This document shows positions 1 through 64,000 of a stretch of 64,000 bases of DNA, piece by piece. The notes under the pieces are model-generated. The model saw only the letters and a program-made list of their open reading frames with translations. It searched no databases and had not been told where the DNA came from. Every line of letters starts with the position of its first letter. Position 1 is the stretch's first letter. The DNA comes from Muribaculaceae bacterium. Lineage in GTDB: Bacteria; Bacteroidota; Bacteroidia; Bacteroidales; Muribaculaceae. Position numbers and translations under genes: made by a program. Location of the stretch: assembly GCA_023663365.1 (NCBI GenBank), contig JAMPHP010000007.1:1-64000 (forward strand), written 5' to 3'.

Positions 1-2
1 TC

Positions 3-1124
3 TCGATGAACTACGTGCTCACCGGTGCCGACAAGAGCATCGTTGACCTCACCCTCACCACCGACCACCCCAACCGCCCCGAAATCGCCTTCAACTCGGT
101 GCCCGTGCAGCGCAACTACCGCACCAACATCTTCGGCGCGCTCCTGACCAACCCCGCCAACTTCGAGGTTGAAATCGACAAGGAGTTCGGCGGCAACCAC
201 GACGTCGAGATAAAGGTCGTAGAGACTGCCGAGGAGCTCAAGGAAGCCATTGCACAGGGTGGCGATATTGTACTGCCCGCAGGCAAGACTATCGACGTGA
301 GCGAATTTATCACCGGCGATGCCGAGAACCTCTCCATCGACGAGCCCACCACCCTTCATATTGAAGGCACCCTTGCCAATGAGGCCCGTGGCCGCATCAA
401 TGTCACCGCACCCCTCATCGTGGAAGGCGGCAACATCGAAGTCGGCGAAGACTCCTACGGTATCTTCAACATCAAGAACGGCGGCTCGCTCAAGATGACC
501 GGCACCAAAATCACTCACAATAACAAGAAAGACGGCACACCCATCGGCCTGCGCGAAAATGGCTCGATTGAGCTCGAAAACGTAGAGATCAACTCGGGCT
601 TCGGCACCGTGTGCAGCTGGCGCGCCACAAGCTCCGGCACCATCTCGGCCAAGAACTGCATCTTCCGCTCGACATCGAACGAAGCCCGCGGCGGCCTGTA
701 CACTTACGCATTTAATATTGAAGGACCGGTAGAAGTAGTGCTCGACAACTGCGAGGTTTCCGGCGTACAGGGTGGTCTCGCGGCAGTTCAAGGAGCCAAA
801 GTCACCGTCAACGGCGGAAAATACTTCACCCACAAGCTCGCTGACGAGCCCAAGGCTCAGAACCACTATGCCGCTTATGCAGCACAGAACGGCCGCATCA
901 TCATCAACAGCGGCGATTTCTACTCCGAAGGCATGATGTCAATCTTAAATGGCGACAACGACAACCCCGGCGATCCTTTCGGCAGCTTTGAAGTGTACGG
1001 CGGCCGTTTCTCCGACCAGGGCTACGACGGTTCCATCCGCGACATCATCCACCTCTCCGACGACTATGTTTGGCAGCCTATCGAAGGTGACCCCATCTTC
1101 CACTGGACCGTTGTGAAGAAATAA
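3..1124 (+). CDS. Fimbrillin-like surface lipoprotein, beta-helix tip (5' partial)
   Basis: This is the 3' part of a gene that begins upstream of the window; reading is open to base 1 and the first complete codon starts at 3. The first ~65 residues match the end of the fimbrillin-like (DUF6562-type) module of the next two genes almost exactly and stop matching right after the GGNHD residues. The remaining ~300 residues differ from the neighbours: repeated short beta-strand/turn units with many N, G and V residues (for example NGGSLKM, NGSIELEN, GAKVTVNGGKYF) that look like a right-handed parallel beta-helix, without GLUG motifs. Inferred role: a cell-surface stalk/tip protein or adhesin. The signal peptide and lipobox lie outside the window. 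It is followed 37 bp later by a paralogue on the same strand, so the genes are probably cotranscribed. Confidence 0.8.
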   Translation, partial: SMNYVLTGADKSIVDLTLTTDHPNRPEIAFNSVPVQRNYRTNIFGALLTNPANFEVEIDKEFGGNHDVEIKVVETAEELKEAIAQGGDIVLPAGKTIDVSEFITGDAENLSIDEPTTLHIEGTLANEARGRINVTAPLIVEGGNIEVGEDSYGIFNIKNGGSLKMTGTKITHNNKKDGTPIGLRENGSIELENVEINSGFGTVCSWRATSSGTISAKNCIFRSTSNEARGGLYTYAFNIEGPVEVVLDNCEVSGVQGGLAAVQGAKVTVNGGKYFTHKLADEPKAQNHYAAYAAQNGRIIINSGDFYSEGMMSILNGDNDNPGDPFGSFEVYGGRFSDQGYDGSIRDIIHLSDDYVWQPIEGDPIFHWTVVKK

Positions 1125-1161
1125 AGAATTCTACAAACTGACATAAACCTGATATCAATCA

Positions 1162-3594
1162 ATGAAAAAGTATATCTACGGCACCCTGGCTATCGCAGCC
1201 ATTGCCATGGCCTCCTGCTCGCAGGAAGAGCCCGTGACTCCTCCCGCAGGTGACGGCACCGTGACCTTCTCGGCCAAGCTGCCCTCCATCGCTTCGCGTG
1301 CATTCGCCGACGGCACCACCGCCGCCAACCTCGACTACTACGTCTACGACGCAGAGGCAGCCGAGGGCGCGGCTCCCGTAATCACCGGCACCGCCACCTT
1401 CGACGCCGACCTCACAGCGCAGGTCAACCTCTCGCTCGTCACCGGCAAGACCTACGACATCGTGTTCTGGGCTTCGTCGGGAGCTGATTGCTACACCTAT
1501 ACCGAAGCCGACCGCTCCATCACCGTGACCTACGGCGGCGAAGCCAACGATGAGGCCCGCGACGCCTTCTTCAACACCGTGCAGGGCCTTGAGGTGAAGG
1601 GCGCAATCAACCAAAGCGTGGTCCTCAACCGACCCTTCGCTCAGGTCAACGTCGGCACTTCCGACCTCGACATCGCCTCAGCCGCAGGCTTCGACCTCAC
1701 CACCACCGGCCTGAAGATGGTGCTCCCCACCACGCTCAACCTCATGGATGGTACCGTGAGCGGCGAGGAGGCGGTAGCTGTCGAGTTCACTCAGACCGCC
1801 ATTCCCACCGCCGAGACCTTCCCCGTAGAGCCCACGACCTACGACTACATCTCGATGAACTACGTGCTCACCGGTGCCGACAAGAGCATCGTTGACCTCA
1901 CCCTCACCACCGACCACCCCAATCGCCCCGAAATCGCTTTCAACTCGGTGCCTGTGCAGCGCAACTACCGCACCAACATCTTCGGCGCTCTTCTGACCAA
2001 CCCCGCCAACTTCGAGGTGAAGATCGACAAGGAGTTCGGCGGCAATCACGACACGGAAGTCCCCGGCATCGTGTTCGACGAAGCCACCAAGACCTATACC
2101 ATCTCTGATGCCGGTGGCCTCGCCACTCTTGCCGAGATGGTAAACGGAGGCGAAAGCCTTGAAGGCATGACCGTGCTGCTGGCCGCCGACATCGTGCTCG
2201 CTGAGCCCGCCGCCGGCATAGGTACCTTCATCAACAACGGTGGCAGCGCTGCAGCAAAGAGTGCACCTTTCATGGGTACTTTCGACGGCCAGAACCACAC
2301 CGTGACAGGCTTCACAAGCACCGTCAGCGACTACAAGACCGCGGCCGGCTTCTTCGGCTACGTAGGTGGCGGAGCCGTGATCAAGAACCTCACCCTCAAA
2401 GATGCCGCCATCACAGGCACAGCCTACACCGGTGCGCTTATCGGCAAAGCTGACAAGGGCAAGAGCTGGGTGACCATCGAGAATGTGACCATCGACGGCG
2501 CAACAGTGATTTCGGTGCCTGCAATGGGCAGCGACGGCGCATACGACGGCGGCAACAACGTGGGCGGCCTCGTAGGCATCACACAGTACGGCATGGACGT
2601 GCAGGGTTGCACCGTGAGAAATTCGAGCGTGAGCGGCTATGCCAAGGTCGGCGGCATGTTCGGCATGGTGTGCAACATGAACCAGAGCGGCGACACGAAC
2701 CACACTGTCTACGCCAACAACAGCGTGATCAATACCACTGTGGCTCAGGACCTCACCAATGCATATGAGGCCACCGTGCCGACCACTATAGGTCAATTCT
2801 ACGGAATGCTCTCGGGCAGCGCGCTCCCCGACACCAACACCGCCACCGATGTCACCACCGGCATAGGCGTGTCCACTCCTGCAGCCCTGCAGGCTATTGC
2901 TGCGGCAGTCAATGCGGGCGACAACTTCAAGGGTAAGACCGTGCTGCTCATGGCCGACCTCGACCTCAAAGGCATAGCCTGGACACCGATAGGCAACGTT
3001 CTGGCCTATCCCTCGGTATCGTTCAACGGCATCTTCGACGGCCGCGGCCACACCATCTCCAACCTCACCGTCGACGACAAGACCCCCAACTATGCCTGCG
3101 CCGGCCTCTTCGGCTCCATCAACGGTAAGATCCGCAACCTCACGCTCAAAGACGTGAATGTGAAATCCACACACTACGCCGGTGCTCTCGTGGGCTACTC
3201 GTCGACCAACGTAGGCATGGAAATCTCCAACTGCCATATCGACGGCGGCACTGTCACTTCCGTACCCGAGCTCATCAACGGCTCTTACGACAACGGCGAC
3301 AAGTGCGGCGGCCTCATCGGCTACACCGTGGTAGGCGACGTGATCAAAGACTGCTCGGTGAAGAATGTCACCGTGCGTGCATACCGCGACCTCGGTGGCC
3401 TCGCAGGATACTCAACCGGCATAGCCACCATGACAGGCAACCACGTGGAGAACGTGACCGTAATCCAGGACAATACCAACGGCTACTCGTCGTCGCCCGT
3501 CACTACATATCGCGAAATCGTGGGCCGCTTCAATACCGGCGATCCCATGCAGGAAAACACTGCGACCAACGTAACTCTCCAATCTGTAAACTAA
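1162..3594 (+). CDS. Fimbrillin-like lipoprotein with GLUG-repeat C-terminus (copy 2)
   Basis: 810 residues. The N-terminus has a lipoprotein signal with lipobox MASC (Cys19), followed by SQEE, an acidic tail typical of Bacteroidales surface-exported lipoproteins. Residues ~30-297 form a DUF6562/fimbrillin-like beta module ending in the VQRNYRTNIFG segment and KEFGGNHD. Residues ~300-810 hold two blocks of GLUG-like repeats (GTFDGQNHT, GFFGYVGGGAVIKNLTLKD, GGLVGI, GGLIGY), each about 240 residues. GLUG repeats are found in bacterial surface adhesins and peptidases. Inferred function: surface stalk with an adhesive or carbohydrate-binding tip, possibly a type V-pilus-related component. No catalytic motif is visible. 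It lies between two paralogues, with 37 bp upstream and 15 bp downstream. Long stretches of the N-terminal coding DNA are identical to the third copy. Confidence 0.85.
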   Translation: MKKYIYGTLAIAAIAMASCSQEEPVTPPAGDGTVTFSAKLPSIASRAFADGTTAANLDYYVYDAEAAEGAAPVITGTATFDADLTAQVNLSLVTGKTYDIVFWASSGADCYTYTEADRSITVTYGGEANDEARDAFFNTVQGLEVKGAINQSVVLNRPFAQVNVGTSDLDIASAAGFDLTTTGLKMVLPTTLNLMDGTVSGEEAVAVEFTQTAIPTAETFPVEPTTYDYISMNYVLTGADKSIVDLTLTTDHPNRPEIAFNSVPVQRNYRTNIFGALLTNPANFEVKIDKEFGGNHDTEVPGIVFDEATKTYTISDAGGLATLAEMVNGGESLEGMTVLLAADIVLAEPAAGIGTFINNGGSAAAKSAPFMGTFDGQNHTVTGFTSTVSDYKTAAGFFGYVGGGAVIKNLTLKDAAITGTAYTGALIGKADKGKSWVTIENVTIDGATVISVPAMGSDGAYDGGNNVGGLVGITQYGMDVQGCTVRNSSVSGYAKVGGMFGMVCNMNQSGDTNHTVYANNSVINTTVAQDLTNAYEATVPTTIGQFYGMLSGSALPDTNTATDVTTGIGVSTPAALQAIAAAVNAGDNFKGKTVLLMADLDLKGIAWTPIGNVLAYPSVSFNGIFDGRGHTISNLTVDDKTPNYACAGLFGSINGKIRNLTLKDVNVKSTHYAGALVGYSSTNVGMEISNCHIDGGTVTSVPELINGSYDNGDKCGGLIGYTVVGDVIKDCSVKNVTVRAYRDLGGLAGYSTGIATMTGNHVENVTVIQDNTNGYSSSPVTTYREIVGRFNTGDPMQENTATNVTLQSVN

Positions 3595-3609
3595 TCACGA
3601 AATAAGTCA

Positions 3610-6171
3610 ATGAAAAAGTATATATATGGTGCTCTGGCCATAGCCGCCATCACTATGGCCTCCTGCTCGCAGGAAGAGCCCGTGGCTCCTCCCGCAGGTG
3701 AAGGCAACGTGACCTTCTCGGCCAAGCTGCCGGCCATCGCGTCGCGTGCCTTCGCCGACGGCACCACCGCCGCCAACCTCGACTACTACGTCTACGACGC
3801 TGAGGCTGCCGAGGGCACTGCTCCCGTTATCACCGGCACCGCCACCTTCGACGCCGACCTCACCGCGCAGGTCAACCTCTCGCTCGTCACCGGCAAGACC
3901 TACGACATCGTGTTCTGGGCTTCGTCGGGAGCTGATTGCTACACCTATACCGAAGCCGACCGCTCCATCACCGTGACCTACGGCGGCGAAGCCAACGATG
4001 AGGCCCGCGACGCCTTCTTCAACACCGTGCAGGGCCTTGAGGTGAAGGGCGCAATCAACCAAAGCGTGGTCCTCAACCGACCCTTCGCTCAGGTCAACGT
4101 CGGCACTTCCGACCTCGACATCGCCTCAGCCGCAGGCTTCGACCTCACCACCACCGGCCTGAAGATGGTGCTCCCCACCACGCTCAACCTCATGGATGGT
4201 ACCGTGAGCGGCGAGGAGGCGGTAGCTGTCGAGTTCACTCAGACCGCCATTCCCACCGCCGAGACCTTCCCCGTAGAGCCCACGACCTACGACTACATCT
4301 CGATGAACTACGTGCTCACCGGTGCCGACAAGAGCATCGTTGACCTCACCCTTACCACCGACCACCCCAATCGCCCCGAAATCGCCTTCAACTCGGTGCC
4401 TGTGCAGCGCAACTACCGTACCAACATCTTCGGCGCGCTCCTCACCAATCCCGCCAACTTCGAGGTGAAGATCGACAAGGAGTTCGGCGGCAACCAGGAT
4501 GTAGATCAGTCGGGTGACGAAATCGCCCCTGGTGTCCGCTTCAATGCCGACACCAAGACCTATATCCTCAGCTCTGCCGAGGGCATGGAGTGGTTCGCCA
4601 ACGAGTCCAAGACCAATCTTTTCACCGGCTATACCGTGAAACTCTCTGCCGACATCGACCTTAAAGAGGTGGCTTGGACTCCCGTGGCTAAAAACTCGTA
4701 CTTCAACGGCACATTCGACGGCGCCGGCTTCACCGTAGCCAACCTTACGGTGAGCGACCCCGATGCCGCCGGCCTCTTCTGGTCGGTGCGCGGCACGGTG
4801 AAAAACCTCACCCTCACCAATGTGAATGTCAGCGGCAACTTCAAAGCGGGTGCCGTGAGTGGCGACGGCCTTTGCGGACACTTCGAGAACTGCACCGTCG
4901 ACGGCGGTAAGGTGGTATCGACACCCCGCCTCAAAGGCGGAGTCTACGACGACGGCAACAACGTGGGCGGCATCACGGGCTACCTCTCGGCCGAACCCTC
5001 GGCATCGCTCACAGGCTGCACCGTGCGCAACCTCACCGTGCAGGCCTATCGCACAGTGGGCGCAGTGGTGGGTACTCTCAACAACAGCGCTGCTGTATTC
5101 GAGAACAACACCGCCGAGAACTGCAAGGTGATCTCCTTCCAGAATACTCAGAACTACGACGGCGCACCCCGCCGCCCCGAAGCCGGTGAGCTCTTCGGCC
5201 GCACCGTCAACTCCGCCACCCCCGGTGCCGGCAACACTGCCACCGCAGTGGAGGTATCGGAGCTTAAGGCTGATGATGGCGGCAATGTGGCCGTCAGCAG
5301 CGCCGAAGCATTTCGTGCCGTAGGTGCCATTGTGGCTGCCGGCAACGACTTCAAGGGAGCCACGCTCACCCTCGATGCCGACATCGACCTCGAAGGGCAG
5401 GGTATGTACATCGGCTCTTGGGCAAATCCTTTCCGCGGCACTTTCGACGGTCAGGGCCACACCATAGCCAATGTAAGTGTCAATCCCGAAGGTGTTGACT
5501 ACGACCAGATTGGCCTTTTTATGCCCAACAGAGCCACTATCAAGAATGTAGTGATCGACGGTGCCACCGTGCGCGGCCGCCACAACATCGGCCTCATCGC
5601 CGGCAACTGCCAGTACAGCAAATTCGAGAATATCACCGTGAAAGGCCTCGTGCAGATTACCGTGAGTGGTAACGACTGCGGTGTCATCGCAGGTAAATAT
5701 GCCATGAACAGCAGCGACATCACCATCGATGTGGAGCCCGGCAGCTTCGTGAAGTGCACGCGCGTGAACAATCTCAACTTCATAGGCGGTGTATTCGGCT
5801 ACACCGAAGAGCCCGCCACGTTCACCAACATCAAGAGCAACATCGACGTGATCGGTGTAGGCGCCGGTGTAGGTGGCGTCACCGGAATGGCACACCGCGG
5901 CACCAAGTGGATAAACTGCTCCTCGAGCGGCAACATCTCCGTGGCCGTCGGCACTAACCCCGACAACGACGAGCTCACCATTGGCGGCATCGCCGGTATG
6001 TGGATGAAAAATGAAGGCGCACACGTTGTGATGCAGGGCTGCTCATTCACCGGCACTCTCTCATCGACTCTCAACGGCGAGCCCGTGGAGCTCACCGACC
6101 GCTACCGCTACAGCGGCCTCGACTGGAACGGCGCTCCCAACACCGACAGCTGTCTCGAAATTATCGACTAA
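3610..6171 (+). CDS. Fimbrillin-like lipoprotein with GLUG-repeat C-terminus (copy 3)
   Basis: 853 residues. Signal peptide and lipobox (MASC, Cys19, then SQEE) match copy 2, and the fimbrillin-like module (residues ~30-297) differs from copy 2 at only a few early positions. After KEFGGNQD the sequence departs: a first GLUG-type block (residues ~300-540; TFDGAGFTVANLTVSD, AGLFWSVRGTVKNLTLTN, VGGITGYLS) and a second, related but distinct block (~560-853; TFDGQGHTIANVSV, IGLFMPNRATIKNVVIDG, GVFGYTEEPATFTNI). Inferred function: surface adhesin with the same anchor/stalk and a different tip. Last gene of the array; a strong hairpin terminator follows 20 bp after the stop. Codon use matches the neighbours. 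Confidence 0.85.
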   Translation: MKKYIYGALAIAAITMASCSQEEPVAPPAGEGNVTFSAKLPAIASRAFADGTTAANLDYYVYDAEAAEGTAPVITGTATFDADLTAQVNLSLVTGKTYDIVFWASSGADCYTYTEADRSITVTYGGEANDEARDAFFNTVQGLEVKGAINQSVVLNRPFAQVNVGTSDLDIASAAGFDLTTTGLKMVLPTTLNLMDGTVSGEEAVAVEFTQTAIPTAETFPVEPTTYDYISMNYVLTGADKSIVDLTLTTDHPNRPEIAFNSVPVQRNYRTNIFGALLTNPANFEVKIDKEFGGNQDVDQSGDEIAPGVRFNADTKTYILSSAEGMEWFANESKTNLFTGYTVKLSADIDLKEVAWTPVAKNSYFNGTFDGAGFTVANLTVSDPDAAGLFWSVRGTVKNLTLTNVNVSGNFKAGAVSGDGLCGHFENCTVDGGKVVSTPRLKGGVYDDGNNVGGITGYLSAEPSASLTGCTVRNLTVQAYRTVGAVVGTLNNSAAVFENNTAENCKVISFQNTQNYDGAPRRPEAGELFGRTVNSATPGAGNTATAVEVSELKADDGGNVAVSSAEAFRAVGAIVAAGNDFKGATLTLDADIDLEGQGMYIGSWANPFRGTFDGQGHTIANVSVNPEGVDYDQIGLFMPNRATIKNVVIDGATVRGRHNIGLIAGNCQYSKFENITVKGLVQITVSGNDCGVIAGKYAMNSSDITIDVEPGSFVKCTRVNNLNFIGGVFGYTEEPATFTNIKSNIDVIGVGAGVGGVTGMAHRGTKWINCSSSGNISVAVGTNPDNDELTIGGIAGMWMKNEGAHVVMQGCSFTGTLSSTLNGEPVELTDRYRYSGLDWNGAPNTDSCLEIID

Positions 6172-6190
6172 TCTAATCCTTCTATATGTG

Positions 6191-6230
6191 TCCACCCGGC
6201 AAGTTTTCGCTTGTCGGGTGGATTGTTGTT
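6191..6230 (+). terminator. Rho-independent terminator of the lipoprotein array
   Basis: Inverted repeat TCCACCCGGCAAG / CTTGTCGGGTGGA (6191-6203 and 6210-6222, one G-T mismatch) with loop TTTTCG and a T-rich tail (TTGTTGTT). It starts 20 bp past the stop of the third lipoprotein gene. Confidence 0.8.
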
Positions 6231-6302
6231 GGGGGGAATAGGGAGGCCATCGCCATTGGCGCTTACGCAAGAAATCCGCTGCGGCGGGAAGTTACTCCCT
6301 TC

Positions 6303-6368
6303 ACCTTTCCTGGGTTTGGAAACCCCACTGAAGGGTTGCGGGGGATAATGAAATCCCCCGCGGCGGGG
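6303..6368. repeat. GC-rich palindromic dispersed repeat, copy P1
   Basis: This 66-bp segment matches 46965-47030 at about 59 of 66 positions by eye. It contains a 9-bp perfect stem GCGGGGGAT / ATCCCCCGC (6338-6346, 6353-6361) around a six-base loop AATGAA. Further GCGGGG/CCCCGC units follow up to about 6415. It sits in the convergent gap between the lipoprotein array and the fructose bisphosphatase gene (6172-6431), which holds no gene. Confidence 0.75.
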
Positions 6369-6431
6369 CACGGCGGGCAATCCCCCGCGGCGGGGCGTGG
6401 CGGGGCACGGTGGGGCAACTACGGATAAGGA

Positions 6432-8417
6432 TCAGCGCTCTTTGATGAGGCCGTGACGGTAGGCGAAGAGGAGTTCTTTGAGTTCGTCGATCTGGGCCTG
6501 GAGCTCGCGGCCTTTGTCGGTGTCGCGCACGCGCATACGGTGGTTTGTGAGCTCTACAATCTCGGTGGTGGATACGATGTCGGTGCCGTTGCGGATTGCT
6601 TCGTCGGCCGAGGTGAATGGCTCGTGCTTCACGAGCTGGAAGCCGCGTGAGTGGAACACGAGGGTGTAGCCTGCAATACCTGTAGTGGCGTGGTAGGCCT
6701 TTGCAAAGCCTCCGTCGATGACCATGAGCTTGCCTCCGGCGCGGATAGGGAGTTCGCCCTTTGAGAGCTTGACGGGTACGTGGCCGTTGATGATGTGGCG
6801 ATGGTTGCCGCCCACACCGAACTCGTCGAGAATCATATCGCACACCTCGGGTTGGTTGCGCAGGTCGTAGTAGTGTCCTTTCTCCTCGTGGTAGGTGGCT
6901 TTGTCGGTGAGGAAGTATCGCTCGAAGGTGGCCATCTTCGATTTATCGAAGAGAGGGGAGTCGGGGCCGCACCACAGGTACCAGTAGAAATCGCGGGCAT
7001 AGTCGCGGTCGGCCGCCGGGGTGTCGTAGTTGAAGGCCGCCCGCATCACTGCCTCAGTCTTTTCCATGAGCGCACGACCTTTATAGCTCTGTCCGGCGAT
7101 ATCCACTCCGCGCAGTGTGCCGTCGATGTTCATGGGCAGGGAGGCGTGGAAGAGTAGGTTGGAGTTGTATACGCCGTACATCGAGCCGTGGCTCAGGAGG
7201 AGCTTCACGTGGCGCGCGAGCTTGTCGCTCACTCTGAACGAGTGGCACAGCTTGGCAATGAGCTGCTCCTCGTCGGGGGTGAGGCGGTATGGGTCGGCGG
7301 GGTCGATGGTGGGGAAGTTGGTGTCGTTGAGTGGGTATTCCTTGCCCTCGATGTTGATGATGCCGCGATTGTAGTCGATGCACTCGAGCAGGAGGCGGTC
7401 GTCCATCTGCCACTCGGGGTGCTTGCGGATGAGCGCGCCCTCGACCTTGAACTGGAGGATTGCTATGGCCTTGTGCATACGAGCGCTCAGGCGTAGGGTT
7501 TTCTCCGACATGTCGTCGCTGTCCTCGCTGAGCTTGGGCTCGAAGCCGCGGCAGTCGTCGTCGGCGTAGGTCTCCATGGCGAATGTTGCCAGCGGCACAA
7601 GGTTGATGCCGTAGCCTTCTTCGATGGTTGCGAGATTGGCGTAGCGGAGCGATATGCGGAGTACGTTGGCTATGGATGCCTCGTTTCCGGCGGCGGCACC
7701 CATCCAGAGGGCGTCGTGGTTGCCCCACTGGAAGTCGAATTTATCGTATGCCGCGAGGGTGTCGAGGATGATGTGAGCGCCCGGGCCGCGGTCGTAGACA
7801 TCGCCGAGGATGTGCAGGTGGTCGATGCTGAGGTGCTGGATCACATTGCACATGGCCACGATGAAGGCGTCGGCGCGGCCTGTGGTGATGATGGTCTCGA
7901 TGATGCGTGCGAAGTAGGCCTGCTTATCCTCTTCGGAGGGCGACTCGTGGAGCAGCTCCTCGATGATGTAGGCAAACTCATGCGGCAGCGCCTTGCGCAC
8001 TTTCGAGCGGGTGTACTTCGAGGTCACCGACTGGAGCACCTTCACGAGGCGATGCAGGGTGATGGTGTAGAAGTCGGTGATATTGACAGCCGGGTCTTCG
8101 GTGATGTACTCGAGCTTTTTCTCAGGATAATATATGAGGGTGCAGAGCTCGCGTATGTCGGCTGCCGAGAGCGAGGTGCCGAAAATCTCGGTGACTTTTC
8201 GCTTGATGTTGCCCGAGGCATTGCGGAGAATGTGCACGAAGGCCTCGTGCTCGCCGTGGAGGTCGGCCACGAAGTGCTCGGTGCCTTTTGGCAGGTTGAG
8301 GATGGCCTCGAGGTTGATGATCTCGGTGGAGGCAGCGCCTATGTTTCGGAAAGTGTTCGAGAGAAGCTCGAGAACGCGCCTGTCGGCACTGACTTTTTCT
8401 TCGGTAAAGCCGGACAT
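6432..8417 (-). CDS. fbp: Class 3 fructose-1,6-bisphosphatase
   Basis: 661 residues, the usual length for the class 3 (Firmicutes/Bacteroidetes) enzyme that hydrolyses fructose 1,6-bisphosphate to fructose 6-phosphate in gluconeogenesis. Metallophosphatase motifs are clear: VADLHGEHEAF near residue 53, GDVYDRGPG near 203 and FQWGNHDALWMG near 231, plus INGHVPVK and MVIDGGFAKAY near the C-terminus. The start is ATG at 8417; upstream in-frame context gives no better start. It lies downstream of a small outer-membrane protein gene on the same strand, separated by 43 bp that hold a tandem ATGAGKT heptamer tract. Cytoplasmic. Confidence 0.95.
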   Translation of the reverse strand: MSGFTEEKVSADRRVLELLSNTFRNIGAASTEIINLEAILNLPKGTEHFVADLHGEHEAFVHILRNASGNIKRKVTEIFGTSLSAADIRELCTLIYYPEKKLEYITEDPAVNITDFYTITLHRLVKVLQSVTSKYTRSKVRKALPHEFAYIIEELLHESPSEEDKQAYFARIIETIITTGRADAFIVAMCNVIQHLSIDHLHILGDVYDRGPGAHIILDTLAAYDKFDFQWGNHDALWMGAAAGNEASIANVLRISLRYANLATIEEGYGINLVPLATFAMETYADDDCRGFEPKLSEDSDDMSEKTLRLSARMHKAIAILQFKVEGALIRKHPEWQMDDRLLLECIDYNRGIINIEGKEYPLNDTNFPTIDPADPYRLTPDEEQLIAKLCHSFRVSDKLARHVKLLLSHGSMYGVYNSNLLFHASLPMNIDGTLRGVDIAGQSYKGRALMEKTEAVMRAAFNYDTPAADRDYARDFYWYLWCGPDSPLFDKSKMATFERYFLTDKATYHEEKGHYYDLRNQPEVCDMILDEFGVGGNHRHIINGHVPVKLSKGELPIRAGGKLMVIDGGFAKAYHATTGIAGYTLVFHSRGFQLVKHEPFTSADEAIRNGTDIVSTTEIVELTNHRMRVRDTDKGRELQAQIDELKELLFAYRHGLIKER

Positions 8418-8425
8418 GCTGAGAA

Positions 8426-8458
8426 GATATGAGTTATGAGGTATGAGTTATGAGGTAT
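8426..8458. repeat. Short tandem ATGAGKT heptamer tract
   Basis: Between two minus-strand genes the sequence repeats ATGAGTT ATGAGGT ATGAGTT ATGAGGT, a four-unit 7-bp tandem. The same words recur near 28757-28785, 28947-28985 (reverse), 39162-39240 and 46876-46903. Confidence 0.7.
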
Positions 8459-8460
8459 CC

Positions 8461-9156
8461 TTAGAAAGTCACACCGATTTTCACCGTGGCGAAGTGGAGG
8501 TCGGTGAAGTCGTGCGTCATCTCTTCACCCACCACCTTGCGGCGCTGGATGAAAGAGTATCCCATGAACATGTGCGATGAGAACTTCGCATTTCCGGCGA
8601 GCCTGAAGCCTATGCCGGTAGAGCCGTAGATGCCTGTCTGCTGGTGGTTGTGCTCGAGGTAGTTGAGCGATACACCGCCTTTTAGCTCCCAGAACACGCG
8701 TGTGGGGCGGTCGGTGAAGTTTGTGCGGAAGAGGAGGAAGAGAGGGTAGGAGCGGAAGGAGTTCGACACGGGGATATTGGCCTGCGCACCCACGCCGAGG
8801 AAGTTTATCCACCCGCGCTTCATGCCGAAAGCGAGGCCGAAGTCGATTGAGCTCATGTCGTTGCCGCTCATGTCGATGGAAGCCCCGAGGTCGGCACCCC
8901 ATGCGAATTTCACTTTGATTTTCTCTTTGGGGGCGGTGGTGGCGGGGCTTGTGGTGGCGGTGTGGCGCTTCTGCGGTATGGGAGCGGGGATTGGCACGAG
9001 CTCGTCGTCGACTACGGCGGCTGCCGAATCGGCGAAAATCACGATGGTGCCGCGCTCGACATACACGGTGTCGTGCGGCGCTTCGGAGGCTCGCAGGGCG
9101 GGGGCGCACAGCAGTGCTGACATGCAGCCAATCAGGATGGAGAGCAGGCGGTTCAT
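8461..9156 (-). CDS. Small outer-membrane beta-barrel protein
   Basis: 231 residues. An N-terminal signal peptide (hydrophobic residues ~4-22) is followed by a low-complexity Pro/Ala/Thr linker and, from residue ~80, alternating amphipathic strands ending in an aromatic residue (VKIGVTF), the usual signature of an outer-membrane barrel of the PorT/OmpA-barrel-like type. No specific family is recognised. Its start overlaps the stop of prmA by four bases (9153-9156), so the two are translationally coupled. The function is unknown; envelope location is inferred from the signal peptide and terminal Phe. Confidence 0.75.
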   Translation of the reverse strand: MNRLLSILIGCMSALLCAPALRASEAPHDTVYVERGTIVIFADSAAAVVDDELVPIPAPIPQKRHTATTSPATTAPKEKIKVKFAWGADLGASIDMSGNDMSSIDFGLAFGMKRGWINFLGVGAQANIPVSNSFRSYPLFLLFRTNFTDRPTRVFWELKGGVSLNYLEHNHQQTGIYGSTGIGFRLAGNAKFSSHMFMGYSFIQRRKVVGEEMTHDFTDLHFATVKIGVTF

Positions 9157-10025
9157 GACAGTGCAGGCTTTGTAAATGTCATCGAGGACCAGCGGTCCAT
9201 CTCGGCCACCGCGACGGGCTCGAGGCCGACCTTTGCGGCGGCTTCCGCCACGATGGGGCGGTCGTCGACGTAGAAGCCGCTCACGGTGATCCGCGCGCCG
9301 GGCTTCATGGCGGCGGCGTAGCGTGCGATGTCGGCGGTGATGATGTTGCGGTTGATGTTTGCCAGGAAAACGTCGGCAAAGCCGGCGTAAGCCTCAAGTG
9401 CCGAGGCATCGCCTTCGATGATGGTTGCGGGGGCATCGGCAGGGAGGTTGAGGGCAAGGTTGTCGACGGCATTCGCAGCGGCGAAGGGGTCGATTTCGAT
9501 GCCTACGGCCTCTTTTGCCCCGAGCATGGTGGCAAGGATGGCGAGAATACCGGTGCCTGTGCCCATGTCGATCACATTCGCGCCCTCGACGTCGCCACCC
9601 TCGAGGAGCGACTGCATCATCAGGGTGGTGGTGGCATGGTGGCCGGTGCCGAAAGCCATGCGGGGGTCAATCACGATGTCGAAGCGCGCTTCGGGTACGT
9701 CGGTGTGGAAGCTGCTATGGACTGCCACCTGCCCGGCCACGACGATGGGCTTGAAGTAGTTGCGCTCCCACTCGCTGTTCCAGTCGCGTCCTTCCACGAA
9801 GGAAGCCTCGTGAGTAATCTCAACGGGGATTACACACTCGTCCACAGCGCTGCCGACGGCCTCTTCGGAGAAGAGAGCGGCAGGCACGTAGGCTGTCATT
9901 GCCGAGCCGTCGGGTGCGGGCTCGAAACTTTCGTATCCGGCCTCGGCGAGGGCTGCTGCGAGGAGGTCGCAGGCATCGTTGTTTGCGGGCTTGAGGTCGA
10001 ATACGACCTTATAGTAATCGTTCAT
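9153..10025 (-). CDS. prmA: Ribosomal protein L11 methyltransferase
   Basis: 290 residues, the family length. PrmA trimethylates ribosomal protein L11 using S-adenosylmethionine. Residues 125-130 (FGTGHH) and the SAM-binding loop DMGTGTG (153-159) are present, as are the acidic end of strand 2 (GIEIDPFA) and the LANINRN segment, the NPPY-like substrate site of this family. The N-terminal ~80 residues correspond to the L11-recognition domain. It lies upstream of, and overlaps, the outer-membrane protein gene. A -7-like box (CAAAGATA on the plus strand, 10049-10056) lies 24 bp upstream of the start. Confidence 0.93.
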   Translation of the reverse strand: MNDYYKVVFDLKPANNDACDLLAAALAEAGYESFEPAPDGSAMTAYVPAALFSEEAVGSAVDECVIPVEITHEASFVEGRDWNSEWERNYFKPIVVAGQVAVHSSFHTDVPEARFDIVIDPRMAFGTGHHATTTLMMQSLLEGGDVEGANVIDMGTGTGILAILATMLGAKEAVGIEIDPFAAANAVDNLALNLPADAPATIIEGDASALEAYAGFADVFLANINRNIITADIARYAAAMKPGARITVSGFYVDDRPIVAEAAAKVGLEPVAVAEMDRWSSMTFTKPALS

Positions 10026-10048
10026 CTGCTATGCAATTGTTTACACTG

Positions 10049-10056
10049 CAAAGATA
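10049..10056 (-). promoter_or_regulatory. Bacteroidetes -7 box, prmA promoter
   Basis: On the minus strand this reads TATCTTTG, a perfect TAnnTTTG element 24 bp before the prmA start codon. I see no clear TTTG at the -33 position, so the call is weaker than the others in this window. Confidence 0.5.
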
Positions 10057-10096
10057 AGCAAATTTTCACAAGTCGCCGCAATTTTTCACAAAGTGA

Positions 10097-10765
10097 TTAC
10101 TGCGCTTTGAGCTGGAAGCCCATGTACACGCCTTCGTAGGAGCTCAGGAGCGATGTGAGGGTCTTGAGAGTGGAGATGTTGAGCGACGACGATACTTTGG
10201 TGAGAATTTCGACGAGCTTGGTGGCATCGAAAGTGAGGTTGAGGGTCTTGCCGCTCTTGGTGGCGTGAGCCTTGAGGGAGCCGAGCTTCACCTTGCCGAA
10301 AGCGCTGAAGCTGAACACGAGGTTTTTGTTCTCGTCCTTAGCCACTGTGCCTTTGAGGGTGATGAGGCCCATCTTGAGGGTGAAGTTGTGCTGAGCATCG
10401 ACCACGAGGCTTGTCTTGGTGAGGCCGAGCTTCTTGTAGTAGGGCTCGAGCTTGCCTTGAAGAGTGGAAGCCGCAGCGGCACCTCCTACTTTCTTGAGGG
10501 CGTTGTCGCTCTCGAAGGATACGGCGGGAGAGGAGTAGTTCCAGGTGCCCACGAGGTCGTCGACAGAGAATTTGTCGTTTGCAGTTACGTTGCTCACGAA
10601 ACCGCCGATGGCGTCGAGGATGCCGCTGCCGGAGCCGCTCTCGGAGCTGCCGCTTTCGGAGCTGTTGCCGCCGAGGCCGTTGAGGAGTTCGCGGGGGTCG
10701 AAGGCCGCCGCAGAGCTTGCCCCGATCACGAGGGCTGCAATCAAACTGAGGATAAAGTGTTTCAT
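10097..10765 (-). CDS. DUF4923 family lipocalin-like protein
   Basis: 222 residues. A signal peptide (residues 1-21, cleaved near AAA-FDP) is followed by a Gly/Ser-rich linker (~30-50) and a predicted beta-rich domain with VDDLVGTWNYSSPAV and repeated strands, matching the Bacteroidales DUF4923 (lipocalin-like) family. The role is unknown; a periplasmic or outer-membrane-associated location is likely. It lies 71 bp upstream of prmA on the same strand. Confidence 0.75.
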   Translation of the reverse strand: MKHFILSLIAALVIGASSAAAFDPRELLNGLGGNSSESGSSESGSGSGILDAIGGFVSNVTANDKFSVDDLVGTWNYSSPAVSFESDNALKKVGGAAAASTLQGKLEPYYKKLGLTKTSLVVDAQHNFTLKMGLITLKGTVAKDENKNLVFSFSAFGKVKLGSLKAHATKSGKTLNLTFDATKLVEILTKVSSSLNISTLKTLTSLLSSYEGVYMGFQLKAQ

Positions 10766-10819
10766 AGTTATGCTGAGTGATGTTATAATGTTGAGCGACA
10801 GGTGTGTTAATTCATTCTA

Positions 10820-12847
10820 TTAAGATTTATTAACACGGGGGGGGGTAAAACCGTTGTCGATTTCGTGCATGAGATTGCTTTCGTCGTGCTCCTCTTTTAT
10901 TTCAGAGTCGACTTGCTGCCAAACGGAGTTGTTCGACTTGAACTCGGGCACAATGTGCTTCATCTCGGCCACAATGTCGTGCCCGCCGCCTGCGAGCACG
11001 CAGTCGCGCAGGCGCTTGAAGTGCTCGAGCACGTCGTCGTAGGCGTAGGTGCGCACGCGGGCTATCATGATTTTCTTGTGGTGAGTTGCTATGGTGGTCT
11101 CCTTTTCGTTGAGGAGTTCTTCGTAGAGCTTCTCGCCGGGTCGGAGGCCGGTCTCGATGATTTCGATGTCCTCGCCGGGCTTGAGACCCGAGAGCGAAAT
11201 CATGCGCACGGCCAGGTCCCATATTTTCACGGGCTGGCCCATGTCGAACACGAAAATCTCGCCGCCTTTACCCATCACACCGGCCTCAAGAACGAGCGAG
11301 CAGGCCTCGGGGATGGTCATGAAGTAGCGGATGATGTCGCGGTGCGTGATGGTGACGGGACCGCCTTGCTCTATCTGCTTGCGGAAGAGAGGTATTACGG
11401 ATCCGTTCGAGCCGAGCACGTTGCCGAAGCGGGTGGTGATGAAGCGGGTGGATGTCCTGTCGGCCTGCGAGCGGAGGTGGAAGAAGAGGCTCTGCACGTA
11501 GATTTCGGCGATGCGCTTGGATGCACCCATCACGTTGGTGGGGTTCACGGCCTTGTCGGTGGATACCATTACGAACTTCTCCACGCCATACTTCACCGAA
11601 AGGTCGGCTATATTCTTGGTGCCGAATACATTGGTGAGGACAGCTTCGGAGGGGTTGCGCTCCATCATCGGCACGTGCTTGTAGGCAGCGGCGTGGAACA
11701 CATAGCGCGGACGGTACTTGATGAAGGCGTGCTCCATGCGGTCGCGGTTGGTGACGTCGCCTATGAAGAGGTGTATCTTGATATTGGGGAACGAAGCCTC
11801 GAGCTCGAGCTGCATGTCGTGCATGGGAGTCTCGGCCTGGTCGAGGAGCACTATCTCGGCGGCTTCGAGCGAGGCGGCCTGGCGCACAATCTCGCTGCCG
11901 ATCGAGCCTGCGGCACCGGTGATCATCACCACCTGCCCCTTGATCACGCTGCGTATCATGGGGTTCTCGGTGCGGATAGGCTCGCGGCCGAGGAGGTCTT
12001 CGATGCGGATGTTGTGGACGTGAGTCGAGAGGTTGGGGAGCTGCTTGGCGTTGATGTCGAACTCCTCGACCTGGTTGAGCATGAGCAGCTTGATGTTGTT
12101 GCGGAGGAAAATGTCGGCAGTGCCGCTGCGCATGAGCTCAAGCTGAGTGGAGAGGAAGAGCAGGGAGTCGCATTTGTAGAACTCGAATACTTCCTTCACG
12201 GTGTCGGGGTCGAAGGCGACCACGGGGATGCCGTTGACGGTCGAGTCGATGTTGCGGGGCGATAGCGACAGTAGTGCCACGGGGTCGAAGCGGCCTTCAA
12301 ACTCGCTCTTGAGCGCCGAGGCCAGGAAGAAAGAGTTGATTGCCGAGCCAAGGACTATCACGCGAGTCTTTTTCTGCGACACGCCGGCCACCTGAAGGTA
12401 GAGATACTTGATTGCCAGACGCATGAGTAGCATGAGGGTGAAAGCCATCACGCCGATCACAAACACATTCCACAGGTTGAGGTAGAAGAAGCCGGCCACG
12501 AAGTAGGTGGCTATGGAGCCGGCGGCCAGAACAGCCGAAGCGCTCACCACCAGCAGCACGAGCTTGTAGGTGTCTTCGAGGGCCGACATGCGGATGATAT
12601 ACCGGCTTGTGCCAAGGAAGTGCACCATCAGAGCGTAGACCAAGAACTCAATCAGAGCGGCAGTGCCCGGGTGGAAGAAGAAACCGTCGCCGTAGCTCTC
12701 TTGTGCTCCGAAGGCAAAAGTGATGGAGCAGCAGAAGCCTATGAGGATAAGGTCTACGATGTAGACCATCCATTGCGGCGAGGGTTTGGCCACGAAGTTG
12801 CTTATCAACTTTGAATTGGCAAGCGCCTTGATTAATTTCTTTTTCAT
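10820..12847 (-). CDS. Membrane NDP-sugar 4,6-dehydratase (PglF/WbpM/CapD-like)
   Basis: 675 residues. Four hydrophobic segments (residues ~28-48, 63-80, 95-120, 126-150) precede a CoA-binding-like Rossmann region (160-290) and an extended SDR dehydratase domain with GAAGSIGSE at 311-319 and STDKAVNPTNVMGASK further on. Met replaces the usual SDR catalytic Tyr, as is normal in the PglF/WbpM subfamily. These inner-membrane enzymes make 4-keto-6-deoxy NDP-sugars for surface glycans or glycoprotein sugars. Monocistronic, with its own perfect promoter. The last codons contain a run of nine C on the coding strand (10837-10845), where slippage would change only the final few residues. Confidence 0.9.
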   Translation of the reverse strand: MKKKLIKALANSKLISNFVAKPSPQWMVYIVDLILIGFCCSITFAFGAQESYGDGFFFHPGTAALIEFLVYALMVHFLGTSRYIIRMSALEDTYKLVLLVVSASAVLAAGSIATYFVAGFFYLNLWNVFVIGVMAFTLMLLMRLAIKYLYLQVAGVSQKKTRVIVLGSAINSFFLASALKSEFEGRFDPVALLSLSPRNIDSTVNGIPVVAFDPDTVKEVFEFYKCDSLLFLSTQLELMRSGTADIFLRNNIKLLMLNQVEEFDINAKQLPNLSTHVHNIRIEDLLGREPIRTENPMIRSVIKGQVVMITGAAGSIGSEIVRQAASLEAAEIVLLDQAETPMHDMQLELEASFPNIKIHLFIGDVTNRDRMEHAFIKYRPRYVFHAAAYKHVPMMERNPSEAVLTNVFGTKNIADLSVKYGVEKFVMVSTDKAVNPTNVMGASKRIAEIYVQSLFFHLRSQADRTSTRFITTRFGNVLGSNGSVIPLFRKQIEQGGPVTITHRDIIRYFMTIPEACSLVLEAGVMGKGGEIFVFDMGQPVKIWDLAVRMISLSGLKPGEDIEIIETGLRPGEKLYEELLNEKETTIATHHKKIMIARVRTYAYDDVLEHFKRLRDCVLAGGGHDIVAEMKHIVPEFKSNNSVWQQVDSEIKEEHDESNLMHEIDNGFTPPRVNKS

Positions 12848-12918
12848 GCCTTATGATTGGTTTATTCAGTACAATATACTTTCCACTTACAATAAGCAGA
12901 GGCGATAAAACGCGAGCG

Positions 12919-12950
12919 CAAAGTTACATAATTTATGCCGCAACTGCAAA
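12919..12950 (-). promoter_or_regulatory. Bacteroidetes promoter of the NDP-sugar dehydratase
   Basis: On the minus strand TTTG (12950-12947) is followed after exactly 20 bp by TAACTTTG (12926-12919), matching TTTG/N19-21/TAnnTTTG. The start codon lies 71 bp downstream. Confidence 0.8.
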
Positions 12951-12985
12951 TTTAATGCCGGGCCGGCAGCAAAAAGGACCCGGGT

Positions 12986-13017
12986 CTTGGCTGTTTTGCG
13001 CATTTTTCTTAATTTTG
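12986..13017 (+). promoter_or_regulatory. Probable promoter of the PASTA-rluD-aroE run
   Basis: TAATTTTG (13010-13017) fits TAnnTTTG and is preceded after 20 bp by CTTG (12986-12989), a one-mismatch -33 element. The PASTA gene starts at 13055. It is divergent from the dehydratase promoter. Confidence 0.6.
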
Positions 13018-13054
13018 CAATGCGGGAAGCCTACATAGCCCCGCGCCGCCCTCA

Positions 13055-13681
13055 ATGTCGAAATTGAAAGATTTTTATAAGAAACATCCTCTTGTCAGCC
13101 ACATAGTGTTTATCATCGTGGCAGCGCTGCTGCTGCTGTGGTGTGTGCTTCTGTGGCTCGACCACTGGACCATGCACGGCTCCACGGCCATAGTGCCGCA
13201 GGTGAAGAGCAAGTCGTATAGCGAAGCCGCCTCCATCCTGGCCGCCAACGGCCTCTCAATAGAGATTTCCGACTCTATCTACGACCGCAAGCTGGCTCCC
13301 GGCTCGGTGGTTGAGTCGTGGCCCAAGGCAGGTGCGGTGGTGAAGGCCGGCCGGCAGGTCTACGTGACCGTGACAGCCTTCTCACCCAAGCAGGTGACCA
13401 TCTCCATGCCCTTGACGGGCAATGTGTCGTCGCGCCAGGCCATGTCGTATCTCCGCGGCATAGGCATCAGCGACATTCGTATAGAGCATGTGCCCTCGGA
13501 GTATGCCGACCTTGTGCTCGGGGCAAAATACGGCGACACCCCCATCACGGTTGGCTCGGTGATCCCCGTGACATCGACCGTGACCCTGAGTGTGGGTATG
13601 CCCTACGCCGCCGAAGATGATACCGACAGCATCGACGAGGAAATCGACTCGGCTGTAGCCGACGCTTTTACCTTTGAATGA
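13055..13681 (+). CDS. Membrane-anchored PASTA-domain protein
   Basis: 208 residues. One transmembrane helix (~residues 14-36) is followed by PASTA-like repeats at about 42-108 and 110-180 (VPQVKSKSYSEAASILAANGL, GSVVESWPKAGAVVKAGRQV) and an acidic tail. PASTA domains bind muropeptides or act as spacers in cell-wall proteins; in Bacteroidetes such proteins sit next to rluD, as here. There is no kinase or transpeptidase domain. The stop overlaps the start of the pseudouridine synthase gene (ATGA at 13678-13681), so the two are coupled. The biological role in Gram-negative Bacteroidetes is not established. Confidence 0.85.
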   Translation: MSKLKDFYKKHPLVSHIVFIIVAALLLLWCVLLWLDHWTMHGSTAIVPQVKSKSYSEAASILAANGLSIEISDSIYDRKLAPGSVVESWPKAGAVVKAGRQVYVTVTAFSPKQVTISMPLTGNVSSRQAMSYLRGIGISDIRIEHVPSEYADLVLGAKYGDTPITVGSVIPVTSTVTLSVGMPYAAEDDTDSIDEEIDSAVADAFTFE

Positions 13682-14766
13682 TGGATGAGATAAACGACAT
13701 CATCGACGAGCAGAGCCGCCCCGACGACGACAAGGTGGTGGAAATCGACGGCAACGAGTACTTCGAGCATTTCCGCTTTGTGGCCGACAAAGGGCAGGAG
13801 CTCCTGCGTGTGGATAAATTTCTGGTGCTGAGGCTGCAGAAATCCTCGCGCAACCGCATCCAGCAGGCAGCCGAGGCCGGCTGCATCCTGGCCAACGGCA
13901 AGCCCGTGAAGAGCAACTACCGTGTGAAGCCCCTCGACCTGATCCAGGTGGTGATGGACCGCCCGCGCTACGAGTGCGAGATTGTGGCTCAGGATATTCC
14001 GCTCGACATAGTATATGAGGACCGTCATGTGCTGGTGGTCAACAAGCCTGCCGGCCTGGTGGTGCATCCCGGGCACGGCAACTACGACGGTACGCTCGTC
14101 AACGCCCTTGCATGGCACTTCCGCGATACCCCCGACTACGATGTCAATGACCCGCGCCTGGGTCTGGTACATCGTATCGACAAAGATACTTCCGGCCTCC
14201 TTGTGGTGGCAAAGACTCCCGATGCCAAGACCGACCTCGGGCGTCAGTTCTTCAACAAGACCACCAAGCGCGAGTATGTGGCCGTGGTGTGGGGGCGGCC
14301 CGACCCCGCCGATGGCACCGTAGCCACTAACATTGGCCGCAACCCCAAGGACCGCCTGCAGATGACTACATTCCCCCTCGACGGCCCCGAAGGCAAGCGT
14401 GCCGTGACGCACTACAGCACTATCGAGCCGCTGGGGCACCTCTCGGTGGTGAAATGCGTGCTTGAGACTGGCCGCACCCATCAGATCCGCGTGCACATGC
14501 GCTCGCTGGGGCATCCGCTCTTCAATGATGCCCGCTACGGCGGCGACAAAATCCTTCGCGGAGTGCAGTCATCGTCGTATCAGGCGTTTATAAACAATTG
14601 CTTCGCGCTCTGCCCGCGCCAGGCGCTTCACGCCCGCACCCTCGGCTTCCGGCACCCGCACACGGGCGAGGAGATGTTCTTCACCGCCGAAGTTCCTGCC
14701 GACATGACGGCGCTCATAGAGCGCTGGCGCGTCTACGCTCAGGGCAGCACACACAGCAGGCCATGA
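13678..14766 (+). CDS. rluD: RluD-family 23S rRNA pseudouridine synthase
   Basis: 362 residues. An S4 RNA-binding domain (~residues 40-95, LRVDKFLVLRLQKSSRNRIQ) precedes the RluA-type catalytic domain with HRIDKDTSG at 165-173, the catalytic Asp being 168. The enzyme isomerises uridines in 23S rRNA helix 69 (RluD subgroup inferred from architecture). The acidic N-terminal extension of ~30 residues is common in Bacteroidetes homologues. It is coupled by ATGA overlaps to the PASTA gene upstream and to aroE downstream (14763-14766). Confidence 0.9.
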   Translation: MMDEINDIIDEQSRPDDDKVVEIDGNEYFEHFRFVADKGQELLRVDKFLVLRLQKSSRNRIQQAAEAGCILANGKPVKSNYRVKPLDLIQVVMDRPRYECEIVAQDIPLDIVYEDRHVLVVNKPAGLVVHPGHGNYDGTLVNALAWHFRDTPDYDVNDPRLGLVHRIDKDTSGLLVVAKTPDAKTDLGRQFFNKTTKREYVAVVWGRPDPADGTVATNIGRNPKDRLQMTTFPLDGPEGKRAVTHYSTIEPLGHLSVVKCVLETGRTHQIRVHMRSLGHPLFNDARYGGDKILRGVQSSSYQAFINNCFALCPRQALHARTLGFRHPHTGEEMFFTAEVPADMTALIERWRVYAQGSTHSRP

Positions 14767-15545
14767 ACCCATCTGAACATATACCCGCCGACTATGGCCT
14801 GATAGGCCGCCCGCTCGGCCACTCGCAGTCGAAAGCCTTCTTCACCGCGCTCTTCGCCGCACGAGGCAGCTCCGAGGTCTACGCCAATTTTGAGTTGTCC
14901 GAGCTCACGCCTGCGGCCCTCTACGGGCTTGTGCTCCTCAACCCGCGCCTGAAGGGCTTCAATGTGACAGCACCTTATAAAGAGGAGATTATGAACTACC
15001 TCGACCGCCTCAGCCCCGAGGCCGAGCGCGTGGAGGCTGTCAACACAGTGAAGGTAATCCGCTCCGAGGATGGCCGTGTGCTTGCCCTCGAGGGCTACAA
15101 CACCGATGTTGAGGGCTTCCGCGAGAGCGTCAGTCCTATGTGCGCCCGCCTCACCCCGGAGCAGGGAGCGCTCGTGCTTGGCACAGGCGGTGCCTCCAAG
15201 GCCGTCGTGGCTGCTCTTGCCACGCTCGGAGTGCCATCTCTGCGGGTGTCGCGAACAAAGGTGGGCGACGGCATCGTGGACTACGGCAGCATCGACGAGG
15301 CTCTGCTGCGCCGGATGCCGCTGGTAGTCAATGCCACGCCTGCGGGCACGTGGCCGAATACCGAAAGCTGCCCGCCCTTCCCCTACGGGCTTTTGACAGA
15401 AGCCTGCATGTGCCACGACCTCGTGTACAATCCTGCCGAGACCACCTTCATGCGCCTTGCCCGAGAGCGTGGCGCCGAGGTGAAGAATGGCCTTGATATG
15501 CTTCACGGCCAGGCGCTTGCGTCGCTTAAGATATGGAATAAATAG
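14763..15545 (+). CDS. aroE: Shikimate dehydrogenase
   Basis: 260 residues with the start at ATG 14763, chosen because it overlaps the rluD stop and gives the canonical N-terminus YGLIGRPLGHSQSK; a longer open frame upstream lies inside rluD and is not homologous. GHSQSK (19-24) binds shikimate, and Lys73 in NVTAPYK is the catalytic lysine. The NADP-binding loop VLGTGGASKA follows near residue 138, and NGLDMLHGQA closes the C-terminus. The enzyme reduces 3-dehydroshikimate in aromatic amino acid synthesis. Confidence 0.95.
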   Translation: MNPSEHIPADYGLIGRPLGHSQSKAFFTALFAARGSSEVYANFELSELTPAALYGLVLLNPRLKGFNVTAPYKEEIMNYLDRLSPEAERVEAVNTVKVIRSEDGRVLALEGYNTDVEGFRESVSPMCARLTPEQGALVLGTGGASKAVVAALATLGVPSLRVSRTKVGDGIVDYGSIDEALLRRMPLVVNATPAGTWPNTESCPPFPYGLLTEACMCHDLVYNPAETTFMRLARERGAEVKNGLDMLHGQALASLKIWNK

Positions 15546-15560
15546 TTTTATTTAATAGAT

Positions 15561-16508
15561 ATGAAACAAACTGCTCTTGCCGTATATATCGCGCTTATAG
15601 CGCTGATACTCTTCCCTTTCGGGATGTTCGGCCTGCCGCAGGTATCGGCGCCGATAGCGCTGCTTTGCGGCCTCATTTTCGCATTTGTATTTCCCAATCC
15701 CTGCCCCAAGTTCAATAAAAAGACCTCCAAGTACTTGCTGCAGGTTGCCGTGGTGTGCCTGGGCTTCAATATGAACCTTCAGGAGTCGCTCAAGTCGGGC
15801 TCCGAGGGTATGCTCTTCACCGTGGTGTCGGTGGTGGGCGTGATGGCTCTCGGTGTGCTGCTGGGCTACTGGCTGCATATCAACCGCAAGACGGCCTACC
15901 TGATATCGTCGGGCACAGCCATCTGCGGCGGCAGTGCGATAGCTGCCGTTGGCCCGGTGGTGAAGGCCGACAGCGACGAGATGGCCGTTTCGCTCGGTGT
16001 GATTTTTATCCTCAACTCCATCGCCCTCTTCATCTTCCCGCCTCTTGGCCATGCCCTTGAGATGACGCAGCAGCAGTTCGGCACCTGGGCTGCCATCGCC
16101 ATCCACGACACCTCGTCGGTGGTCGGCGCCGGTGAGATATTCGGCGAGGAGGCCCTTCAGATTGCCACCCTCATCAAGCTCACCCGTGCGCTGTGGATCA
16201 TACCTCTGGCGCTCGTGACGATGTTTATCTTCCGCGACAAGACTGCCAAGATTTCCATACCCTGGTTTATCTTCATCTTTGTGCTTGCCATGGTGGTGAA
16301 CACATACGTGGCACTGCCGGCATGGTTCACCACGGCTATGGTGTGGATTGCCAAGCGCGGCATGGTAGTGACCCTCTTCATGATCGGCGCCTCGCTCTCG
16401 ATGGCCTCCATCAGGCAAGTGGGCGTGAAGCCCCTGCTTCAGGCCGTGATACTTTGGGTGGTAATCAGTGTGTCGTCGCTCTTTGTGGTGATGAATACAG
16501 TCGCCTGA
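15561..16508 (+). CDS. YeiH-family putative sulfate exporter (UPF0324)
   Basis: 315 residues with about ten hydrophobic helices and the family signature ISSGTAICGGSAIAAVGPVV near residue 115, plus the conserved AIHDTSSVVGA segment near 182 and the TLIKLTRALWI segment near 205. YeiH proteins are inner-membrane carriers with proposed sulfate or sulfonate export activity; the substrate here is not known. It lies 15 bp after aroE and 7 bp before comEC. Confidence 0.88.
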   Translation: MKQTALAVYIALIALILFPFGMFGLPQVSAPIALLCGLIFAFVFPNPCPKFNKKTSKYLLQVAVVCLGFNMNLQESLKSGSEGMLFTVVSVVGVMALGVLLGYWLHINRKTAYLISSGTAICGGSAIAAVGPVVKADSDEMAVSLGVIFILNSIALFIFPPLGHALEMTQQQFGTWAAIAIHDTSSVVGAGEIFGEEALQIATLIKLTRALWIIPLALVTMFIFRDKTAKISIPWFIFIFVLAMVVNTYVALPAWFTTAMVWIAKRGMVVTLFMIGASLSMASIRQVGVKPLLQAVILWVVISVSSLFVVMNTVA

Positions 16509-16515
16509 GACCTTT

Positions 16516-18498
16516 ATGACCCTTCCGCCGGCCCTTCGTGCGCCTTCGCTGCTTCTTGCGGCAGGCGCTCTCGCGGGCGTGACGGCGGCATCGGCGCAGT
16601 CGTGGCCCGAATATTCCGCGGGGATATTCACAGCCGTGGCTGCACTCTTCATATTCAGGAATATGCGAGGTGCCGTGGCTGTCTTTGCCGCGGCCTTCGG
16701 TCTGGTGTATCTCTCTGCGATGGCCGACAGACCGCCTGAGACCGTGCTTTCCGGCGAGCCGGTGCAACTGAGGGCGCGAATAGAGAGCGCACGCTGCGGC
16801 GAGCGCTCACAGAGGGCCATAGCCACGGTATGCGGCCGGGAGACGCCGTTCAGGCTCGAGCTGACGCTTACCGACCTCACACCCGAGCTCTTTCCCGGCG
16901 ACATCGTGGAGCTGCATACCACGCTGCGACCCGCCGACCGCTATGCTCACATCCCGCATACGCGCATGGTGGCGCAGACGGCGCGTGCCGCACGTGTGTC
17001 GGCCTGCGCCGTGCTCACCCCGGCCGACATCCGCATAGCGGGTCGTGCCAATGGGCTCCGCTACCGCTCCGAAGAGCTTAGGCGCACTCTTGCCGATGCT
17101 CTCTTTGCCTCGCGCCTTGCGCCGGAAGTATCGCGCACCCTCGCCGCGGCATGTCTTGGCGGCGACTATCTCGGCGGCGATGAGCTGCACACCTACCGCA
17201 GTGCCGGCCTGGCACACCTCTTCTGTGTGAGCGGCTTCCATGTGGGTGTGCTGGCGGGCTTTATAGGTGTGTTGCTGTGGCCGCTCCGCTTGTGGCGCGG
17301 TAGCCGTGGCTGGCACAGGCCGCTGATGCTCCTGTGCGTGTGGCTCTATGCAGCCGTGACGGGCTTCTCGCCCTCGGTGATGCGTGCCGCCGCCATGATT
17401 ACGTGCTACTTCGCCGCGCGAGCCATGCAGCGAGGCAATACCTCGGTCAATGCTCTGTGCCTCGCTTTCTTCGCAGTGCTTCTGCTGTCGCCCTACAGCC
17501 TCTATTCCGCGGGCTTTCAGCTCTCTTTTGCGGCGGCGACATCGCTGCTGCTGTTTGCCCGGCGGCTAAATCCGGTGCCTGAGCGGCATACCCGCCTCCA
17601 CAGCGCCGCCGCTCTGCTTGCGGTGCCGCTCGCGGCCATGCTCGGCACCATGCCTGTGATGCTTGTGTGGTTTCACAGCGTGCCGCTCACCTCAGTGCCG
17701 GCCAATGCCATGGCCGCGCTGCTCTTCGCACCGCTGATATATGCGGGCATGGCTTCGGTCGTGACCGGCTGGGAGTGGCTTGCCTCGCTGAGCCGATGGC
17801 TGCATCGCCTGCTCGACGGCACGGCTGCCTTCTGGGCCGATATAAACGACAGCATGGCGTACAGCCCGCCTGCGTCGACGGTCGCCGTGGCTGCTCTTGT
17901 GGTTGCTCTTGCAGCTTTGGCGGCTCTGATGCACATGCCCGGCTGGAAGGCACGCAGCCTGGCCGCCGGGGTGGGGGTGATCGGCGTACTTGTATCGGCA
18001 TGTGCGCCAACGGGGTCGCCTGAAGGCGGGCTATATGCCGACAGCGCCGGCACGGGCACTGTGCTCCTTGCCATTGATGGCGGTAAAGCCTGCCGCATAG
18101 TGCTCGATGGAGGCAAGGCCGAGGCATCGACATTGGCTTTCGACAATATCTGCCGGGCCCGGGGGATAGTGGCTGAAAGCAGCCCCGGGGGTGATTTCGA
18201 CTTAGGCACGGCCAAGCGCACCGGCAGCAGGATAGAGGTTTGCGGGCTGAGTATTGCTGTGGCGGATAAGGAAGCGCCTTTGCCCGGTGCTGCCGACATC
18301 CTTTTTGTGAGTCGGACTTACCGCGGCGATTTTGAGCAGTGTGCCGAAGCAGTGCGGCCGCGTGCGGTGCTCCTTTCGGCAAGCGCACCCGCCGGGCTGC
18401 GGGCTCGGGTGGCCGACGCCTGCCGCCGACGCGGGCTCGCTTACCACAATCTGCTCATGGAGGCTGCGGATCTTAGCTTCGCGACTTCGGCAGAATGA
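16516..18498 (+). CDS. ComEC/Rec2-family competence protein
   Basis: 660 residues, shorter than the classic ~770-residue ComEC. An N-terminal pair of hydrophobic segments and an OB-like DUF4131 region (~60-170) lead into the Competence domain with GGDYLGGDELHTYRSAGLAHLFCVSGFHVGV near residue 214 and many membrane helices to ~485. The C-terminal ~160 residues occupy the place of the metallo-beta-lactamase-like domain but show no HxHxDH motif, so a nuclease function looks lost. ComEC forms the inner-membrane channel for DNA uptake. Its last 26 bases overlap convergently with the 3' end of dnaG. Confidence 0.85.
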   Translation: MTLPPALRAPSLLLAAGALAGVTAASAQSWPEYSAGIFTAVAALFIFRNMRGAVAVFAAAFGLVYLSAMADRPPETVLSGEPVQLRARIESARCGERSQRAIATVCGRETPFRLELTLTDLTPELFPGDIVELHTTLRPADRYAHIPHTRMVAQTARAARVSACAVLTPADIRIAGRANGLRYRSEELRRTLADALFASRLAPEVSRTLAAACLGGDYLGGDELHTYRSAGLAHLFCVSGFHVGVLAGFIGVLLWPLRLWRGSRGWHRPLMLLCVWLYAAVTGFSPSVMRAAAMITCYFAARAMQRGNTSVNALCLAFFAVLLLSPYSLYSAGFQLSFAAATSLLLFARRLNPVPERHTRLHSAAALLAVPLAAMLGTMPVMLVWFHSVPLTSVPANAMAALLFAPLIYAGMASVVTGWEWLASLSRWLHRLLDGTAAFWADINDSMAYSPPASTVAVAALVVALAALAALMHMPGWKARSLAAGVGVIGVLVSACAPTGSPEGGLYADSAGTGTVLLAIDGGKACRIVLDGGKAEASTLAFDNICRARGIVAESSPGGDFDLGTAKRTGSRIEVCGLSIAVADKEAPLPGAADILFVSRTYRGDFEQCAEAVRPRAVLLSASAPAGLRARVADACRRRGLAYHNLLMEAADLSFATSAE

Positions 18499-20656
18499 TA
18501 CGGTCGCCGAGAGCTTCGGCCAGACGCTGCTGATAGGCCTTGTAGTCGGCAATGCGGCGCATGATGTCCATGGCTTTGTCGGCGTCGGCGGGCGCGAGCT
18601 CCATGAGCTGACGGGTGAGGTCGACGATGAGCTGCGACACTATGGCGTTGCGCAGCTCGCACACGGCACGTGGCACCAGTGCGGGCAGTTGATCCTGCTC
18701 TGTGGTGAAGTCGCCCTGCTTGGCGTAGATTTTCGAGAGGGTGTAGCGGTCGACCACAAGCTCTACGGCGGTATTGCGCACGATGTCGTCGGGCGAATTG
18801 ATGAGGTGCTGCTGCACGTACTGCACGTCGAAGTCGTTGATGCTGTCGCGGCGGAAATCCTTCATGAGCAGTTGGGCTTCGGCCTCTGCTTTCTCGATTT
18901 GCTGCATTGAGCCGCCGCTGCGGCGTATTTCCTCGCGCGCGTCTTCGAGCTTGCGCTCGGCCTCCACCTCAATCTCGGCTATGCGGCGCTCGCGGTCGAC
19001 TGTCCACGAGCCGGTGCGAAGCTCCCCTACGGCCTTGAATACGGCATCGAAATTCGGGCATGTGAAGGTGATGCTGTCCATGGCGAGCTCATCGCGGATA
19101 AGGTCGTAGACCGTGCAGGGCTTTATCGTGCCATCCTCGAGCTCAATATCCACGATGAACAGCAGGCCGTACCGCACCAGATAGCGTGCCAGCATCTCCT
19201 CGAATGGGCGCAGGCGGTTGTTGTCGAGGTTTAGCAGTGGAGTGGCCGCCTCGGGGGTGGCCTCGGCCTTGTCGATGTCGGAAATGGATGCCTGGGCAGC
19301 CTCGCGGCGGGCGTTCTTCTCGGCCTCTTCGTAGCGGCCGGTGATGAAGAGATTAAGCTGAGGTATAAGAACTTCCTCGGCGATGTGGAGCATACGCGAG
19401 CACTGCGAGATATACTCCTGCCGCTTCACGGGCTCATCGACGTGTGCTATCGTGCCGAGGATCACGTTCACCACCTTTGCGCGGGCTGTGGGGTCGGAGG
19501 CATCGACTTCTCTCATGAGCACTTCGGTCATGAAGGCTATGATGTCGCGCTCGTTTTCCTTGAGGTAAGTCTCCACCTGGCTTGCCGAGTGACTTTGGGC
19601 GAAAGAGTCGGGGTCGTCGCCGGGCGGCAGCAGGAGCACCTTCACGTCCATCTTCTCCGCCAAAAGCATCTTGATGCCACGCAGCGAGGCTTTTATGCCG
19701 GCGGCATCGGCGTCGTAGATTACGGTGACATTGTTTGTGAAGCGCCTGATGGCGCGTATCTGCCCCTCGGTGAGCGATGTGCCCGACGAAGCCACCACAT
19801 TCTCGACACCGGCCTGGTGCATCGAGATTACGTCGAGATAGCCTTCCACGAGTATGCACTTGTCGCGCTTGGCGATGGAGCTTTTTGCCTGGTAGAGGCC
19901 GTAGAGCTCGAGGTTCTTCTTGTAGATTACCGACTCGGGCGAGTTGACGTACTTGGCGATGGTCTTGTCGGAGCGCATGGTGCGGCCGCCGAAGCCCACC
20001 ACGCGGCCCGAGATGGTGTGGATGGGAAACATCACGCGGCCGCGGAAGCGGTCGTAGAGCGATTGTTTGCCCTCGCGCTCGCTCACGCCGGCAAGGCCCG
20101 TGTCGATGAGGTACTTATCCTTGTAGCCGGCCTCGCGGGCGGCATCGAGAAGCGCCGTGGAGCGGTCGAGGGAGTAGCCCAGGTGGAAGCGCTCTATCAT
20201 GGCATCGTTGAGGCCTCGGTGGCGGAAGTACTGCAGCGCCACATCGCGGCCGTCGGGGGTGGCGGTGAGGTTGTGCTTGAATTGCTTGAGTGCGAAGTCG
20301 TTGACGGCGAGCATTGCTTCGCGGTCGTTCTCGGCCTCACGCTCTTCTGCCGACAGTTCTTTCTCGACAATCTCGATGTTGTACTTGCGGGCGAGGTAGC
20401 GGAGCGCTTCCTGATAGCTCATCTGCTCGTGCTCCATGATGAAGTTGACGGGCGAGCCGCCTTTGCCGCAGCTGAAGCACTTGCAGATGTTGCGGGCTTT
20501 GTTTACCGAGAACGAAGGCGTGCGCTCGTTGTGGAAAGGGCACAGACCCTTGTAGTTGGCACCGGAGCGGCGCAACTTCACGAAGTCGCTCACGACGTCG
20601 ACGATGTCGGCGGCATCGAGGATGCGGTTTACTGTTTCCTGATCTATACGTCCCAC
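18473..20656 (-). CDS. dnaG: DNA primase DnaG
   Basis: 727 residues. The CHC2 zinc finger is intact (Cys39, His42, Cys60, Cys63), followed by the RNA-polymerase catalytic core with GFGGRTM and a Toprim domain (VEGYLDV, then YDADAAG). The long C-terminal region should bind DnaB helicase. It synthesises RNA primers at the replication fork. The start codon is GTG at 20656, chosen because residues GRIDQETVNRILDAADIVDVV begin the family's N-terminus at once and no ATG is better placed. Overlaps the 3' end of the comEC gene by 26 bp. Confidence 0.95.
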   Translation of the reverse strand: MGRIDQETVNRILDAADIVDVVSDFVKLRRSGANYKGLCPFHNERTPSFSVNKARNICKCFSCGKGGSPVNFIMEHEQMSYQEALRYLARKYNIEIVEKELSAEEREAENDREAMLAVNDFALKQFKHNLTATPDGRDVALQYFRHRGLNDAMIERFHLGYSLDRSTALLDAAREAGYKDKYLIDTGLAGVSEREGKQSLYDRFRGRVMFPIHTISGRVVGFGGRTMRSDKTIAKYVNSPESVIYKKNLELYGLYQAKSSIAKRDKCILVEGYLDVISMHQAGVENVVASSGTSLTEGQIRAIRRFTNNVTVIYDADAAGIKASLRGIKMLLAEKMDVKVLLLPPGDDPDSFAQSHSASQVETYLKENERDIIAFMTEVLMREVDASDPTARAKVVNVILGTIAHVDEPVKRQEYISQCSRMLHIAEEVLIPQLNLFITGRYEEAEKNARREAAQASISDIDKAEATPEAATPLLNLDNNRLRPFEEMLARYLVRYGLLFIVDIELEDGTIKPCTVYDLIRDELAMDSITFTCPNFDAVFKAVGELRTGSWTVDRERRIAEIEVEAERKLEDAREEIRRSGGSMQQIEKAEAEAQLLMKDFRRDSINDFDVQYVQQHLINSPDDIVRNTAVELVVDRYTLSKIYAKQGDFTTEQDQLPALVPRAVCELRNAIVSQLIVDLTRQLMELAPADADKAMDIMRRIADYKAYQQRLAEALGDRIILPKSRS

Positions 20657-20685
20657 GGCTACATTATATTACAGATATTATAGTA

Positions 20686-22086
20686 TTAAATTTTGCCCTG
20701 CTTGAGCGCTTCGGTGTAGCGGTCGATTTTGCGCAGGGTGGCGGGGATAGGTATGGCTTGCGGGCAGTGACTCACGCATGCTCCGCAGGCTATGCAGCGC
20801 GAAGCCTGTCGGAGGCGTGGCACGGCCTTGTCGTAGCCGTAGAGGAAAGCGCGTCGGGCACGGTCGTAGTTGGGGTCGAGGGTGTCGCGGGGCACGAAGT
20901 CGTCGTTGATGCAGCGGTTGTAGTGTGCGAAAACGGCGGGAATATCCACACCGTAGGGGCAGGGCATGCAGTACTTGCAGTCGGTGCACGGCACGGTGTT
21001 GTTCTCGAGTATTTCCACTGCGCAGCGCTGCAGGAAGGCATCTTCATCGGCGCTGAGCGGCTTCAGGGGCGAGTAAGTGGCTATGTTGTCGCGCAGATGC
21101 TCCATGCGGTTCATGCCGCTGAGCACGGTGAGCACGCCCTCGGGCGTGCCTGCGTAGCGGAACGCCCACGAGGCGATGCTGCTGTCGGGCTGCCGCTCCT
21201 TCATCTTGCGGGCTATGGGCTTGGGCACCGAGGCAAGTCGGCCACCCAGAAGCGGCTCCATGATCACGGTGGGTATTCCTCGCCGGTGCAGCTCGCCGTA
21301 GAGGTATTCGGCGTCGGTGTTTCGGGGGTTGATTTCCTTGGCGTGATGCCAGTCGATGTAGTTGAGCTGAATTTGTGCGAAATCCCACTTCACCTCACCG
21401 CGGTCCATCATAGCCAGCAGGTGGTCGAATACCTCCACATCGCCGTGGTACGAGAAGCCGAGGTTGCGCACCACGCCTTTGCTGCGCTGCTCGAGGAGAT
21501 AGTCGAGCATGCCGTTGGCGATGTATCGGCCGTTCCAGTTCTCCATGCCGCCCATGCCTATGCCGTGGAGCAGCAGATAGTCGATATAGTCGGTGCGGAG
21601 ATTTCGGAGCGAGGCTTCGAACATCTCCTGCGACTTCTCACGGCTCCATGTGGCCGGAGCGAAGTTCGAGAGCTTGGTGGCAATGAAGTAAGAGTCGCGC
21701 GGATGTCGGGCCAAGGCCGCGCCCGTGGCGGCTTCCGACATGCCTTTGCAGTAGGCGGGCGAGGTGTCGAAGTAGTTCACGCCGCCCTCGAGCGCGGCAT
21801 CTATGAGCTCGTTGATAGCCTCCTGGTCGAGGGTGTCGTCGTCGGTGCCGTCGCGCATCCCTATGGTGGGGAAGCGCATACAGCCGAAGCCGAGAATCGA
21901 CACTTCATCGCCCGTGGATGGGTTGCGGCGCATGGTCATGCCACCTTCGGGAGCCTCTTCCGAGCTGTCGGCGGAGCTCTTCACGCCGCAGGCAGCCAGC
22001 GCTCCTGCAGCGGCGAATATACCGGCATTGCGGAGGAAACGGCGGCGGCCGGTGTCGGCCTGTTTGCTTATGTCGTGCTTGCTCAT
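20686..22086 (-). CDS. Tat-exported aldo/keto reductase with 4Fe-4S tail
   Basis: 466 residues starting at ATG 22086. The N-terminus has a twin-arginine signal (GRRRFLRNAG, residues 13-22) ending in a lipobox LAAC (Cys33), so it is probably a Tat-exported lipoprotein. Residues ~50-330 are an aldo/keto reductase TIM barrel (ILGFGCMRFP, GVNYFDTSPAYCKGMSE). The C-terminal ~130 residues carry two ferredoxin-like Cys sets (CTDCKYCMPCPYG and CIACGACVSHCPQ). Inferred role: periplasmic redox enzyme that exchanges electrons with the adjacent polyferredoxin; the substrate is unknown. It overlaps the upstream gene by four bases (22083-22086). The open frame extends further 5', but only inside the neighbouring gene. 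Confidence 0.88.
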   Translation of the reverse strand: MSKHDISKQADTGRRRFLRNAGIFAAAGALAACGVKSSADSSEEAPEGGMTMRRNPSTGDEVSILGFGCMRFPTIGMRDGTDDDTLDQEAINELIDAALEGGVNYFDTSPAYCKGMSEAATGAALARHPRDSYFIATKLSNFAPATWSREKSQEMFEASLRNLRTDYIDYLLLHGIGMGGMENWNGRYIANGMLDYLLEQRSKGVVRNLGFSYHGDVEVFDHLLAMMDRGEVKWDFAQIQLNYIDWHHAKEINPRNTDAEYLYGELHRRGIPTVIMEPLLGGRLASVPKPIARKMKERQPDSSIASWAFRYAGTPEGVLTVLSGMNRMEHLRDNIATYSPLKPLSADEDAFLQRCAVEILENNTVPCTDCKYCMPCPYGVDIPAVFAHYNRCINDDFVPRDTLDPNYDRARRAFLYGYDKAVPRLRQASRCIACGACVSHCPQAIPIPATLRKIDRYTEALKQGKI

Positions 22087-23627
22087 ATAGTGCTGTGGAC
22101 GGAGGCGCCCTCTACGTAGATGGCGGCGCGCTTGGTTGATAGTTGGCCCGCTGTACCGCAGGGGCAATGATATTCGCAAGAGCCGCAGCCGATGCAGCGG
22201 CTTTCGTCGACGGCGGGGCGGCGGTTGCCGTTCTCGCCCTTGACCATGGTGATGGCTCCGGCGGGGCAGTGGCGGCTGCAGTTGCCGCAGGCCTGCCCGT
22301 AGGCCGCCGATATGCAGGTGGCGGTGTCGACACGCGCCGTGCCTGTCTTGACGGAGCTCTTTGTGGCAGCATCGATGGGCTTTATCGCCCCGGTGGGGCA
22401 GACTTCGCCGCAGGCTGTGCACTCGGGGCGGCAGAAGCCGTCGGTGAATACCATCACGGGCTGCATGAAGCCCTCAGGTGCTGTCGATGGCTTGAGCACC
22501 TCGTTGGGGCATCGGCTCACACACAGCTGGCAGGCCGTGCAGTGCGAGCGGAAGTGCCGCAGGCTCACGGCTCCGGGTGGTACCGCCGGAGCGCTGCCTG
22601 TGTGGCGCTGCTTTTTCTTAAGCGGAGCGAGGCCACCGTCGGTAAACTTGTCGGCAGCCGAAGCCGCGGCGGCACCGGCCACGATAGCCGTGCCCACCAG
22701 GAAGCTGCGGCGCCCGGCATCGGTGGCTGCCTGCGCCTCTTTTGCGGCGGGCTTGGCCTTGGGGCGAAGCCCGTATGATATGGCTCCTTCGCTGCAGTTG
22801 TTGATGCAGTCCATGCACACCACGCAGCGCGAGAGGTCGATGCGGTGATTTTTGGTGTCGATGCACTTGGCTTTGCAGTGCCTGCCGCAGGAGCCGCAGC
22901 GGGTGCACTTCGAGGTGTCGATAATAGGGCGGAGCAGCGAGAAGCGTGAGAGCAGGCCAAGCAACGAGCCCACGGGGCACACGGTGTTGCAGTAGCCACG
23001 GCCTGTGCGCCATGCGAATATAGCCACAAGCACGAAGCTCAATGCCGCCACGATGCCTACTGCCAGGCTCAGACCGGCCTGCCACGAGGGTACCGAGGCA
23101 AAGGGGTAGGAGCCGCGAGCGGCAGCGGCTTCGCCAAGCGAGTCGGCGGCTGCACGCCATGCAGGCACTATGATCTGCGAGGCGATGCGCCCGAAGATGC
23201 TGTAGGGGTCGAGCAGCCCGGCGAAACTCATGGGGATGATGGAGAGCAGGCCTGCGGCAGCCACGATGATGAAAAGAACGAGGAAGACTGCGCGCCAGAG
23301 GGTGCGGCTCTTCTCGTAGCGGTAGAGGCCGAGGCGCCGCTTGTTCTTGCGGGCGCATACGCGGCGCAGCCATGCCACGCAATCCTGCATAATACCCAGC
23401 GGGCATATCACCGAGCAGTAGATGCGCCCGAATATCAGGGTGAGCGCGGCAAGCAGCGCTATCGCCGCGAGGTTGGCCGCCAGAAGAGCGGGCACAAGCT
23501 GTATTTTAGCAAGTACCGCGAGGTGGGCTCCCACAGCGCCGGTGAAGTCGGCGAACAGCAGCACCAGGCCGAGGCCCACAAGGAGCCCCGCCGCTATCCT
23601 GAGATATTTCAGCGAGTGAGATTTCAT
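22083..23627 (-). CDS. NapH/NosR-like membrane polyferredoxin fused to a Tat-type ferredoxin domain
   Basis: 514 residues from ATG 23627 (an ATG 30 bases earlier is less likely, as it overlaps the promoter-proximal leader). Residues ~1-230 carry about five membrane helices with two CxxxCP motifs (Cys71-Cys75 and Cys213-Cys217), as in NapH, NosR and RdxA. Cys clusters follow at 241-251 and 268-278. At 305-312 an internal twin-arginine motif GRRSFLVG precedes a hydrophobic stretch, and then further ferredoxin Cys sets lie at 363-373, 403-410, 447-454 and 478-488. The layout is that of NapH joined to NapG. Inferred role: membrane electron relay from quinol to the adjacent periplasmic reductase. 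Confidence 0.85.
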   Translation of the reverse strand: MKSHSLKYLRIAAGLLVGLGLVLLFADFTGAVGAHLAVLAKIQLVPALLAANLAAIALLAALTLIFGRIYCSVICPLGIMQDCVAWLRRVCARKNKRRLGLYRYEKSRTLWRAVFLVLFIIVAAAGLLSIIPMSFAGLLDPYSIFGRIASQIIVPAWRAAADSLGEAAAARGSYPFASVPSWQAGLSLAVGIVAALSFVLVAIFAWRTGRGYCNTVCPVGSLLGLLSRFSLLRPIIDTSKCTRCGSCGRHCKAKCIDTKNHRIDLSRCVVCMDCINNCSEGAISYGLRPKAKPAAKEAQAATDAGRRSFLVGTAIVAGAAAASAADKFTDGGLAPLKKKQRHTGSAPAVPPGAVSLRHFRSHCTACQLCVSRCPNEVLKPSTAPEGFMQPVMVFTDGFCRPECTACGEVCPTGAIKPIDAATKSSVKTGTARVDTATCISAAYGQACGNCSRHCPAGAITMVKGENGNRRPAVDESRCIGCGSCEYHCPCGTAGQLSTKRAAIYVEGASVHSTI

Positions 23628-23654
23628 TGATGTGATACCGATTGGTTGTAAGTA

Positions 23655-23662
23655 CAAAGGTA
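23655..23662 (-). promoter_or_regulatory. -7 box upstream of the polyferredoxin gene
   Basis: The minus strand reads TACCTTTG (TAnnTTTG) 28 bp before the start at 23627. The -33 region has only a GAAA/TTTC near 23685, so it is a partial match. The rest of 23628-23747 is AT-rich and shows no other clear signal. Confidence 0.5.
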
Positions 23663-23747
23663 CGCAAAAAACTTTTTAAGGAGTGAAAAAACAGAAGTGC
23701 GGCACCGATTGTTTAAAGTCTATTAACAACTCATCACCTCATCCACA

Positions 23748-25028
23748 ATGAAAAGACATTTCATGCTGCCGCTGCTTGCTTTTGCAGCCATGGGCGCAAG
23801 CGCTCAAATCACCACCGACACTATCCCCACACGCGCTATTGTGCTCACAGGCAACCCCGACCAGCCATCGACGCGCACCAACGTGGCCATACTCTACTCA
23901 CGAGCCAATCTGGCTTTCCGCGACCCGGCCGCGCCCCGCTTCCTCCTGCTCGACAAGAAGGGTAAGGTGGCCTTAGGCATAGGCGGCTACGTGAAAGCCG
24001 TGGGCGAATACGACTTCGGAGGTGTGGTGAGCAACACCGATTGCTTCGACCCGCACCTCATCGACGTGCCACGCAACCCCGCCAACAAAGAGCGCCTTGC
24101 GGCATCGGTGGCTCACTCCACGGTGTTTCTTAAACTCGTGACAAGCCCCACACGCTTGGGGCGCGTGATAGTGTATGTGCAGACCAATTTCACCGGCAAC
24201 AACTATAACTACGGCGTGTACCTCGATCAAGCCTACGCCACCGTAGGCCACGTGACCGTGGGTAAGGCCCGAAGCACCTTCGCCGACCCCGCCGCCATGG
24301 CTCCCACCATCGACGACCAGGGCCCTGCCGGTGAAGTGACCACCAAGAACCTCCTTGTGCAGTATGCGAGCCCTTCGTACAAAGGCTTCTCCTACGCAAT
24401 CTCGGCCGAACTTCCGTCGGCCAAGTATACCCTCGGCGAGCAGGCCAAGGCCATCCCGCAGCGATTTCCCGACATCCCGGCGTACGTGCAGTATGCTTGG
24501 GGTAAAAATGCCGACAATCATATCCGCGCCGCCGGCATCCTGCGCCGCCTCAGCTACCGCGACGAGGCTGCCGGAGCCAACCGCTTCGTCACCGGTTGGG
24601 GCGTGCAGATGAGCACCGTGGCAGCTATCGTAGGCCGCCTTAAGTTCTTCGGCGAGATTACCTATGGCAAGGGCATCGCCCACTATATCAACGACCTCTC
24701 CGGCCAGGGGTATGATCTGGTGTACAGCACTGCCGACGGCGGCTCCATGAAAGCACCGGCAGCCCTCGGCTGGTCGGTGGGCCTGCAGCACTACTTCACC
24801 GACAATGTGATGATGAGTGCCGCATACAGCCAGACGCGCCTCTTCGACAGCTCGGCCCTGCAGCCCGACACCTATCGCAACGCACGCTACCTTGCGGCAA
24901 ACATCTACTACCGCCCGCTCGACGACCTCCGCCTGGGCCTGGAGTATCTCTACGGCAGCCGTGAGGACATCAACGGCCTGTCGGGCCATGCCAACCGCCT
25001 TCAGGCCATGGTGCAGTACAGTTTCTAA
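23748..25028 (+). CDS. Outer-membrane porin-like beta-barrel
   Basis: 426 residues. A signal peptide (residues 1-19, cleaved after GASAQ) precedes a short plug-like N-terminus and a long series of amphipathic strands ending in Phe (QAMVQYSF), consistent with a 16-18-strand trimeric porin related to the DcaP-like/phosphate-selective porin group. It should allow diffusion of small anionic solutes across the outer membrane; the substrate is not evident. It is divergent from the polyferredoxin gene and 84 bp upstream of the glutaminase-like gene on the same strand. Confidence 0.8.
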   Translation: MKRHFMLPLLAFAAMGASAQITTDTIPTRAIVLTGNPDQPSTRTNVAILYSRANLAFRDPAAPRFLLLDKKGKVALGIGGYVKAVGEYDFGGVVSNTDCFDPHLIDVPRNPANKERLAASVAHSTVFLKLVTSPTRLGRVIVYVQTNFTGNNYNYGVYLDQAYATVGHVTVGKARSTFADPAAMAPTIDDQGPAGEVTTKNLLVQYASPSYKGFSYAISAELPSAKYTLGEQAKAIPQRFPDIPAYVQYAWGKNADNHIRAAGILRRLSYRDEAAGANRFVTGWGVQMSTVAAIVGRLKFFGEITYGKGIAHYINDLSGQGYDLVYSTADGGSMKAPAALGWSVGLQHYFTDNVMMSAAYSQTRLFDSSALQPDTYRNARYLAANIYYRPLDDLRLGLEYLYGSREDINGLSGHANRLQAMVQYSF

Positions 25029-25112
25029 AGTCTCAAAAAGTTTCTTAATCGGTAGAACATTGGAGCTCACGCGCTCGTTGGAGCACTTGAAATCGAAAAC
25101 TTACTACTGATT

Positions 25113-26045
25113 ATGGAAAGAAAAATATCGTTTGCCGACGTGCAGAAGGCCGTCGACGAAGCCTTCGAGCAGTTCAAGAGTGATAAAGACGGAGCCATCG
25201 ACCCCCGAGTGCAGGCCGTGAGCAAAGCCGGTGCCTTCGGCATCTCCGTGGTGCTCACCGACGGTCGCTCTGTGGATAAGGGCGATGCCGACTCGCTCTT
25301 CGTGCTCGGACCTATCGTGAAACTCCCGCTCTCGGTGGTTCTTCTCACTCAGAACAAGCCCGAGGAGCTCGTCAGGAAGTCGGGCCACTGCCTTTGCGGC
25401 TGCCATCGCCACAAACATGCCGACCTCGACCTGCCCTTCGGTCTGCACGGACTGCGTGCGGTGAGCGCCGTGCAGCCCGTGGGCGACCGCGAGGGCAAGA
25501 TGGGTGTGATCAACAACATGATATATGCCCTGAGCGGAAGCGAGCCGGCCTTCGACGATGACCTCTACCGCAGATATACCGACGCACTGGCCGGAGGCAC
25601 GCTCGCCGGGCAGCTCTCCGAAGCAGGTGTGAACTTGCTCGACGATGCAGCCCTAAGCGCCGACCTCTATAGCCGCCTCCTCTCACTGAAAATGTCGGCC
25701 CGTCAGCTCGCTGCCATGGGCGCCACCGTGGCCGCCGACGGGCGCAATCCCTACAGCGGTGAGTATGCCTTCGACGGCGACACGGCGCAGAGCGTCGTGG
25801 CCATGATGGCAACTCACGGCAAGCACTTCATCAAGCCCTGGATGATGCTCACAGGTGTGCCGGCCCGCAAGAGCTACGCCGGCGGCATAGTGGCTGTGAT
25901 GCCCGGCTTCGGCGCAATAGCGGCCTACGCCCCCGAGGTCGACGAGCGCGGCCTTTCAGTGAAAGCCGCTCAGGCCGTGAGGTATATAGCCAATACCCTT
26001 GGCCTGAATGTGTATGCCTCGGCGCGCGTCGAAGTAGAGAAGTAA
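25113..26045 (+). CDS. Glutaminase-family protein, catalytic serine missing
   Basis: 310 residues, close to the length of glutaminase [18 protein letters not shown] (42-58) and the C-terminal [30 protein letters not shown] region match the Ser-dependent glutaminase fold. However, the SxxK motif reads PIVK (67-70), so the nucleophilic Ser is Pro67, and the INAG-type Asn motif is replaced by LHGLRAV (111-117). Residues 91-102 form a Cys/His cluster ([12 protein letters not shown]) absent from the classical enzymes. It is therefore either a pseudoenzyme or a metal-binding variant. An alternative for the Cys/His stretch is a pair of compensating frameshifts, since the +1 frame reads [11 protein letters not shown] after the SG. 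Cytoplasmic. Confidence 0.7.
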
Positions 26046-26064
26046 TCAATGCACCCACAGCATA

Positions 26065-26115
26065 TTGCCGGCACAGGCTGGATTTGATTATCCGCCCGCG
26101 CCGGCAACTTTTTTT
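26065..26115 (+). terminator. Terminator after the glutaminase-like gene
   Basis: Inverted repeat TTGCCGGC / GCCGGCAA (26065-26072, 26100-26107) followed by CTTTTTTTT, 20 bp after the stop. Confidence 0.75.
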
Positions 26116-26151
26116 GCCGCAAGCTTGTTTTTCTCTAAAATAGACTTCTGT

Positions 26152-27474
26152 ATGAAAAAAGCAGCAAACACACCCAAGGCACGTGCCTTGGCATATCACC
26201 GATATCCCCGCCCCGGCAAAACGGAGGTTGTGCCTACCAAGCCCTTCGGCACTGCCGCCGACCTCTCGCTGGCCTACTCGCCCGGCGTGGCTTTCCCATG
26301 CCTTGAGATTGCCGCCGATGCCGACAACATATATAAATATACCAACCGCGGCAACACCGTGGCCGTGGTCTCCAACGGCACGGCGGTGCTCGGCCTCGGC
26401 AACATCGGAGCCAAGGCATCGAAGCCCGTGATGGAGGGCAAGGCGATGCTCTTCAAGATATTCGCCGGTATCGATGCCTTCGATATCGAAGTCGATGCCA
26501 CCGACCCGCAGCAGATGGTCGACATCGTCAAGGCCATCACGCCGGGCTTCGGAGGCATCAACCTCGAGGACATCAAAGCGCCCGAGTGCTTCGCTGTGGA
26601 GCAGGGGCTCATAGAAGCCTGCGATATACCCGTGATGCACGACGACCAGCACGGCACTGCCGTGATAGTGGGTGCCGCCATGCTCAACGCACTCAAGGTG
26701 CAGAATAAGCGCATCGAGGATATACGCCTGGTGGTCAACGGCGCCGGTGCCGCTGCCATAGCGTGCACCAAATTGCTGCTGAGCCTCGGGCTAAGGCGGG
26801 AGCGTGTGGTGATGTGCGACAGCAAGGGTGCGATACGCACCGACCGCCCCGGTCTGTCGGAGCAGAAGCGCGCTTTCGCCACCGATCGCCCCGGGATAGT
26901 CACGCTCGCCGACGCCCTCGCCGGCGCCGATGCCTTCCTTGGCCTCTCCGTGGCTGATGTGCTCACGCCCGCCATGCTCGCATCCATGGCTCCGAAGCCT
27001 ATAGTGTTCGCGCTCGCCAACCCCGACCCCGAGATTGCCCGCGATGCCGCCATGGCTACCCGCACGGACCTTGTCTACGCCACCGGCCGCAGCGACTATC
27101 CAAACCAGATCAACAATGTGCTCGGATTCCCCTATATATTCCGTGGCGCCCTCGACTGCCGTGCAAGCGCCATCAACGAGGCCATGAAGGTGGCTGCGGC
27201 GCGGATAATAGCACAGATGGCCCGCGAGCCCGCCGACGACCGCCTTCGCGAGCTCTATCCCGGCGAAAAGCTCGAGTTCGGCCCCGACTATATCCTGCCT
27301 AAGCCCTTCGACAGGCGCCTGCTTACCGCCGTGCCGCCCGAAGTGGCACGTGCCGCTGCCGATAGCGGTGTGGCGCGAAAGCCCATCGCCGACTACGAAG
27401 CCTACGGCAGGCGCCTGGCCCGCTATGTGGAGGATACCGACAGTCACCTCCGCGAGCTCCTTTCGGTGGGTTGA
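26152..27474 (+). CDS. Malic enzyme (NAD(P)-dependent, short form)
   Basis: 440 residues from ATG 26152; an upstream in-frame ATG at 26065 falls in the terminator hairpin and is rejected. It decarboxylates malate to pyruvate. Visible are the N-terminal [18 protein letters not shown] and [11 protein letters not shown] motifs, the metal and malate site [11 protein letters not shown], and the dinucleotide loop [10 protein letters not shown]. It lacks the phosphotransacetylase domain of MaeB-type hybrid enzymes and so is the short form. It is monocistronic between two terminators. Confidence 0.93.
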
Positions 27475-27496
27475 GGCTGAGATTTAAGATAATAAG

Positions 27497-27538
27497 CTCC
27501 GCGACTGCAAGAAAAATTTGCAGTCACGGAGTTTTTTT
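27497..27538 (+). terminator. Terminator of malic enzyme, overlapping the rpsF promoter
   Basis: Inverted repeat CTCCGCGACTGCAA / TTGCAGTCACGGAG (27497-27510, 27518-27531, one mismatch) followed by seven T. The TTTG of the next promoter lies at the loop/3'-arm junction. Confidence 0.85.
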
Positions 27539-27548
27539 CGTATCTTTG
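27517..27548 (+). promoter_or_regulatory. Promoter of rpsF-rpsR-rplI
   Basis: TTTG (27517-27520), 20 bp, then TATCTTTG (27541-27548): a perfect Bacteroidetes promoter. The -33 element is inside the preceding terminator hairpin. rpsF starts at 27599. Confidence 0.85.
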
Positions 27549-27598
27549 CAGCCGGAAAAACAAATCCGACAACTAATCACTTAATTATCAACCTAACA

Positions 27599-27961
27599 AT
27601 GCAGTACGAAACCGTTTTCATTTTAACTCCCGTTTTGTCTGATGCTCAGATGAAGGAAGCGGTAGAAAAGTTCGCTAAGGTCCTCACCGACAACGGTGCT
27701 GAGATCGTCAACAGCGAAGAGTGGGGTCTGCGCAAGCTCGCCTATCCCATCGACAAGAAATCCACCGGATTTTACAGCCTGATCGAATTTAACGCCGATC
27801 CCCAGGTTATCCGCAAACTCGAGACCGCTTACCGCCGCGACGAACGTGTCCTCCGTTGGCTCACTTTCCGTCAAGACAAATATGCAGCACAGTACGCCGC
27901 CAAGCGCCGCGCCCGCCGTGCAGCTCAACCCCAAGCACCCGTAGAAAACAAGGAGGACTAA
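27599..27961 (+). CDS. rpsF: 30S ribosomal protein S6
   Basis: 120 residues from ATG 27599; an upstream in-frame ATG at 27518 lies before the promoter's -7 box and cannot be used. The sequence begins [13 protein letters not shown], with GLRKLAYPI and VLRWLTFR, all typical of S6, and has a basic Ala/Arg-rich tail. S6 binds the central domain of 16S rRNA together with S18, encoded next (3 bp gap). Confidence 0.96.
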
Positions 27962-27964
27962 ATC

Positions 27965-28234
27965 ATGGCACAGACTCAATCAGAAATCCGCTACCTCACT
28001 CCCATGTCGGTAGACGTGAAAAAGAAAAAATACTGCCGTTTCAAGCGTTTCGGCATCAACTTCGTAGACTACAAGGACCCCGAATTCCTCAAGAAATTCC
28101 TCAACGAGCAGGGTAAAATCCTCCCCCGCCGCATCACCGGCACCTCGCTGAAGTTCCAGCGTCGTGTGGCTCAGGCCGTTAAGCGTGCCCGCCACCTCGC
28201 ACTCCTCCCCTACGTAACCGACCTGATGAAATAA
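27965..28234 (+). CDS. rpsR: 30S ribosomal protein S18
   Basis: 89 residues. [23 protein letters not shown] followed by [34 protein letters not shown] is the S18 signature. It forms a heterodimer with S6 in the 30S platform. It sits 3 bp after rpsF and 21 bp before rplI in the usual Bacteroidetes S6-S18-L9 order. Confidence 0.97.
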
Positions 28235-28255
28235 CCCCTTACCGAAGGAAATATT

Positions 28256-28696
28256 ATGAAGATTATTCTTAAAGAAGACGTCTCGGGCCTCGGCTACAAG
28301 GACGACGTCGTTGAAGTAAAAGACGGATACGGCCGCAACTACCTCATTCCCACCGGTAAAGCCGTTATTGCTTCTGCTTCCGCACTCAAGGTGCTCGCAG
28401 AAAACCAGCGTCAGCGCGCTCACAAGCTCGCTAAAATCAAAGCCGATGCAGAGGCTCTTGCCGCTCAGCTCAAAGACCTCAAGCTCACCATCGGTGCCAA
28501 GACAAGCGCTACCGGCACTATCTTCGGCTCTGTAAACAACATCCAGATTGCAGAAGCTCTCGAGAAGCTCGGCCACAACATCGACCGCAAGCTCATCGTC
28601 ATCGACGCTGTGAAGGAAGTTGGCGAATACACCGCCACTATCCGACTCCACAAAGAAGTGGCTGTCGAAATTCCCTTCGAAGTCGTTGCCGAATAA
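28256..28696 (+). CDS. rplI: 50S ribosomal protein L9
   Basis: 146 residues, normal length. The N-terminal domain has [34 protein letters not shown], followed by the long connecting helix and a C-terminal domain. L9 binds 23S rRNA domain V and bridges ribosomes. It is the last gene of the operon; a strong hairpin terminator begins 21 bp after the stop. Confidence 0.97.
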
Positions 28697-28717
28697 GAAA
28701 GCAACATCGCATAATTT

Positions 28718-28757
28718 AAAAAAAGCGGCATCCCGATGCGGGACGCCGCTTTTTTAA
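28718..28757 (+). terminator. Terminator of the S6-S18-L9 operon
   Basis: A-tract plus GCGGC (28718-28729) pairs with GCCGCTTTTTT (28745-28755) around a loop that itself holds CATCCCGATGCGGGA. The A/T flanks make it usable from both strands. Confidence 0.85.
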
Positions 28758-28982
28758 GTTATGAGTTATGAGGTATGAGATATGAGTGGCGTTAGCCGTC
28801 TTGACTCAGGAGACCTGCTTATGCAGGTCGTGCAATCTTAGCGTGAGGTTGGAGCCCGTGGGGCGTAAACCTCATGCGGGTCAACTACGAATAAAGGACA
28901 TGCACCGGCTTTTCGGCTTGTGCATGTCCTTATTTGAGCTGACGACATGAGTATGCAACTCATATCTCATATCTTATAACTC
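28758..28982. repeat. Intergenic hairpin-rich segment with heptamer tracts
   Basis: There is no gene here. The stretch holds ATGAGTT/ATGAGGT heptamers at both ends (about 28757-28785, and in reverse at 28947-28985). A 7-bp hairpin GACCTGC/GCAGGTC lies at 28812-28828, followed by a TGAGGTT/AACCTCA pair. A perfect 12-bp hairpin AAGGACATGCAC / GTGCATGTCCTT (28894-28905, 28920-28931) may act as the minus-strand terminator of the following gene. TCAGGAGACCTGC (28806-28818) is the reverse complement of a word shared, with one change, by the two large repeats at 47.9 and 49.8 kb. Confidence 0.65.
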
Positions 28983-31900
28983 TTATCTCACAACTTTCTT
29001 GGCGGTGGTGCCGTCGGAGTAGCGGATGATGTATACGCCGGGGGCGAGGTTCTCGGATGCTACGCGGAAGCCGGAGAGGTTGTAAATGCCTTCGATTTCG
29101 AGTGCGGGTGCATCTACGCCGGTGATGCCGCTGGGGTAGTTGGTGTCGGCCGAGAGAGTCACGTAGGTGTCGGGAGCGCCTTCGCTGCTCAGCTTGAGGT
29201 ATGCTTCGTGAAGGCCGATTTCGGTGGAGGCGAAGTCGATGTGCACAGTGCCACCTTCGGCGGGAAGGGTGGTGTGGCTCGGTGTGAACTTCGAGGCGTG
29301 TGCACCTACTGTGCTCACTGCGATTTCCTTGCCGAGGTTGAGGCCCTGCACGTTGACGCTCATGCGGCTCTCAAGAGTGCCTGCGGTGTTGACGTAGTTG
29401 AGCTCCTTGAGGTCGGTGCGGATGAAGGGGATGTCGGTGCGGCCCCATGAGAAGTCGTCGACGTAGTACACAGCCGGGAAGTTCTTGCCTCGGGGTGCGG
29501 AGTAGCTGAAGCCGATGAAGAAGGCGTCGGCGAGCTCGAGTCCGTCGAGGTCGAGCACATAGTCGATCCACTCCTTGTTGTAGTCGGAGGTGGAGGGTAT
29601 GTTGAGGCCGCCGATGGGCTCGATGTAGACCTTGTCGAGCGGGTTGCCCGACTCAACAGTGGCTGCGTCGGAGGGGTCGATATATACCACCTGCAGGAAG
29701 CCGGTAGCACCCTCGGCGAGGAAGTCGCCCATGATGCGGAAGGTGAGGATGCGCTCGTCGGCATTCTTGTAGTCGAGGGCGGGCGAGAGCAGGAGCATGG
29801 TGGCGTCGGTCTCGTCGGCGGCCTGCGAGTCGTAGGCAGTGACTTTGGCGGCGAAGTTATCGTTGTCGGTGTTGAAGGCCCACCATGCGCGTGTGCCTTC
29901 TACGGCGGCGTTGGTCCAGCCTGAGATGCTGAGCGGCTGATTGCGGACTCCGCACTGCTCGAAGTCTTCCACCACGAGCTTGCGTGCTGCGGAGGTATCG
30001 AATGAGGCATCGGTGAGTTCGTCGCCCTGCTTATCCTCCACTATGGGCTGCCCGGTGGCGGTGCCTGTCACGGTGAAGCGGATGGGGTCGCAGAGGTCGG
30101 AGGAGAGTTCGATGGTCTCGGTGAATGTGCCGGTGTTCTTGGGTGCGAAGGTCACTTTCACGTGGTAGGTGCCTTCTTTCATGAGCTGGGCGGTGGAGAT
30201 TTGGAACTGGCCTGCATGAGGCTCCACGATGCGCACTGTGCCGTAGTCGAGGTTGGCTTTGGCTGTGTAGCTGAAAGTCTGCTCCATGGTCGAGCCTACC
30301 TGTGCGGAGAAGGGTGTGAGGCCTTCGGTGCTGACGGTGAGCGAGGGCATGTTGGCCGGGTCGTAGGCGCGGGCCGAGATGGGGAGCGTCTGCGAAAGCT
30401 CGGTGGGCATGGCATCGATGAGGAGGGCTGCGGCGTGGCGGCCGGTAGAGGAGGGGGTGTAGGAGATGTTGACCTCAATAGAGCCCGAGCCGGCGGGTAC
30501 TTCCTCGGCATCGGCGGCGAACATCGCGCGGTTGGCACCTGTGATGTAGATTGCCGCCGGGCGTGTGAGGCCTTTGTAGTCAATCTTCACCTTGGCAAAG
30601 GCCACGGTCTTGCCGATGGGCTGGTATTCGGTGGCATCGATGAGCATGGTGGGAGTGGCGGTGATGGCTGCTTCCTCGCCGGGCTCTTCGGCTGCTTCGA
30701 GGTCGGCCTTGGAACGCATGGTCACTACTGCTGCCGAAGCCGATGTGCTGATGCCGGTGGCCGATGTGGCGGTGGCGGGGATGGTGGTGCCTATGAGGTC
30801 GCTGCCCGGGAAGGCGCGGAGGCTGCCGCTTGCACCGCCCGAGCTGACGGGCGTGCCCGATGTGGCGAACTGCTCGCCGGCCTTGCCGAAGGTGAGGTCG
30901 CTGACTTTCACGAGGCGGTTGATGTAGGTCTCCGGGTCGCGAGAGAGCTCCGAGAGGCTGAGCTCAAGAGGCTCTACGGTGTAGTTCTCACCCACGAGGG
31001 TGAAATCGACGGGGTAGAGGAGCATGGTCACGACGTCGAACTGGCGCTCCATGACCAGTGCATAGAAGTTGCTGATGCGGTCGCCGGCTTTCACGGGGCA
31101 GGCACCTTCGTGGTATGCGTAGGAGAAGCGGCATCCGGCACCGTAGATATCCTGGGCGTAGAATACCTGGTTGGTGGGGTCGACATAAGTCACCGTGCCC
31201 TTGCCCTGGAACATGAACACGCGCTCGTCGCCGTCGCTGAGGTTGTTGAAGAAGTTGAAGCGCGCGTAGGGAGTCACGGCGAGGACATCGGCAGTGAGGG
31301 CTACGCTCACATCGTCGGCACCTTCGGTGCTGAGGGTGAGAGCCTCGCTTACAGCGCCGGCTTTCGATGCGGTGAAGGTGAGCTCAAGAGTGTAGCCGGC
31401 CTCGGCCTCTTCGGCGCTGATGCTTGTGGTGTTGGCGGTGAAGCCGTCGGGGAGGCTCACGGCGATGGGGCCTGCGAGCTGCTCACCCTTCACAATAATG
31501 GACTTTGTGGCGCTCTGGTGCTGCAGCATGGTGTCGAAGCTCAGCGAGGCCGGAGCGGTGATGGTGGCATCGCCGGTGACGGGAGGTGTGGGAGTCTCGC
31601 CGCCGGTCTCACCGTCCCACAGGTCGGCGTAGGTGTCGGCCAGGCGGATGGCATCGACCAGAACGTCGGGGCCTATTTTGGTGCCGGCGGAGCCCTGGCG
31701 AAGGGTCACGCCCTGAAGTCCCATGGTATTGGACGCGTCGGCTTTGCTTGCGTTGGCAGCGAGGGCACCGGCAGGATCGGTGTCGCCCTTGGCCGGATTT
31801 ACCCATAACGACACCTTGTCGTTGTTGGTGCCGTCGATAAACTCATATTTAAGCACCACGAGGTAGGTGGTGTTGAGGTCGAGGTCGGCCGACTTGGCTT

Positions 31901-32441
31901 CGGCGTTTGCCGCGTTTTTCGATATGCCTAATTTGAATTTGCCGTCGGCATCGCCCGGCGATGCGAATACGCGGGCATATTCAGAGCCGGATTTGCCTTC
32001 TATAAAGTTGGCATCGGCTTTGGCTCCGCGCTGGCAGAGAGCCATGAAGTAGACATCGCCGCCGGAGGGCGCGCTTTCTGCTTTTATCAGAGCCGACATG
32101 TAGAGTACGCCCGAGAGGCGCGACTCGTCGTTGCTGAAAAATTCTTTCTGCAGGCGCTCATGAGCAGTGCTTTGGTCAGTGCCTATGAGCTTTGCTGCGA
32201 GGCCAGCCGCTTCATCCTGGTAGCCCGGATAGGTGAGCGGGGTATTGAGCAGTTGGATGGGCTCGTTGACGTTCTTGGAGTGGTGTATCCAGCTGCCTTG
32301 GTTGAACAGGCCCCCTTCGCTGTAGTTGAAGTTCTCGAAGGCCAGGCGCTCGGCTGCGGCTTGTGCCGGAGCAAGAGCCGCGAGAGCCAGCGAGAGCGAC
32401 AGCGCCGCATTTCGCGCGGTTTTTGCGTAAAATCTTGTCAT
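28983..32441 (-). CDS. Secreted multidomain protein (choice-of-anchor, ASH-like, sorting tail)
   Basis: 1152 residues. A signal peptide (~1-28, ending AQAAAE) is followed by a LamG/anchor-like beta domain (~30-275), an ASH-like immunoglobulin repeat (~290-390), a DUF5689-like OB segment (~395-570, PETYINRLVKVSDLTFGKAGEQ), more ASH-like domains (~600-850), and a choice-of-anchor-J-like module (~855-1010, VEDFEQCGVRNQPLSISGW). The C-terminal tail NLAPGVYIIRYSDGTTAKKVVR resembles a type IX secretion sorting domain. Inferred to be surface-exposed or released; no catalytic motif is visible. It has its own perfect promoter. Confidence 0.82.
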   Translation of the reverse strand: MTRFYAKTARNAALSLSLALAALAPAQAAAERLAFENFNYSEGGLFNQGSWIHHSKNVNEPIQLLNTPLTYPGYQDEAAGLAAKLIGTDQSTAHERLQKEFFSNDESRLSGVLYMSALIKAESAPSGGDVYFMALCQRGAKADANFIEGKSGSEYARVFASPGDADGKFKLGISKNAANAEAKSADLDLNTTYLVVLKYEFIDGTNNDKVSLWVNPAKGDTDPAGALAANASKADASNTMGLQGVTLRQGSAGTKIGPDVLVDAIRLADTYADLWDGETGGETPTPPVTGDATITAPASLSFDTMLQHQSATKSIIVKGEQLAGPIAVSLPDGFTANTTSISAEEAEAGYTLELTFTASKAGAVSEALTLSTEGADDVSVALTADVLAVTPYARFNFFNNLSDGDERVFMFQGKGTVTYVDPTNQVFYAQDIYGAGCRFSYAYHEGACPVKAGDRISNFYALVMERQFDVVTMLLYPVDFTLVGENYTVEPLELSLSELSRDPETYINRLVKVSDLTFGKAGEQFATSGTPVSSGGASGSLRAFPGSDLIGTTIPATATSATGISTSASAAVVTMRSKADLEAAEEPGEEAAITATPTMLIDATEYQPIGKTVAFAKVKIDYKGLTRPAAIYITGANRAMFAADAEEVPAGSGSIEVNISYTPSSTGRHAAALLIDAMPTELSQTLPISARAYDPANMPSLTVSTEGLTPFSAQVGSTMEQTFSYTAKANLDYGTVRIVEPHAGQFQISTAQLMKEGTYHVKVTFAPKNTGTFTETIELSSDLCDPIRFTVTGTATGQPIVEDKQGDELTDASFDTSAARKLVVEDFEQCGVRNQPLSISGWTNAAVEGTRAWWAFNTDNDNFAAKVTAYDSQAADETDATMLLLSPALDYKNADERILTFRIMGDFLAEGATGFLQVVYIDPSDAATVESGNPLDKVYIEPIGGLNIPSTSDYNKEWIDYVLDLDGLELADAFFIGFSYSAPRGKNFPAVYYVDDFSWGRTDIPFIRTDLKELNYVNTAGTLESRMSVNVQGLNLGKEIAVSTVGAHASKFTPSHTTLPAEGGTVHIDFASTEIGLHEAYLKLSSEGAPDTYVTLSADTNYPSGITGVDAPALEIEGIYNLSGFRVASENLAPGVYIIRYSDGTTAKKVVR

Positions 32442-32490
32442 GAAGGAGTGTGATTTTGGAATGATACTGTATTATTGGTTTATCTCGCAG

Positions 32491-32522
32491 CAAAAATAAA
32501 GAAAAAAGATATATCTACCAAA
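32491..32522 (-). promoter_or_regulatory. Promoter of the 1152-residue secreted protein
   Basis: On the minus strand TTTG (32522-32519), 20 bp, then TATTTTTG (32498-32491), 50 bp before the start codon at 32441. Confidence 0.8.
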
Positions 32523-32542
32523 TCTGCCGACACAATATACGT

Positions 32543-32571
32543 AAAAAATCCTCCGACGGGGAAGTCGGAGG
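32543..32571 (-). terminator. Terminator of hicAB
   Basis: On the minus strand, hairpin CCTCCGAC / GTCGGAGG (arms at 32564-32571 and 32550-32557) followed by ATTTTTT. It lies 38 bp after the hicB stop. Confidence 0.85.
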
Positions 32572-32608
32572 ACGCAGCCAAGTATATGAAATACGGTGTA
32601 AATGGAAA

Positions 32609-33016
32609 TCAAATGAGCGCCACTTGACTCAATTCATTGGCAAAGGAGCGGAGGCCTGCCTGAATCTTAGCCGTCGTTTTAGGCGAAGGATTGCGGTAGC
32701 CGTTGGCATATTGCGACAACTGGGCGGCAGAGATGCCCGTGAGTTTGGCGAGACCTTTGAACGTAATCAGTCCGCCGTAATATGCCAGAAAAGAGGGTAC
32801 GTCGTATGCGAACGAAAATTCTGCCTCGATAAATTCACGGCCATCCTCGGCATATCCCTGCTTCATAGCCTCGTAAGTGCCATTCCAGTCGGAGATAGCA
32901 TCTGCTACTGTCGGGCCTTCGCCGACAAGACCGTAATTTATAGGTGCTTTATCATCCACGTAGCATGAGTAAGAGCCATCAGACTCACGACAGATAAAAA
33001 CTTTGACTTGTACCAT
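32609..33016 (-). CDS. hicB: HicB-family antitoxin
   Basis: 135 residues. The N-terminal half is a degenerate RNase-H-like HicB fold (VKVFICRESDGSYSCYVDD, GEGPTVADAISDW); residues ~85-120 form an XRE-type helix-turn-helix (LAKLTGISAAQLSQYANGYRNPSPKT). HicB neutralises the HicA mRNA interferase and represses the operon through its DNA-binding domain. It lies downstream of hicA (79 bp gap) on the same strand. The DNA is more AT-rich than the surroundings, suggesting acquisition. Confidence 0.85.
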   Translation of the reverse strand: MVQVKVFICRESDGSYSCYVDDKAPINYGLVGEGPTVADAISDWNGTYEAMKQGYAEDGREFIEAEFSFAYDVPSFLAYYGGLITFKGLAKLTGISAAQLSQYANGYRNPSPKTTAKIQAGLRSFANELSQVALI

Positions 33017-33095
33017 AATTATTGAATGTTATCATATTGTTTAACACCTACCATTCGGTTGGAGTTTCTTTACGAGATTGACTTTTTACTCTCTT

Positions 33096-33287
33096 TTAGA
33101 AATTTACGCCCGAAGATTTTCTGATGTTGTAGAAAGTACCTCTGGCAACTTCTTCTTTGCCGTGATAACCGGTGGTGAAATACTGATTGGTTATTGGGCT
33201 GAACCATTCAGGATGGCCATTTCTTGTTTTCCCGGTGGGATAACATCCGGCCTGTTTTAACTTTCGGTGCAGTTCATTGTATTTCAT
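33096..33287 (-). CDS. hicA: HicA-family toxin (mRNA interferase)
   Basis: 63 residues, the usual HicA size. A double-stranded-RNA-binding-like fold is suggested by MKYNELHRKLKQAGCYPTGKTRNGHPEWF; His25 in the NGHPEW segment occupies the catalytic His position. HicA cleaves mRNA when free of HicB. It is the first gene of the pair and reads from a perfect promoter with an overlapping palindrome. Small size and divergence keep the call short of certain. Confidence 0.82.
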   Translation of the reverse strand: MKYNELHRKLKQAGCYPTGKTRNGHPEWFSPITNQYFTTGYHGKEEVARGTFYNIRKSSGVNF

Positions 33288-33312
33288 GTCGCTGTCAGGT
33301 AGATTTCCGAGA

Positions 33313-33343
33313 CAAAGTTAATGCTATTTTATGAAATAGCAAA
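33313..33343 (-). promoter_or_regulatory. hicAB promoter
   Basis: On the minus strand TTTG (33343-33340), 19 bp, then TAACTTTG (33320-33313), 26 bp before the hicA start. Confidence 0.82.
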
Positions 33344-33353
33344 ATAAAATAGC
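33323..33353. promoter_or_regulatory. Palindromic operator in the hicAB promoter
   Basis: GCTATTT (33323-33329) and AAATAGC (33334-33340) form a perfect inverted repeat lying between the -7 and -33 boxes; a further AAATAGC follows at 33347-33353. This is the expected position for a repressor site of the HicB helix-turn-helix; the binding itself is inference. Confidence 0.65.
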
Positions 33354-33395
33354 AAATAATTAAAGAGATGCTATTGCGGTTGAGGCGCTTGACTG

Positions 33396-33403
33396 ATTTT
33401 GGC
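33396..33403. repeat. IS66 target-site duplication, left
   Basis: ATTTTGGC, identical to 35524-35531 on the other side of the element. Confidence 0.93.
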
Positions 33404-33471
33404 GTAACCATCCGAACTAAGCCGACTTTTAGATGTCGTTTTTGATAGCGAACTTTGCAATCAAAAACGCC

Positions 33472-33885
33472 ATGTTTAATTTGAATGAAAGCAATCGCAT
33501 TGTCATGTCACAGCATCCGACAGACATGCGCATGGGAATCAACTGTCTATGTGGGCAGGTAAGGTTAGTAGGATTGGAGCCGACTAATGGGGATGTGTAC
33601 ATATTTGTAGGAAAGAGCCGTAAGGTGATGAAAATACTCCATTGGGAGTATGGAGGCTATGTGATGTATCAAAAGCGGTTGGAACAGGGTCGGTTCCACC
33701 ATAAAATTTTCCTACGGCAAGGAATCGGGTTTCGCTCGATGCGATGGTCAGAGTTAGTGCTGTTGATGGAGGGCATTTCCCCCAAAGCTGCCCGTCGGCA
33801 CCGATACGAAACGGAAGCGGAGCGAGAAAAAAAAGTTGCTCTGACGATTGAAAATAGTGTCGGAAGTTCTTGGTTATCTCGCTAA
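33472..33885 (+). CDS. tnpB: IS66 accessory protein TnpB
   Basis: 137 residues from ATG 33472, which gives the family N-terminus MFNLNESNRIV...HPTDMRMGI; an in-frame ATG 39 bases upstream adds residues not seen in the family. DVYIFVGKSRKVMKILHWEYGGYVMYQKRLEQGRF is the TnpB (Orf2) signature. It is required together with TnpC for transposition of many IS66 elements. It lies 19 bp before tnpC. Confidence 0.9.
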   Translation: MFNLNESNRIVMSQHPTDMRMGINCLCGQVRLVGLEPTNGDVYIFVGKSRKVMKILHWEYGGYVMYQKRLEQGRFHHKIFLRQGIGFRSMRWSELVLLMEGISPKAARRHRYETEAEREKKVALTIENSVGSSWLSR

Positions 33886-33904
33886 TTATTTGTAATTTAG
33901 CATC

Positions 33905-35473
33905 ATGAAAGCGAGGCCGACATATGAAGAATTACTTTCCAAAATCGCGATTTTGGAGGCATCTGTGTCGGCTAAGAATAAAATCATATCCGATAAAGAT
34001 AACCAGATTGCCCGCAAGGAGGAACGTATCGCTTATCTTGAGCGACTGCTTTACGGCGTAAAAAGCGACAGAATGGCATCAAAGGCAGCCGAGGCGAATC
34101 AGCCGGGCTTGTTCGATGAACTTTTTGACCAGGCCTATGACGAGCGTGCCGCTCACATACAACAGGCCGCTCAGGAAATCAAGGCCGAGGCAGAAAAGCG
34201 CCGCAAGACATCCAAAGCCAAGTCTAATCGCCCCGCTAAATATCAATATTACGGGCTGGAGGAGCGTCGTCGGGAGGTTTTACCACAAGGACTTGAAGTA
34301 GAGCTCTATGATAAAATCGGACAGGACGAGATCCGCATACTGCATCGGGAGCCTGCAAAGGTATGGGTCGAGGTTGTTGTGCGGCCCGTCTACCGTCTGA
34401 AGTCGGATAAGAATAATCCATCTCCGAAGATACTTCAGGCTCCGGCTCCCGTGGCAGTCATTGGTGGCAACCATGTCGGTGCGGATCTGTTGGCGCAATT
34501 GGTTATCGACAAATACGTGTATCATCTGCCCGAATACCGCCAGGTCAAGCAGTACGCCGACATGGGTGTAAAACTGCCAACTTCAACAATAAATGATTGG
34601 ATACATACCGTTGCCTCCAAACTATATCCGCTTTATGAAAGCCTCGGGGAGCAGATACGTTCGCGGAGCTATCTACAGGTAGACGAGGTGCCGTGGCGCA
34701 TAGCTGACACACCTGGGAAATGCCGCAAAGGATACGCCTGGCAGTTCTTTGATGCGACACCGGACTCCCACGGTCTTTACTTCTATTATTACAAAGGATC
34801 ACGGGCCGGCGCCATTGCAAGAGCGCAACTAAAAGGCTATCATGGAGCGATACAGTCCGACGGCTACGGAGTATATGACTATTTTGAGCTGCAACCGGAT
34901 GTGACCCTGCTGGGCTGCATGGCACACGTGCGCCGTAAATTTACCGACGCCCAGTCCTCGCACCCGCACCAGGCACAGCAGGCAATTGAATACATCCAAC
35001 TACTCTACGAGCTGGAGGCAAACCTGAAAGCCCGAAAAGCAACTGCCGAGGAAATCGCAATCGAGCGACAGACCAGAGCACTCCCCATAATGGACACAAT
35101 GGAGGCCTGGATGCAAGCTGCCGCCAAAACCTGCACACCTTCAGACCTGCTCGGCAAAGCCCTTGACTACGCCTACAAACTATGGCCTCGCCTGAGGCGT
35201 TATGCCGAAAACGGCATCTATCAGATAGATAACAATCCCGTTGAACGTTGTCAACGCCCCTCGGTTATGGGACGCAAAAACTACCTTTTCAGCAAGAATG
35301 ACCGTGGAGCCGAAGATAATGCCGTATTCTATTCACTCCTTGAAAGCTGCCAGATCGTAGGTGTAAACCAACTACAATGGCTTACCCATGTGTTGCAACA
35401 ACTTGCAAATGATCTATCCGAAGAACAACTGAAAAATCTACTCCCTTATTATTACAAAAAATCTCAGGCATGA
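33905..35473 (+). CDS. tnpC: IS66 transposase TnpC
   Basis: 522 residues, full length. An N-terminal coiled-coil/leucine-rich region (~1-60, KDNQIARKEERIAYLERLLYG) and a zinc-binding-like segment precede the DDE core: Asp in LQVDEVPWR, Asp in IQSDGYGVYD, and Glu in NNPVERCQRP followed by GRKNYLFSKN. No frameshift or stop is visible, so the element is probably active. The stop is followed by an AAATCTCAGG…CCTGAGATTTTTT hairpin (about 35458-35488) that likely terminates the transcript. Confidence 0.94.
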   Translation: MKARPTYEELLSKIAILEASVSAKNKIISDKDNQIARKEERIAYLERLLYGVKSDRMASKAAEANQPGLFDELFDQAYDERAAHIQQAAQEIKAEAEKRRKTSKAKSNRPAKYQYYGLEERRREVLPQGLEVELYDKIGQDEIRILHREPAKVWVEVVVRPVYRLKSDKNNPSPKILQAPAPVAVIGGNHVGADLLAQLVIDKYVYHLPEYRQVKQYADMGVKLPTSTINDWIHTVASKLYPLYESLGEQIRSRSYLQVDEVPWRIADTPGKCRKGYAWQFFDATPDSHGLYFYYYKGSRAGAIARAQLKGYHGAIQSDGYGVYDYFELQPDVTLLGCMAHVRRKFTDAQSSHPHQAQQAIEYIQLLYELEANLKARKATAEEIAIERQTRALPIMDTMEAWMQAAAKTCTPSDLLGKALDYAYKLWPRLRRYAENGIYQIDNNPVERCQRPSVMGRKNYLFSKNDRGAEDNAVFYSLLESCQIVGVNQLQWLTHVLQQLANDLSEEQLKNLLPYYYKKSQA

Positions 35474-35523
35474 CACCTGAGATTTTTTGATTTAAGGAAA
35501 GTCGGCGTAGTTCGGATGGTTAC

Positions 35524-35531
35524 ATTTTGGC
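35524..35531. repeat. IS66 target-site duplication, right
   Basis: ATTTTGGC, identical to 33396-33403. Confidence 0.93.
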
Positions 35532-35572
35532 AAGGACACAAAGTGGGCTGCCGTACCTGACAAACAGTCGAT

Positions 35573-35609
35573 AAAAAGGCGGGCCGCCCCGATTGGAGCG
35601 GCCCGCTTT
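35573..35609 (-). terminator. Terminator of the M16 peptidase gene
   Basis: On the minus strand, AAAGCGGGCCGCTCC / GGGGCGGCCCGCCTTTTT: a GC-rich stem with a T5 tail about 20 bp past the stop. Confidence 0.85.
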
Positions 35610-35627
35610 GTGAGTTTATGATGCTGC

Positions 35628-38471
35628 TTATTCGGCAGCTGCGGGGTCGAGTACCACTACGCGGTAGCGGTTCTGCTCGAGCACTTTCTTCATGAAGTTC
35701 TGCACGTCGGCGGGAGTGATTTTCTTCACGTCGTCCTGCACGGTGAGGAAGGTTGGCACGCCGTTGAGAGTGGTGGCGGTGATAGCACCTGCCCAGTCGG
35801 TATTCTCGCGGAGCGACTCGGCTGCCTCTTTCTGGATAAATTCGATTGCGGGCTTGAGCTCTGCCTCGCTCACTTCCTTGGCCACGTCGTTGAAGATGCC
35901 TTCGATCACGGTGAGCACCTCATCTTTCATCTCGGGCTTCATGGGGAAACCGCTCTGGAAGACGGTGTTTGTGCCACCCATGCGGCTGAGCTGGCCCTGT
36001 GCGCCGATAGAGTATACAGCGCCCATCTCTTCGCGGACTTTGTCGAGGAGTCGCTTCGAGAGCACCTGCCCTGTGATGCTTGCAAGGAGTTTGTTCTCGG
36101 CGTTGTAGGGCATTTCACCGGCGAGGGTGATGAGCACCCAGCTCTGGGGTGTCTCCATCTTGGTGGAGAAGGTCTTGATGCCGTTGCCCTTGCTTACTTC
36201 AAAGGCGGGGTTGTGGGTGAAACTTGTGGTTGCTGTAGCAGCGTCGGCGGGGAGTGTGGCGATGTACTGCTCCATGAGGGGCACGAACTTCTCAAGGTCG
36301 ATCGAGCCGGTGAACACAAAGAGGTAGTCGGCGGCGTTGGCGGTCATGCCTTTCACCATGTCGATGATTGTCTGTCGGTCGGCAGCCTTGATGTCGTCGC
36401 TGGTGAGGGGCTGGCGGAGGGGCGACTCGAAGAGCACGCTCATGAAGTCGCGCTGGAAGATGTACTGCGGGTTCGACTCCTGGTTGGCGAGGATGCCTGC
36501 GATGGCAGCCTGGTTGGCTGCGAACTCGTCTTCCTTCAGGTTGAAGCCGTTGAAGAAGGCGTAGATAATCTCCATCTCGGCGGGGAGGTCCTTCACGATG
36601 GTAGAGCCGGAGAGCTCGCGGGTGTATGCGTCGTAGGAGAAATCTACATCTACCTGCTTGCCCTGGAGGTACTTCTTAAGGTCGGAGTTGGAGTAGTCGA
36701 AGAGGCCTTGTGTGCTCAGAGCCACGGGAGCATATTTGATAGATGCGGCGTTGGCTACGTTCTGCTCGCTGAGGCCTTTGCCCTTGGCGATGGCGTTGAA
36801 GATGATCTGGTCGGCCTTGAAGTCGGTGGGCTTCACGATTACTTTGACACCGTTGGAGAGGGTGTACTCGGTGGCGTCCCAGAGCTCGTTGTGCGCGGTG
36901 GCCACAACCTTGCCGGGAGCGGGGAGTGCGGGGATGAGGGGATCTTCGCGCACTTCGTCCTTGTAGGGCTCGAGGGTCTCTTCGTCGACGCTCTCGATGG
37001 CGGCGGCAAACTGCTCTTCGGTGGGCACGGGGAAGTTGGGCGAGTCGGGGAGGAGTGCCAGGAGCACGCGGTTGTCCTCGGTAATCATGCGGGGGAGTAC
37101 CTGGTTGATTTGCTCTACGGTGATGAGCTGAGCCATCTGGTCGATGAGCTGCTTTTCAACCTCGATGCCGGGAGCGGGGATGTTGTCGACGAAGAGCTTC
37201 ACATACTCCTTGGAGTAGGAGTCGTTTTTGCGGTCGGCGCGCTGGTTGAACTGCTTCTCGATAGATGAGAGGTACTGTGCGCGTGCGCGCTCGTACTCAC
37301 CCACGGTGAAGCCGCCGCGTGCGGCGCGGAGGAGTTCGCGATAGGCCTGAGTGAAGGCGGGTACCACGTCGGTGTCCTTGGCGTAGACCGAGAGGTCGAG
37401 CGCGCCCTGAGTCTTGGAGAGGAAGAAGTCGCCGATGCCTACGCGGGCCTGGGCAAATTCGGTCTCGGGTTTGTTGGAGAGCTCGTCGAGGCGGCTGTTG
37501 AGCATCGACTCGATCATGGCTGTCATGTAGGCCACGGGGAAGAACATCTGAGTGTTGCGGTACTCGCGGGGGAGGAAGAGCTCGTTGCTCTTGAACATGA
37601 GGTCCACGTTGGGCGCCTGGATTTCCTTGTCGGTACCGATGGCGTAGATGGTGCCGGGGGTCTCTTCCACGGGGTAGTAGACGCGCTCGGCGGCGTTCTC
37701 GGGCATCTTTATGCCGGAGAACATCTCCTTGATTTTGCCTTCGATGTAGTCAACGTCGATGTCGCCGACCACGATGATGCCCTGCTGGTCGGGGCGGTAC
37801 CACTTGTGGTAGTAGTCGATGAGTGCCTGTGCGGGGAAGTTGTCCACCACTTCCATGGTGCCGATAGGCAGGCGGTAGCCGTAGCGGTTGTCGGGATAAA
37901 TCACGGGCAGCAGACCCTCGAGGGCACGCATAGCGCCCACGTTGCTCTGGCGCCATTCCTCGTGGATCACGGCGCGCTCAGCGTCGATTTCCTTGGGGTC
38001 GAGCGTGAGAGCACAAGCCCAGTCGTGGAGGATGAGGAGGCAGGAGTCCTGCACGGAAGTGCGTGCCACGGGCACGTCGGAAATATTGTAGACGGTCTCG
38101 TCGATCGAAGTGTAGGCGTTGAGGTTGTAGCCGAATTTCACGCCGATGGACTCGAGCCAGTTGATGATGCCCTTTTCGGGGAAGTTCTCGGTGCCGTTGA
38201 AGCACATGTGCTCGAGGAAGTGAGCGAGGCCGCGCTGATGGTCGTCTTCAAGGATAGAGCCTACTTTCTGAGCGATGTAGAAATCGGCCTGACCCTTGGG
38301 GGTCTCATTGTGGCGGATATAGTAGGTGAGGCCGTTGTCGAGCTGACCTACACGGAGAGCCGGATCGGCAGGAAGTGCCGGAATCTGATCCGCTGATTGG
38401 GCGGAAAGAACTCCGGTGGCGGCTACCGCAACAAACAGAGCGGCAATCGCGCGAAGAAAAAACTTTTTCAT
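35628..38471 (-). CDS. M16-family zinc metallopeptidase
   Basis: 947 residues, with two M16 halves as in pitrilysin/PqqL-like enzymes. A signal peptide (~1-24, VLSAQS) places it in the periplasm or outer envelope. The inverted zinc motif HFLEH is at residues 84-88 and the third ligand Glu165 lies in ERAVIHEEW; the C-terminal half (from ~500) has the inactive partner domain, with an R/Y-type substrate region near QGQLSRMGG. It degrades peptides; substrate unknown. It is transcribed alone: a -7 box lies upstream and a terminator downstream. Confidence 0.92.
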   Translation of the reverse strand: MKKFFLRAIAALFVAVAATGVLSAQSADQIPALPADPALRVGQLDNGLTYYIRHNETPKGQADFYIAQKVGSILEDDHQRGLAHFLEHMCFNGTENFPEKGIINWLESIGVKFGYNLNAYTSIDETVYNISDVPVARTSVQDSCLLILHDWACALTLDPKEIDAERAVIHEEWRQSNVGAMRALEGLLPVIYPDNRYGYRLPIGTMEVVDNFPAQALIDYYHKWYRPDQQGIIVVGDIDVDYIEGKIKEMFSGIKMPENAAERVYYPVEETPGTIYAIGTDKEIQAPNVDLMFKSNELFLPREYRNTQMFFPVAYMTAMIESMLNSRLDELSNKPETEFAQARVGIGDFFLSKTQGALDLSVYAKDTDVVPAFTQAYRELLRAARGGFTVGEYERARAQYLSSIEKQFNQRADRKNDSYSKEYVKLFVDNIPAPGIEVEKQLIDQMAQLITVEQINQVLPRMITEDNRVLLALLPDSPNFPVPTEEQFAAAIESVDEETLEPYKDEVREDPLIPALPAPGKVVATAHNELWDATEYTLSNGVKVIVKPTDFKADQIIFNAIAKGKGLSEQNVANAASIKYAPVALSTQGLFDYSNSDLKKYLQGKQVDVDFSYDAYTRELSGSTIVKDLPAEMEIIYAFFNGFNLKEDEFAANQAAIAGILANQESNPQYIFQRDFMSVLFESPLRQPLTSDDIKAADRQTIIDMVKGMTANAADYLFVFTGSIDLEKFVPLMEQYIATLPADAATATTSFTHNPAFEVSKGNGIKTFSTKMETPQSWVLITLAGEMPYNAENKLLASITGQVLSKRLLDKVREEMGAVYSIGAQGQLSRMGGTNTVFQSGFPMKPEMKDEVLTVIEGIFNDVAKEVSEAELKPAIEFIQKEAAESLRENTDWAGAITATTLNGVPTFLTVQDDVKKITPADVQNFMKKVLEQNRYRVVVLDPAAAE

Positions 38472-38517
38472 TTTATATCGGTTTATCTATACTTTCGTAT
38501 TTATGTCTGATTAGACG

Positions 38518-38525
38518 CAAAGTTA
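38518..38525 (-). promoter_or_regulatory. -7 box of the M16 peptidase gene
   Basis: TAACTTTG on the minus strand, 46 bp before the start at 38471. The -33 position has no TTTG, only a weak match near 38546. Confidence 0.5.
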
Positions 38526-38582
38526 GCGATAAAATTACACTTTGTCAGTTAAAAAGTGTTTAATATCGACTTTGTGCCAAGC

Positions 38583-39146
38583 CTACTTTTTGTCGTCTTC
38601 CTTGAAGATGTCTTCGGTCTCGTCGAGCTTGTGGTAGTGCGAGAGCAGCGCCACGAAAGCCGAAATCTGCTCGAAGGCTTTTGCGGTCTCCTGTGAGATG
38701 TCTTTTTTTGCGAGCCTGAGCATGAGGATGCCATAGAGAGCGTTGAAGCAGGTTTCGATTTCGCTGGCACGGTTGTCGCCGGCCTTGGCGCGGAGCTCAA
38801 CGATGAATGGCAGGGTGTTGTAGAACTCTTTGTGGTATTTGTCGAATCGCGGCCGCGGGTCGGCCATTATTCGGCGGTGGAGGTCGGCGAGGTCACCTAT
38901 GGTGTTGCGGTTGATCTGGAGGTGTCCTTTTTCGACTACCTCCTCGCGGCGCATCATGTCGATGAGCGAGTCGTACCAGTCAATCATCTGTTTTTCCTGC
39001 TCGGGATTGAGTTTGTAGGGGTCGATTACGGAGGCTTTTATGCGGTCGATGTCTAGGCCGTTGGCACGGATGAGGTCTTCTATCTGCCACATATACAGCA
39101 GATACTGGGCTATATTTTCTTTGCGGAGTTGTGAGGCGATAAGCAT
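38583..39146 (-). CDS. DUF4924 family protein
   Basis: 187 residues from ATG 39146; this start gives MLIASQLRKENIAQYLLYMWQIEDLIRA, the family N-terminus, whereas the longer frame would need a TTG at 39161. All-helical, soluble, no signal peptide. The family is widespread in Bacteroidales and of unknown function. It stands alone between the M16 promoter region and a repeat-rich intergenic segment. Confidence 0.8.
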   Translation of the reverse strand: MLIASQLRKENIAQYLLYMWQIEDLIRANGLDIDRIKASVIDPYKLNPEQEKQMIDWYDSLIDMMRREEVVEKGHLQINRNTIGDLADLHRRIMADPRPRFDKYHKEFYNTLPFIVELRAKAGDNRASEIETCFNALYGILMLRLAKKDISQETAKAFEQISAFVALLSHYHKLDETEDIFKEDDKK

Positions 39147-39270
39147 TGTTTCAAGTTTCAAATTATAAATTATAAGTTATAAATTATGAGTCGTTATTAA
39201 TTATATCTTATAACTCATATCTCATATCTTATATCTTATAAAGCGCCGCAGGCTTCTCAGCCGCGGCGCC
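39147..39270. repeat. ATTATAA/ATGAG tandem tract and terminator
   Basis: This stretch holds ATTATAAATTATAAGTTATAAATTATGAG and its near-inverse ATCTTATAACTCATATCTCATATCTTAT (39162-39240), able to form a long AT hairpin. GCGCCGC / GCGGCGC (39243-39249, 39263-39269) with CTTTTTAT forms a terminator, probably ending the TPR transcript on the minus strand. 39271-39380 shows nothing further. Confidence 0.65.
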
Positions 39271-39380
39271 TTTTTATCAATCAATTCCGATGTAAATCTA
39301 TAAAATCTATCAGTACTTGTGCTTTATATCTATAAGACACGGCACAAGGCTAAAAGTTACATCGAGGCTTTGATTTTTAA

Positions 39381-40991
39381 CTATTCTTTACCAAAAATGG
39401 CGTCGTGGCGATGGAGCATGTTGAGGAAGCGGAGGTCGTCGCGCAGGGGAGCCACGTTCACACGTCCGTCGACTGCTTCGGTCCAGTTGTGGTAGTTGGC
39501 ATATCCGAGGTCGAGGGCTTTTTCGGCCATCTTCATGGCTTTCTCGGTGTCGCCGGCCTGAGCGTAGAAGCATGCTGCGTAGTAGTGGATTAGGCCGTCG
39601 TGGTCGCTGACGGTGTTTACGATGTTCTCCATCCACCGGCGTGCCTGCTCGTTCTCGCCCAGGAAAAGCAGAGCGAAGCCTTTGAGCGAGCGGGGGTTGT
39701 CGATGTAGAAGTGATCCATGTCGGCCACCTTGCGGTAGAGCTGAGCTGCGGCGGTGTCGCGCTTGAGGTATTTCTCAAGCACCCATGCCCGGAGCATGGG
39801 GTAGAGGGCGCTTTCGGCATCGTTGAGCATGGCTTCGCCGAGGAGGTTGGAGGCTTCGTCGTAGTTTCCGGCGCCGACGTAGGCGAGGGCCATCTCGGCA
39901 AGGGCTTCGTTGCTCTGGCGGTCGACGGCGAGCGCGTCGGCACCTGCCTTCACGGCTTCGTCGTAGCGGCCCAGTGCGCGGAGTGCACGCGAGCGCACCA
40001 CATAGTAGGAGGCGTTGTCGCGGATAGCACCGAGGGCGCGGTCCACATTGTCGAGGGCTTCGGTGTAGTTGCCAAGGGCGTAGTTGCACTCGGCGATGGA
40101 AGCGTAGATGCCGTAGTAGTTATATAGCTGTTGGTCGAGGATGTAGCGATAGTCGGCGATGGCGGCGAGGTAGTGGTAGTGAGCCTGGGCGATCACGGCG
40201 CGGATGTAGCGGAACATGCCTACCTGCGGAGCCTGCGCTATGGCGTTGCTGAGGCCGGCCATTGTGGCGGGGTAGTTGGTGTTGCCGTAGTCGAGGAGCT
40301 CCTGCATGGCCTTGGGGTGCTTGTTGTCGGAGCTGATGGCGAGGATGAGGTCGTCGACGGCACCGTTGTGGTCGCCCATCAGGCGGCGCACCGAGGCACG
40401 GCGCACGTAGGTCTCGGCATTGTTGGGGTCGAGGTTTACGGCCGAGGCGAGCATTTCGTTGGCGATGCCGAGGTTGTTCTCCTTCACAGCGATGCGTGCG
40501 AGGCCTATGTATGGCTCGGGCGTGCGAGAGTTGAGGCGCACCAGGCGCTGGAAGTCGTTTTTAGCGTCGGCGTAGTGGCCGAGGGTGTACTCGGTGTTGG
40601 CTTTCTGGTATATCACCGAGTAAGAGTCGGGTGCGAGAGCCGCGGCCGAGTTGAGGTCGTTGAGTGCCTGCTCGGGGCGCTTGGTTTGGTTGTAGATGCC
40701 GGCACGGAGCACGTAGGCGCGCAGGCGCACATCCTCTTCGCTTGCGGGGGCGTACTCGAGGGCTTTGTCGACGTCGGCCAAAGCGCGGATATACTCGTTG
40801 TGGCGATAGTATTCATCGGCACGCGAGAGGTAGATGCTGTAGTCCTTGGGGTTCTCGCGGAGCTCTTCCTCATATACCGCGAGCACGGCCTGAGTCATGG
40901 GATTGTGGATGCCGGTTTGCTGCTGCGCTGCCGCGGGCACGGTGGCAGCGGCGGCGAGGATGGCACCCATGGTTAGGTTTCGTAGGGTCAT
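39381..40991 (-). CDS. Tetratricopeptide-repeat periplasmic/outer-membrane protein
   Basis: 536 residues from ATG 40991, which gives a clean signal peptide (MTLRNLTMGAILAAAATVPAAAQ); the longer open frame runs into kdsA and is rejected. About twelve TPR units follow from residue ~35 (YLSRADEYYRHNEYIRALADVDKALEYAP, AYVGAGNYDEASNLLGEAML). No other domain. TPRs mediate protein-protein contact; the partner is unknown. It lies 28 bp after kdsA as the last gene of the minus-strand run. Confidence 0.85.
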   Translation of the reverse strand: MTLRNLTMGAILAAAATVPAAAQQQTGIHNPMTQAVLAVYEEELRENPKDYSIYLSRADEYYRHNEYIRALADVDKALEYAPASEEDVRLRAYVLRAGIYNQTKRPEQALNDLNSAAALAPDSYSVIYQKANTEYTLGHYADAKNDFQRLVRLNSRTPEPYIGLARIAVKENNLGIANEMLASAVNLDPNNAETYVRRASVRRLMGDHNGAVDDLILAISSDNKHPKAMQELLDYGNTNYPATMAGLSNAIAQAPQVGMFRYIRAVIAQAHYHYLAAIADYRYILDQQLYNYYGIYASIAECNYALGNYTEALDNVDRALGAIRDNASYYVVRSRALRALGRYDEAVKAGADALAVDRQSNEALAEMALAYVGAGNYDEASNLLGEAMLNDAESALYPMLRAWVLEKYLKRDTAAAQLYRKVADMDHFYIDNPRSLKGFALLFLGENEQARRWMENIVNTVSDHDGLIHYYAACFYAQAGDTEKAMKMAEKALDLGYANYHNWTEAVDGRVNVAPLRDDLRFLNMLHRHDAIFGKE

Positions 40992-41019
40992 TATCAAGCT
41001 GAAAAGTACAAAAGTCGGA

Positions 41020-41832
41020 TTAGAAAGTGTCGATAGTGCGGCGGATAGCCACCAGGCGAGTGAGCAGCGGCTCGAGGAGGTCGAGGCGCAGCATGTTGGC
41101 ACCGTCGCTCTTGGCGGTCTCGGGGGTGGGGTGAGTCTCCATGAAGAGGCCGTCGGCACCCGTTGCCACCGCCGCGCGGGCTATGGTCTCGATGAGGTCG
41201 GGTCGTCCGCCGGTCACGCCTCCGGCAGTGTTAGGCTGCTGGAGCGAGTGGGTGCAGTCCACAATCACAGGGCACTTGCAGGCCTGCTGCATCAGGGGCA
41301 CGCCGCGGTAGTCCACGATGAGGTCGCCGTAGCCGAAGGTGGTGCCGCGCTCCGTGACGGCGATGTCGTCGTTGCCGTAGGCGCGCACCTTGTCGGCGGC
41401 GAAGCGCATCGACTCCGGCGCCAGGAACTGACCCTTCTTGATGTTGACAGCCTTGCCGGTGCGGGCTGCGGCCGTCAGGAGGTCGGTCTGGCGGCAGAGG
41501 AAGGCCGGTATCTGGAGGATGTCGACGAAGTCGGCGGCCATGGCGGCCTCTTCGGGCTGATGGATGTCGGTGACTACGGGCACGCCGAGCTCACGGCCCA
41601 CGGCGGCGAGGATGGTGAGAGCCTTGATGTCGCCTATGCCGCTGAAGGAGTCCAGTCGGCTGCGGTTTGCCTTGCGGTAGCTGCCCTTGAAAGCGAAAGG
41701 CACGCCCAGGCGGTCGCACACGGTCTTTATGTGTCGGCCAATCTCGAAGGCCATCTCCTCGCCTTCGATCACGCAGGGGCCGGCAAGGAGGAAGAAGCCG
41801 GGCTGCGATGTAAGATTGTGGAATGTATTCAT
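41020..41832 (-). CDS. kdsA: 3-deoxy-8-phosphooctulonate synthase
   Basis: 270 residues. KdsA condenses phosphoenolpyruvate with arabinose 5-phosphate to Kdo 8-phosphate for LPS. Motifs: LAGPCVIEGEEMAFEI near residue 17, FKGSYRKANRSRLDSFSG near 54, the metal-site region DIHQPEEA, IVDCTHSLQQPN and DGLFMETHP. The start overlaps the rsmE stop by four bases (41829-41832). Its presence implies a Kdo-containing LPS core, consistent with the glycosyltransferase set at 60-64 kb. Confidence 0.95.
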   Translation of the reverse strand: MNTFHNLTSQPGFFLLAGPCVIEGEEMAFEIGRHIKTVCDRLGVPFAFKGSYRKANRSRLDSFSGIGDIKALTILAAVGRELGVPVVTDIHQPEEAAMAADFVDILQIPAFLCRQTDLLTAAARTGKAVNIKKGQFLAPESMRFAADKVRAYGNDDIAVTERGTTFGYGDLIVDYRGVPLMQQACKCPVIVDCTHSLQQPNTAGGVTGGRPDLIETIARAAVATGADGLFMETHPTPETAKSDGANMLRLDLLEPLLTRLVAIRRTIDTF

Positions 41833-42545
41833 GTGAAACGTTGATTTAGAATATGGATGGTGTCGACGCCGACGAGAGCCGCCGTCTCGGTGCGGAGGCG
41901 GTTGTCGCCCATGGTCACGGGGCGGAAGCCCGAGGCTATGCAGGCCTCGATTTCGGCCGGTGAGAAGTCGCCCTCGGGCCCGATGAGGATGGTGGCGTCG
42001 GTGCCGGGCGTGTATGCCTGTGCCAGCAGCGTGCGGGGAGTGTCGGCATCGCAGTAGCCCACGAAGTGCTCGTCCGGAGCTGCCGCGGCCTCGGCGAGGA
42101 AGGCCCGCAGAGGCGTGGTGGCATCGATTTGCGGCAGTGTGGCCTTGAGCGACTGCTTCATGGCCGCCACGGCGATTTTCTCGAGGCGCTCAGCCTTGAT
42201 GTCCTTGCGCTCGGAGTGCTCACAGCGCAGAGGCACGAAGCGGTCGATGCCTATCTCCACGAGCTTCTCGATGAGCCACTCCATGCGGTCGGAGTGCTTG
42301 GTGGGGGCTACGGCCACGGTGATGCGCGGCGCCCACACCTTTGGCAGCTCGGTGGTGCTGTCGATGCGCACCATGGCGTGCTTGGGGTGGGCGTCGAGCA
42401 GGGTGCACGAGTGCAGACGCCCCTTGCCGTCGACCACCTCAAGGGTGTCGCCGACCTGATGGCGGAGCACGCGCACGGCGTGACCGCTCTCACTCTCGGG
42501 CAGGATGCCGTCGATGGCTATGTCGGGGGCGTAGAAGCGTATCAT
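41829..42545 (-). CDS. rsmE: 16S rRNA m3U1498 methyltransferase
   Basis: 238 residues. SPOUT-class RsmE: N-terminal PUA-like region (HAVRVLRHQVGDTLEVVDGKGRLHSC) and C-terminal knot with ILIGPEGDFSPAEIEA and PVTMGDNRLRTETAALV. It methylates U1498 of 16S rRNA. Overlaps by four bases both the permease gene upstream and kdsA downstream. Confidence 0.95.
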   Translation of the reverse strand: MIRFYAPDIAIDGILPESESGHAVRVLRHQVGDTLEVVDGKGRLHSCTLLDAHPKHAMVRIDSTTELPKVWAPRITVAVAPTKHSDRMEWLIEKLVEIGIDRFVPLRCEHSERKDIKAERLEKIAVAAMKQSLKATLPQIDATTPLRAFLAEAAAAPDEHFVGYCDADTPRTLLAQAYTPGTDATILIGPEGDFSPAEIEACIASGFRPVTMGDNRLRTETAALVGVDTIHILNQRFT

Positions 42546-43858
42546 ATCTCGGTGTCGGAGGCAGCCTCGGCTTCGGCTTTCTTGATTTGCGCCGGAGTGT
42601 CCTTTACGTCTTTATCGTGGAATATAAGCAGGAAGAGCACGGCCACCACGAGTGCGTAGCCTGCGAAAATAAGCCAGGAGTCGTGCCAGCCTTCAATCTG
42701 AGCCATACCCTCGGGCTGAGAGTACACCTTGTGATTGATCACCTGCTGAGCCACGAGTGTGCCTACGGTGGCACCGATGCCGTTGGTCATGATCATGAAG
42801 AGGCCCTGTGCCGACGAGCGGATGTCGACGGTGGTCTTCTTATCCACATAGAGCGAGCCCGACACGTTGAAGAAGTCGAAAGCGATGCCGTAGACTATCA
42901 TCGAGAGCACGAAGAGCCACACACCCGAGCCGGGGTCGCCGATGCCGAAGAGGCCGAAGCGGAACACCCACGCCGTCATGGCCATGAGCATCACCACCTT
43001 GATGCCGAAGCGGCGCAGGAAGAAGGGGATGAGGAGGATGCAGAGCGTCTCGCTCATCTGCGAGATAGAGATAAGGGCGTTGGCATTGTGCACGCCCCAG
43101 GTGCCGGCATACTCGCTTACCGAGCCGAAGCTCTGGATGAAGGGGTTGGCGAAGCCGTTGGTAATCTGCAGCGACACGCCAAGGAGCATACTGAAGATGA
43201 AGAACACCGCCATCTGCTTGTCCTTGAAGAGGGTGAAAGCCTTGAGGCCGAGGGCGTCGGAGAGGCTCTTTTTCTCGCTCTTCACCACCGGGCACTTGGG
43301 CATGGTCAGGGCATAGAGGGCGAGCACGAAGCTCAGTGTGCCCGAGGTCACAAGCTGTGCGGCAGTGTTCTGGAAGCCGGTGAAGTTCACCACCAGCATG
43401 GCGCATATGAAGCCCACGGTGCCGAATACGCGGATGGGCGGGAAGTGCTTCACGGTGTCGAGACCGGCGCGCTCGAGGGCGGAGTACGACACTGCGTTCG
43501 ACAGACCTATTGTAGGCATGAAGAAGGCCACCGAGATGGTGTAGAGGGCGAAGAGGATGCCAAACTCGGGCTGCTCCGAGCCAAGGCCGTAGAGGCCGGC
43601 GGCAAGCATGGCAGCTCCGGCTATGAGGTGGCAGAGGCTGAGGGTCTTCTGAGCCTGGATCCAGCGGTCGGCAACGATACCCACGAGGGCGGGCATGAAA
43701 ATCGACACGATGCCCTGCACGGCGTAGAACCAGCCTATGTGCTCGGCAAGGCCTATGCGGGCCAGGTAAGAGCCTAAAGATGTGAGATAGGCACCCCATA
43801 CGGCGAATTCCAGAAAGCCGAGGGCTGCAAGACGTGTTTTGAGGGTGAAGTTATTCAT
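42542..43858 (-). CDS. Nucleoside:H+ symporter family MFS permease
   Basis: 438 residues from ATG 43858, the start giving MNNFTLKTRLAALGFLEFAVWGAYLTSLG; the extra 39 codons upstream overlap the previous gene. Twelve membrane helices, with the NupG/XapB-type N-terminus and RVFGTVGFICA loop. It probably imports nucleosides by proton symport at the inner membrane. It overlaps rsmE by four bases and lies 10 bp after the DUF151 gene. Confidence 0.88.
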   Translation of the reverse strand: MNNFTLKTRLAALGFLEFAVWGAYLTSLGSYLARIGLAEHIGWFYAVQGIVSIFMPALVGIVADRWIQAQKTLSLCHLIAGAAMLAAGLYGLGSEQPEFGILFALYTISVAFFMPTIGLSNAVSYSALERAGLDTVKHFPPIRVFGTVGFICAMLVVNFTGFQNTAAQLVTSGTLSFVLALYALTMPKCPVVKSEKKSLSDALGLKAFTLFKDKQMAVFFIFSMLLGVSLQITNGFANPFIQSFGSVSEYAGTWGVHNANALISISQMSETLCILLIPFFLRRFGIKVVMLMAMTAWVFRFGLFGIGDPGSGVWLFVLSMIVYGIAFDFFNVSGSLYVDKKTTVDIRSSAQGLFMIMTNGIGATVGTLVAQQVINHKVYSQPEGMAQIEGWHDSWLIFAGYALVVAVLFLLIFHDKDVKDTPAQIKKAEAEAASDTEI

Positions 43859-43868
43859 CGGTATAAGG

Positions 43869-44540
43869 TCAAATGGTTTCGGTATTGTCGGGTTCGGAGC
43901 TGTCGGCACTGCCTTCCTGCTTTCGGCGCAGGATTTCGCTGATGCGTGCAGCCTCCTCGTAGTCTTCTTTTTCAATCAGCTCGGCGAGAGTCTGCTCGAG
44001 CTGCTCTATGGTGTAGTTCTCGGGGCGCGGGTCGGCATGATAGCTGCTGAGGGTGTCGGCATCGTCGCTGTCGTCGTCGGTGTCGAGCTGATCTTCATCG
44101 AGCTCGCCACGGCGCGTGAACTCGCTGTCGTCGATTATGAAGCCCGTCTGCTCCACAATCTCGGGAGTGGTGAATATGGGAGTACCGGTGCGGATGGCTA
44201 TGGCCACGGCATCTGAGGTGCGGGCGTCGATCACCACAGTGCGCTCGCCGTCGGAGAAGGTGAGCTCGGAGGAGAAGATGCCGTCCTCGAAGCGGTAGAT
44301 GTATACCTCTTTCAGCTTCACGCCGAAGGCATGTGCAAAGCTCACGAAGAGGTCGTGAGTCATGGGCCGCGGCGGGTGGATGCCCTCCAGGGCAATGGCT
44401 ATCGACTGCGCTTCGGCAGCTCCTATCACCACGGGGATGCGGCGCGGACCCTTGTCTTCGGCAAGCACAAGGGCATAGGCTCCCGACTGCAGCTGAGTGT
44501 AGGACAACCCGAGTACGTGTAGGCTTATTCGCTTGCTCAT
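43869..44540 (-). CDS. DUF151 bifunctional-nuclease-like protein with UVR motif
   Basis: 223 residues from ATG 44540 (a GTG directly before it at 44543 is possible). Residues ~1-150 match the DUF151/bifunctional nuclease fold (VLAEDKGPRRIPVVIGAAEAQSIAIALEG, ARTSDAVAIAIRTGTPIF); an acidic linker follows and then a C-terminal UvrB/UvrC-type helical pair (LEQTLAELIEKEDYEEAARISEILRR). The exact role is unknown; plant and Thermotoga relatives show nuclease activity. It lies 12 bp after mnmA. Confidence 0.87.
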   Translation of the reverse strand: MSKRISLHVLGLSYTQLQSGAYALVLAEDKGPRRIPVVIGAAEAQSIAIALEGIHPPRPMTHDLFVSFAHAFGVKLKEVYIYRFEDGIFSSELTFSDGERTVVIDARTSDAVAIAIRTGTPIFTTPEIVEQTGFIIDDSEFTRRGELDEDQLDTDDDSDDADTLSSYHADPRPENYTIEQLEQTLAELIEKEDYEEAARISEILRRKQEGSADSSEPDNTETI

Positions 44541-44552
44541 CACTTTACTGTG

Positions 44553-45671
44553 CTATATGCTTATATCGTTTGCCCGGCCTGTGATTATGCCTGAGCCGTA
44601 GCAGATGCGCGATGCGGGATCGTAGACGGCGGCAAACTGGCCCGGAGCTATGCCTTGCACCTTTACGTCGGCCTCGAGCACATACTCGCCCTCGGCACCG
44701 TCGGCCGGCCGGCGTATGCTGCCGGGCAGGAAGTCGGGGCTGTGACGGTTCTTGAAAGTCACCGGCACGGGACTGTCGCCGGGCTGCAACCCCCACGGGT
44801 CGGCCGTGATGAAGTGCATCTCGGCAAGGTGCAGCGTGCGGCCATACTGCTTCTCGGTGTCGTAGCCGCGCGACACGTAGAGCACATTGTCGGCCACGTT
44901 TTTGCGCACCACAAACCACGGACCGCCGCTCAGGCCCAGGCCTTTGCGCTGGCCTATGGTGTGGAACCAGTAGCCACGGTGCTCGCCTATCTTGCGGCCG
45001 GTCTCGATCTCGACGATGGCTCCGGGGCGCTCGCCGAGGTGGCGGCGGATGAAGTCGTTGTAGTTGATTTTGCCAAGGAAGCAGATGCCTTGCGAGTCGC
45101 GGCGGAAGGCGTTCGGCAGCTTTGCTTGGGCGGCTATGGCGCGCACCTCGGCCTTGGGGAGCTCACCGAGCGGGAATGTGAGGTGTGCGAGCTGCTTGCC
45201 CGAGATGCGGGCGAGGAAGTCGGTCTGATCCTTTACGGGGTCGACTGCCGTGGCGAGCCACTTGAGGCCGTCGGCGTCGGTATAGGTCGATGCGTAGTGG
45301 CCGGTGGCAGTCTGCGCGAAGCAATGTCCCCAGCGCTCCTCGAAGTAGCCGAACTTGATGATTGAGTTGCACATGATGTCGGGGTTGGGCGTGAGGCCGG
45401 CCTTCACGGTACGCAGGGCATAGTCCATCACATTGTCCCAGTACTCCTGATGGAGCGACACCACATCGAAGGGCAGGCCATAGCGGCGCGCTATGAGCGA
45501 GCACATCTCGATGTCCTCTTCGGCCGAGCAGTCACCCTCGTCGTTGTCGAGGCCTATGCGGATGTAGAAGAGGTGCATGGGCACACCTTGCTCGGCGAGG
45601 CGGTGCACCACCACGGCGCTGTCGACGCCGCCCGACACCAGTACGGCCGTAGTGTCCTTATCGCTGCTCAT
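44553..45671 (-). CDS. mnmA: tRNA 2-thiouridine(34) synthase
   Basis: 372 residues. PP-loop SGGVDSAV near residue 13, first catalytic Cys in [12 protein letters not shown], second in GICFLG, and the C-terminal [14 protein letters not shown] tRNA-binding motif. It thiolates U34 of Lys, Glu and Gln tRNAs. Its 5' end overlaps the DUF5106 gene by 14 bases. Confidence 0.95.
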
Positions 45672-46578
45672 TGAGGGCTTTGGTCTTGAGATTAGCCTCC
45701 AGGAAAGCGCCGAGCAGATAGTCTATATCAAGGTCGGTGGCCAGCACGCGGTGCCGGCGGTTGAGGAAGAGGAAGAGCGGAGTGCTGCGGAGGTCGAAGT
45801 AATTGTCGGCATCGGGCATTGCCACCGTCACCCACTTGGGGTCGGATGCCGCGCGGGCCTTTTCCCAACCCTCGTCGTCGGTGTCGCCGGGGTAGATGCT
45901 CACCACGGCGAGCTCGCCGCGGTCGATGAGCTCGCGGGCATTGGGGTCGGCACTGAGGCGTATACGCGCCATGGTGCAGTCGAGACAGTCGGGGTCGTTG
46001 ACAAAGAGGAGGATAGAGCCGGCCTTGACCTGTGCGAGGCTGCCTTTGGCGCCCGACGCGTCGGTGAAAGGAATGTCGGGCACGGTGCTGCCCGTGCTGC
46101 TGCTCTCGATCACACTCTTCTGATGCTCGAAGCGGGCGCGGTCGGCCTTCGATATTTTCTTATGTGCTGCTGCGGCGCGCACGAAAGGCAGGTACACCTC
46201 GGTGGAGCTGAACTGTGCCGTGTCGCTGTAGAGCCAGTTCTCGGCCATGGTGGCAAGGGCAAGAGTCTCGGGGCCTTTCTTCTCGAAGCGCTTCAGGAGC
46301 TTGTCGATGGCCGTGTGCACGCTGTCGGCACTGGCGTGAGGCATGATTGAGATCCAGTCGCCGAAGGCCGCGTTGAGCTTCTCGGGGTACTTGTCGAAAG
46401 CAGTGCCGAAGTTGCAGCGGTCCCAGAAGCGGAGCACGATGTAGTCGCACCGTGGCTGAAGCGACAGCATAGTGTCGGGCGGCACCGGGTAGATGAATAG
46501 ATCGCCCGAAGCGGCGCGCGCGGGCAGCGTGCACATCAGCGCCAGCGCTGCCAATATCACTGTGAGAAATTTCTTCAT
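45658..46578 (-). CDS. DUF5106 / thioredoxin-like exported protein
   Basis: 306 residues. A signal peptide (~1-22, ARAASG) precedes an N-terminal DUF5106-like helical domain (~30-150) and a thioredoxin-like fold (~165-290). The usual redox site reads DPDCLDC (one CxxC), and the cis-proline appears in [11 protein letters not shown]. Likely a periplasmic redox or thiol-handling protein; substrate unknown. First gene of the minus-strand run that ends with the TPR gene, read from a perfect promoter. Confidence 0.8.
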
Positions 46579-46615
46579 ATACTAATCAGTAAGGCTCTAT
46601 AGTGCCAATAACGCA

Positions 46616-46646
46616 CAAAATTAGCAAAAATCCCTCAGCGAGCAAA
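46616..46646 (-). promoter_or_regulatory. Promoter of the DUF5106-mnmA-…-TPR run
   Basis: On the minus strand TTTG (46646-46643), 19 bp, then TAATTTTG (46623-46616), 38 bp before the start at 46578. All seven downstream genes overlap or lie within 28 bp of each other. Confidence 0.8.
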
Positions 46647-46813
46647 AAAATATTTCGGACGGTTGCGGGCACAAACCGAAAATACGGAGTATGCTCTCAA
46701 TCTCAGAATATGCTCGTTTTTCTCTCCTAATTATAAATTAGATAGCCGGGGTAGCTTATTTAGGGCCTTTAATTCTTCTGCATTTACGGGTGGCGCCACG
46801 GTTTTTCAATACG

Positions 46814-47608
46814 TCAAAGTACTCTTTGCTGCGGTTTGGCTTTGGGCCGCGGGGCAGCTGCCGCTGCTGAAGGAATTATGAGTCGTGAGTTATGAGATAT
46901 GAGTTCGTTGGCGGCGAGGGATGGAGGGCTCTTTTGCCTTTGACATTTCTGCTTTTTCGTTTTTACCTTTCCTGGGTTCGGAGACCCCACTGCAGGGTTG
47001 CGGGGGATTCGGAGATCCCCCGCGGCGGGGATGGTGGTGGCGGATTCGGAAATCCGCCACGGCGTAAGGGTGGCGAGGGTGCGGTAGTCGGCGAGTGAGA
47101 TTTGGGCCTCGAACTTTGAGGGGAGGTCGGGGATGCGGCGGTTCTCGGGGGTATGGTATATGAGGACGGTGCCGGGGTAGTCGTTGATGAGGATGGGGTT
47201 GATGACGCGGTTGATGATGCGCGCGTAGGCGGGATGCAGTCCGTGGACGAGGCATATCTGGAAGGTGGTGCCACGGATGCGGTCGACTCTCGCGTGGCTT
47301 GCCGTGCATGTTGGCGGTCGGTAGAGTCGCAAGCCGAGTGCCTTTGCTATTGGTCGGCGCTCGGCTATGATGCAGGTGTCGAGGTCGGGGTTGAGGTGCT
47401 GAAGCCAGCTGATGTATGAGAGGAGGACTTCGGTGCTGTCGTGGCCGGGCGGGTCGATGATGTGAGCACGGACTACGCCTGTGCGCCTGCGCTGACGCTC
47501 CATGGTGAATATGGCACTTCGCTCGCTCCAACGCAGTGGCGCCCCGTGCCATCGGCGGAACGGGGCGGTGATGTCGGGGCGTCGGTATGTGCGGGCGAGG
47601 TGCTGCAT
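46814..47608 (-). CDS. Orphan hypothetical protein extended through a repeat
   Basis: 264 residues, no family recognised. Residues 1 to ~185 look like a real protein (balanced composition; RGTTFQICLVHGLHPAYARIINRVINPILINDYPGTVLIYH, a mix of helix and strand). From residue ~190 the frame runs through the palindromic repeat P2 (46965-47062) and becomes Pro/Lys/Ala-rich low-complexity sequence, so the natural stop was probably replaced by the repeat. The start lies inside the upstream large repeat R1, 8 bp after a TATCTTTG box (47624-47617), so it would be nearly leaderless if used. It could be a relic or a lineage-specific gene. Confidence 0.5.
   Translation of the reverse strand: MQHLARTYRRPDITAPFRRWHGAPLRWSERSAIFTMERQRRRTGVVRAHIIDPPGHDSTEVLLSYISWLQHLNPDLDTCIIAERRPIAKALGLRLYRPPTCTASHARVDRIRGTTFQICLVHGLHPAYARIINRVINPILINDYPGTVLIYHTPENRRIPDLPSKFEAQISLADYRTLATLTPWRISESATTIPAAGDLRIPRNPAVGSPNPGKVKTKKQKCQRQKSPPSLAANELISHNSRLIIPSAAAAAPRPKAKPQQRVL
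46876..46903. repeat. ATGAGTT/ATGAGAT tract
   Basis: ATTATGAGTCGTGAGTTATGAGATATGAGTT, another copy of the heptamer family. The surrounding 46647-46813 is AT-rich and shows no gene or signal that I can name. Confidence 0.55.
46965..47030. repeat. GC-rich palindromic dispersed repeat, copy P2
   Basis: Matches 6303-6368 at about 59 of 66 positions. Stem GCGGGGGAT / ATCCCCCGC (47000-47008, 47015-47023) is identical to copy P1, while four of six loop bases differ (TCGGAG against AATGAA). A second hairpin TGGCGGAT / ATCCGCCA follows at about 47038-47059. Confidence 0.75.
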
Positions 47609-48020
47609 ATTGCGCGCAAAGATAGGGGCGCGTCAGGGGGAATTGTGCGGGATTTTCCCTTTTTAAGGGCTATAGGGGCTTTAAGGTTTTTTCGAGATTT
47701 GGCAAGCTCCTTGGTGCTTTCGGATGCGTTGGCATTGGTGGTCGCCATTGATGGCGACCGTACTGAGTCGCAGGCTGAGGGCTTTAGGGACTATAGTGAA
47801 GCAGATGCGCCAATAGTCCTTTCAGGACATACTTAACTATCTCATAATCACACCCCACACAGCAGTGTGGGGCTAACAGGAAAAAGCCGTTTCACGGCAC
47901 TCTTGGAGCTGAATATTTCCCCAAGGCAGGTCTACTGACGACTTGAGGCTTCAGAAGTTCTTCTCGCGAGAGCATAAAGAAAGAGGCCGCGCGAGGCAGC
48001 CTCTTTCAAGGAGTGTGTGC
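47586..48020. repeat. Large structured direct repeat, copy R1
   Basis: About 435 bp, nearly identical over its first ~270 bp to 49492 onward. It contains a chain of hairpins: GGTCGCCAT/ATGGCGACC (47740-47748, 47751-47759), GGACTAT/ATAGTCC (47788-47794, 47813-47819), CCCCACAC/GTGTGGGG (47853-47860, 47865-47872), GCCGT/ACGGC (47886-47890, 47894-47898), and the terminator GAAAGAGGC/GCCTCTTTC (47979-47987, 47999-48007). It starts with a minus-strand TATCTTTG box (47624-47617) and ends 13 bp from the stop of the leucine-rich-repeat gene. A minus-strand open frame beginning MATTNANASESTKELAKS starts in its hairpin and is shared with R2, but I do not call it a gene. Confidence 0.8.
47979..48007 (-). 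terminator. Terminator of the leucine-rich-repeat protein gene (in R1)
   Basis: GAAAGAGGC / GCCTCTTTC stem with TTTAT on the minus-strand 3' side, 27 bp after the stop. Confidence 0.75.
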
Positions 48021-48033
48021 AGCCTTGCTCGGC

Positions 48034-49002
48034 TTATTTGATGACAATTTTCTCGGAAGCGAAACCGCAGCGGATCATGTAGATGCCGCCGGTGAGGGTG
48101 CCGGTGCATCCGGCGGGAATGATGGCCGACAGGCGCCCTTGCGTGTCGTAGACTTCCAGGCGACTTTCAGCCGGAGCTGTCACCGCATTGCCGACTACTG
48201 TGAAAGCCGGTGCGGGAGCGGCCACAATCTCATCGAGCCCTGCACTGTCGAGCGGCTTGTGCGTGGGGAAACCGTCGCTTCCCGTACCTCCTACTCTGCC
48301 CCAAAGTGCAGAATAACCATAGTCGGTAGGGTAGGGCGAATAGAGAGTGGTGCCCTCGCTAAAGCCATTGATGGTACCAAATACAAAGGGCGGCTCAGGA
48401 TTGGCAATGTAGAAATACCGGTCTGTTTTTTCCTTGGAATAGTCCTGAATTTTATAGTAGATGGCATTTGAGGGCAGAATGACATGCTTCAGATTTGGTA
48501 CATAGTCCATCCGTAGCTCCACAAAGTCGCGGACTTTGCTTAAATCCAATTTGGCCAAAGAATTGCAGCCGTAGAAATCCTCAGCCCGCACGCCTCTTAC
48601 CTTTTCGGGGAAGTTGACGGTGGTGAGTTTTGAGCAATTGTAGAAAGCTCCTATGCCGATCGACTCTATTGTCGCAGGCATGTTGACTTCGATAAGCTCC
48701 GTGCAGTTGACAAATGCGGCCGGTGCAATTCGGTTTACGGTATATTCGGTTCCGTTGTGGGTCACGGTCGAGGGTATGGTGAGAGTGCCCGCATAATCAC
48801 CACCTTCTGTGCACCATGGTGTGCAGTCGAATTGGTCGATGAGGTATTCCCGCCAGCATCCTTCGCTGTTTCCCACCGATACTGTGCCGTCGGTGTATCC
48901 TTCAATCCAGTAGTGTATGCCACCAATCTCAAAATGCGAAGTCTGTGCGCTTGCCGCCACAGTCGATATAAGGCAGATAAGTGCCGCAATAAATTGTTTC
49001 AT
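48034..49002 (-). CDS. BspA-like leucine-rich-repeat secreted protein
   Basis: 322 residues. Signal peptide (~1-19, VAASAQ), then an N-terminal region with two Cys pairs, then a few BspA-type (LRR_5) repeats (VNRIAPAAFVNCTELIEVNMPATIESIGIGAFYNCSKLTTVNFPE, ~80-160), and a C-terminal tail LEVYDTQGRLSAIIPAGCTGTLTGGIYMIRC…KIVIK resembling a type IX sorting domain. Inferred surface-exposed binding protein. It is short for the family, with only three or four repeats. I see no Bacteroidetes promoter upstream. Confidence 0.82.
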   Translation of the reverse strand: MKQFIAALICLISTVAASAQTSHFEIGGIHYWIEGYTDGTVSVGNSEGCWREYLIDQFDCTPWCTEGGDYAGTLTIPSTVTHNGTEYTVNRIAPAAFVNCTELIEVNMPATIESIGIGAFYNCSKLTTVNFPEKVRGVRAEDFYGCNSLAKLDLSKVRDFVELRMDYVPNLKHVILPSNAIYYKIQDYSKEKTDRYFYIANPEPPFVFGTINGFSEGTTLYSPYPTDYGYSALWGRVGGTGSDGFPTHKPLDSAGLDEIVAAPAPAFTVVGNAVTAPAESRLEVYDTQGRLSAIIPAGCTGTLTGGIYMIRCGFASEKIVIK

Positions 49003-49491
49003 AGCTTAGTGCGTTTTAAATATTGTTTTTGAATCGATTGTCTCATTGCCGGAGAGGAGTTTGAAAGTTGAGATTAAAGATTTGAGTGGTAGATAAGGAG
49101 AGGGTAGGGCCAATGGGAACGATTTCAAGTGGGCGCCTTCGCTTGCCTGGGGCGTGGTCGGCAGGGGTGGAAATGGGGGTGGAGGTACTTTGAGGGGCGG
49201 TTGATGGGGAAATGATGTTGATGGAAAGAGTGGCGTTAGATAGGTTTAAGGTTTTGTTGTTTTGCTTTTCGCCGTAAAGTTAATAAAATGAAAAGAAATA
49301 TGCAAGAGGCTTTTGCATATTTTCGTCGTTTTTTTAGAGTTTGTTTGAATTCGGATAAGACAGAAAGACAAACAGGCAGAAAAGACATAATCCGAAAATC
49401 GGTCGCTAAGGCCTTGGTGCATGTCAAGGGTTTAACAGATGTTTATCTTGGCCGTGATAGTAATGGCACATGCAAAATGGCGGTGCGGCGA
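49003..49491. other. Intergenic stretch without recognised features
   Basis: 489 bp between the leucine-rich-repeat gene and the second large repeat. It is AT-richer than the genes. Short open frames on both strands (49288 onward plus; 49427 onward minus) have no family resemblance and poor composition. TAAAGTTA at 49275-49282 is a one-mismatch -7 box on the minus strand without a -33 partner. Confidence 0.5.
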
Positions 49492-49947
49492 TATGTGCGG
49501 GCGTGGTGCTGCATATTGCGCGCAAAGATAGGGGCGCGTCAGGGGGAATTGTGCGGGATTTTCCCTTTTTAAGGGCTATAGGGGCTTTAAGGTTTTTTCG
49601 AGATTTGGCAAGCTCCTTGGTGCTTTCGGATGCGTTGGCATTGGTGGTCGCCATTGATGGCGACCGTACTGAGTCGCAGGCAGAGGGCTTTAGGGACTAT
49701 AGTGAAGCAGATGCGCCAATAGTCCTTTCAGGACATGCTTAACTATCTCATAATCACGCCCCACACAGCAGCGTGGGGCTAACAGGAAAAAGCCGTTTCA
49801 CGGCACGCTTGGAGCTGAATCTTTTCCGAATGCAGGTCTACTGACGATATGCGTTTTGTGCACCGCCATATCGTCTTGTGAAGTTCTTCTCGCGAAAGCA
49901 TAAAGAAAGAGGCTGCGCGGGGCAGCCTCTTTCTGTGAGTGTGTGCT
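49492..49947. repeat. Large structured direct repeat, copy R2
   Basis: About 456 bp, the second copy of the 47586-48020 repeat, 1906 bp downstream. It retains the hairpins GGTCGCCAT/ATGGCGACC (49646-49654, 49657-49665), the CCCCACAC stem (one mismatch), GCCGT/ACGGC and the terminator, and has a ~20-bp insertion near 49845-49880 (ATATGCG…CGCCATAT, itself palindromic). It ends 10 bp from the stop of the 1528-residue protein gene. Confidence 0.8.
49905..49933 (-). terminator. Terminator of the 1528-residue protein gene (in R2)
   Basis: Perfect 12-bp stem GAAAGAGGCTGC / GCAGCCTCTTTC (49905-49916, 49922-49933) with TTTAT on the minus-strand 3' side. Confidence 0.82.
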
Positions 49948-49957
49948 GATGCAGGGA

Positions 49958-52900
49958 TCAGCGTACGATTACTTTTGTGGCCTTGCCGTCGACAGTGACG
50001 AGGTATATGCCCTGTGCTACTGTGATGCGGCAGTCGCCCTGACCGGCGAAGATGGTCTTGCCGTCGGCGGCAACGATGCCGACGTGGCTATCGCCTGCGC
50101 CGCTGACCACGATGTCGTGGCCTTCAACGGCAATGTCGAGGTCGGCGCCGGTGATGCCGGCTATGCCCGATGTGGCGATGAGCACGGGCTCGGAAGCTTC
50201 CGACTCGCCGCGGTTGTAGACCGCCGTCACGTGGTAGGTGTGGTCGTCGGCATTGTCGGGGTGCGTGTAGGTGCAGTCGGCGAGGGGTGCGTCGTTGAGC
50301 TTGGCGCCGTCGCAGTACACGTTGTAGCCCTGATGCTCGAGGCCTACGGTGGCATCATCGGCCAGGTAACTTACCTTGTCGATCATGAGCATCATGCCGT
50401 CGTCGGAAACGACGTGGAACGCCATCCTCACGGCACCTTCGGGGAGGTCAACGGAGAATGTGCCCCATCCGTCGGTGCGGATTGTGCGGTAGTTGTAGCC
50501 GAAGTTGTTGAAGTCCTTCACCATCTCGAAGTCGTCGGGGTCGGTGGAGTCGGTGGTCGAGAACCACACCTGGAGGTACTCGCTGTAGTTGATCGATGCG
50601 TTTTTGGCGCAGAAGGTCACGGTCTGTGCGGAGCCCTTGAGCAGGGGAGAGATAGCCCAGTCGTCGGAGGGCACGATCGACTTGTCTTCCTCGCCCATAG
50701 TCCAGAGCGAGCCTATGTACTGATTGCCGTCGGCAGCGGTGTACTCCTTGGCATACGACGAATTGGCGAAGCTGCTGTAGGTGCCGTCGATCACGATAAA
50801 CGATTCGGGGTCGACACCATATTGGTGGTTGGGTATCTCGATGTCGCCGAGGCCGCCGCAGCGCTTGCCGTCGCGGTCGATGAAGGTCCAGCCGGGATAG
50901 CTCTTGCTGAATGGCTCAGCGCTCTCGAACGACTCTACCGTGGGGTCGAACGGCAGGTCGTCGGGGGTGATGGCATCCCATGTGAGGACGTTGCCTGCAT
51001 CGGTGGCCTTGCCCGAGAAGTTGCTCACGGCGGGCAGCTCGCTGTCCTCGCGTGTCACTTTCGCGCCCTTGGGTGTGATGTCGTTGCTGTGGTCGAGGTC
51101 GGCGGCATATACCACGCGTGCGGTGTACTCTATGGTCTTGGCCTGAGCCATGGTGATAGTCTGCTCGAATACAACCTCGGTGGATGCACCGGCGGCGAGG
51201 GCGTCGACGTGCTTGCTGCCTACCACCTTGTCGGCGGCGAGGAGCTCTACATCGAAGGCTCCGGCGTCGAGGCGGCCAACGTTCTCAATGGTGGCTGTCA
51301 CCTCGAAGGGCACGCCGCCCACGGCGGTCTTGGGTGCTGTCACGGCCACGGCGTTGAGGTCGTGGTCGGGCATGTCCATGAACTTCATGTTGTCGAAGAA
51401 GCAGTACACGAGGCCGTCGGAGTGATAGCGGATAATGAGCTGGATGGCTTTGTCCTTGTACTCGGAGAGGTCAACGACCTTCTTGGTCCAGATGTTGTGG
51501 GTGTCGGCGGTGTAGTCGATGGTTGTGAGGGTTTTCTGCACGCCTTCGCAGATACCGATGATCTCGAGGCGGGTCTTATCCTCTTCGGTGATTTTCCATG
51601 TGTAGAGTGAGAACACGGGGTTCTTGGCACCTTTGAGGTCTACTTTACCGAAGATGAAGTCGCCGCGGCCTTTGCCTGTGCCGAGGGTGGGGCTGCTGCC
51701 CACGCGCTCGCCATAGAAGAACTGCCCATCGCCGTCCTGTGCCACTACCGACGACATCTCGCCGTCGACCTTCATGCCGAACTCACAGCCGTCCCACGGG
51801 TCGAAGCCGATGATGTGGCTCTGTGCGTCGGTGAGGCAGGTCATGGTCATTGGCAGGGCGTAGCCGGGGCCTACGGCCACGAGGCCGGGGCCGGCATACT
51901 CCTCGGAGGGCACGCCGCAGTTGAGGGTCTCGACGAGCACCTGCACGAATGTCTGGGGTGCATCGGCGCTCTGGGCGCGGAATGTGTAGGAGCGCTCGGT
52001 GAGAGGTGTCTCGTTGAGCTGAGCCCAGTCTTCTTCCTCAGTGTCGTAGTAGTAAACGTTGTAGGTGAGGTTCGACGCCAGCAGCGGATTGCCTGCGATG
52101 TCGGTGGCGGGGTCTTCCCAGCTCACGGTGAGTTCACCGAGGCTCTGAGTGTTCTCCACGGCTTTTACATTGACGGCCGGCGAGGGCACGTTGGGGCCTA
52201 CGAATACCGAAGCGGTGGCGCTGCGGCCTGCTTCACCGGCGAGGTTGGCCGATGTCACGGTGTAGGTGTATGTGCCGGCTTCGGGTACATTGTCGGAGAT
52301 GGTCTGTGCCGAGCCTGCGGCAGCGGTGACAGTCTTGATTTTTTCGCCGTTGCGGAGCACGGTGATTGTCATATCGCCGGTATAGTCGGCACCGGTCACG
52401 GTCTTGGCGGAAGCCTTGAAGGAGATGGCTGTGCTGAGTGCTCCCGAGATGTCGGGGGTGAGCTTGAGCTCGGTCACGGCATCGGGAGCGGTGGCTCCGA
52501 AGGGTGCCGAGATGCTGTAGCCGTTGAGGTAGAGGTTCCACTGTCCGGCCTCGGTGATGGCATGGAAGCCGAAGAAGTACTCGCCGCTTGTGGGTGCTGA
52601 GATGGCTGCCGGGAGCTCTTGCTCGGTGCCGAGCAGGGTGGTGGCGGGCACAATGGTGGTGCTCATGGCTTCGGCGGTGGGAGCGGTACCCATGCGGATT
52701 TCGATCTTCTCTGGGTATTTGTCGCCATAGGCTCTCGCGAAGGCGGCGAAGTCGTATGCCTTGCCTGCCTCAAGGTAGATGGCGGGCGAGAAGAGCCAGT
52801 CGTCGGCATCGTTGGTGCTGTTGTACTTGTAGAATGTGCCGTTGCTCGAGGTGAAGGCCCAAGTGGAGCCGTCGGCATTGGCATCGAGCACGGTGTGCTG

Positions 52901-54544
52901 CCTGAAGAAGTCCTGCTTCTTGAGGTCGATTGCGGCGGGCGCGTTGTAGTGCCCGAGGTAGATGGTGTTGGAGCTTACGGCCTTGGATGCCTTGCCGTCG
53001 TATTTCGCCACTACGGCAAAGGTGTAGCCTGTAATTTCGTCGGGCACGGCCTGTGCTTTGGTCCACGAGGTGCCGGCGATGTCGGCGGCCACTACATTTC
53101 CTTCGGCATCGACCACGTCGTAGCGGACATCGGCAGCGCTCACGAAGCCGCCGTCCGACGATTCGGTCACGGCCTCCCATGTGAGGGTGAATGTGCCGTC
53201 GGCATAGGTGAGTGTAGCGCCTGCAGTGGCAGCCGGAGTGCCCTTGCCTACGTAGCACGAAGCCTTGGCCTGGTTCGACTCGCCTTCGGCATTGGTGGCC
53301 ACGGCGATGAAGGCGGTGCTTCCGCTCACGGTGAGGGTCTTCGATACCTCAACCTTAGCGCCGGCCTTGGCGTTGCCGCTAAGGATTTCGGTGCCGTCGG
53401 CATAGATCTTGTAGCCCATGTCGGTGCCGGTGGCATCGGTGCCGTCGAAGAGCGTGGCGGGCATGGTCACGGTGAAGTCGACGGTCATGGAGCCTTCTGC
53501 GCAGGCCACGCTCAAGGCGGGTGTGGCGGGAGCCTTGTCGGGGGCCTGGAAGGGGATGTAGAGGCCGATCACCTCGTCGCCGTCGGGGAATACCGACACT
53601 ACCTGCGACTGAGCCGTGGCGGGGTCGATGGCCACGAGGCCGCCGCCGTCGTCGTTGCTGTAGGCGAGCATGATGTTGCCGTCCTTGTCGTTGAAGGCTG
53701 CCGAGCTCATGTAGTTGAGGGAGGGGCAGCCGGTTGCGCCCACGATGGTGCTTTCACCCGTGAGCTTGTCGATTTTGTAGAGGGTGCCGTCGAGGCCTAT
53801 GCCGTAGGCCTGGCCGAATTTGTCGATAGCCACGGCGCGCAGCGAGAAGTCGTAGTTGGCGATGGCCACCACATTGCGGCGGTCGAGGTCGAGGTAGCCC
53901 CAGTAGCGGTACTCCTCACCGTAATAATCGCCCGAGAAGAGGCCGTAAGCCTTGCCGGTGACGGGGTCGTAGGCCACGTCGGTGGCTTTGATAGGTAGGT
54001 CGTCGAACTCGATGAGCCCTACCTGCGCCTTGCTCTCGGTGTCGAACACATAGAGGTCATAGCCCATCACCCAGCTGCCATAGGCGAGCTCGAAGAGGGT
54101 GTAGACTTTCTTGTCGCCGTCGAAGAAGCTGAAGATGGGGTTCTTGCTTACATCGAAGAGCTTTTGGCTGATGGCCGTGCCATCGACGGGTATGCGGTAC
54201 ACGCCGAAAGGAGTGTTGTCGGGAGTCCAGCTGTCGCTGTAGATCACAGTGCCGTAGACCTCAAGCGAGGCCGACACTTGCCGGGGAGCCGCTGCAGTGC
54301 GGATGCCGCGTGCACTGTTGAGCGACATGGCCGCGGGGCTGCTGATCAGCGAGTTGCCGGGCGCGGTCAGGGCGCGGGTGCGCAGTGCCGAGGCGGCCGA
54401 GCGGTCGTCGGTGGCGGCCACTGTGCGGCTCACCTCGGGAGAGGCTTCCGTGCCTGCGGTGCGGCGCTGTCCTGCCTGTGCGAAGGTCTGGACGGCGGCA
54501 GTGCCGAGCATCCAGACGAGCAGAATAGAAACTAATTTTTTCAT
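49958..54544 (-). CDS. Large secreted protein: propeller-like region, FN3, choice-of-anchor-J, CARDB, sorting tail
   Basis: 1528 residues from ATG 54544 (MKKLVSILLVWMLGTAAVQTFAQ, a clean signal peptide). An in-frame ATG at 54577 lies within the promoter's -7 box and is rejected. Residues ~90-340 form a beta-propeller-like segment (KVYTLFELAYGSWVMGYDLYVFD). FN3-like domains and choice-of-anchor-J/MAM-like modules alternate through ~1150 (FFGFHAITEAGQWNLYLNGY). A CARDB-like domain (~1110-1200), a further anchor-J module with YPGWTFIDRDGKRCGG, and a type IX-like tail (QGIYLVTVDGKATKVIVR) follow. Inferred surface or secreted protein; no catalytic motif is visible. Confidence 0.85.
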   Translation of the reverse strand: MKKLVSILLVWMLGTAAVQTFAQAGQRRTAGTEASPEVSRTVAATDDRSAASALRTRALTAPGNSLISSPAAMSLNSARGIRTAAAPRQVSASLEVYGTVIYSDSWTPDNTPFGVYRIPVDGTAISQKLFDVSKNPIFSFFDGDKKVYTLFELAYGSWVMGYDLYVFDTESKAQVGLIEFDDLPIKATDVAYDPVTGKAYGLFSGDYYGEEYRYWGYLDLDRRNVVAIANYDFSLRAVAIDKFGQAYGIGLDGTLYKIDKLTGESTIVGATGCPSLNYMSSAAFNDKDGNIMLAYSNDDGGGLVAIDPATAQSQVVSVFPDGDEVIGLYIPFQAPDKAPATPALSVACAEGSMTVDFTVTMPATLFDGTDATGTDMGYKIYADGTEILSGNAKAGAKVEVSKTLTVSGSTAFIAVATNAEGESNQAKASCYVGKGTPAATAGATLTYADGTFTLTWEAVTESSDGGFVSAADVRYDVVDAEGNVVAADIAGTSWTKAQAVPDEITGYTFAVVAKYDGKASKAVSSNTIYLGHYNAPAAIDLKKQDFFRQHTVLDANADGSTWAFTSSNGTFYKYNSTNDADDWLFSPAIYLEAGKAYDFAAFARAYGDKYPEKIEIRMGTAPTAEAMSTTIVPATTLLGTEQELPAAISAPTSGEYFFGFHAITEAGQWNLYLNGYSISAPFGATAPDAVTELKLTPDISGALSTAISFKASAKTVTGADYTGDMTITVLRNGEKIKTVTAAAGSAQTISDNVPEAGTYTYTVTSANLAGEAGRSATASVFVGPNVPSPAVNVKAVENTQSLGELTVSWEDPATDIAGNPLLASNLTYNVYYYDTEEEDWAQLNETPLTERSYTFRAQSADAPQTFVQVLVETLNCGVPSEEYAGPGLVAVGPGYALPMTMTCLTDAQSHIIGFDPWDGCEFGMKVDGEMSSVVAQDGDGQFFYGERVGSSPTLGTGKGRGDFIFGKVDLKGAKNPVFSLYTWKITEEDKTRLEIIGICEGVQKTLTTIDYTADTHNIWTKKVVDLSEYKDKAIQLIIRYHSDGLVYCFFDNMKFMDMPDHDLNAVAVTAPKTAVGGVPFEVTATIENVGRLDAGAFDVELLAADKVVGSKHVDALAAGASTEVVFEQTITMAQAKTIEYTARVVYAADLDHSNDITPKGAKVTREDSELPAVSNFSGKATDAGNVLTWDAITPDDLPFDPTVESFESAEPFSKSYPGWTFIDRDGKRCGGLGDIEIPNHQYGVDPESFIVIDGTYSSFANSSYAKEYTAADGNQYIGSLWTMGEEDKSIVPSDDWAISPLLKGSAQTVTFCAKNASINYSEYLQVWFSTTDSTDPDDFEMVKDFNNFGYNYRTIRTDGWGTFSVDLPEGAVRMAFHVVSDDGMMLMIDKVSYLADDATVGLEHQGYNVYCDGAKLNDAPLADCTYTHPDNADDHTYHVTAVYNRGESEASEPVLIATSGIAGITGADLDIAVEGHDIVVSGAGDSHVGIVAADGKTIFAGQGDCRITVAQGIYLVTVDGKATKVIVR

Positions 54545-54574
54545 AAAAGGATTGATTGGATGGAAAATTTTTGA

Positions 54575-54606
54575 CAAATGTAGGTATTAACTTCCGTCTG
54601 TCCAAA
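54575..54606 (-). promoter_or_regulatory. Promoter of the 1528-residue protein gene
   Basis: On the minus strand TTTG (54606-54603), 20 bp, then TACATTTG (54582-54575), 30 bp before the ATG at 54544. This fixes the translation start, since the earlier ATG overlaps the -7 box. Confidence 0.82.
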
Positions 54607-54692
54607 TTTTATGTGTGTATTTTGCGAGAGTGTGCCATATTTTGCCAATTTTTGTATCAAAGTGATTGTTCGGCGGGAGTGGCCGACGCTTT

Positions 54693-54724
54693 TTTGGTGG
54701 GTTGGAATAAAATGCGTAAATTTG
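54693..54724 (+). promoter_or_regulatory. Promoter of the lysS-gpsA-rlmN-pdxA-glycosyltransferase run
   Basis: TTTG (54693-54696), 20 bp, then TAAATTTG (54717-54724), 40 bp before the lysS ATG. Nine further genes follow with gaps of 29 bp or less. Confidence 0.82.
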
Positions 54725-54764
54725 CAAGATAAAATATACCGACTTAAAAAATACAGCATACGAT

Positions 54765-56498
54765 ATGAACCCACTCGAACTGAGCGAACAAGAACAGATA
54801 CGCCGCGGCAGCATGGCGCAGCTGCGAAATCTCGGCATAGAGCCTTATCCCGCAGCCGAATATGTGGTCACCGGCCACAGCGATGAAATCAAAGAAAACT
54901 TCAGCGACGACGCCCCGCAGCGCGAGGTGGCCGTGGCCGGCCGAATCATGAGCCGACGCATCATGGGCAAGGCTTCCTTTGTGGAGCTCCAGGACTCGCG
55001 CGGTCGCATCCAGGTATACATCTCCCGCGACGACATCTGCCCCGGCGAGGACAAGGACCTCTACAACGTGGTATTCAAGAAGCTCCTCGACATCGGCGAC
55101 TTCATCGGCGTGAAGGGCTATGTGTTCCGCACCCAGACCGGTGAAATCTCCGTGCACGCGCAGGAGCTCACCGTGCTCAGCAAGAGCCTCCGCCCCCTGC
55201 CTATCGTGAAGGTGAAGGACGGCGTGACCTACGATGCCTTCGACGACCCCGAGCTGCGCTACCGCCGCCGCTACGTCGACCTCATCGTCAACGACGGCGT
55301 GAAGCAGATTTTCCTCAAGCGCACCAAGGTGTACAACTCCATGCGTGAGTACTTCAACGGCGCCGGCTACATCGAAGTGGAGACTCCTATCCTCCAGTCG
55401 ATCCCCGGCGGTGCATCGGCGCGCCCCTTCATCACGCACCACAATGCCCTCGACATACCCCTCTACCTCCGCATCGCCGACGAGCTCTACCTCAAGCGCC
55501 TCATCGTGGGCGGCTTCGAGGGTGTGTACGAGTTCTCGAAGAACTTCCGCAACGAGGGCATGGACCGCACGCACAACCCCGAGTTCACCTGCATGGAAAT
55601 CTATGTGGCCTACAAGGACTACAACTGGATGATGGCCTTCACCGAGCGTATGCTCGAGAAGATCTGCCTCGACGTGAACGGCACCACCGAAGTCAAGGTC
55701 GGCGACAACATCATCAGCTTCAAGGCTCCCTTCCCCCGCGTGACCATGGCGCAGGCCATCAAGGACCACACCGGGGTCGACATCAACGGCATGGACGAGG
55801 ATCAGCTCCGCGCCACAGCCCGCGAGCTCGGCATCGAGGTGGACGAGAGCATGGGCAAGGGCAAGCTCATCGACGAAATTTTCGGCGAGAAGTGCGAGGG
55901 CAAGTACATTCAGCCTACCTTCATCACCGATTACCCCATCGAGATGTCGCCCCTCACCAAGCGCCACCGCAGCAACCCCGAGCTCACCGAGCGCTTCGAG
56001 CTGATGGTCAACGGCAAGGAGCTCGCCAATGCCTACAGCGAGCTCAACGACCCCATCGACCAGTACGAGCGCTTCGTGGAGCAGATGCGCCTGGGCGAGA
56101 AGGGCGACGACGAGGCTATGATCATCGACGCCGACTTCATCCGCGCCCTCGAGTACGGTATGCCCCCCACATCGGGCATGGGTATCGGTATGGACCGCCT
56201 CGTGATGCTCATGACAGGCCAGACCGCCATCCAGGAAGTGCTCCTCTTCCCCCAGATGCGCCCTGAGAAGGTGGAGAAGCGCGACAGCGACGAGGCCTTT
56301 GCCGCCCTTGGCGTGGAAGCCGATTGGATAGCACCCCTCCGCAAGGCCGGCATCCTCACCGTGGCCGCGCTGGCCGAAGCAGTGCCCGGAAAGCTCTTCC
56401 AGGAGCTCTGCGGCATCAACAAAAAGAACAAGCTCGGCCTCAAGAACCCCGGCATCGAAGGTGTGACCGCGTGGATTGAGGCTGCCAAGAATAACTAA
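54765..56498 (+). CDS. lysS: Lysyl-tRNA synthetase (class II)
   Basis: 577 residues. N-terminal OB-fold anticodon domain ([21 protein letters not shown], ~residues 54-75), then class II catalytic core with motif 2 ([16 protein letters not shown]) and motif 3 ([15 protein letters not shown]). A C-terminal extension of ~70 residues ([33 protein letters not shown]), helix-hairpin-helix-like, is common in Bacteroidetes LysS. Cytoplasmic; charges tRNA-Lys. Confidence 0.96.
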
Positions 56499-56521
56499 AA
56501 ATACGTAAAATTACAGAGCAC

Positions 56522-57517
56522 ATGCACTTCCCCGGACATATAGCAGTGATGGGTGGCGGCAGCTGGGCCACGGCGCTGGCCAAGCTACTCCTCCAGAACT
56601 GCGACACCATCACCTGGTATATGCGGCGCGACGACCGCATAGAGGATTTCAAGCGCCTGGGGCATAACCCCGCATATCTCACCGACGTGGTATTCGACAT
56701 CGGCCGGATCAACTTCTCTAGCGACATCAACGATGTCTGCACCGTGGCCGACACCCTCCTGCTGGTGATGCCCTCGCCCTACTTCCTGAGCCATGCCGAC
56801 AAAATCAAGGTCGACATCTCGCAGAAGGCGGTGGTATCGGCAGTAAAGGGTATCGTGCCCGACTCCAACGAGCTTATCACCGACTATATGGTGAACCGCT
56901 TCGGAGTCGACGCCGCCCGCACGCTGGTGGTGTCGGGTCCCTGCCATGCCGAGGAAGTGGCTCTCGACCGACCGGCATACCTCACCGTAGGCTGCTCCGA
57001 CCCCGGCCTTGCCGAAGGCTTCGCAGCATGTCTGGCCGGCAAGCACAACCACACCATCACATCGACCGATGTAGATGGAATAGAGTATGCCGCCGTGCTT
57101 AAGAACGTCTACGCCATCGCCGCAGGCATCCTCCACGGCATGAAGATAGGCGACAACATGACCGCGATACTCATCTCCAACGCTATCCGCGAGATGGAGC
57201 GCTTCCTCGATGCCGTGTCGCCGCGCCCGCGCCAGATCTGCGACTCGGTGTACCTCGGTGACCTCCTCGTCACGGCCTACTCACGCTTCTCCCGCAACCA
57301 CAACTTCGGCTCCATGATAGGCCGGGGCTACTCGGTGAAAGCGGCACGCATGGAGATGGAGCAGACCGCCGAGGGATACTACGGAGCCAAGTGCATCACC
57401 GACATCAACAAGCTCTACGGCGTGGAGATGCCTATCCTCAATGCCGTGTATTCCATTCTTTACAAAGGCGTGCCCGCACACCGTGCGATAGCCGCCATAG
57501 CTCGCCAACTTGACTGA
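56522..57517 (+). CDS. gpsA: NAD(P)H-dependent glycerol-3-phosphate dehydrogenase
   Basis: 331 residues. Rossmann loop GGGSWATALAKLLL (~11-24), VVSGPCHAEEVA substrate region (a Bacteroidetes variant of the usual GPSFAxE), and catalytic Lys in EYAAVLKNVYAIAAGI. It reduces dihydroxyacetone phosphate to glycerol 3-phosphate for phospholipid synthesis. It starts 23 bp after lysS and overlaps rlmN by one base. Confidence 0.94.
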   Translation: MHFPGHIAVMGGGSWATALAKLLLQNCDTITWYMRRDDRIEDFKRLGHNPAYLTDVVFDIGRINFSSDINDVCTVADTLLLVMPSPYFLSHADKIKVDISQKAVVSAVKGIVPDSNELITDYMVNRFGVDAARTLVVSGPCHAEEVALDRPAYLTVGCSDPGLAEGFAACLAGKHNHTITSTDVDGIEYAAVLKNVYAIAAGILHGMKIGDNMTAILISNAIREMERFLDAVSPRPRQICDSVYLGDLLVTAYSRFSRNHNFGSMIGRGYSVKAARMEMEQTAEGYYGAKCITDINKLYGVEMPILNAVYSILYKGVPAHRAIAAIARQLD

Positions 57518-58566
57518 TGAAGAAACTACTCGGGCTCACATTGGCACAGCTCGGCGAGGTCGCCGCAGAAGTGGGACTCCGCTCATTTGCCGCGAAGCAG
57601 ATGGCGCAGTGGCTCTATGTGAAGCGTGTGACCGACATCGACCAAATGACCGATCTGCCCAAGCGCGCACGCGCTCTCCTTGCCGAGAAAGGCTACACCG
57701 TGGGCCGCACAGCGCCTCTGGGCGAGGCCCGCAGCTCCGACGGCACCGTGAAGTACCTCTTCGAGGGCAGGGCCGGGCGCAATGTCGAAGCTGTCTATAT
57801 CCCCGATAAGGACCGCGCCACGCTCTGCGTGTCGTCGCAGGCCGGCTGTCGCATGGGCTGCCGCTTCTGTATGACGGGTCAGGGAGGATGGCAGGGCAAC
57901 CTCGACGCAGGCGACATCATCAACCAGATACTGTCGATCAAAGAAAGCGCATCGCTCACCAACATAGTGTTCATGGGCATGGGCGAGCCTGCCGACAACC
58001 TCGATGCCGTGCTCCCGGCCATCGAAATCCTCACCGCCCCCTGGGGTATGGCGTGGAGCCCGCGGCGCATCACCGTGTCGACCATAGGCAAGCTCGACGG
58101 CCTCCGCCGCTTCCTCGACGACACTCAGGTGCATATAGCCATAAGCATACACTCGCCATTCGCCCTCGAGCGCGAGCGGCTGATGCCGGTGGAGAAGGCC
58201 TTCCCCATGCGCGACATCCTGCCGGTGCTGCGCGACCACGACTTCGCACACCAGCGCCGCCTCTCGATGGAGTATACCATGTTTGCCGGCCTAAACGACA
58301 GCGACCGCCACGCCGATGCCTTGGCCCGTCTGCTTAAAGGTACGCACGCGCGCGTAAATCTCATCCGCTTCCACCGCACACCGGGCTTCGAGGGCGCCCC
58401 GGCCGACCGTGCCACCATGGAGCGCTTCCGCGACCGCCTCAACGACTCCGGCATCACTGCCACCATAAGGGCCTCGCGTGGCGAGGACATCATGGCCGCC
58501 TGCGGTATGCTCGCCGGTAAGGCTGCTTCACAATCTAATGACAATCAACACGATGAAACACGATAA
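57517..58566 (+). CDS. rlmN: Dual-specificity 23S rRNA/tRNA adenosine-C2 methyltransferase
   Basis: 349 residues. Radical SAM cluster Cys111-Cys115-Cys118 (GCRMGCRFCMTGQ), GMGEPADN motif, and the C-terminal GLNDSDRHADALARLL and NLIRFHRTPG regions. RlmN methylates A2503 in 23S rRNA and A37 in some tRNAs. The catalytic partner Cys is expected near the C-terminus and appears in MAACGMLAGK. Start ATG overlaps the gpsA stop (TGATG). Confidence 0.95.
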   Translation: MKKLLGLTLAQLGEVAAEVGLRSFAAKQMAQWLYVKRVTDIDQMTDLPKRARALLAEKGYTVGRTAPLGEARSSDGTVKYLFEGRAGRNVEAVYIPDKDRATLCVSSQAGCRMGCRFCMTGQGGWQGNLDAGDIINQILSIKESASLTNIVFMGMGEPADNLDAVLPAIEILTAPWGMAWSPRRITVSTIGKLDGLRRFLDDTQVHIAISIHSPFALERERLMPVEKAFPMRDILPVLRDHDFAHQRRLSMEYTMFAGLNDSDRHADALARLLKGTHARVNLIRFHRTPGFEGAPADRATMERFRDRLNDSGITATIRASRGEDIMAACGMLAGKAASQSNDNQHDETR

Positions 58567-59617
58567 GATACGAGTGGGTATTACCCACGGCGACACTAAC
58601 GGCATAGGCTATGAAGTAATCCTCAAGATGCTTGAGGACACACGCCTTGCCGACCTGTGCACCATCACACTCTACGGCTCGGCCAAGGCCGCCGCTTTCT
58701 ACCGCAAGGCCATGGAGCTGCCCGCAGTGCAGCTCAACCGTGTGGACTCCGCCGCCGACGCCCGCGACGGTGCCTTCAATGTGGTCAACGTGGTGGGCGA
58801 AGACCTCAAGATAGAGCCCGGAGTAGCCACCGAAGCAGCAGGTGCCGCAGCGCTCGCTGCTCTTGAAGCTGCCGTTGCCGACCTCAAGGGCGGTGCCATC
58901 GACGTGCTCGTCACCGCGCCCATCAACAAGCACAGCATCCAGAGCGAGAGCTTCCGGTTCCCCGGCCACACCGAGTATCTCGAGGCATCATTTACCACAG
59001 CCGAAGAGCCTGCCAAAGCGCTGATGGTGCTCTGCGCCGGTAAGCTGCGTGTGGCTCTTGTCACCACCCACCTGCCCCTGGCCGATGTGCCCGCGGCAAT
59101 CACCAAGGAAGCTATCGTGGAGAAGCTCGAGCTCTTCGACCGCTCGCTTCGCCGCGACTTCGGCGTGCAGTCGCCCCGCATAGGTGTGCTCTCGCTCAAC
59201 CCTCACGCCGGTGAGGCCGGTCTGCTGGGCAAGGAAGAGCAGGAAGTGATAGCTCCGGCACTTGCCGAAGCCCGCGAGAAGCGCATCCTCGCCTTCGGCC
59301 CCTATGCCGCCGACGGCTTCTTCGGAAGCGGTAGCTACGATGCCTTCGACGGCATCCTTGCCATGTACCACGACCAGGGCCTGACGCCCTTCAAGACCAT
59401 AGCCATGGAGAGCGGTGTCAACTTCACCGCCGGCCTGCCATACGTGCGCACCTCGCCCGACCACGGCACCGGCTACGACATCGCCGCCAAAGGCCAGGCT
59501 TCGCCCGACTCGCTCCGCAGCGCCGTATATGCCGCCATCGACATCTTCCGCAACCGCGAGGTGCACGACGAGGCTTATCGCCGCCCGCTCAAGCGGCAGC
59601 ATCCCGACTCAAAATAA
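58553..59617 (+). CDS. pdxA: 4-hydroxythreonine-4-phosphate dehydrogenase
   Basis: 354 residues from ATG 58553 (MKHDKIRVGITHGDTNGIGYEVILK); an in-frame ATG 15 bases earlier is possible. Family motifs: TAPINKHSIQ, FPGHTEYLEASF, LNPHAGEAGLLG and YHDQGLTPFK, the last containing a metal-ligand His. It catalyses the oxidation step of DXP-dependent pyridoxal phosphate synthesis. It overlaps the rlmN 3' end by 14 bases. Confidence 0.94.
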   Translation: MKHDKIRVGITHGDTNGIGYEVILKMLEDTRLADLCTITLYGSAKAAAFYRKAMELPAVQLNRVDSAADARDGAFNVVNVVGEDLKIEPGVATEAAGAAALAALEAAVADLKGGAIDVLVTAPINKHSIQSESFRFPGHTEYLEASFTTAEEPAKALMVLCAGKLRVALVTTHLPLADVPAAITKEAIVEKLELFDRSLRRDFGVQSPRIGVLSLNPHAGEAGLLGKEEQEVIAPALAEAREKRILAFGPYAADGFFGSGSYDAFDGILAMYHDQGLTPFKTIAMESGVNFTAGLPYVRTSPDHGTGYDIAAKGQASPDSLRSAVYAAIDIFRNREVHDEAYRRPLKRQHPDSK

Positions 59618-59641
59618 GCAACCGACCAAAATCCACACGCC

Positions 59642-60352
59642 ATGCACTACGCCATAATCGCCGCAGGAGAAGGCTCCCGCCTCGTGCAGGAGGGGGTAGC
59701 CGTGCCTAAGCCGCTTGTCGACCTCGACGGGCGCCCTATGATACGCCGCCTTATCGACATTTTCGCTTCATATAAGCCCGAGTCGCTGAGCATCATCGTG
59801 AACGAGCAGATGACTGCCGTGCGCGAGTATCTCGAGGCTATTGCGCCCGAGTTGCCCTTCCCGCTGCACCTCACCGTGAAGTCGACCCCGAGCTCCATGC
59901 ACAGCTTCTATGAAGTGTCGAAGGTGTTCACAGCCGGTAAGTTTATCCTCACCACGGTCGATACCATCTTCCGGCAGCCCGATTTTCTGCGCTATGCCGA
60001 GGCTTTCGATGCCGACGATGCTGCCGACGGCTGCTTCGGCGTGACCGACTTTATCGACGATGAGAAGCCGCTTTACGTCGATGTCGACTCATCGACGGGC
60101 TTCATCACCGCTTTCCGCGATGCCCCCGACGGCCACGACCGCTACATCTCGGGCGGTATCTACGGCCTCACGGCCCCCGCCCTCGGCGTGCTCGCCGACT
60201 GCATGGAGCGCGGCGTGAGCCGTATGCGCAACTACCAGCGCGCCCTCATCGAGGCCGGGTTGAAGCTGCGGGCCTTCCCCTTCCCCAAGATTGTGGATGT
60301 GGACCATGCCGGCGACATAGCCACCGCCCGCGAGTTTATTTCCGGAAATTAA
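59642..60352 (+). CDS. Sugar-phosphate nucleotidyltransferase-like protein
   Basis: 236 residues. N-terminal nucleotide-binding signature IIAAGEGSRLVQEGVAVPKPLVDLDGRPMI and a TTVDTIF metal-site region place it in the NTP-transferase (GT-A-like) family; the sugar is not evident. It probably activates a sugar for the neighbouring glycosyltransferases. It is shorter than RmlA-type enzymes and lacks their C-terminal beta-helix. Confidence 0.82.
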   Translation: MHYAIIAAGEGSRLVQEGVAVPKPLVDLDGRPMIRRLIDIFASYKPESLSIIVNEQMTAVREYLEAIAPELPFPLHLTVKSTPSSMHSFYEVSKVFTAGKFILTTVDTIFRQPDFLRYAEAFDADDAADGCFGVTDFIDDEKPLYVDVDSSTGFITAFRDAPDGHDRYISGGIYGLTAPALGVLADCMERGVSRMRNYQRALIEAGLKLRAFPFPKIVDVDHAGDIATAREFISGN

Positions 60353-60381
60353 GAGCGTTTTTAATAGAATAGCATCAGCGT

Positions 60382-61152
60382 ATGTCGACCTTCGTCTCAG
60401 CCACTATCATCACCCACAACGAGGCACGGAACATCGAGCGCTGCCTCAACTCCCTTATCGGTGTCGCCGACGAGATTATCGTGGTGGACTCCCTCTCGAC
60501 CGACGCCACCGTGGATATATGCCGCCGCTACGGCTGCCAGGTCACCTCGCGCGCTTTCGCGGGCTACGGCTCGCAGAGGCAGTATGCCACCGGCCTTGCG
60601 AACGGTCGCTACGTGCTCTCCATCGATGCCGACGAGGTACTGTCGCCCAAGTTGAGAGCCAATATCATCAAGCTCAAGAATCAGGGCTTCACCCACCGCA
60701 TGTACCGCTTCCGGGTGGTGAACTTCATCTGCGGTCAGCCTATGCGCCGCAGCGGTATGCAGCCCGATTTGCAGATACGCCTTTTCGACCGCCGCTATGC
60801 GGCCTGGGACCTGCTCGACGTGGGCGAGCGCCTCACCTATCCCGAAGGCGTTCAGCCGTGCACCGTCGAGGGCGATATATGTCACTTCCGCTGCTCCGAC
60901 TTCGACGAGCTCGACTTCAAGGAGCTGCGCAATGCCGAGATGCGTGGCCGTGTGCTTGCCGCCGCGGGCATCGACGCTCCCATGCCTATGTCGTGGCTAC
61001 GTGCCGCCTCGGCTTATGTGAAGTGCCAGCTCCGTGAGGGGGCCATTCTCGATGGCGAGGCCGGTATGCGCATTGCCCGTGCTCGCTATATGGCCACTCT
61101 GGCAGCATATAGGGCAGCCCGCAGGATACGCCGGAAAGGAGGTGACAGATGA
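60382..61152 (+). CDS. WaaE/KdtX-like family 2 glycosyltransferase
   Basis: 256 residues. GT-A fold with SATIITHNEARNIERCLNSL, DEIIVVDSLSTDAT and the DxD-like SIDADEVLSPKL; matches the LPS core glucosyltransferase type that acts on the inner core. It probably acts at the cytoplasmic face. It overlaps the next gene by four bases. Confidence 0.88.
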   Translation: MSTFVSATIITHNEARNIERCLNSLIGVADEIIVVDSLSTDATVDICRRYGCQVTSRAFAGYGSQRQYATGLANGRYVLSIDADEVLSPKLRANIIKLKNQGFTHRMYRFRVVNFICGQPMRRSGMQPDLQIRLFDRRYAAWDLLDVGERLTYPEGVQPCTVEGDICHFRCSDFDELDFKELRNAEMRGRVLAAAGIDAPMPMSWLRAASAYVKCQLREGAILDGEAGMRIARARYMATLAAYRAARRIRRKGGDR

Positions 61153-62234
61153 GTCTCAATGTGGTGCAGCTGGTGTCGAACCCCGTGTGGGGTGGAGGAG
61201 AGCAGTATGTGCTCGACCTTTGCAAGGCGCTCCGCGACGCAGGCCACAGCGTGGCCGTGGTCACCCGCGGCAAGCAGGCTGTCGACAGCCGCTTCCGTGC
61301 CGAAGGCTTCACTCCGGGCAAGCTGCCTCTGCGCGGCCGCCTCGACATATTCAGCCCCATAGTCCTTGCACGTGTGCTCAACCGCATGGAGGCTCCCGTA
61401 GTGCTGCATGTGCACAACTTCAAGGATGCCGATACTGCCGTGCGGGCACGCCGCCTGATGCAGAACCCCGGAAAGGTGCGCGTGGTGCTCACCCGCCATC
61501 TCGTCAAGGCCGCAGGCACAAGCCGCTATCACAAAGAGCTGTATGCAGCCATCGATGCCATGATATTCGTGTCGGAGACGGCGCGCCGCGAGTTCCTCTC
61601 GTCGCGCCCGGCGGTCGATGCCTCTCGCCTTCACGTGGTGCCAAATTCGGTGAGTGTGCGCCGTGCAGAGCCTCTGCAGGTGCCCGCCGGCGAGCGCCGC
61701 ATAGTCTACGTAGGCCGCATAGCTGCCGAGAAGGGCATCGACGTGCTCATCAAGGCTTTTGCAAAGCTGAGCGATATAGCCGGACTCAGACTCGTGATTG
61801 CAGGCACCGGGCGCGGACGCGATGTGATGCCGCTGATGGAGCTGGCCCGGCGCCTCGGTGTCGACAGCCGCCTCGACTGGGCCGGTCAGGTCGCTGATGT
61901 GGCACCGCTGATGGCATCGGCCGAGATAGGCGTGCTCCCGAGTGTTGGCAAAGAGGCTTTTGGCCTTGTCGTGGCCGAGTTTATGGCGCAGGGCGTGCCT
62001 GTGGTTGCCACCGGGCATGGAGCCTGTGCCGAGATTATCACCGATGGTGTCGACGGCTTGCTCGTGCCTCCTTCCGATGTCGATGCACTGGCCGACGCTA
62101 TCCGCCGCCTTGCCTCCGACAGCGAGCTACGCGACCGCCTCGGCCGTGCCGGAGCTCTGACAGTGGCCACGCGGTTTGCCTACGACTGTTTCTATCGCTC
62201 TATCGAGAGTATATACAATAGCACAAGCCTATGA
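61149..62234 (+). CDS. Family 4 glycosyltransferase
   Basis: 361 residues. GT-B fold: VQLVSNPVWGGGEQYVLDLCKAL at the N-terminus, VYVGRIAAEKGIDVLIKAF, and the EX7E motif in GKEAFGLVVAEFMAQGVPVVAT. Retaining transferase for LPS core or another surface glycan. Coupled by ATGA overlaps on both sides. Confidence 0.9.
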   Translation: MSLNVVQLVSNPVWGGGEQYVLDLCKALRDAGHSVAVVTRGKQAVDSRFRAEGFTPGKLPLRGRLDIFSPIVLARVLNRMEAPVVLHVHNFKDADTAVRARRLMQNPGKVRVVLTRHLVKAAGTSRYHKELYAAIDAMIFVSETARREFLSSRPAVDASRLHVVPNSVSVRRAEPLQVPAGERRIVYVGRIAAEKGIDVLIKAFAKLSDIAGLRLVIAGTGRGRDVMPLMELARRLGVDSRLDWAGQVADVAPLMASAEIGVLPSVGKEAFGLVVAEFMAQGVPVVATGHGACAEIITDGVDGLLVPPSDVDALADAIRRLASDSELRDRLGRAGALTVATRFAYDCFYRSIESIYNSTSL

Positions 62235-62986
62235 AAGCCACCATACTACCATCGAAACATCCCGATCTGAAAATCGCCATGCTGCTCGAGCGACTCGCAT
62301 CGAAAGGTATGCCCGACGATTGCCGCGAGATTTTCCGCGGGCGCAATGTGGTGGCTGTCACCGCCGATGGCAAGCTCTGCATCAAGCAGTATCGCGAGCC
62401 GGGTCTGATAAAAGGTGCGATATACAGGCATCTGCGCGCACCCAAGGCGAGGCGTGCCTATGAGAATGCCCTGCGCCTGCGCGAGCTCGGAGTGAGCACC
62501 CCTGAGCCCGTAGGGGCGGTGCTCATCAGTGACCTTGCCTGCCTGGGTCGCTCCTACTATGTTTGCCGCTACGTGAGCGGTGCGAGCGAGCTCCGCGGAG
62601 TGGAGCGCCGGGCCGACTTTCCCGCCATTGCCCGTGCGCTGGCGCAGTTTATGCTTGACATGCATCGGAAGGGTGTGTATATGAAGGATTTCACCATGGG
62701 GAATATACTCTTCAGGCAGGTACGTGGTGCCTACTCATTCACTCTGGTGGATATCAACCGCATGGACTTTGGCGTGACCGACCGCGAGCTCCTGCTCACC
62801 AACTTCAAAGCGCTGCTCGACACCCCCGAGGGCGTGCACCGCGTGGCCTGCGAATATGCCGCGCTTGCCGGCGAGCCCGACCCCGAGGCTTTCGTGGCAC
62901 GTATGGATGCAATCTATGCTGCACATCAGGTGAAAGTGGAGCGGCACAAGCGACATAAGAAAATCCTTAAAAAACTGAAGCCATGA
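62231..62986 (+). CDS. InaA/LPS-kinase-like protein
   Basis: 251 residues, a protein-kinase-like fold: VTADGKLCIKQY (Lys near residue 53), and YMKDFTMGNILF in place of HxDxxxxN, with VDINRMDFG as the metal-binding DFG-like segment. Members phosphorylate heptose or Kdo of the LPS core; the substrate here is inferred from the neighbours. Basic C-terminal tail. Overlaps both neighbours by four bases. Confidence 0.82.
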   Translation: MKATILPSKHPDLKIAMLLERLASKGMPDDCREIFRGRNVVAVTADGKLCIKQYREPGLIKGAIYRHLRAPKARRAYENALRLRELGVSTPEPVGAVLISDLACLGRSYYVCRYVSGASELRGVERRADFPAIARALAQFMLDMHRKGVYMKDFTMGNILFRQVRGAYSFTLVDINRMDFGVTDRELLLTNFKALLDTPEGVHRVACEYAALAGEPDPEAFVARMDAIYAAHQVKVERHKRHKKILKKLKP

Positions 62987-63798
62987 AACATAAAGTGCCC
63001 GTCACGGCAATCGTGCACACATACAATTCGGCCCAATACCTTGATGAAGTACTGACGGCTCTTGCCGACTTCGACGAAATCCTTGTGCTCGACATGGAGA
63101 GCACCGACGACACCGTTGCCATCGCACAGCGCCATGGAGCGCGTGTGATAGTGAAGGAGAGGGGAGAGCACCGCATAGCCGAGGCCTACCGCGACTTCGC
63201 CATCCATGCAGCCACTCACGAGTGGGTATTTGTGGTCGACTCCGACGAGATCGTGCCGCCGGCACTGGCACAGTATGTTTTCGACGAACTCGATCGCGAC
63301 AGTTCGCCACGTGGGGTGATGGTGCCGCGAAAGAACTATTTCATGGGGCACTGGATGCGCTCCACCTACCCCGACTTCACCATCCGCCTCTTCCCCAAGG
63401 AGGGCGCGCATTGGCCCTATGCAATCCACTCGATGCCTACTCATGCCGGCCCCACGGTGTATATCCCGCAGAACCGCTCCGATCTGGCTCTCATCCACCT
63501 CGCCGGGCAGGATATGCACTCTATGCTTGCCAAGACCAACGACTACACCAGCATAGAGAGCCGCAGACGCCGCGACCGCTACTCCCCCTGGAAATTCATC
63601 TACGACCCGCCCTTCCGTTTTTTCAAGTCCTATGTGCTTAAGGGCGGCTTCCGCGACGGTTTGCCCGGCTTCGTGCAGGCTGTCAACGATGCCATATATC
63701 GCTTTACCACGCTTGCCAAAATTCAAAACGACGAAAATGCCGAGCGCCACGACACCGATTTGGCCCGCGACCGCCGATGCGGTAAAAAACAGCAGTAA
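62983..63798 (+). CDS. WaaE-like family 2 glycosyltransferase (second)
   Basis: 271 residues. VTAIVHTYNSAQYLDEVLTAL, DEILVLDMESTDDTVAIA, and VVDSDEIVPPALAQYVFDEL mark a GT2 of the WaaE type, related to the enzyme at 60.4 kb. RKNYFMGHWMRSTYPDFTIRLFPKEG resembles the acceptor region. Basic, hydrophobic C-terminal segment suggests membrane association. Confidence 0.87.
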   Translation: MKHKVPVTAIVHTYNSAQYLDEVLTALADFDEILVLDMESTDDTVAIAQRHGARVIVKERGEHRIAEAYRDFAIHAATHEWVFVVDSDEIVPPALAQYVFDELDRDSSPRGVMVPRKNYFMGHWMRSTYPDFTIRLFPKEGAHWPYAIHSMPTHAGPTVYIPQNRSDLALIHLAGQDMHSMLAKTNDYTSIESRRRRDRYSPWKFIYDPPFRFFKSYVLKGGFRDGLPGFVQAVNDAIYRFTTLAKIQNDENAERHDTDLARDRRCGKKQQ

Positions 63799-63804
63799 CC
63801 CGCT

Positions 63805-64000
63805 ATGAAAAAACTACTCAAGAGCACTGCCTTCATCCTCGTGCTTGCCATCATCGCCGGCAGCCTTGTCGGCTTCGGGCTGCGCCTTCTGCCCGCCGAT
63901 GCCGTGGTGGTGGGGCGCGAAGTGCTGATGTCGCTTAAGAAAGCCACCGGGCAGATTATCTTCTTCATGGTGCCGCTGCTTATCTTCGGTTGCGTCACAC
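63805..64000 (+). CDS. Dicarboxylate/amino acid:cation symporter (3' partial)
   Basis: 65 residues are visible before the window ends. The first helix (LLKSTAFILVLAIIAGSLVGFGLRLLP) and the next (GQIIFFMVPLLIFGCVT) match the N-terminus of the SDF (GltP/DctA) family of Na+- or H+-coupled glutamate/dicarboxylate carriers. It begins 6 bp after the glycosyltransferase stop. Confidence 0.8.
   Translation, partial: MKKLLKSTAFILVLAIIAGSLVGFGLRLLPADAVVVGREVLMSLKKATGQIIFFMVPLLIFGCVT

Follow-up and report, generated by a model that had tools for sequence, protein, structure and literature searches.

In the Neisseria pilE/pilS system, silent cassettes vary one expressed pilin by gene conversion, and proteins of the CDI/Rhs type combine a constant N-terminal part with an exchangeable C-terminal tip. 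The bacterial family S24-7 of the older literature is now called Muribaculaceae. Predicted fimbrial genes are reported for 80% of the S24-7 genomes of one study (PMC4936053). Type V pilus tip pilins of Bacteroidota are described as having a pilin-like fold, a lipoprotein precursor and, on the tip subunit, an extra C-terminal domain (PMC12632263). For the type V fimbrial cluster of Porphyromonas gingivalis, two types are reported in which a conserved 5′ part of fimC (>96% nucleotide identity) is joined to a divergent 3′ end accompanied by fimD and fimE (PMC5266723); what differs there between strains is a single block made up of the 3′ part of fimC and two whole genes.

Here we describe a tandem array of three genes in a Muribaculaceae genome, together with its relatives in other genomes, in which an N-terminal module (termed the stalk) is shared and the C-terminal part (termed the tip) varies. 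We consider it likely that such genes encode the tip subunits of a type V pilus-like system, and that their tandem layout permits in-frame swapping of tips by homologous recombination. They resemble the type V tip pilins in the features just listed, and an anchor-like gene probably lies nearby; they differ in that several tip genes stand in tandem, with genome-specific, often homogenised stalks that belong to DUF6562. With fimCDE they share the joining of a conserved 5′ part to a divergent 3′ part, but here single tips differ, in tandem arrays, at the module end and between species and genera. The likeness to pilE/pilS would lie in homologous recombination among pilin copies and in the defective copies of some arrays, whereas in the present arrays the stalk frame is intact in most of the sampled copies and it is the N-terminal module that stays constant. 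The constant N-terminal and exchangeable C-terminal parts recall CDI/Rhs; however, the Pfam matches of the scanned proteins included no toxin or immunity domain, and the tips that can be named are like GLUG, M26_N or beta-helix domains. A literature search that covered few subscription papers found none describing homogenised stalks with exchanged tips, and none naming DUF6562.

The window, the whole stretch of DNA analysed, comprises 64,000 nucleotides, positions 1–64000 of contig C32 (66,738 bp) in a genome of 2.86 Mb and 34 contigs; other genomes are designated by G and a number. The start of C32 cuts off the 5′ end of copy 1 (Table 1). A preliminary description had proposed one stalk module common to the three tandem genes, and this holds: the module is complete in copies 2 and 3 (∼297 residues) and represented by its surviving end in copy 1. 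It terminates in the motif GGN[H/Q]D, the D of which falls on residue 297 of copies 2 and 3 (positions 2052 and 4500) and on position 203 in copy 1. Between copies 2 and 3 the stalks agree at 96.5% of 887 nt, and the first ∼200 nt remaining of copy 1 are 96% identical to both. Rfam, at gathering scores, gave no match in window positions 1–7000. The neighbour gene of 661 aa, which we take to be FBPase, was tried as a second control and was present in 13 of 18 genomes.

Table 1. Features of the array, in window coordinates unless a contig is named
Feature	Position	Strand	Description
Copy 1 gene	3..1124	+	
Copy 1, 3′ part only	1..1124	+	last ∼67 stalk residues to 203, then tip of ∼305 residues
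Copy 2 gene	1162..3594	+	810 aa
Copy 2 stalk	1162..2052	+	lipoprotein signal, Cys19, Arg46, DUF6562 module; ends in GGNHD; PF20200 44.5 bits
Identical tract in copy 2	1417..1904	+	488 nt, same as 3865..4352 in copy 3; read as a gene-conversion tract
Copy 2 tip, GLUG-type	2053..3594	+	closest tip elsewhere in G059, 67% over 260 aa
Copy 3 gene	3610..6171	+	853 aa
Copy 3 stalk	3610..4500	+	ends in GGNQD; PF20200 42.9 bits
Identical tract in copy 3	3865..4352	+	partner of the 488-nt tract 1417..1904
Copy 3 tip, M26_N/GLUG-like	4501..6171	+	closest tip elsewhere in G059, 47% over 460 aa
Neighbour gene	6432..8417	−	661 aa
N-terminal piece	C11:1335990..1336244		module residues 1–85; stops at a 100-N gap

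The stalk module was assigned to a family by PF20200 (DUF6562), whose cut-off of 25 bits is passed by copies 2 and 3; the copy 1 fragment scored 23.7 bits (below cut-off) in the protein scan and 28.3 in the genome search. For a structural model of moderate confidence (pLDDT 69), the Foldseek and VIA-align lists were both headed by fimbrial proteins of Bacteroidota, including Mfa3, FimA and Mfa2, and the predicted fold is type V pilin-like, closest to Mfa3/FimA. A sequence-profile search of the PDB found no fimbrial chain, returning a single chain by a signal-peptide match (E 0.26), and so the structural claim rests on the fold search. Module-bearing genomes numbered 10 of 50 in the genus (single query), 56 of 298 in the family (profile search) and 16 of 393 in a sample of the order, 12 of these 16 belonging to six other families. 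Copy numbers per genome are lower bounds, no more than seven (family) or five (order sample) candidates having been scored; a scan of genome contigs confirmed only three loci. For comparison we drew up a sample of 78 complete stalks from 35 loci in 29 genomes, chosen mostly for having at least two copies, so that its proportions are not family frequencies. Cys19, as in a lipoprotein precursor, is present in all 78, and so is Arg46, which resembles a pilin processing site; Arg46 was dropped as proof of processing, since anchor-like proteins carry Arg in the same stretch (by eye) and the residue therefore does not discriminate. There is one Peptidase_C11 match in the genome.

A fourth N-terminal piece, on contig C11, has its own signal peptide, yet its stalk start is nearly identical to those of copies 2 and 3. 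On its 5′ side lie a DUF3575 gene and a lipoprotein gene matching DUF6562 at 2.2e-79, and matching the Mfa2 model only at E 0.018, under the cut-off. An anchor-like gene likewise precedes the stalk genes at many of the relatives' loci. Copy 1 probably starts on C11, which would place an anchor-like gene near the array. We found no stalk-only gene next to the array of the window, whose join to C11 is putative; some relatives have stalk-only genes of 267–338 aa, and one gene elsewhere in the window's genome matches Mfa_like_1.

The statement of the preliminary description that the three tips are unrelated stands for copy 1, whose tip has no blastp match (E ≤ 1e-3) to the other two, but the latter are distantly related to each other (33% identity over 478 aa). 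Both had been called double-GLUG tips; Pfam (E ≤ 0.1) recognises a single GLUG stretch in copy 2 and no such stretch in copy 3, while Peptidase_M26_N matches both, that of copy 3 falling just under the cut-off. The beta-helix attributed to copy 1 is not named by Pfam, nor is one found in the members of its tip cluster from G021 and G059, and the G156 member has a weak Pectate_lyase_5 match below the cut-off. Among the proteins of 20 relatives, Pfam names tip domains as GLUG, M26_N, Beta_helix, NosD or a weak pectate-lyase domain, and leaves others unnamed. The copy 1 class accounts for 11 of the 76 sampled tips, and one loose cluster takes in 47. Both main classes recur across species on genome-specific stalks (window, G021, G059 and G194). 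The tips may act as adhesins.

The change from stalk to tip is abrupt. Over the 60 residues past the module end, aligned without gaps, the three pairs of window copies have 4, 8 and 6 identities; copies 2 and 3 differ from codons 295–297 on, and then at nearly every codon just after. The copies had been said to diverge at exactly the same codon; the place is indeed the same, to within about 3 codons. We extended the comparison to 25 pairs whose stalks reach 60% identity or more and whose tips lack a blastp match; the pairs are not independent, as they share genes and over half of them draw on a few array copies from a single genus. A two-rate change-point fell between −13 and +7 residues from the module end in 24 of these pairs, so that the gradual boundary that would have spoken against a module swap was looked for and a sharp one found; the remaining pair (G276 4598/6467) changes at +25. 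In G013, which has two operons, stalks of ∼75–81% DNA identity are yet 96–99% identical over ∼70 codons around the junction.

Within the stalks, differences are unevenly spread. The 34 differences between copies 2 and 3 over 891 nt leave a 488-nt run with none (Table 1), and 0 of 20,000 uniform draws gave a run as long. An identical run of 713 nt in G071 likewise had no equal in 20,000 uniform draws, and the first 160 codons of one G194 pair gave 16 in 20,000; these tests assume uniformly distributed differences and do not model varying constraint. In G194, one pair is also alike for ∼100 nt upstream of the ATG, as duplication would equally give. In G156 no base differs between the stalks over 295 codons, the tips are without a match to each other, and the DNA upstream of the ATG is not alike (20–50% per 10-nt bin). 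Gene conversion between existing paralogues fits such tracts, because conversion ends where homology ends. The run tests, which ignore varying constraint, led us to reject uniform divergence since duplication.

Tips are borne by 67 of the 78 stalks, 58 of them in 26 loci with at least two. For these 58 genes the nearest stalk lies in the own array for 29 and in another genome for 29, and the nearest tip lies in another genome for 52; both at once, nearest stalk at home and nearest tip abroad, applies to 25. Nine arrays, including that of the window, have stalks 72–100% identical within the genome, whereas complete stalks from other sampled genomes reach 57% identity to them at most (array identity/best complete stalk elsewhere, in %: G156 100/49, G071 99/52, window 97/53, G194 83–95/57, G227 95/51, G088 92/50, G059 81/57, G021 72/52, G130 72/50), and all 19 of their genes find their best tip match in another genome. 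In a quick tree of stalks the pairs or trios of these nine arrays are sisters, with SH-aLRT of 99–100. A truncated G049 stalk, outside the sample of 78, is 57–59% identical to those of the window. By these sequence comparisons, stalks in the nine arrays are homogenised within the genome. This is not general, being absent in half of the genes from multi-gene loci; stalks mostly track orthology in G276/G280/G317, G189/G218 and G013/G006. For the window, where each GLUG-type tip is closer to a tip of another genome than the two are to each other, the best account of the stalk likeness is that older paralogues were homogenised, and not that a tip was recently swapped.

Exchange of tips is seen where arrays are collinear. 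In G276 and G280, of one genus, the flanks are 90.6% identical over 2613 nt and 89.6% over 3769 nt, the latter taking in one tip-bearing slot. Their tip-bearing slots number four: in two the tip is conserved (86% and 80% identity), and in the other two the stalks are 82% and 86% identical and the tips have no match. Read towards the 3′ end, the swapped slots show chance-level identity as far as the stop codon and 85–95% from ∼20 nt past it, with one low-identity bin at one slot, and BLAST matches restart 18–61 nt past the stops; the exchanged piece thus comprises the tip and a few tens of bases. At slot 2617/2922 the stalk frame is intact in both genomes; the G276 tip resembles one in G202 (46%) and the G280 tip has no match among the 76 tips. 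At slot 4598/4879 the stalk copies are defective in both; the G276 tip recurs in G317 (63%), and the G280 tip resembles one in G227 (35%). Another pair of congeners, G189 and G218, has one slot with stalks 68% identical and tips without a match. These slots break the fixed one-to-one orthology that the preliminary description had named as the outcome contrary to its proposal, and with the sharp junction they bear out a cassette in which the stalk is constant and the tip diversifies. Defective stalks comprise two in G276 without start and signal peptide, and two in G280 and one in G317 with a broken frame; they may be decayed copies or a reservoir of tips.

The converse, one tip on different stalks, is also found. 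Between G071 and G156, of two genera, tips are 76% identical, stalks 40% and AlaS 77%; the figures for G257 and G261, of one genus, are 77, 41 and 76%, and in both cases identity steps up at the module end. (The AlaS comparison left out G130, with a partial match, and G227, at 22–25% from a wrong longest open frame.) Such cases are a minority, as among 108 alignable cross-genome tip pairs the median identity is 36.5% for tips and 40.9% for stalks, and the tip is the more conserved in only 33.

Four other explanations were weighed. Tandem duplication followed by fast divergence of the tips, under relaxed or diversifying selection, with a conserved stalk, would agree with the 33% likeness still seen between two window tips and with the loose cluster of 47, but we hold it to be very unlikely: closer tip relatives occur in other genomes than in the own array for nearly all genes counted above, the G156 stalks are without a difference beside tips without a match, the stalks of the nine arrays are too far from those of other genomes to be slow, and tips at 76–77% on stalks at 40–41% contradict it. 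Tips might instead be fixed orthologues of old paralogues that never move, with only the stalks converted genome by genome. The window, G021, G059 and G194 all fit this; it is nevertheless an unlikely account of the whole, given that orthologous slots carry unrelated tips in G276/G280 and in G189/G218 (one of these three slots being defective in both genomes).

Exchange or mutation of tips by site-specific recombination or a diversity-generating retroelement (DGR) seems to us highly improbable. Point mutation by a DGR is not known to replace whole domains, which counts against this agent. In its favour, DGRs are reported on Bacteroides tip pilins (PMC12632263). Window positions 1–6500 hold 20 inverted pairs of at least 16 nt, all imperfect (72–88%) and none judged an inversion device, which also speaks against this explanation; on the other side, three of these pairs place an arm close to where the stalk ends in each copy (79, 79 and 75% complementary). 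Mis-joining of stalks and tips in short-read assembly can hardly be credited. The contigs of the window and of G049 do break inside a stalk, as near-identical repeats predict, C11 is a scaffold with N gaps and most of the genomes are drafts; however, shared stalks with different tips also occur in G227, a single contig, and on megabase contigs in G071 and G156, in arrays without an N run, and the swapped tips of G276 and G280, draft genomes with no N run in these loci, have no counterpart in each other's array where the two arrays are compared.

The likely reading, then, is in-frame tip swapping by homologous recombination among pilus tip genes, and it would work as follows. Each protein has a lipoprotein signal followed by a pilin-like stalk and, C-terminally, a tip, and the tandem order gives every tip inside the array stalk sequence on either side; with a tip between two stalks, homologous recombination can exchange it without disturbing the frame. 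Recombination between stalks, by gene conversion, by crossing-over or with incoming DNA, would keep the stalks of one genome alike and could replace a whole tip in frame, from the module end to shortly past the stop, so that tips may be replaced, deleted or added with the frame untouched. The likeness of the stalks would provide the homology, and recombination would in turn maintain the likeness. A docking partner shared by all copies, be it anchor or shaft, might be the reason that the stalk is kept common while the tip is free to vary. More tentatively, and in our view less likely than not, the stalk-tip-stalk-tip layout could be an evolved recombination-ready device, with defective copies as a reservoir, tips exchanged within and between species and the fast-evolving stalk as a private docking key.

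Very little is described as known of the ligands of type V pili in gut Bacteroidales (PMC12632263). The arrays offer natural chimeras, one stalk with several tips and one tip on different stalks, with which the specificity of tips, the matching of stalk and anchor and the rate of exchange become testable. Homologous recombination is a likely means of renewing tips, in addition to the retroelements already reported, and the exchange of tips suggests how such gut bacteria could renew their adhesion targets.

Two operons of one relative's genome, G013, carry stalks (the shared N-terminal module) that are ~75–81% identical, and around the stalk–tip junction their DNA is 96–99% identical (L033 6891-9689 versus L032 6233-8464). 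We read this junction-spanning likeness as a conversion tract on the tip side. Tip-like domains also occur outside the arrays of two other genomes, enclosed in open frames of 2000–2108 aa, and the defective stalk copies followed by a tip in L088, L089 and L092 are possibly silent tip cassettes or decay (table).

At window 6298-6404, a 68-nt stretch is 88% alike to L010:10199-10265, on scaffold C11 of the same genome; we read the element as a small dispersed repeat. Two gaps border shared sequence near a tRNA-Pro there, and therefore the join of C11 at the array may be unreliable.

Features in the window and in relatives' loci
Feature	Location	Remark
Direct repeat, 26-nt, G+C-rich	window 6298-6404	adjoins 3′ end of gene 6432-8417
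100-N gap	L010 9909-10008	C11; borders shared sequence
100-N gap	L010 16241-16340	C11; borders shared sequence
tRNA-Pro (called)	L010 9822-9895	near 100-N gaps of C11
Tip-like domain, 33-35% (range for both loci)	G227:C1:2458217-2458981	inside large open frame elsewhere in genome
Tip-like domain, 33-35% (range for both loci)	G189:C10:69607-70374	inside large open frame elsewhere in genome
Defective stalk, then tip	L088 (G276:C34) 4598-6289	without start and signal peptide, or frame break
Defective stalk, then tip	L088 (G276:C34) 6467-8161	same
Defective stalk, then tip	L089 (G280:C24) 4879-6246	same
Defective stalk, then tip	L089 (G280:C24) 6609-8027	same
Defective stalk, then tip	L092 (G317:C28) 8224-8742	same

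Tip-bearing genes are adjoined in L032, L033, L035, L036, L088, L089 and L092 by stalk-only genes of 322–338 aa, which end at the module end or ≤9 residues from it; these genes are candidates for the shaft pilin.
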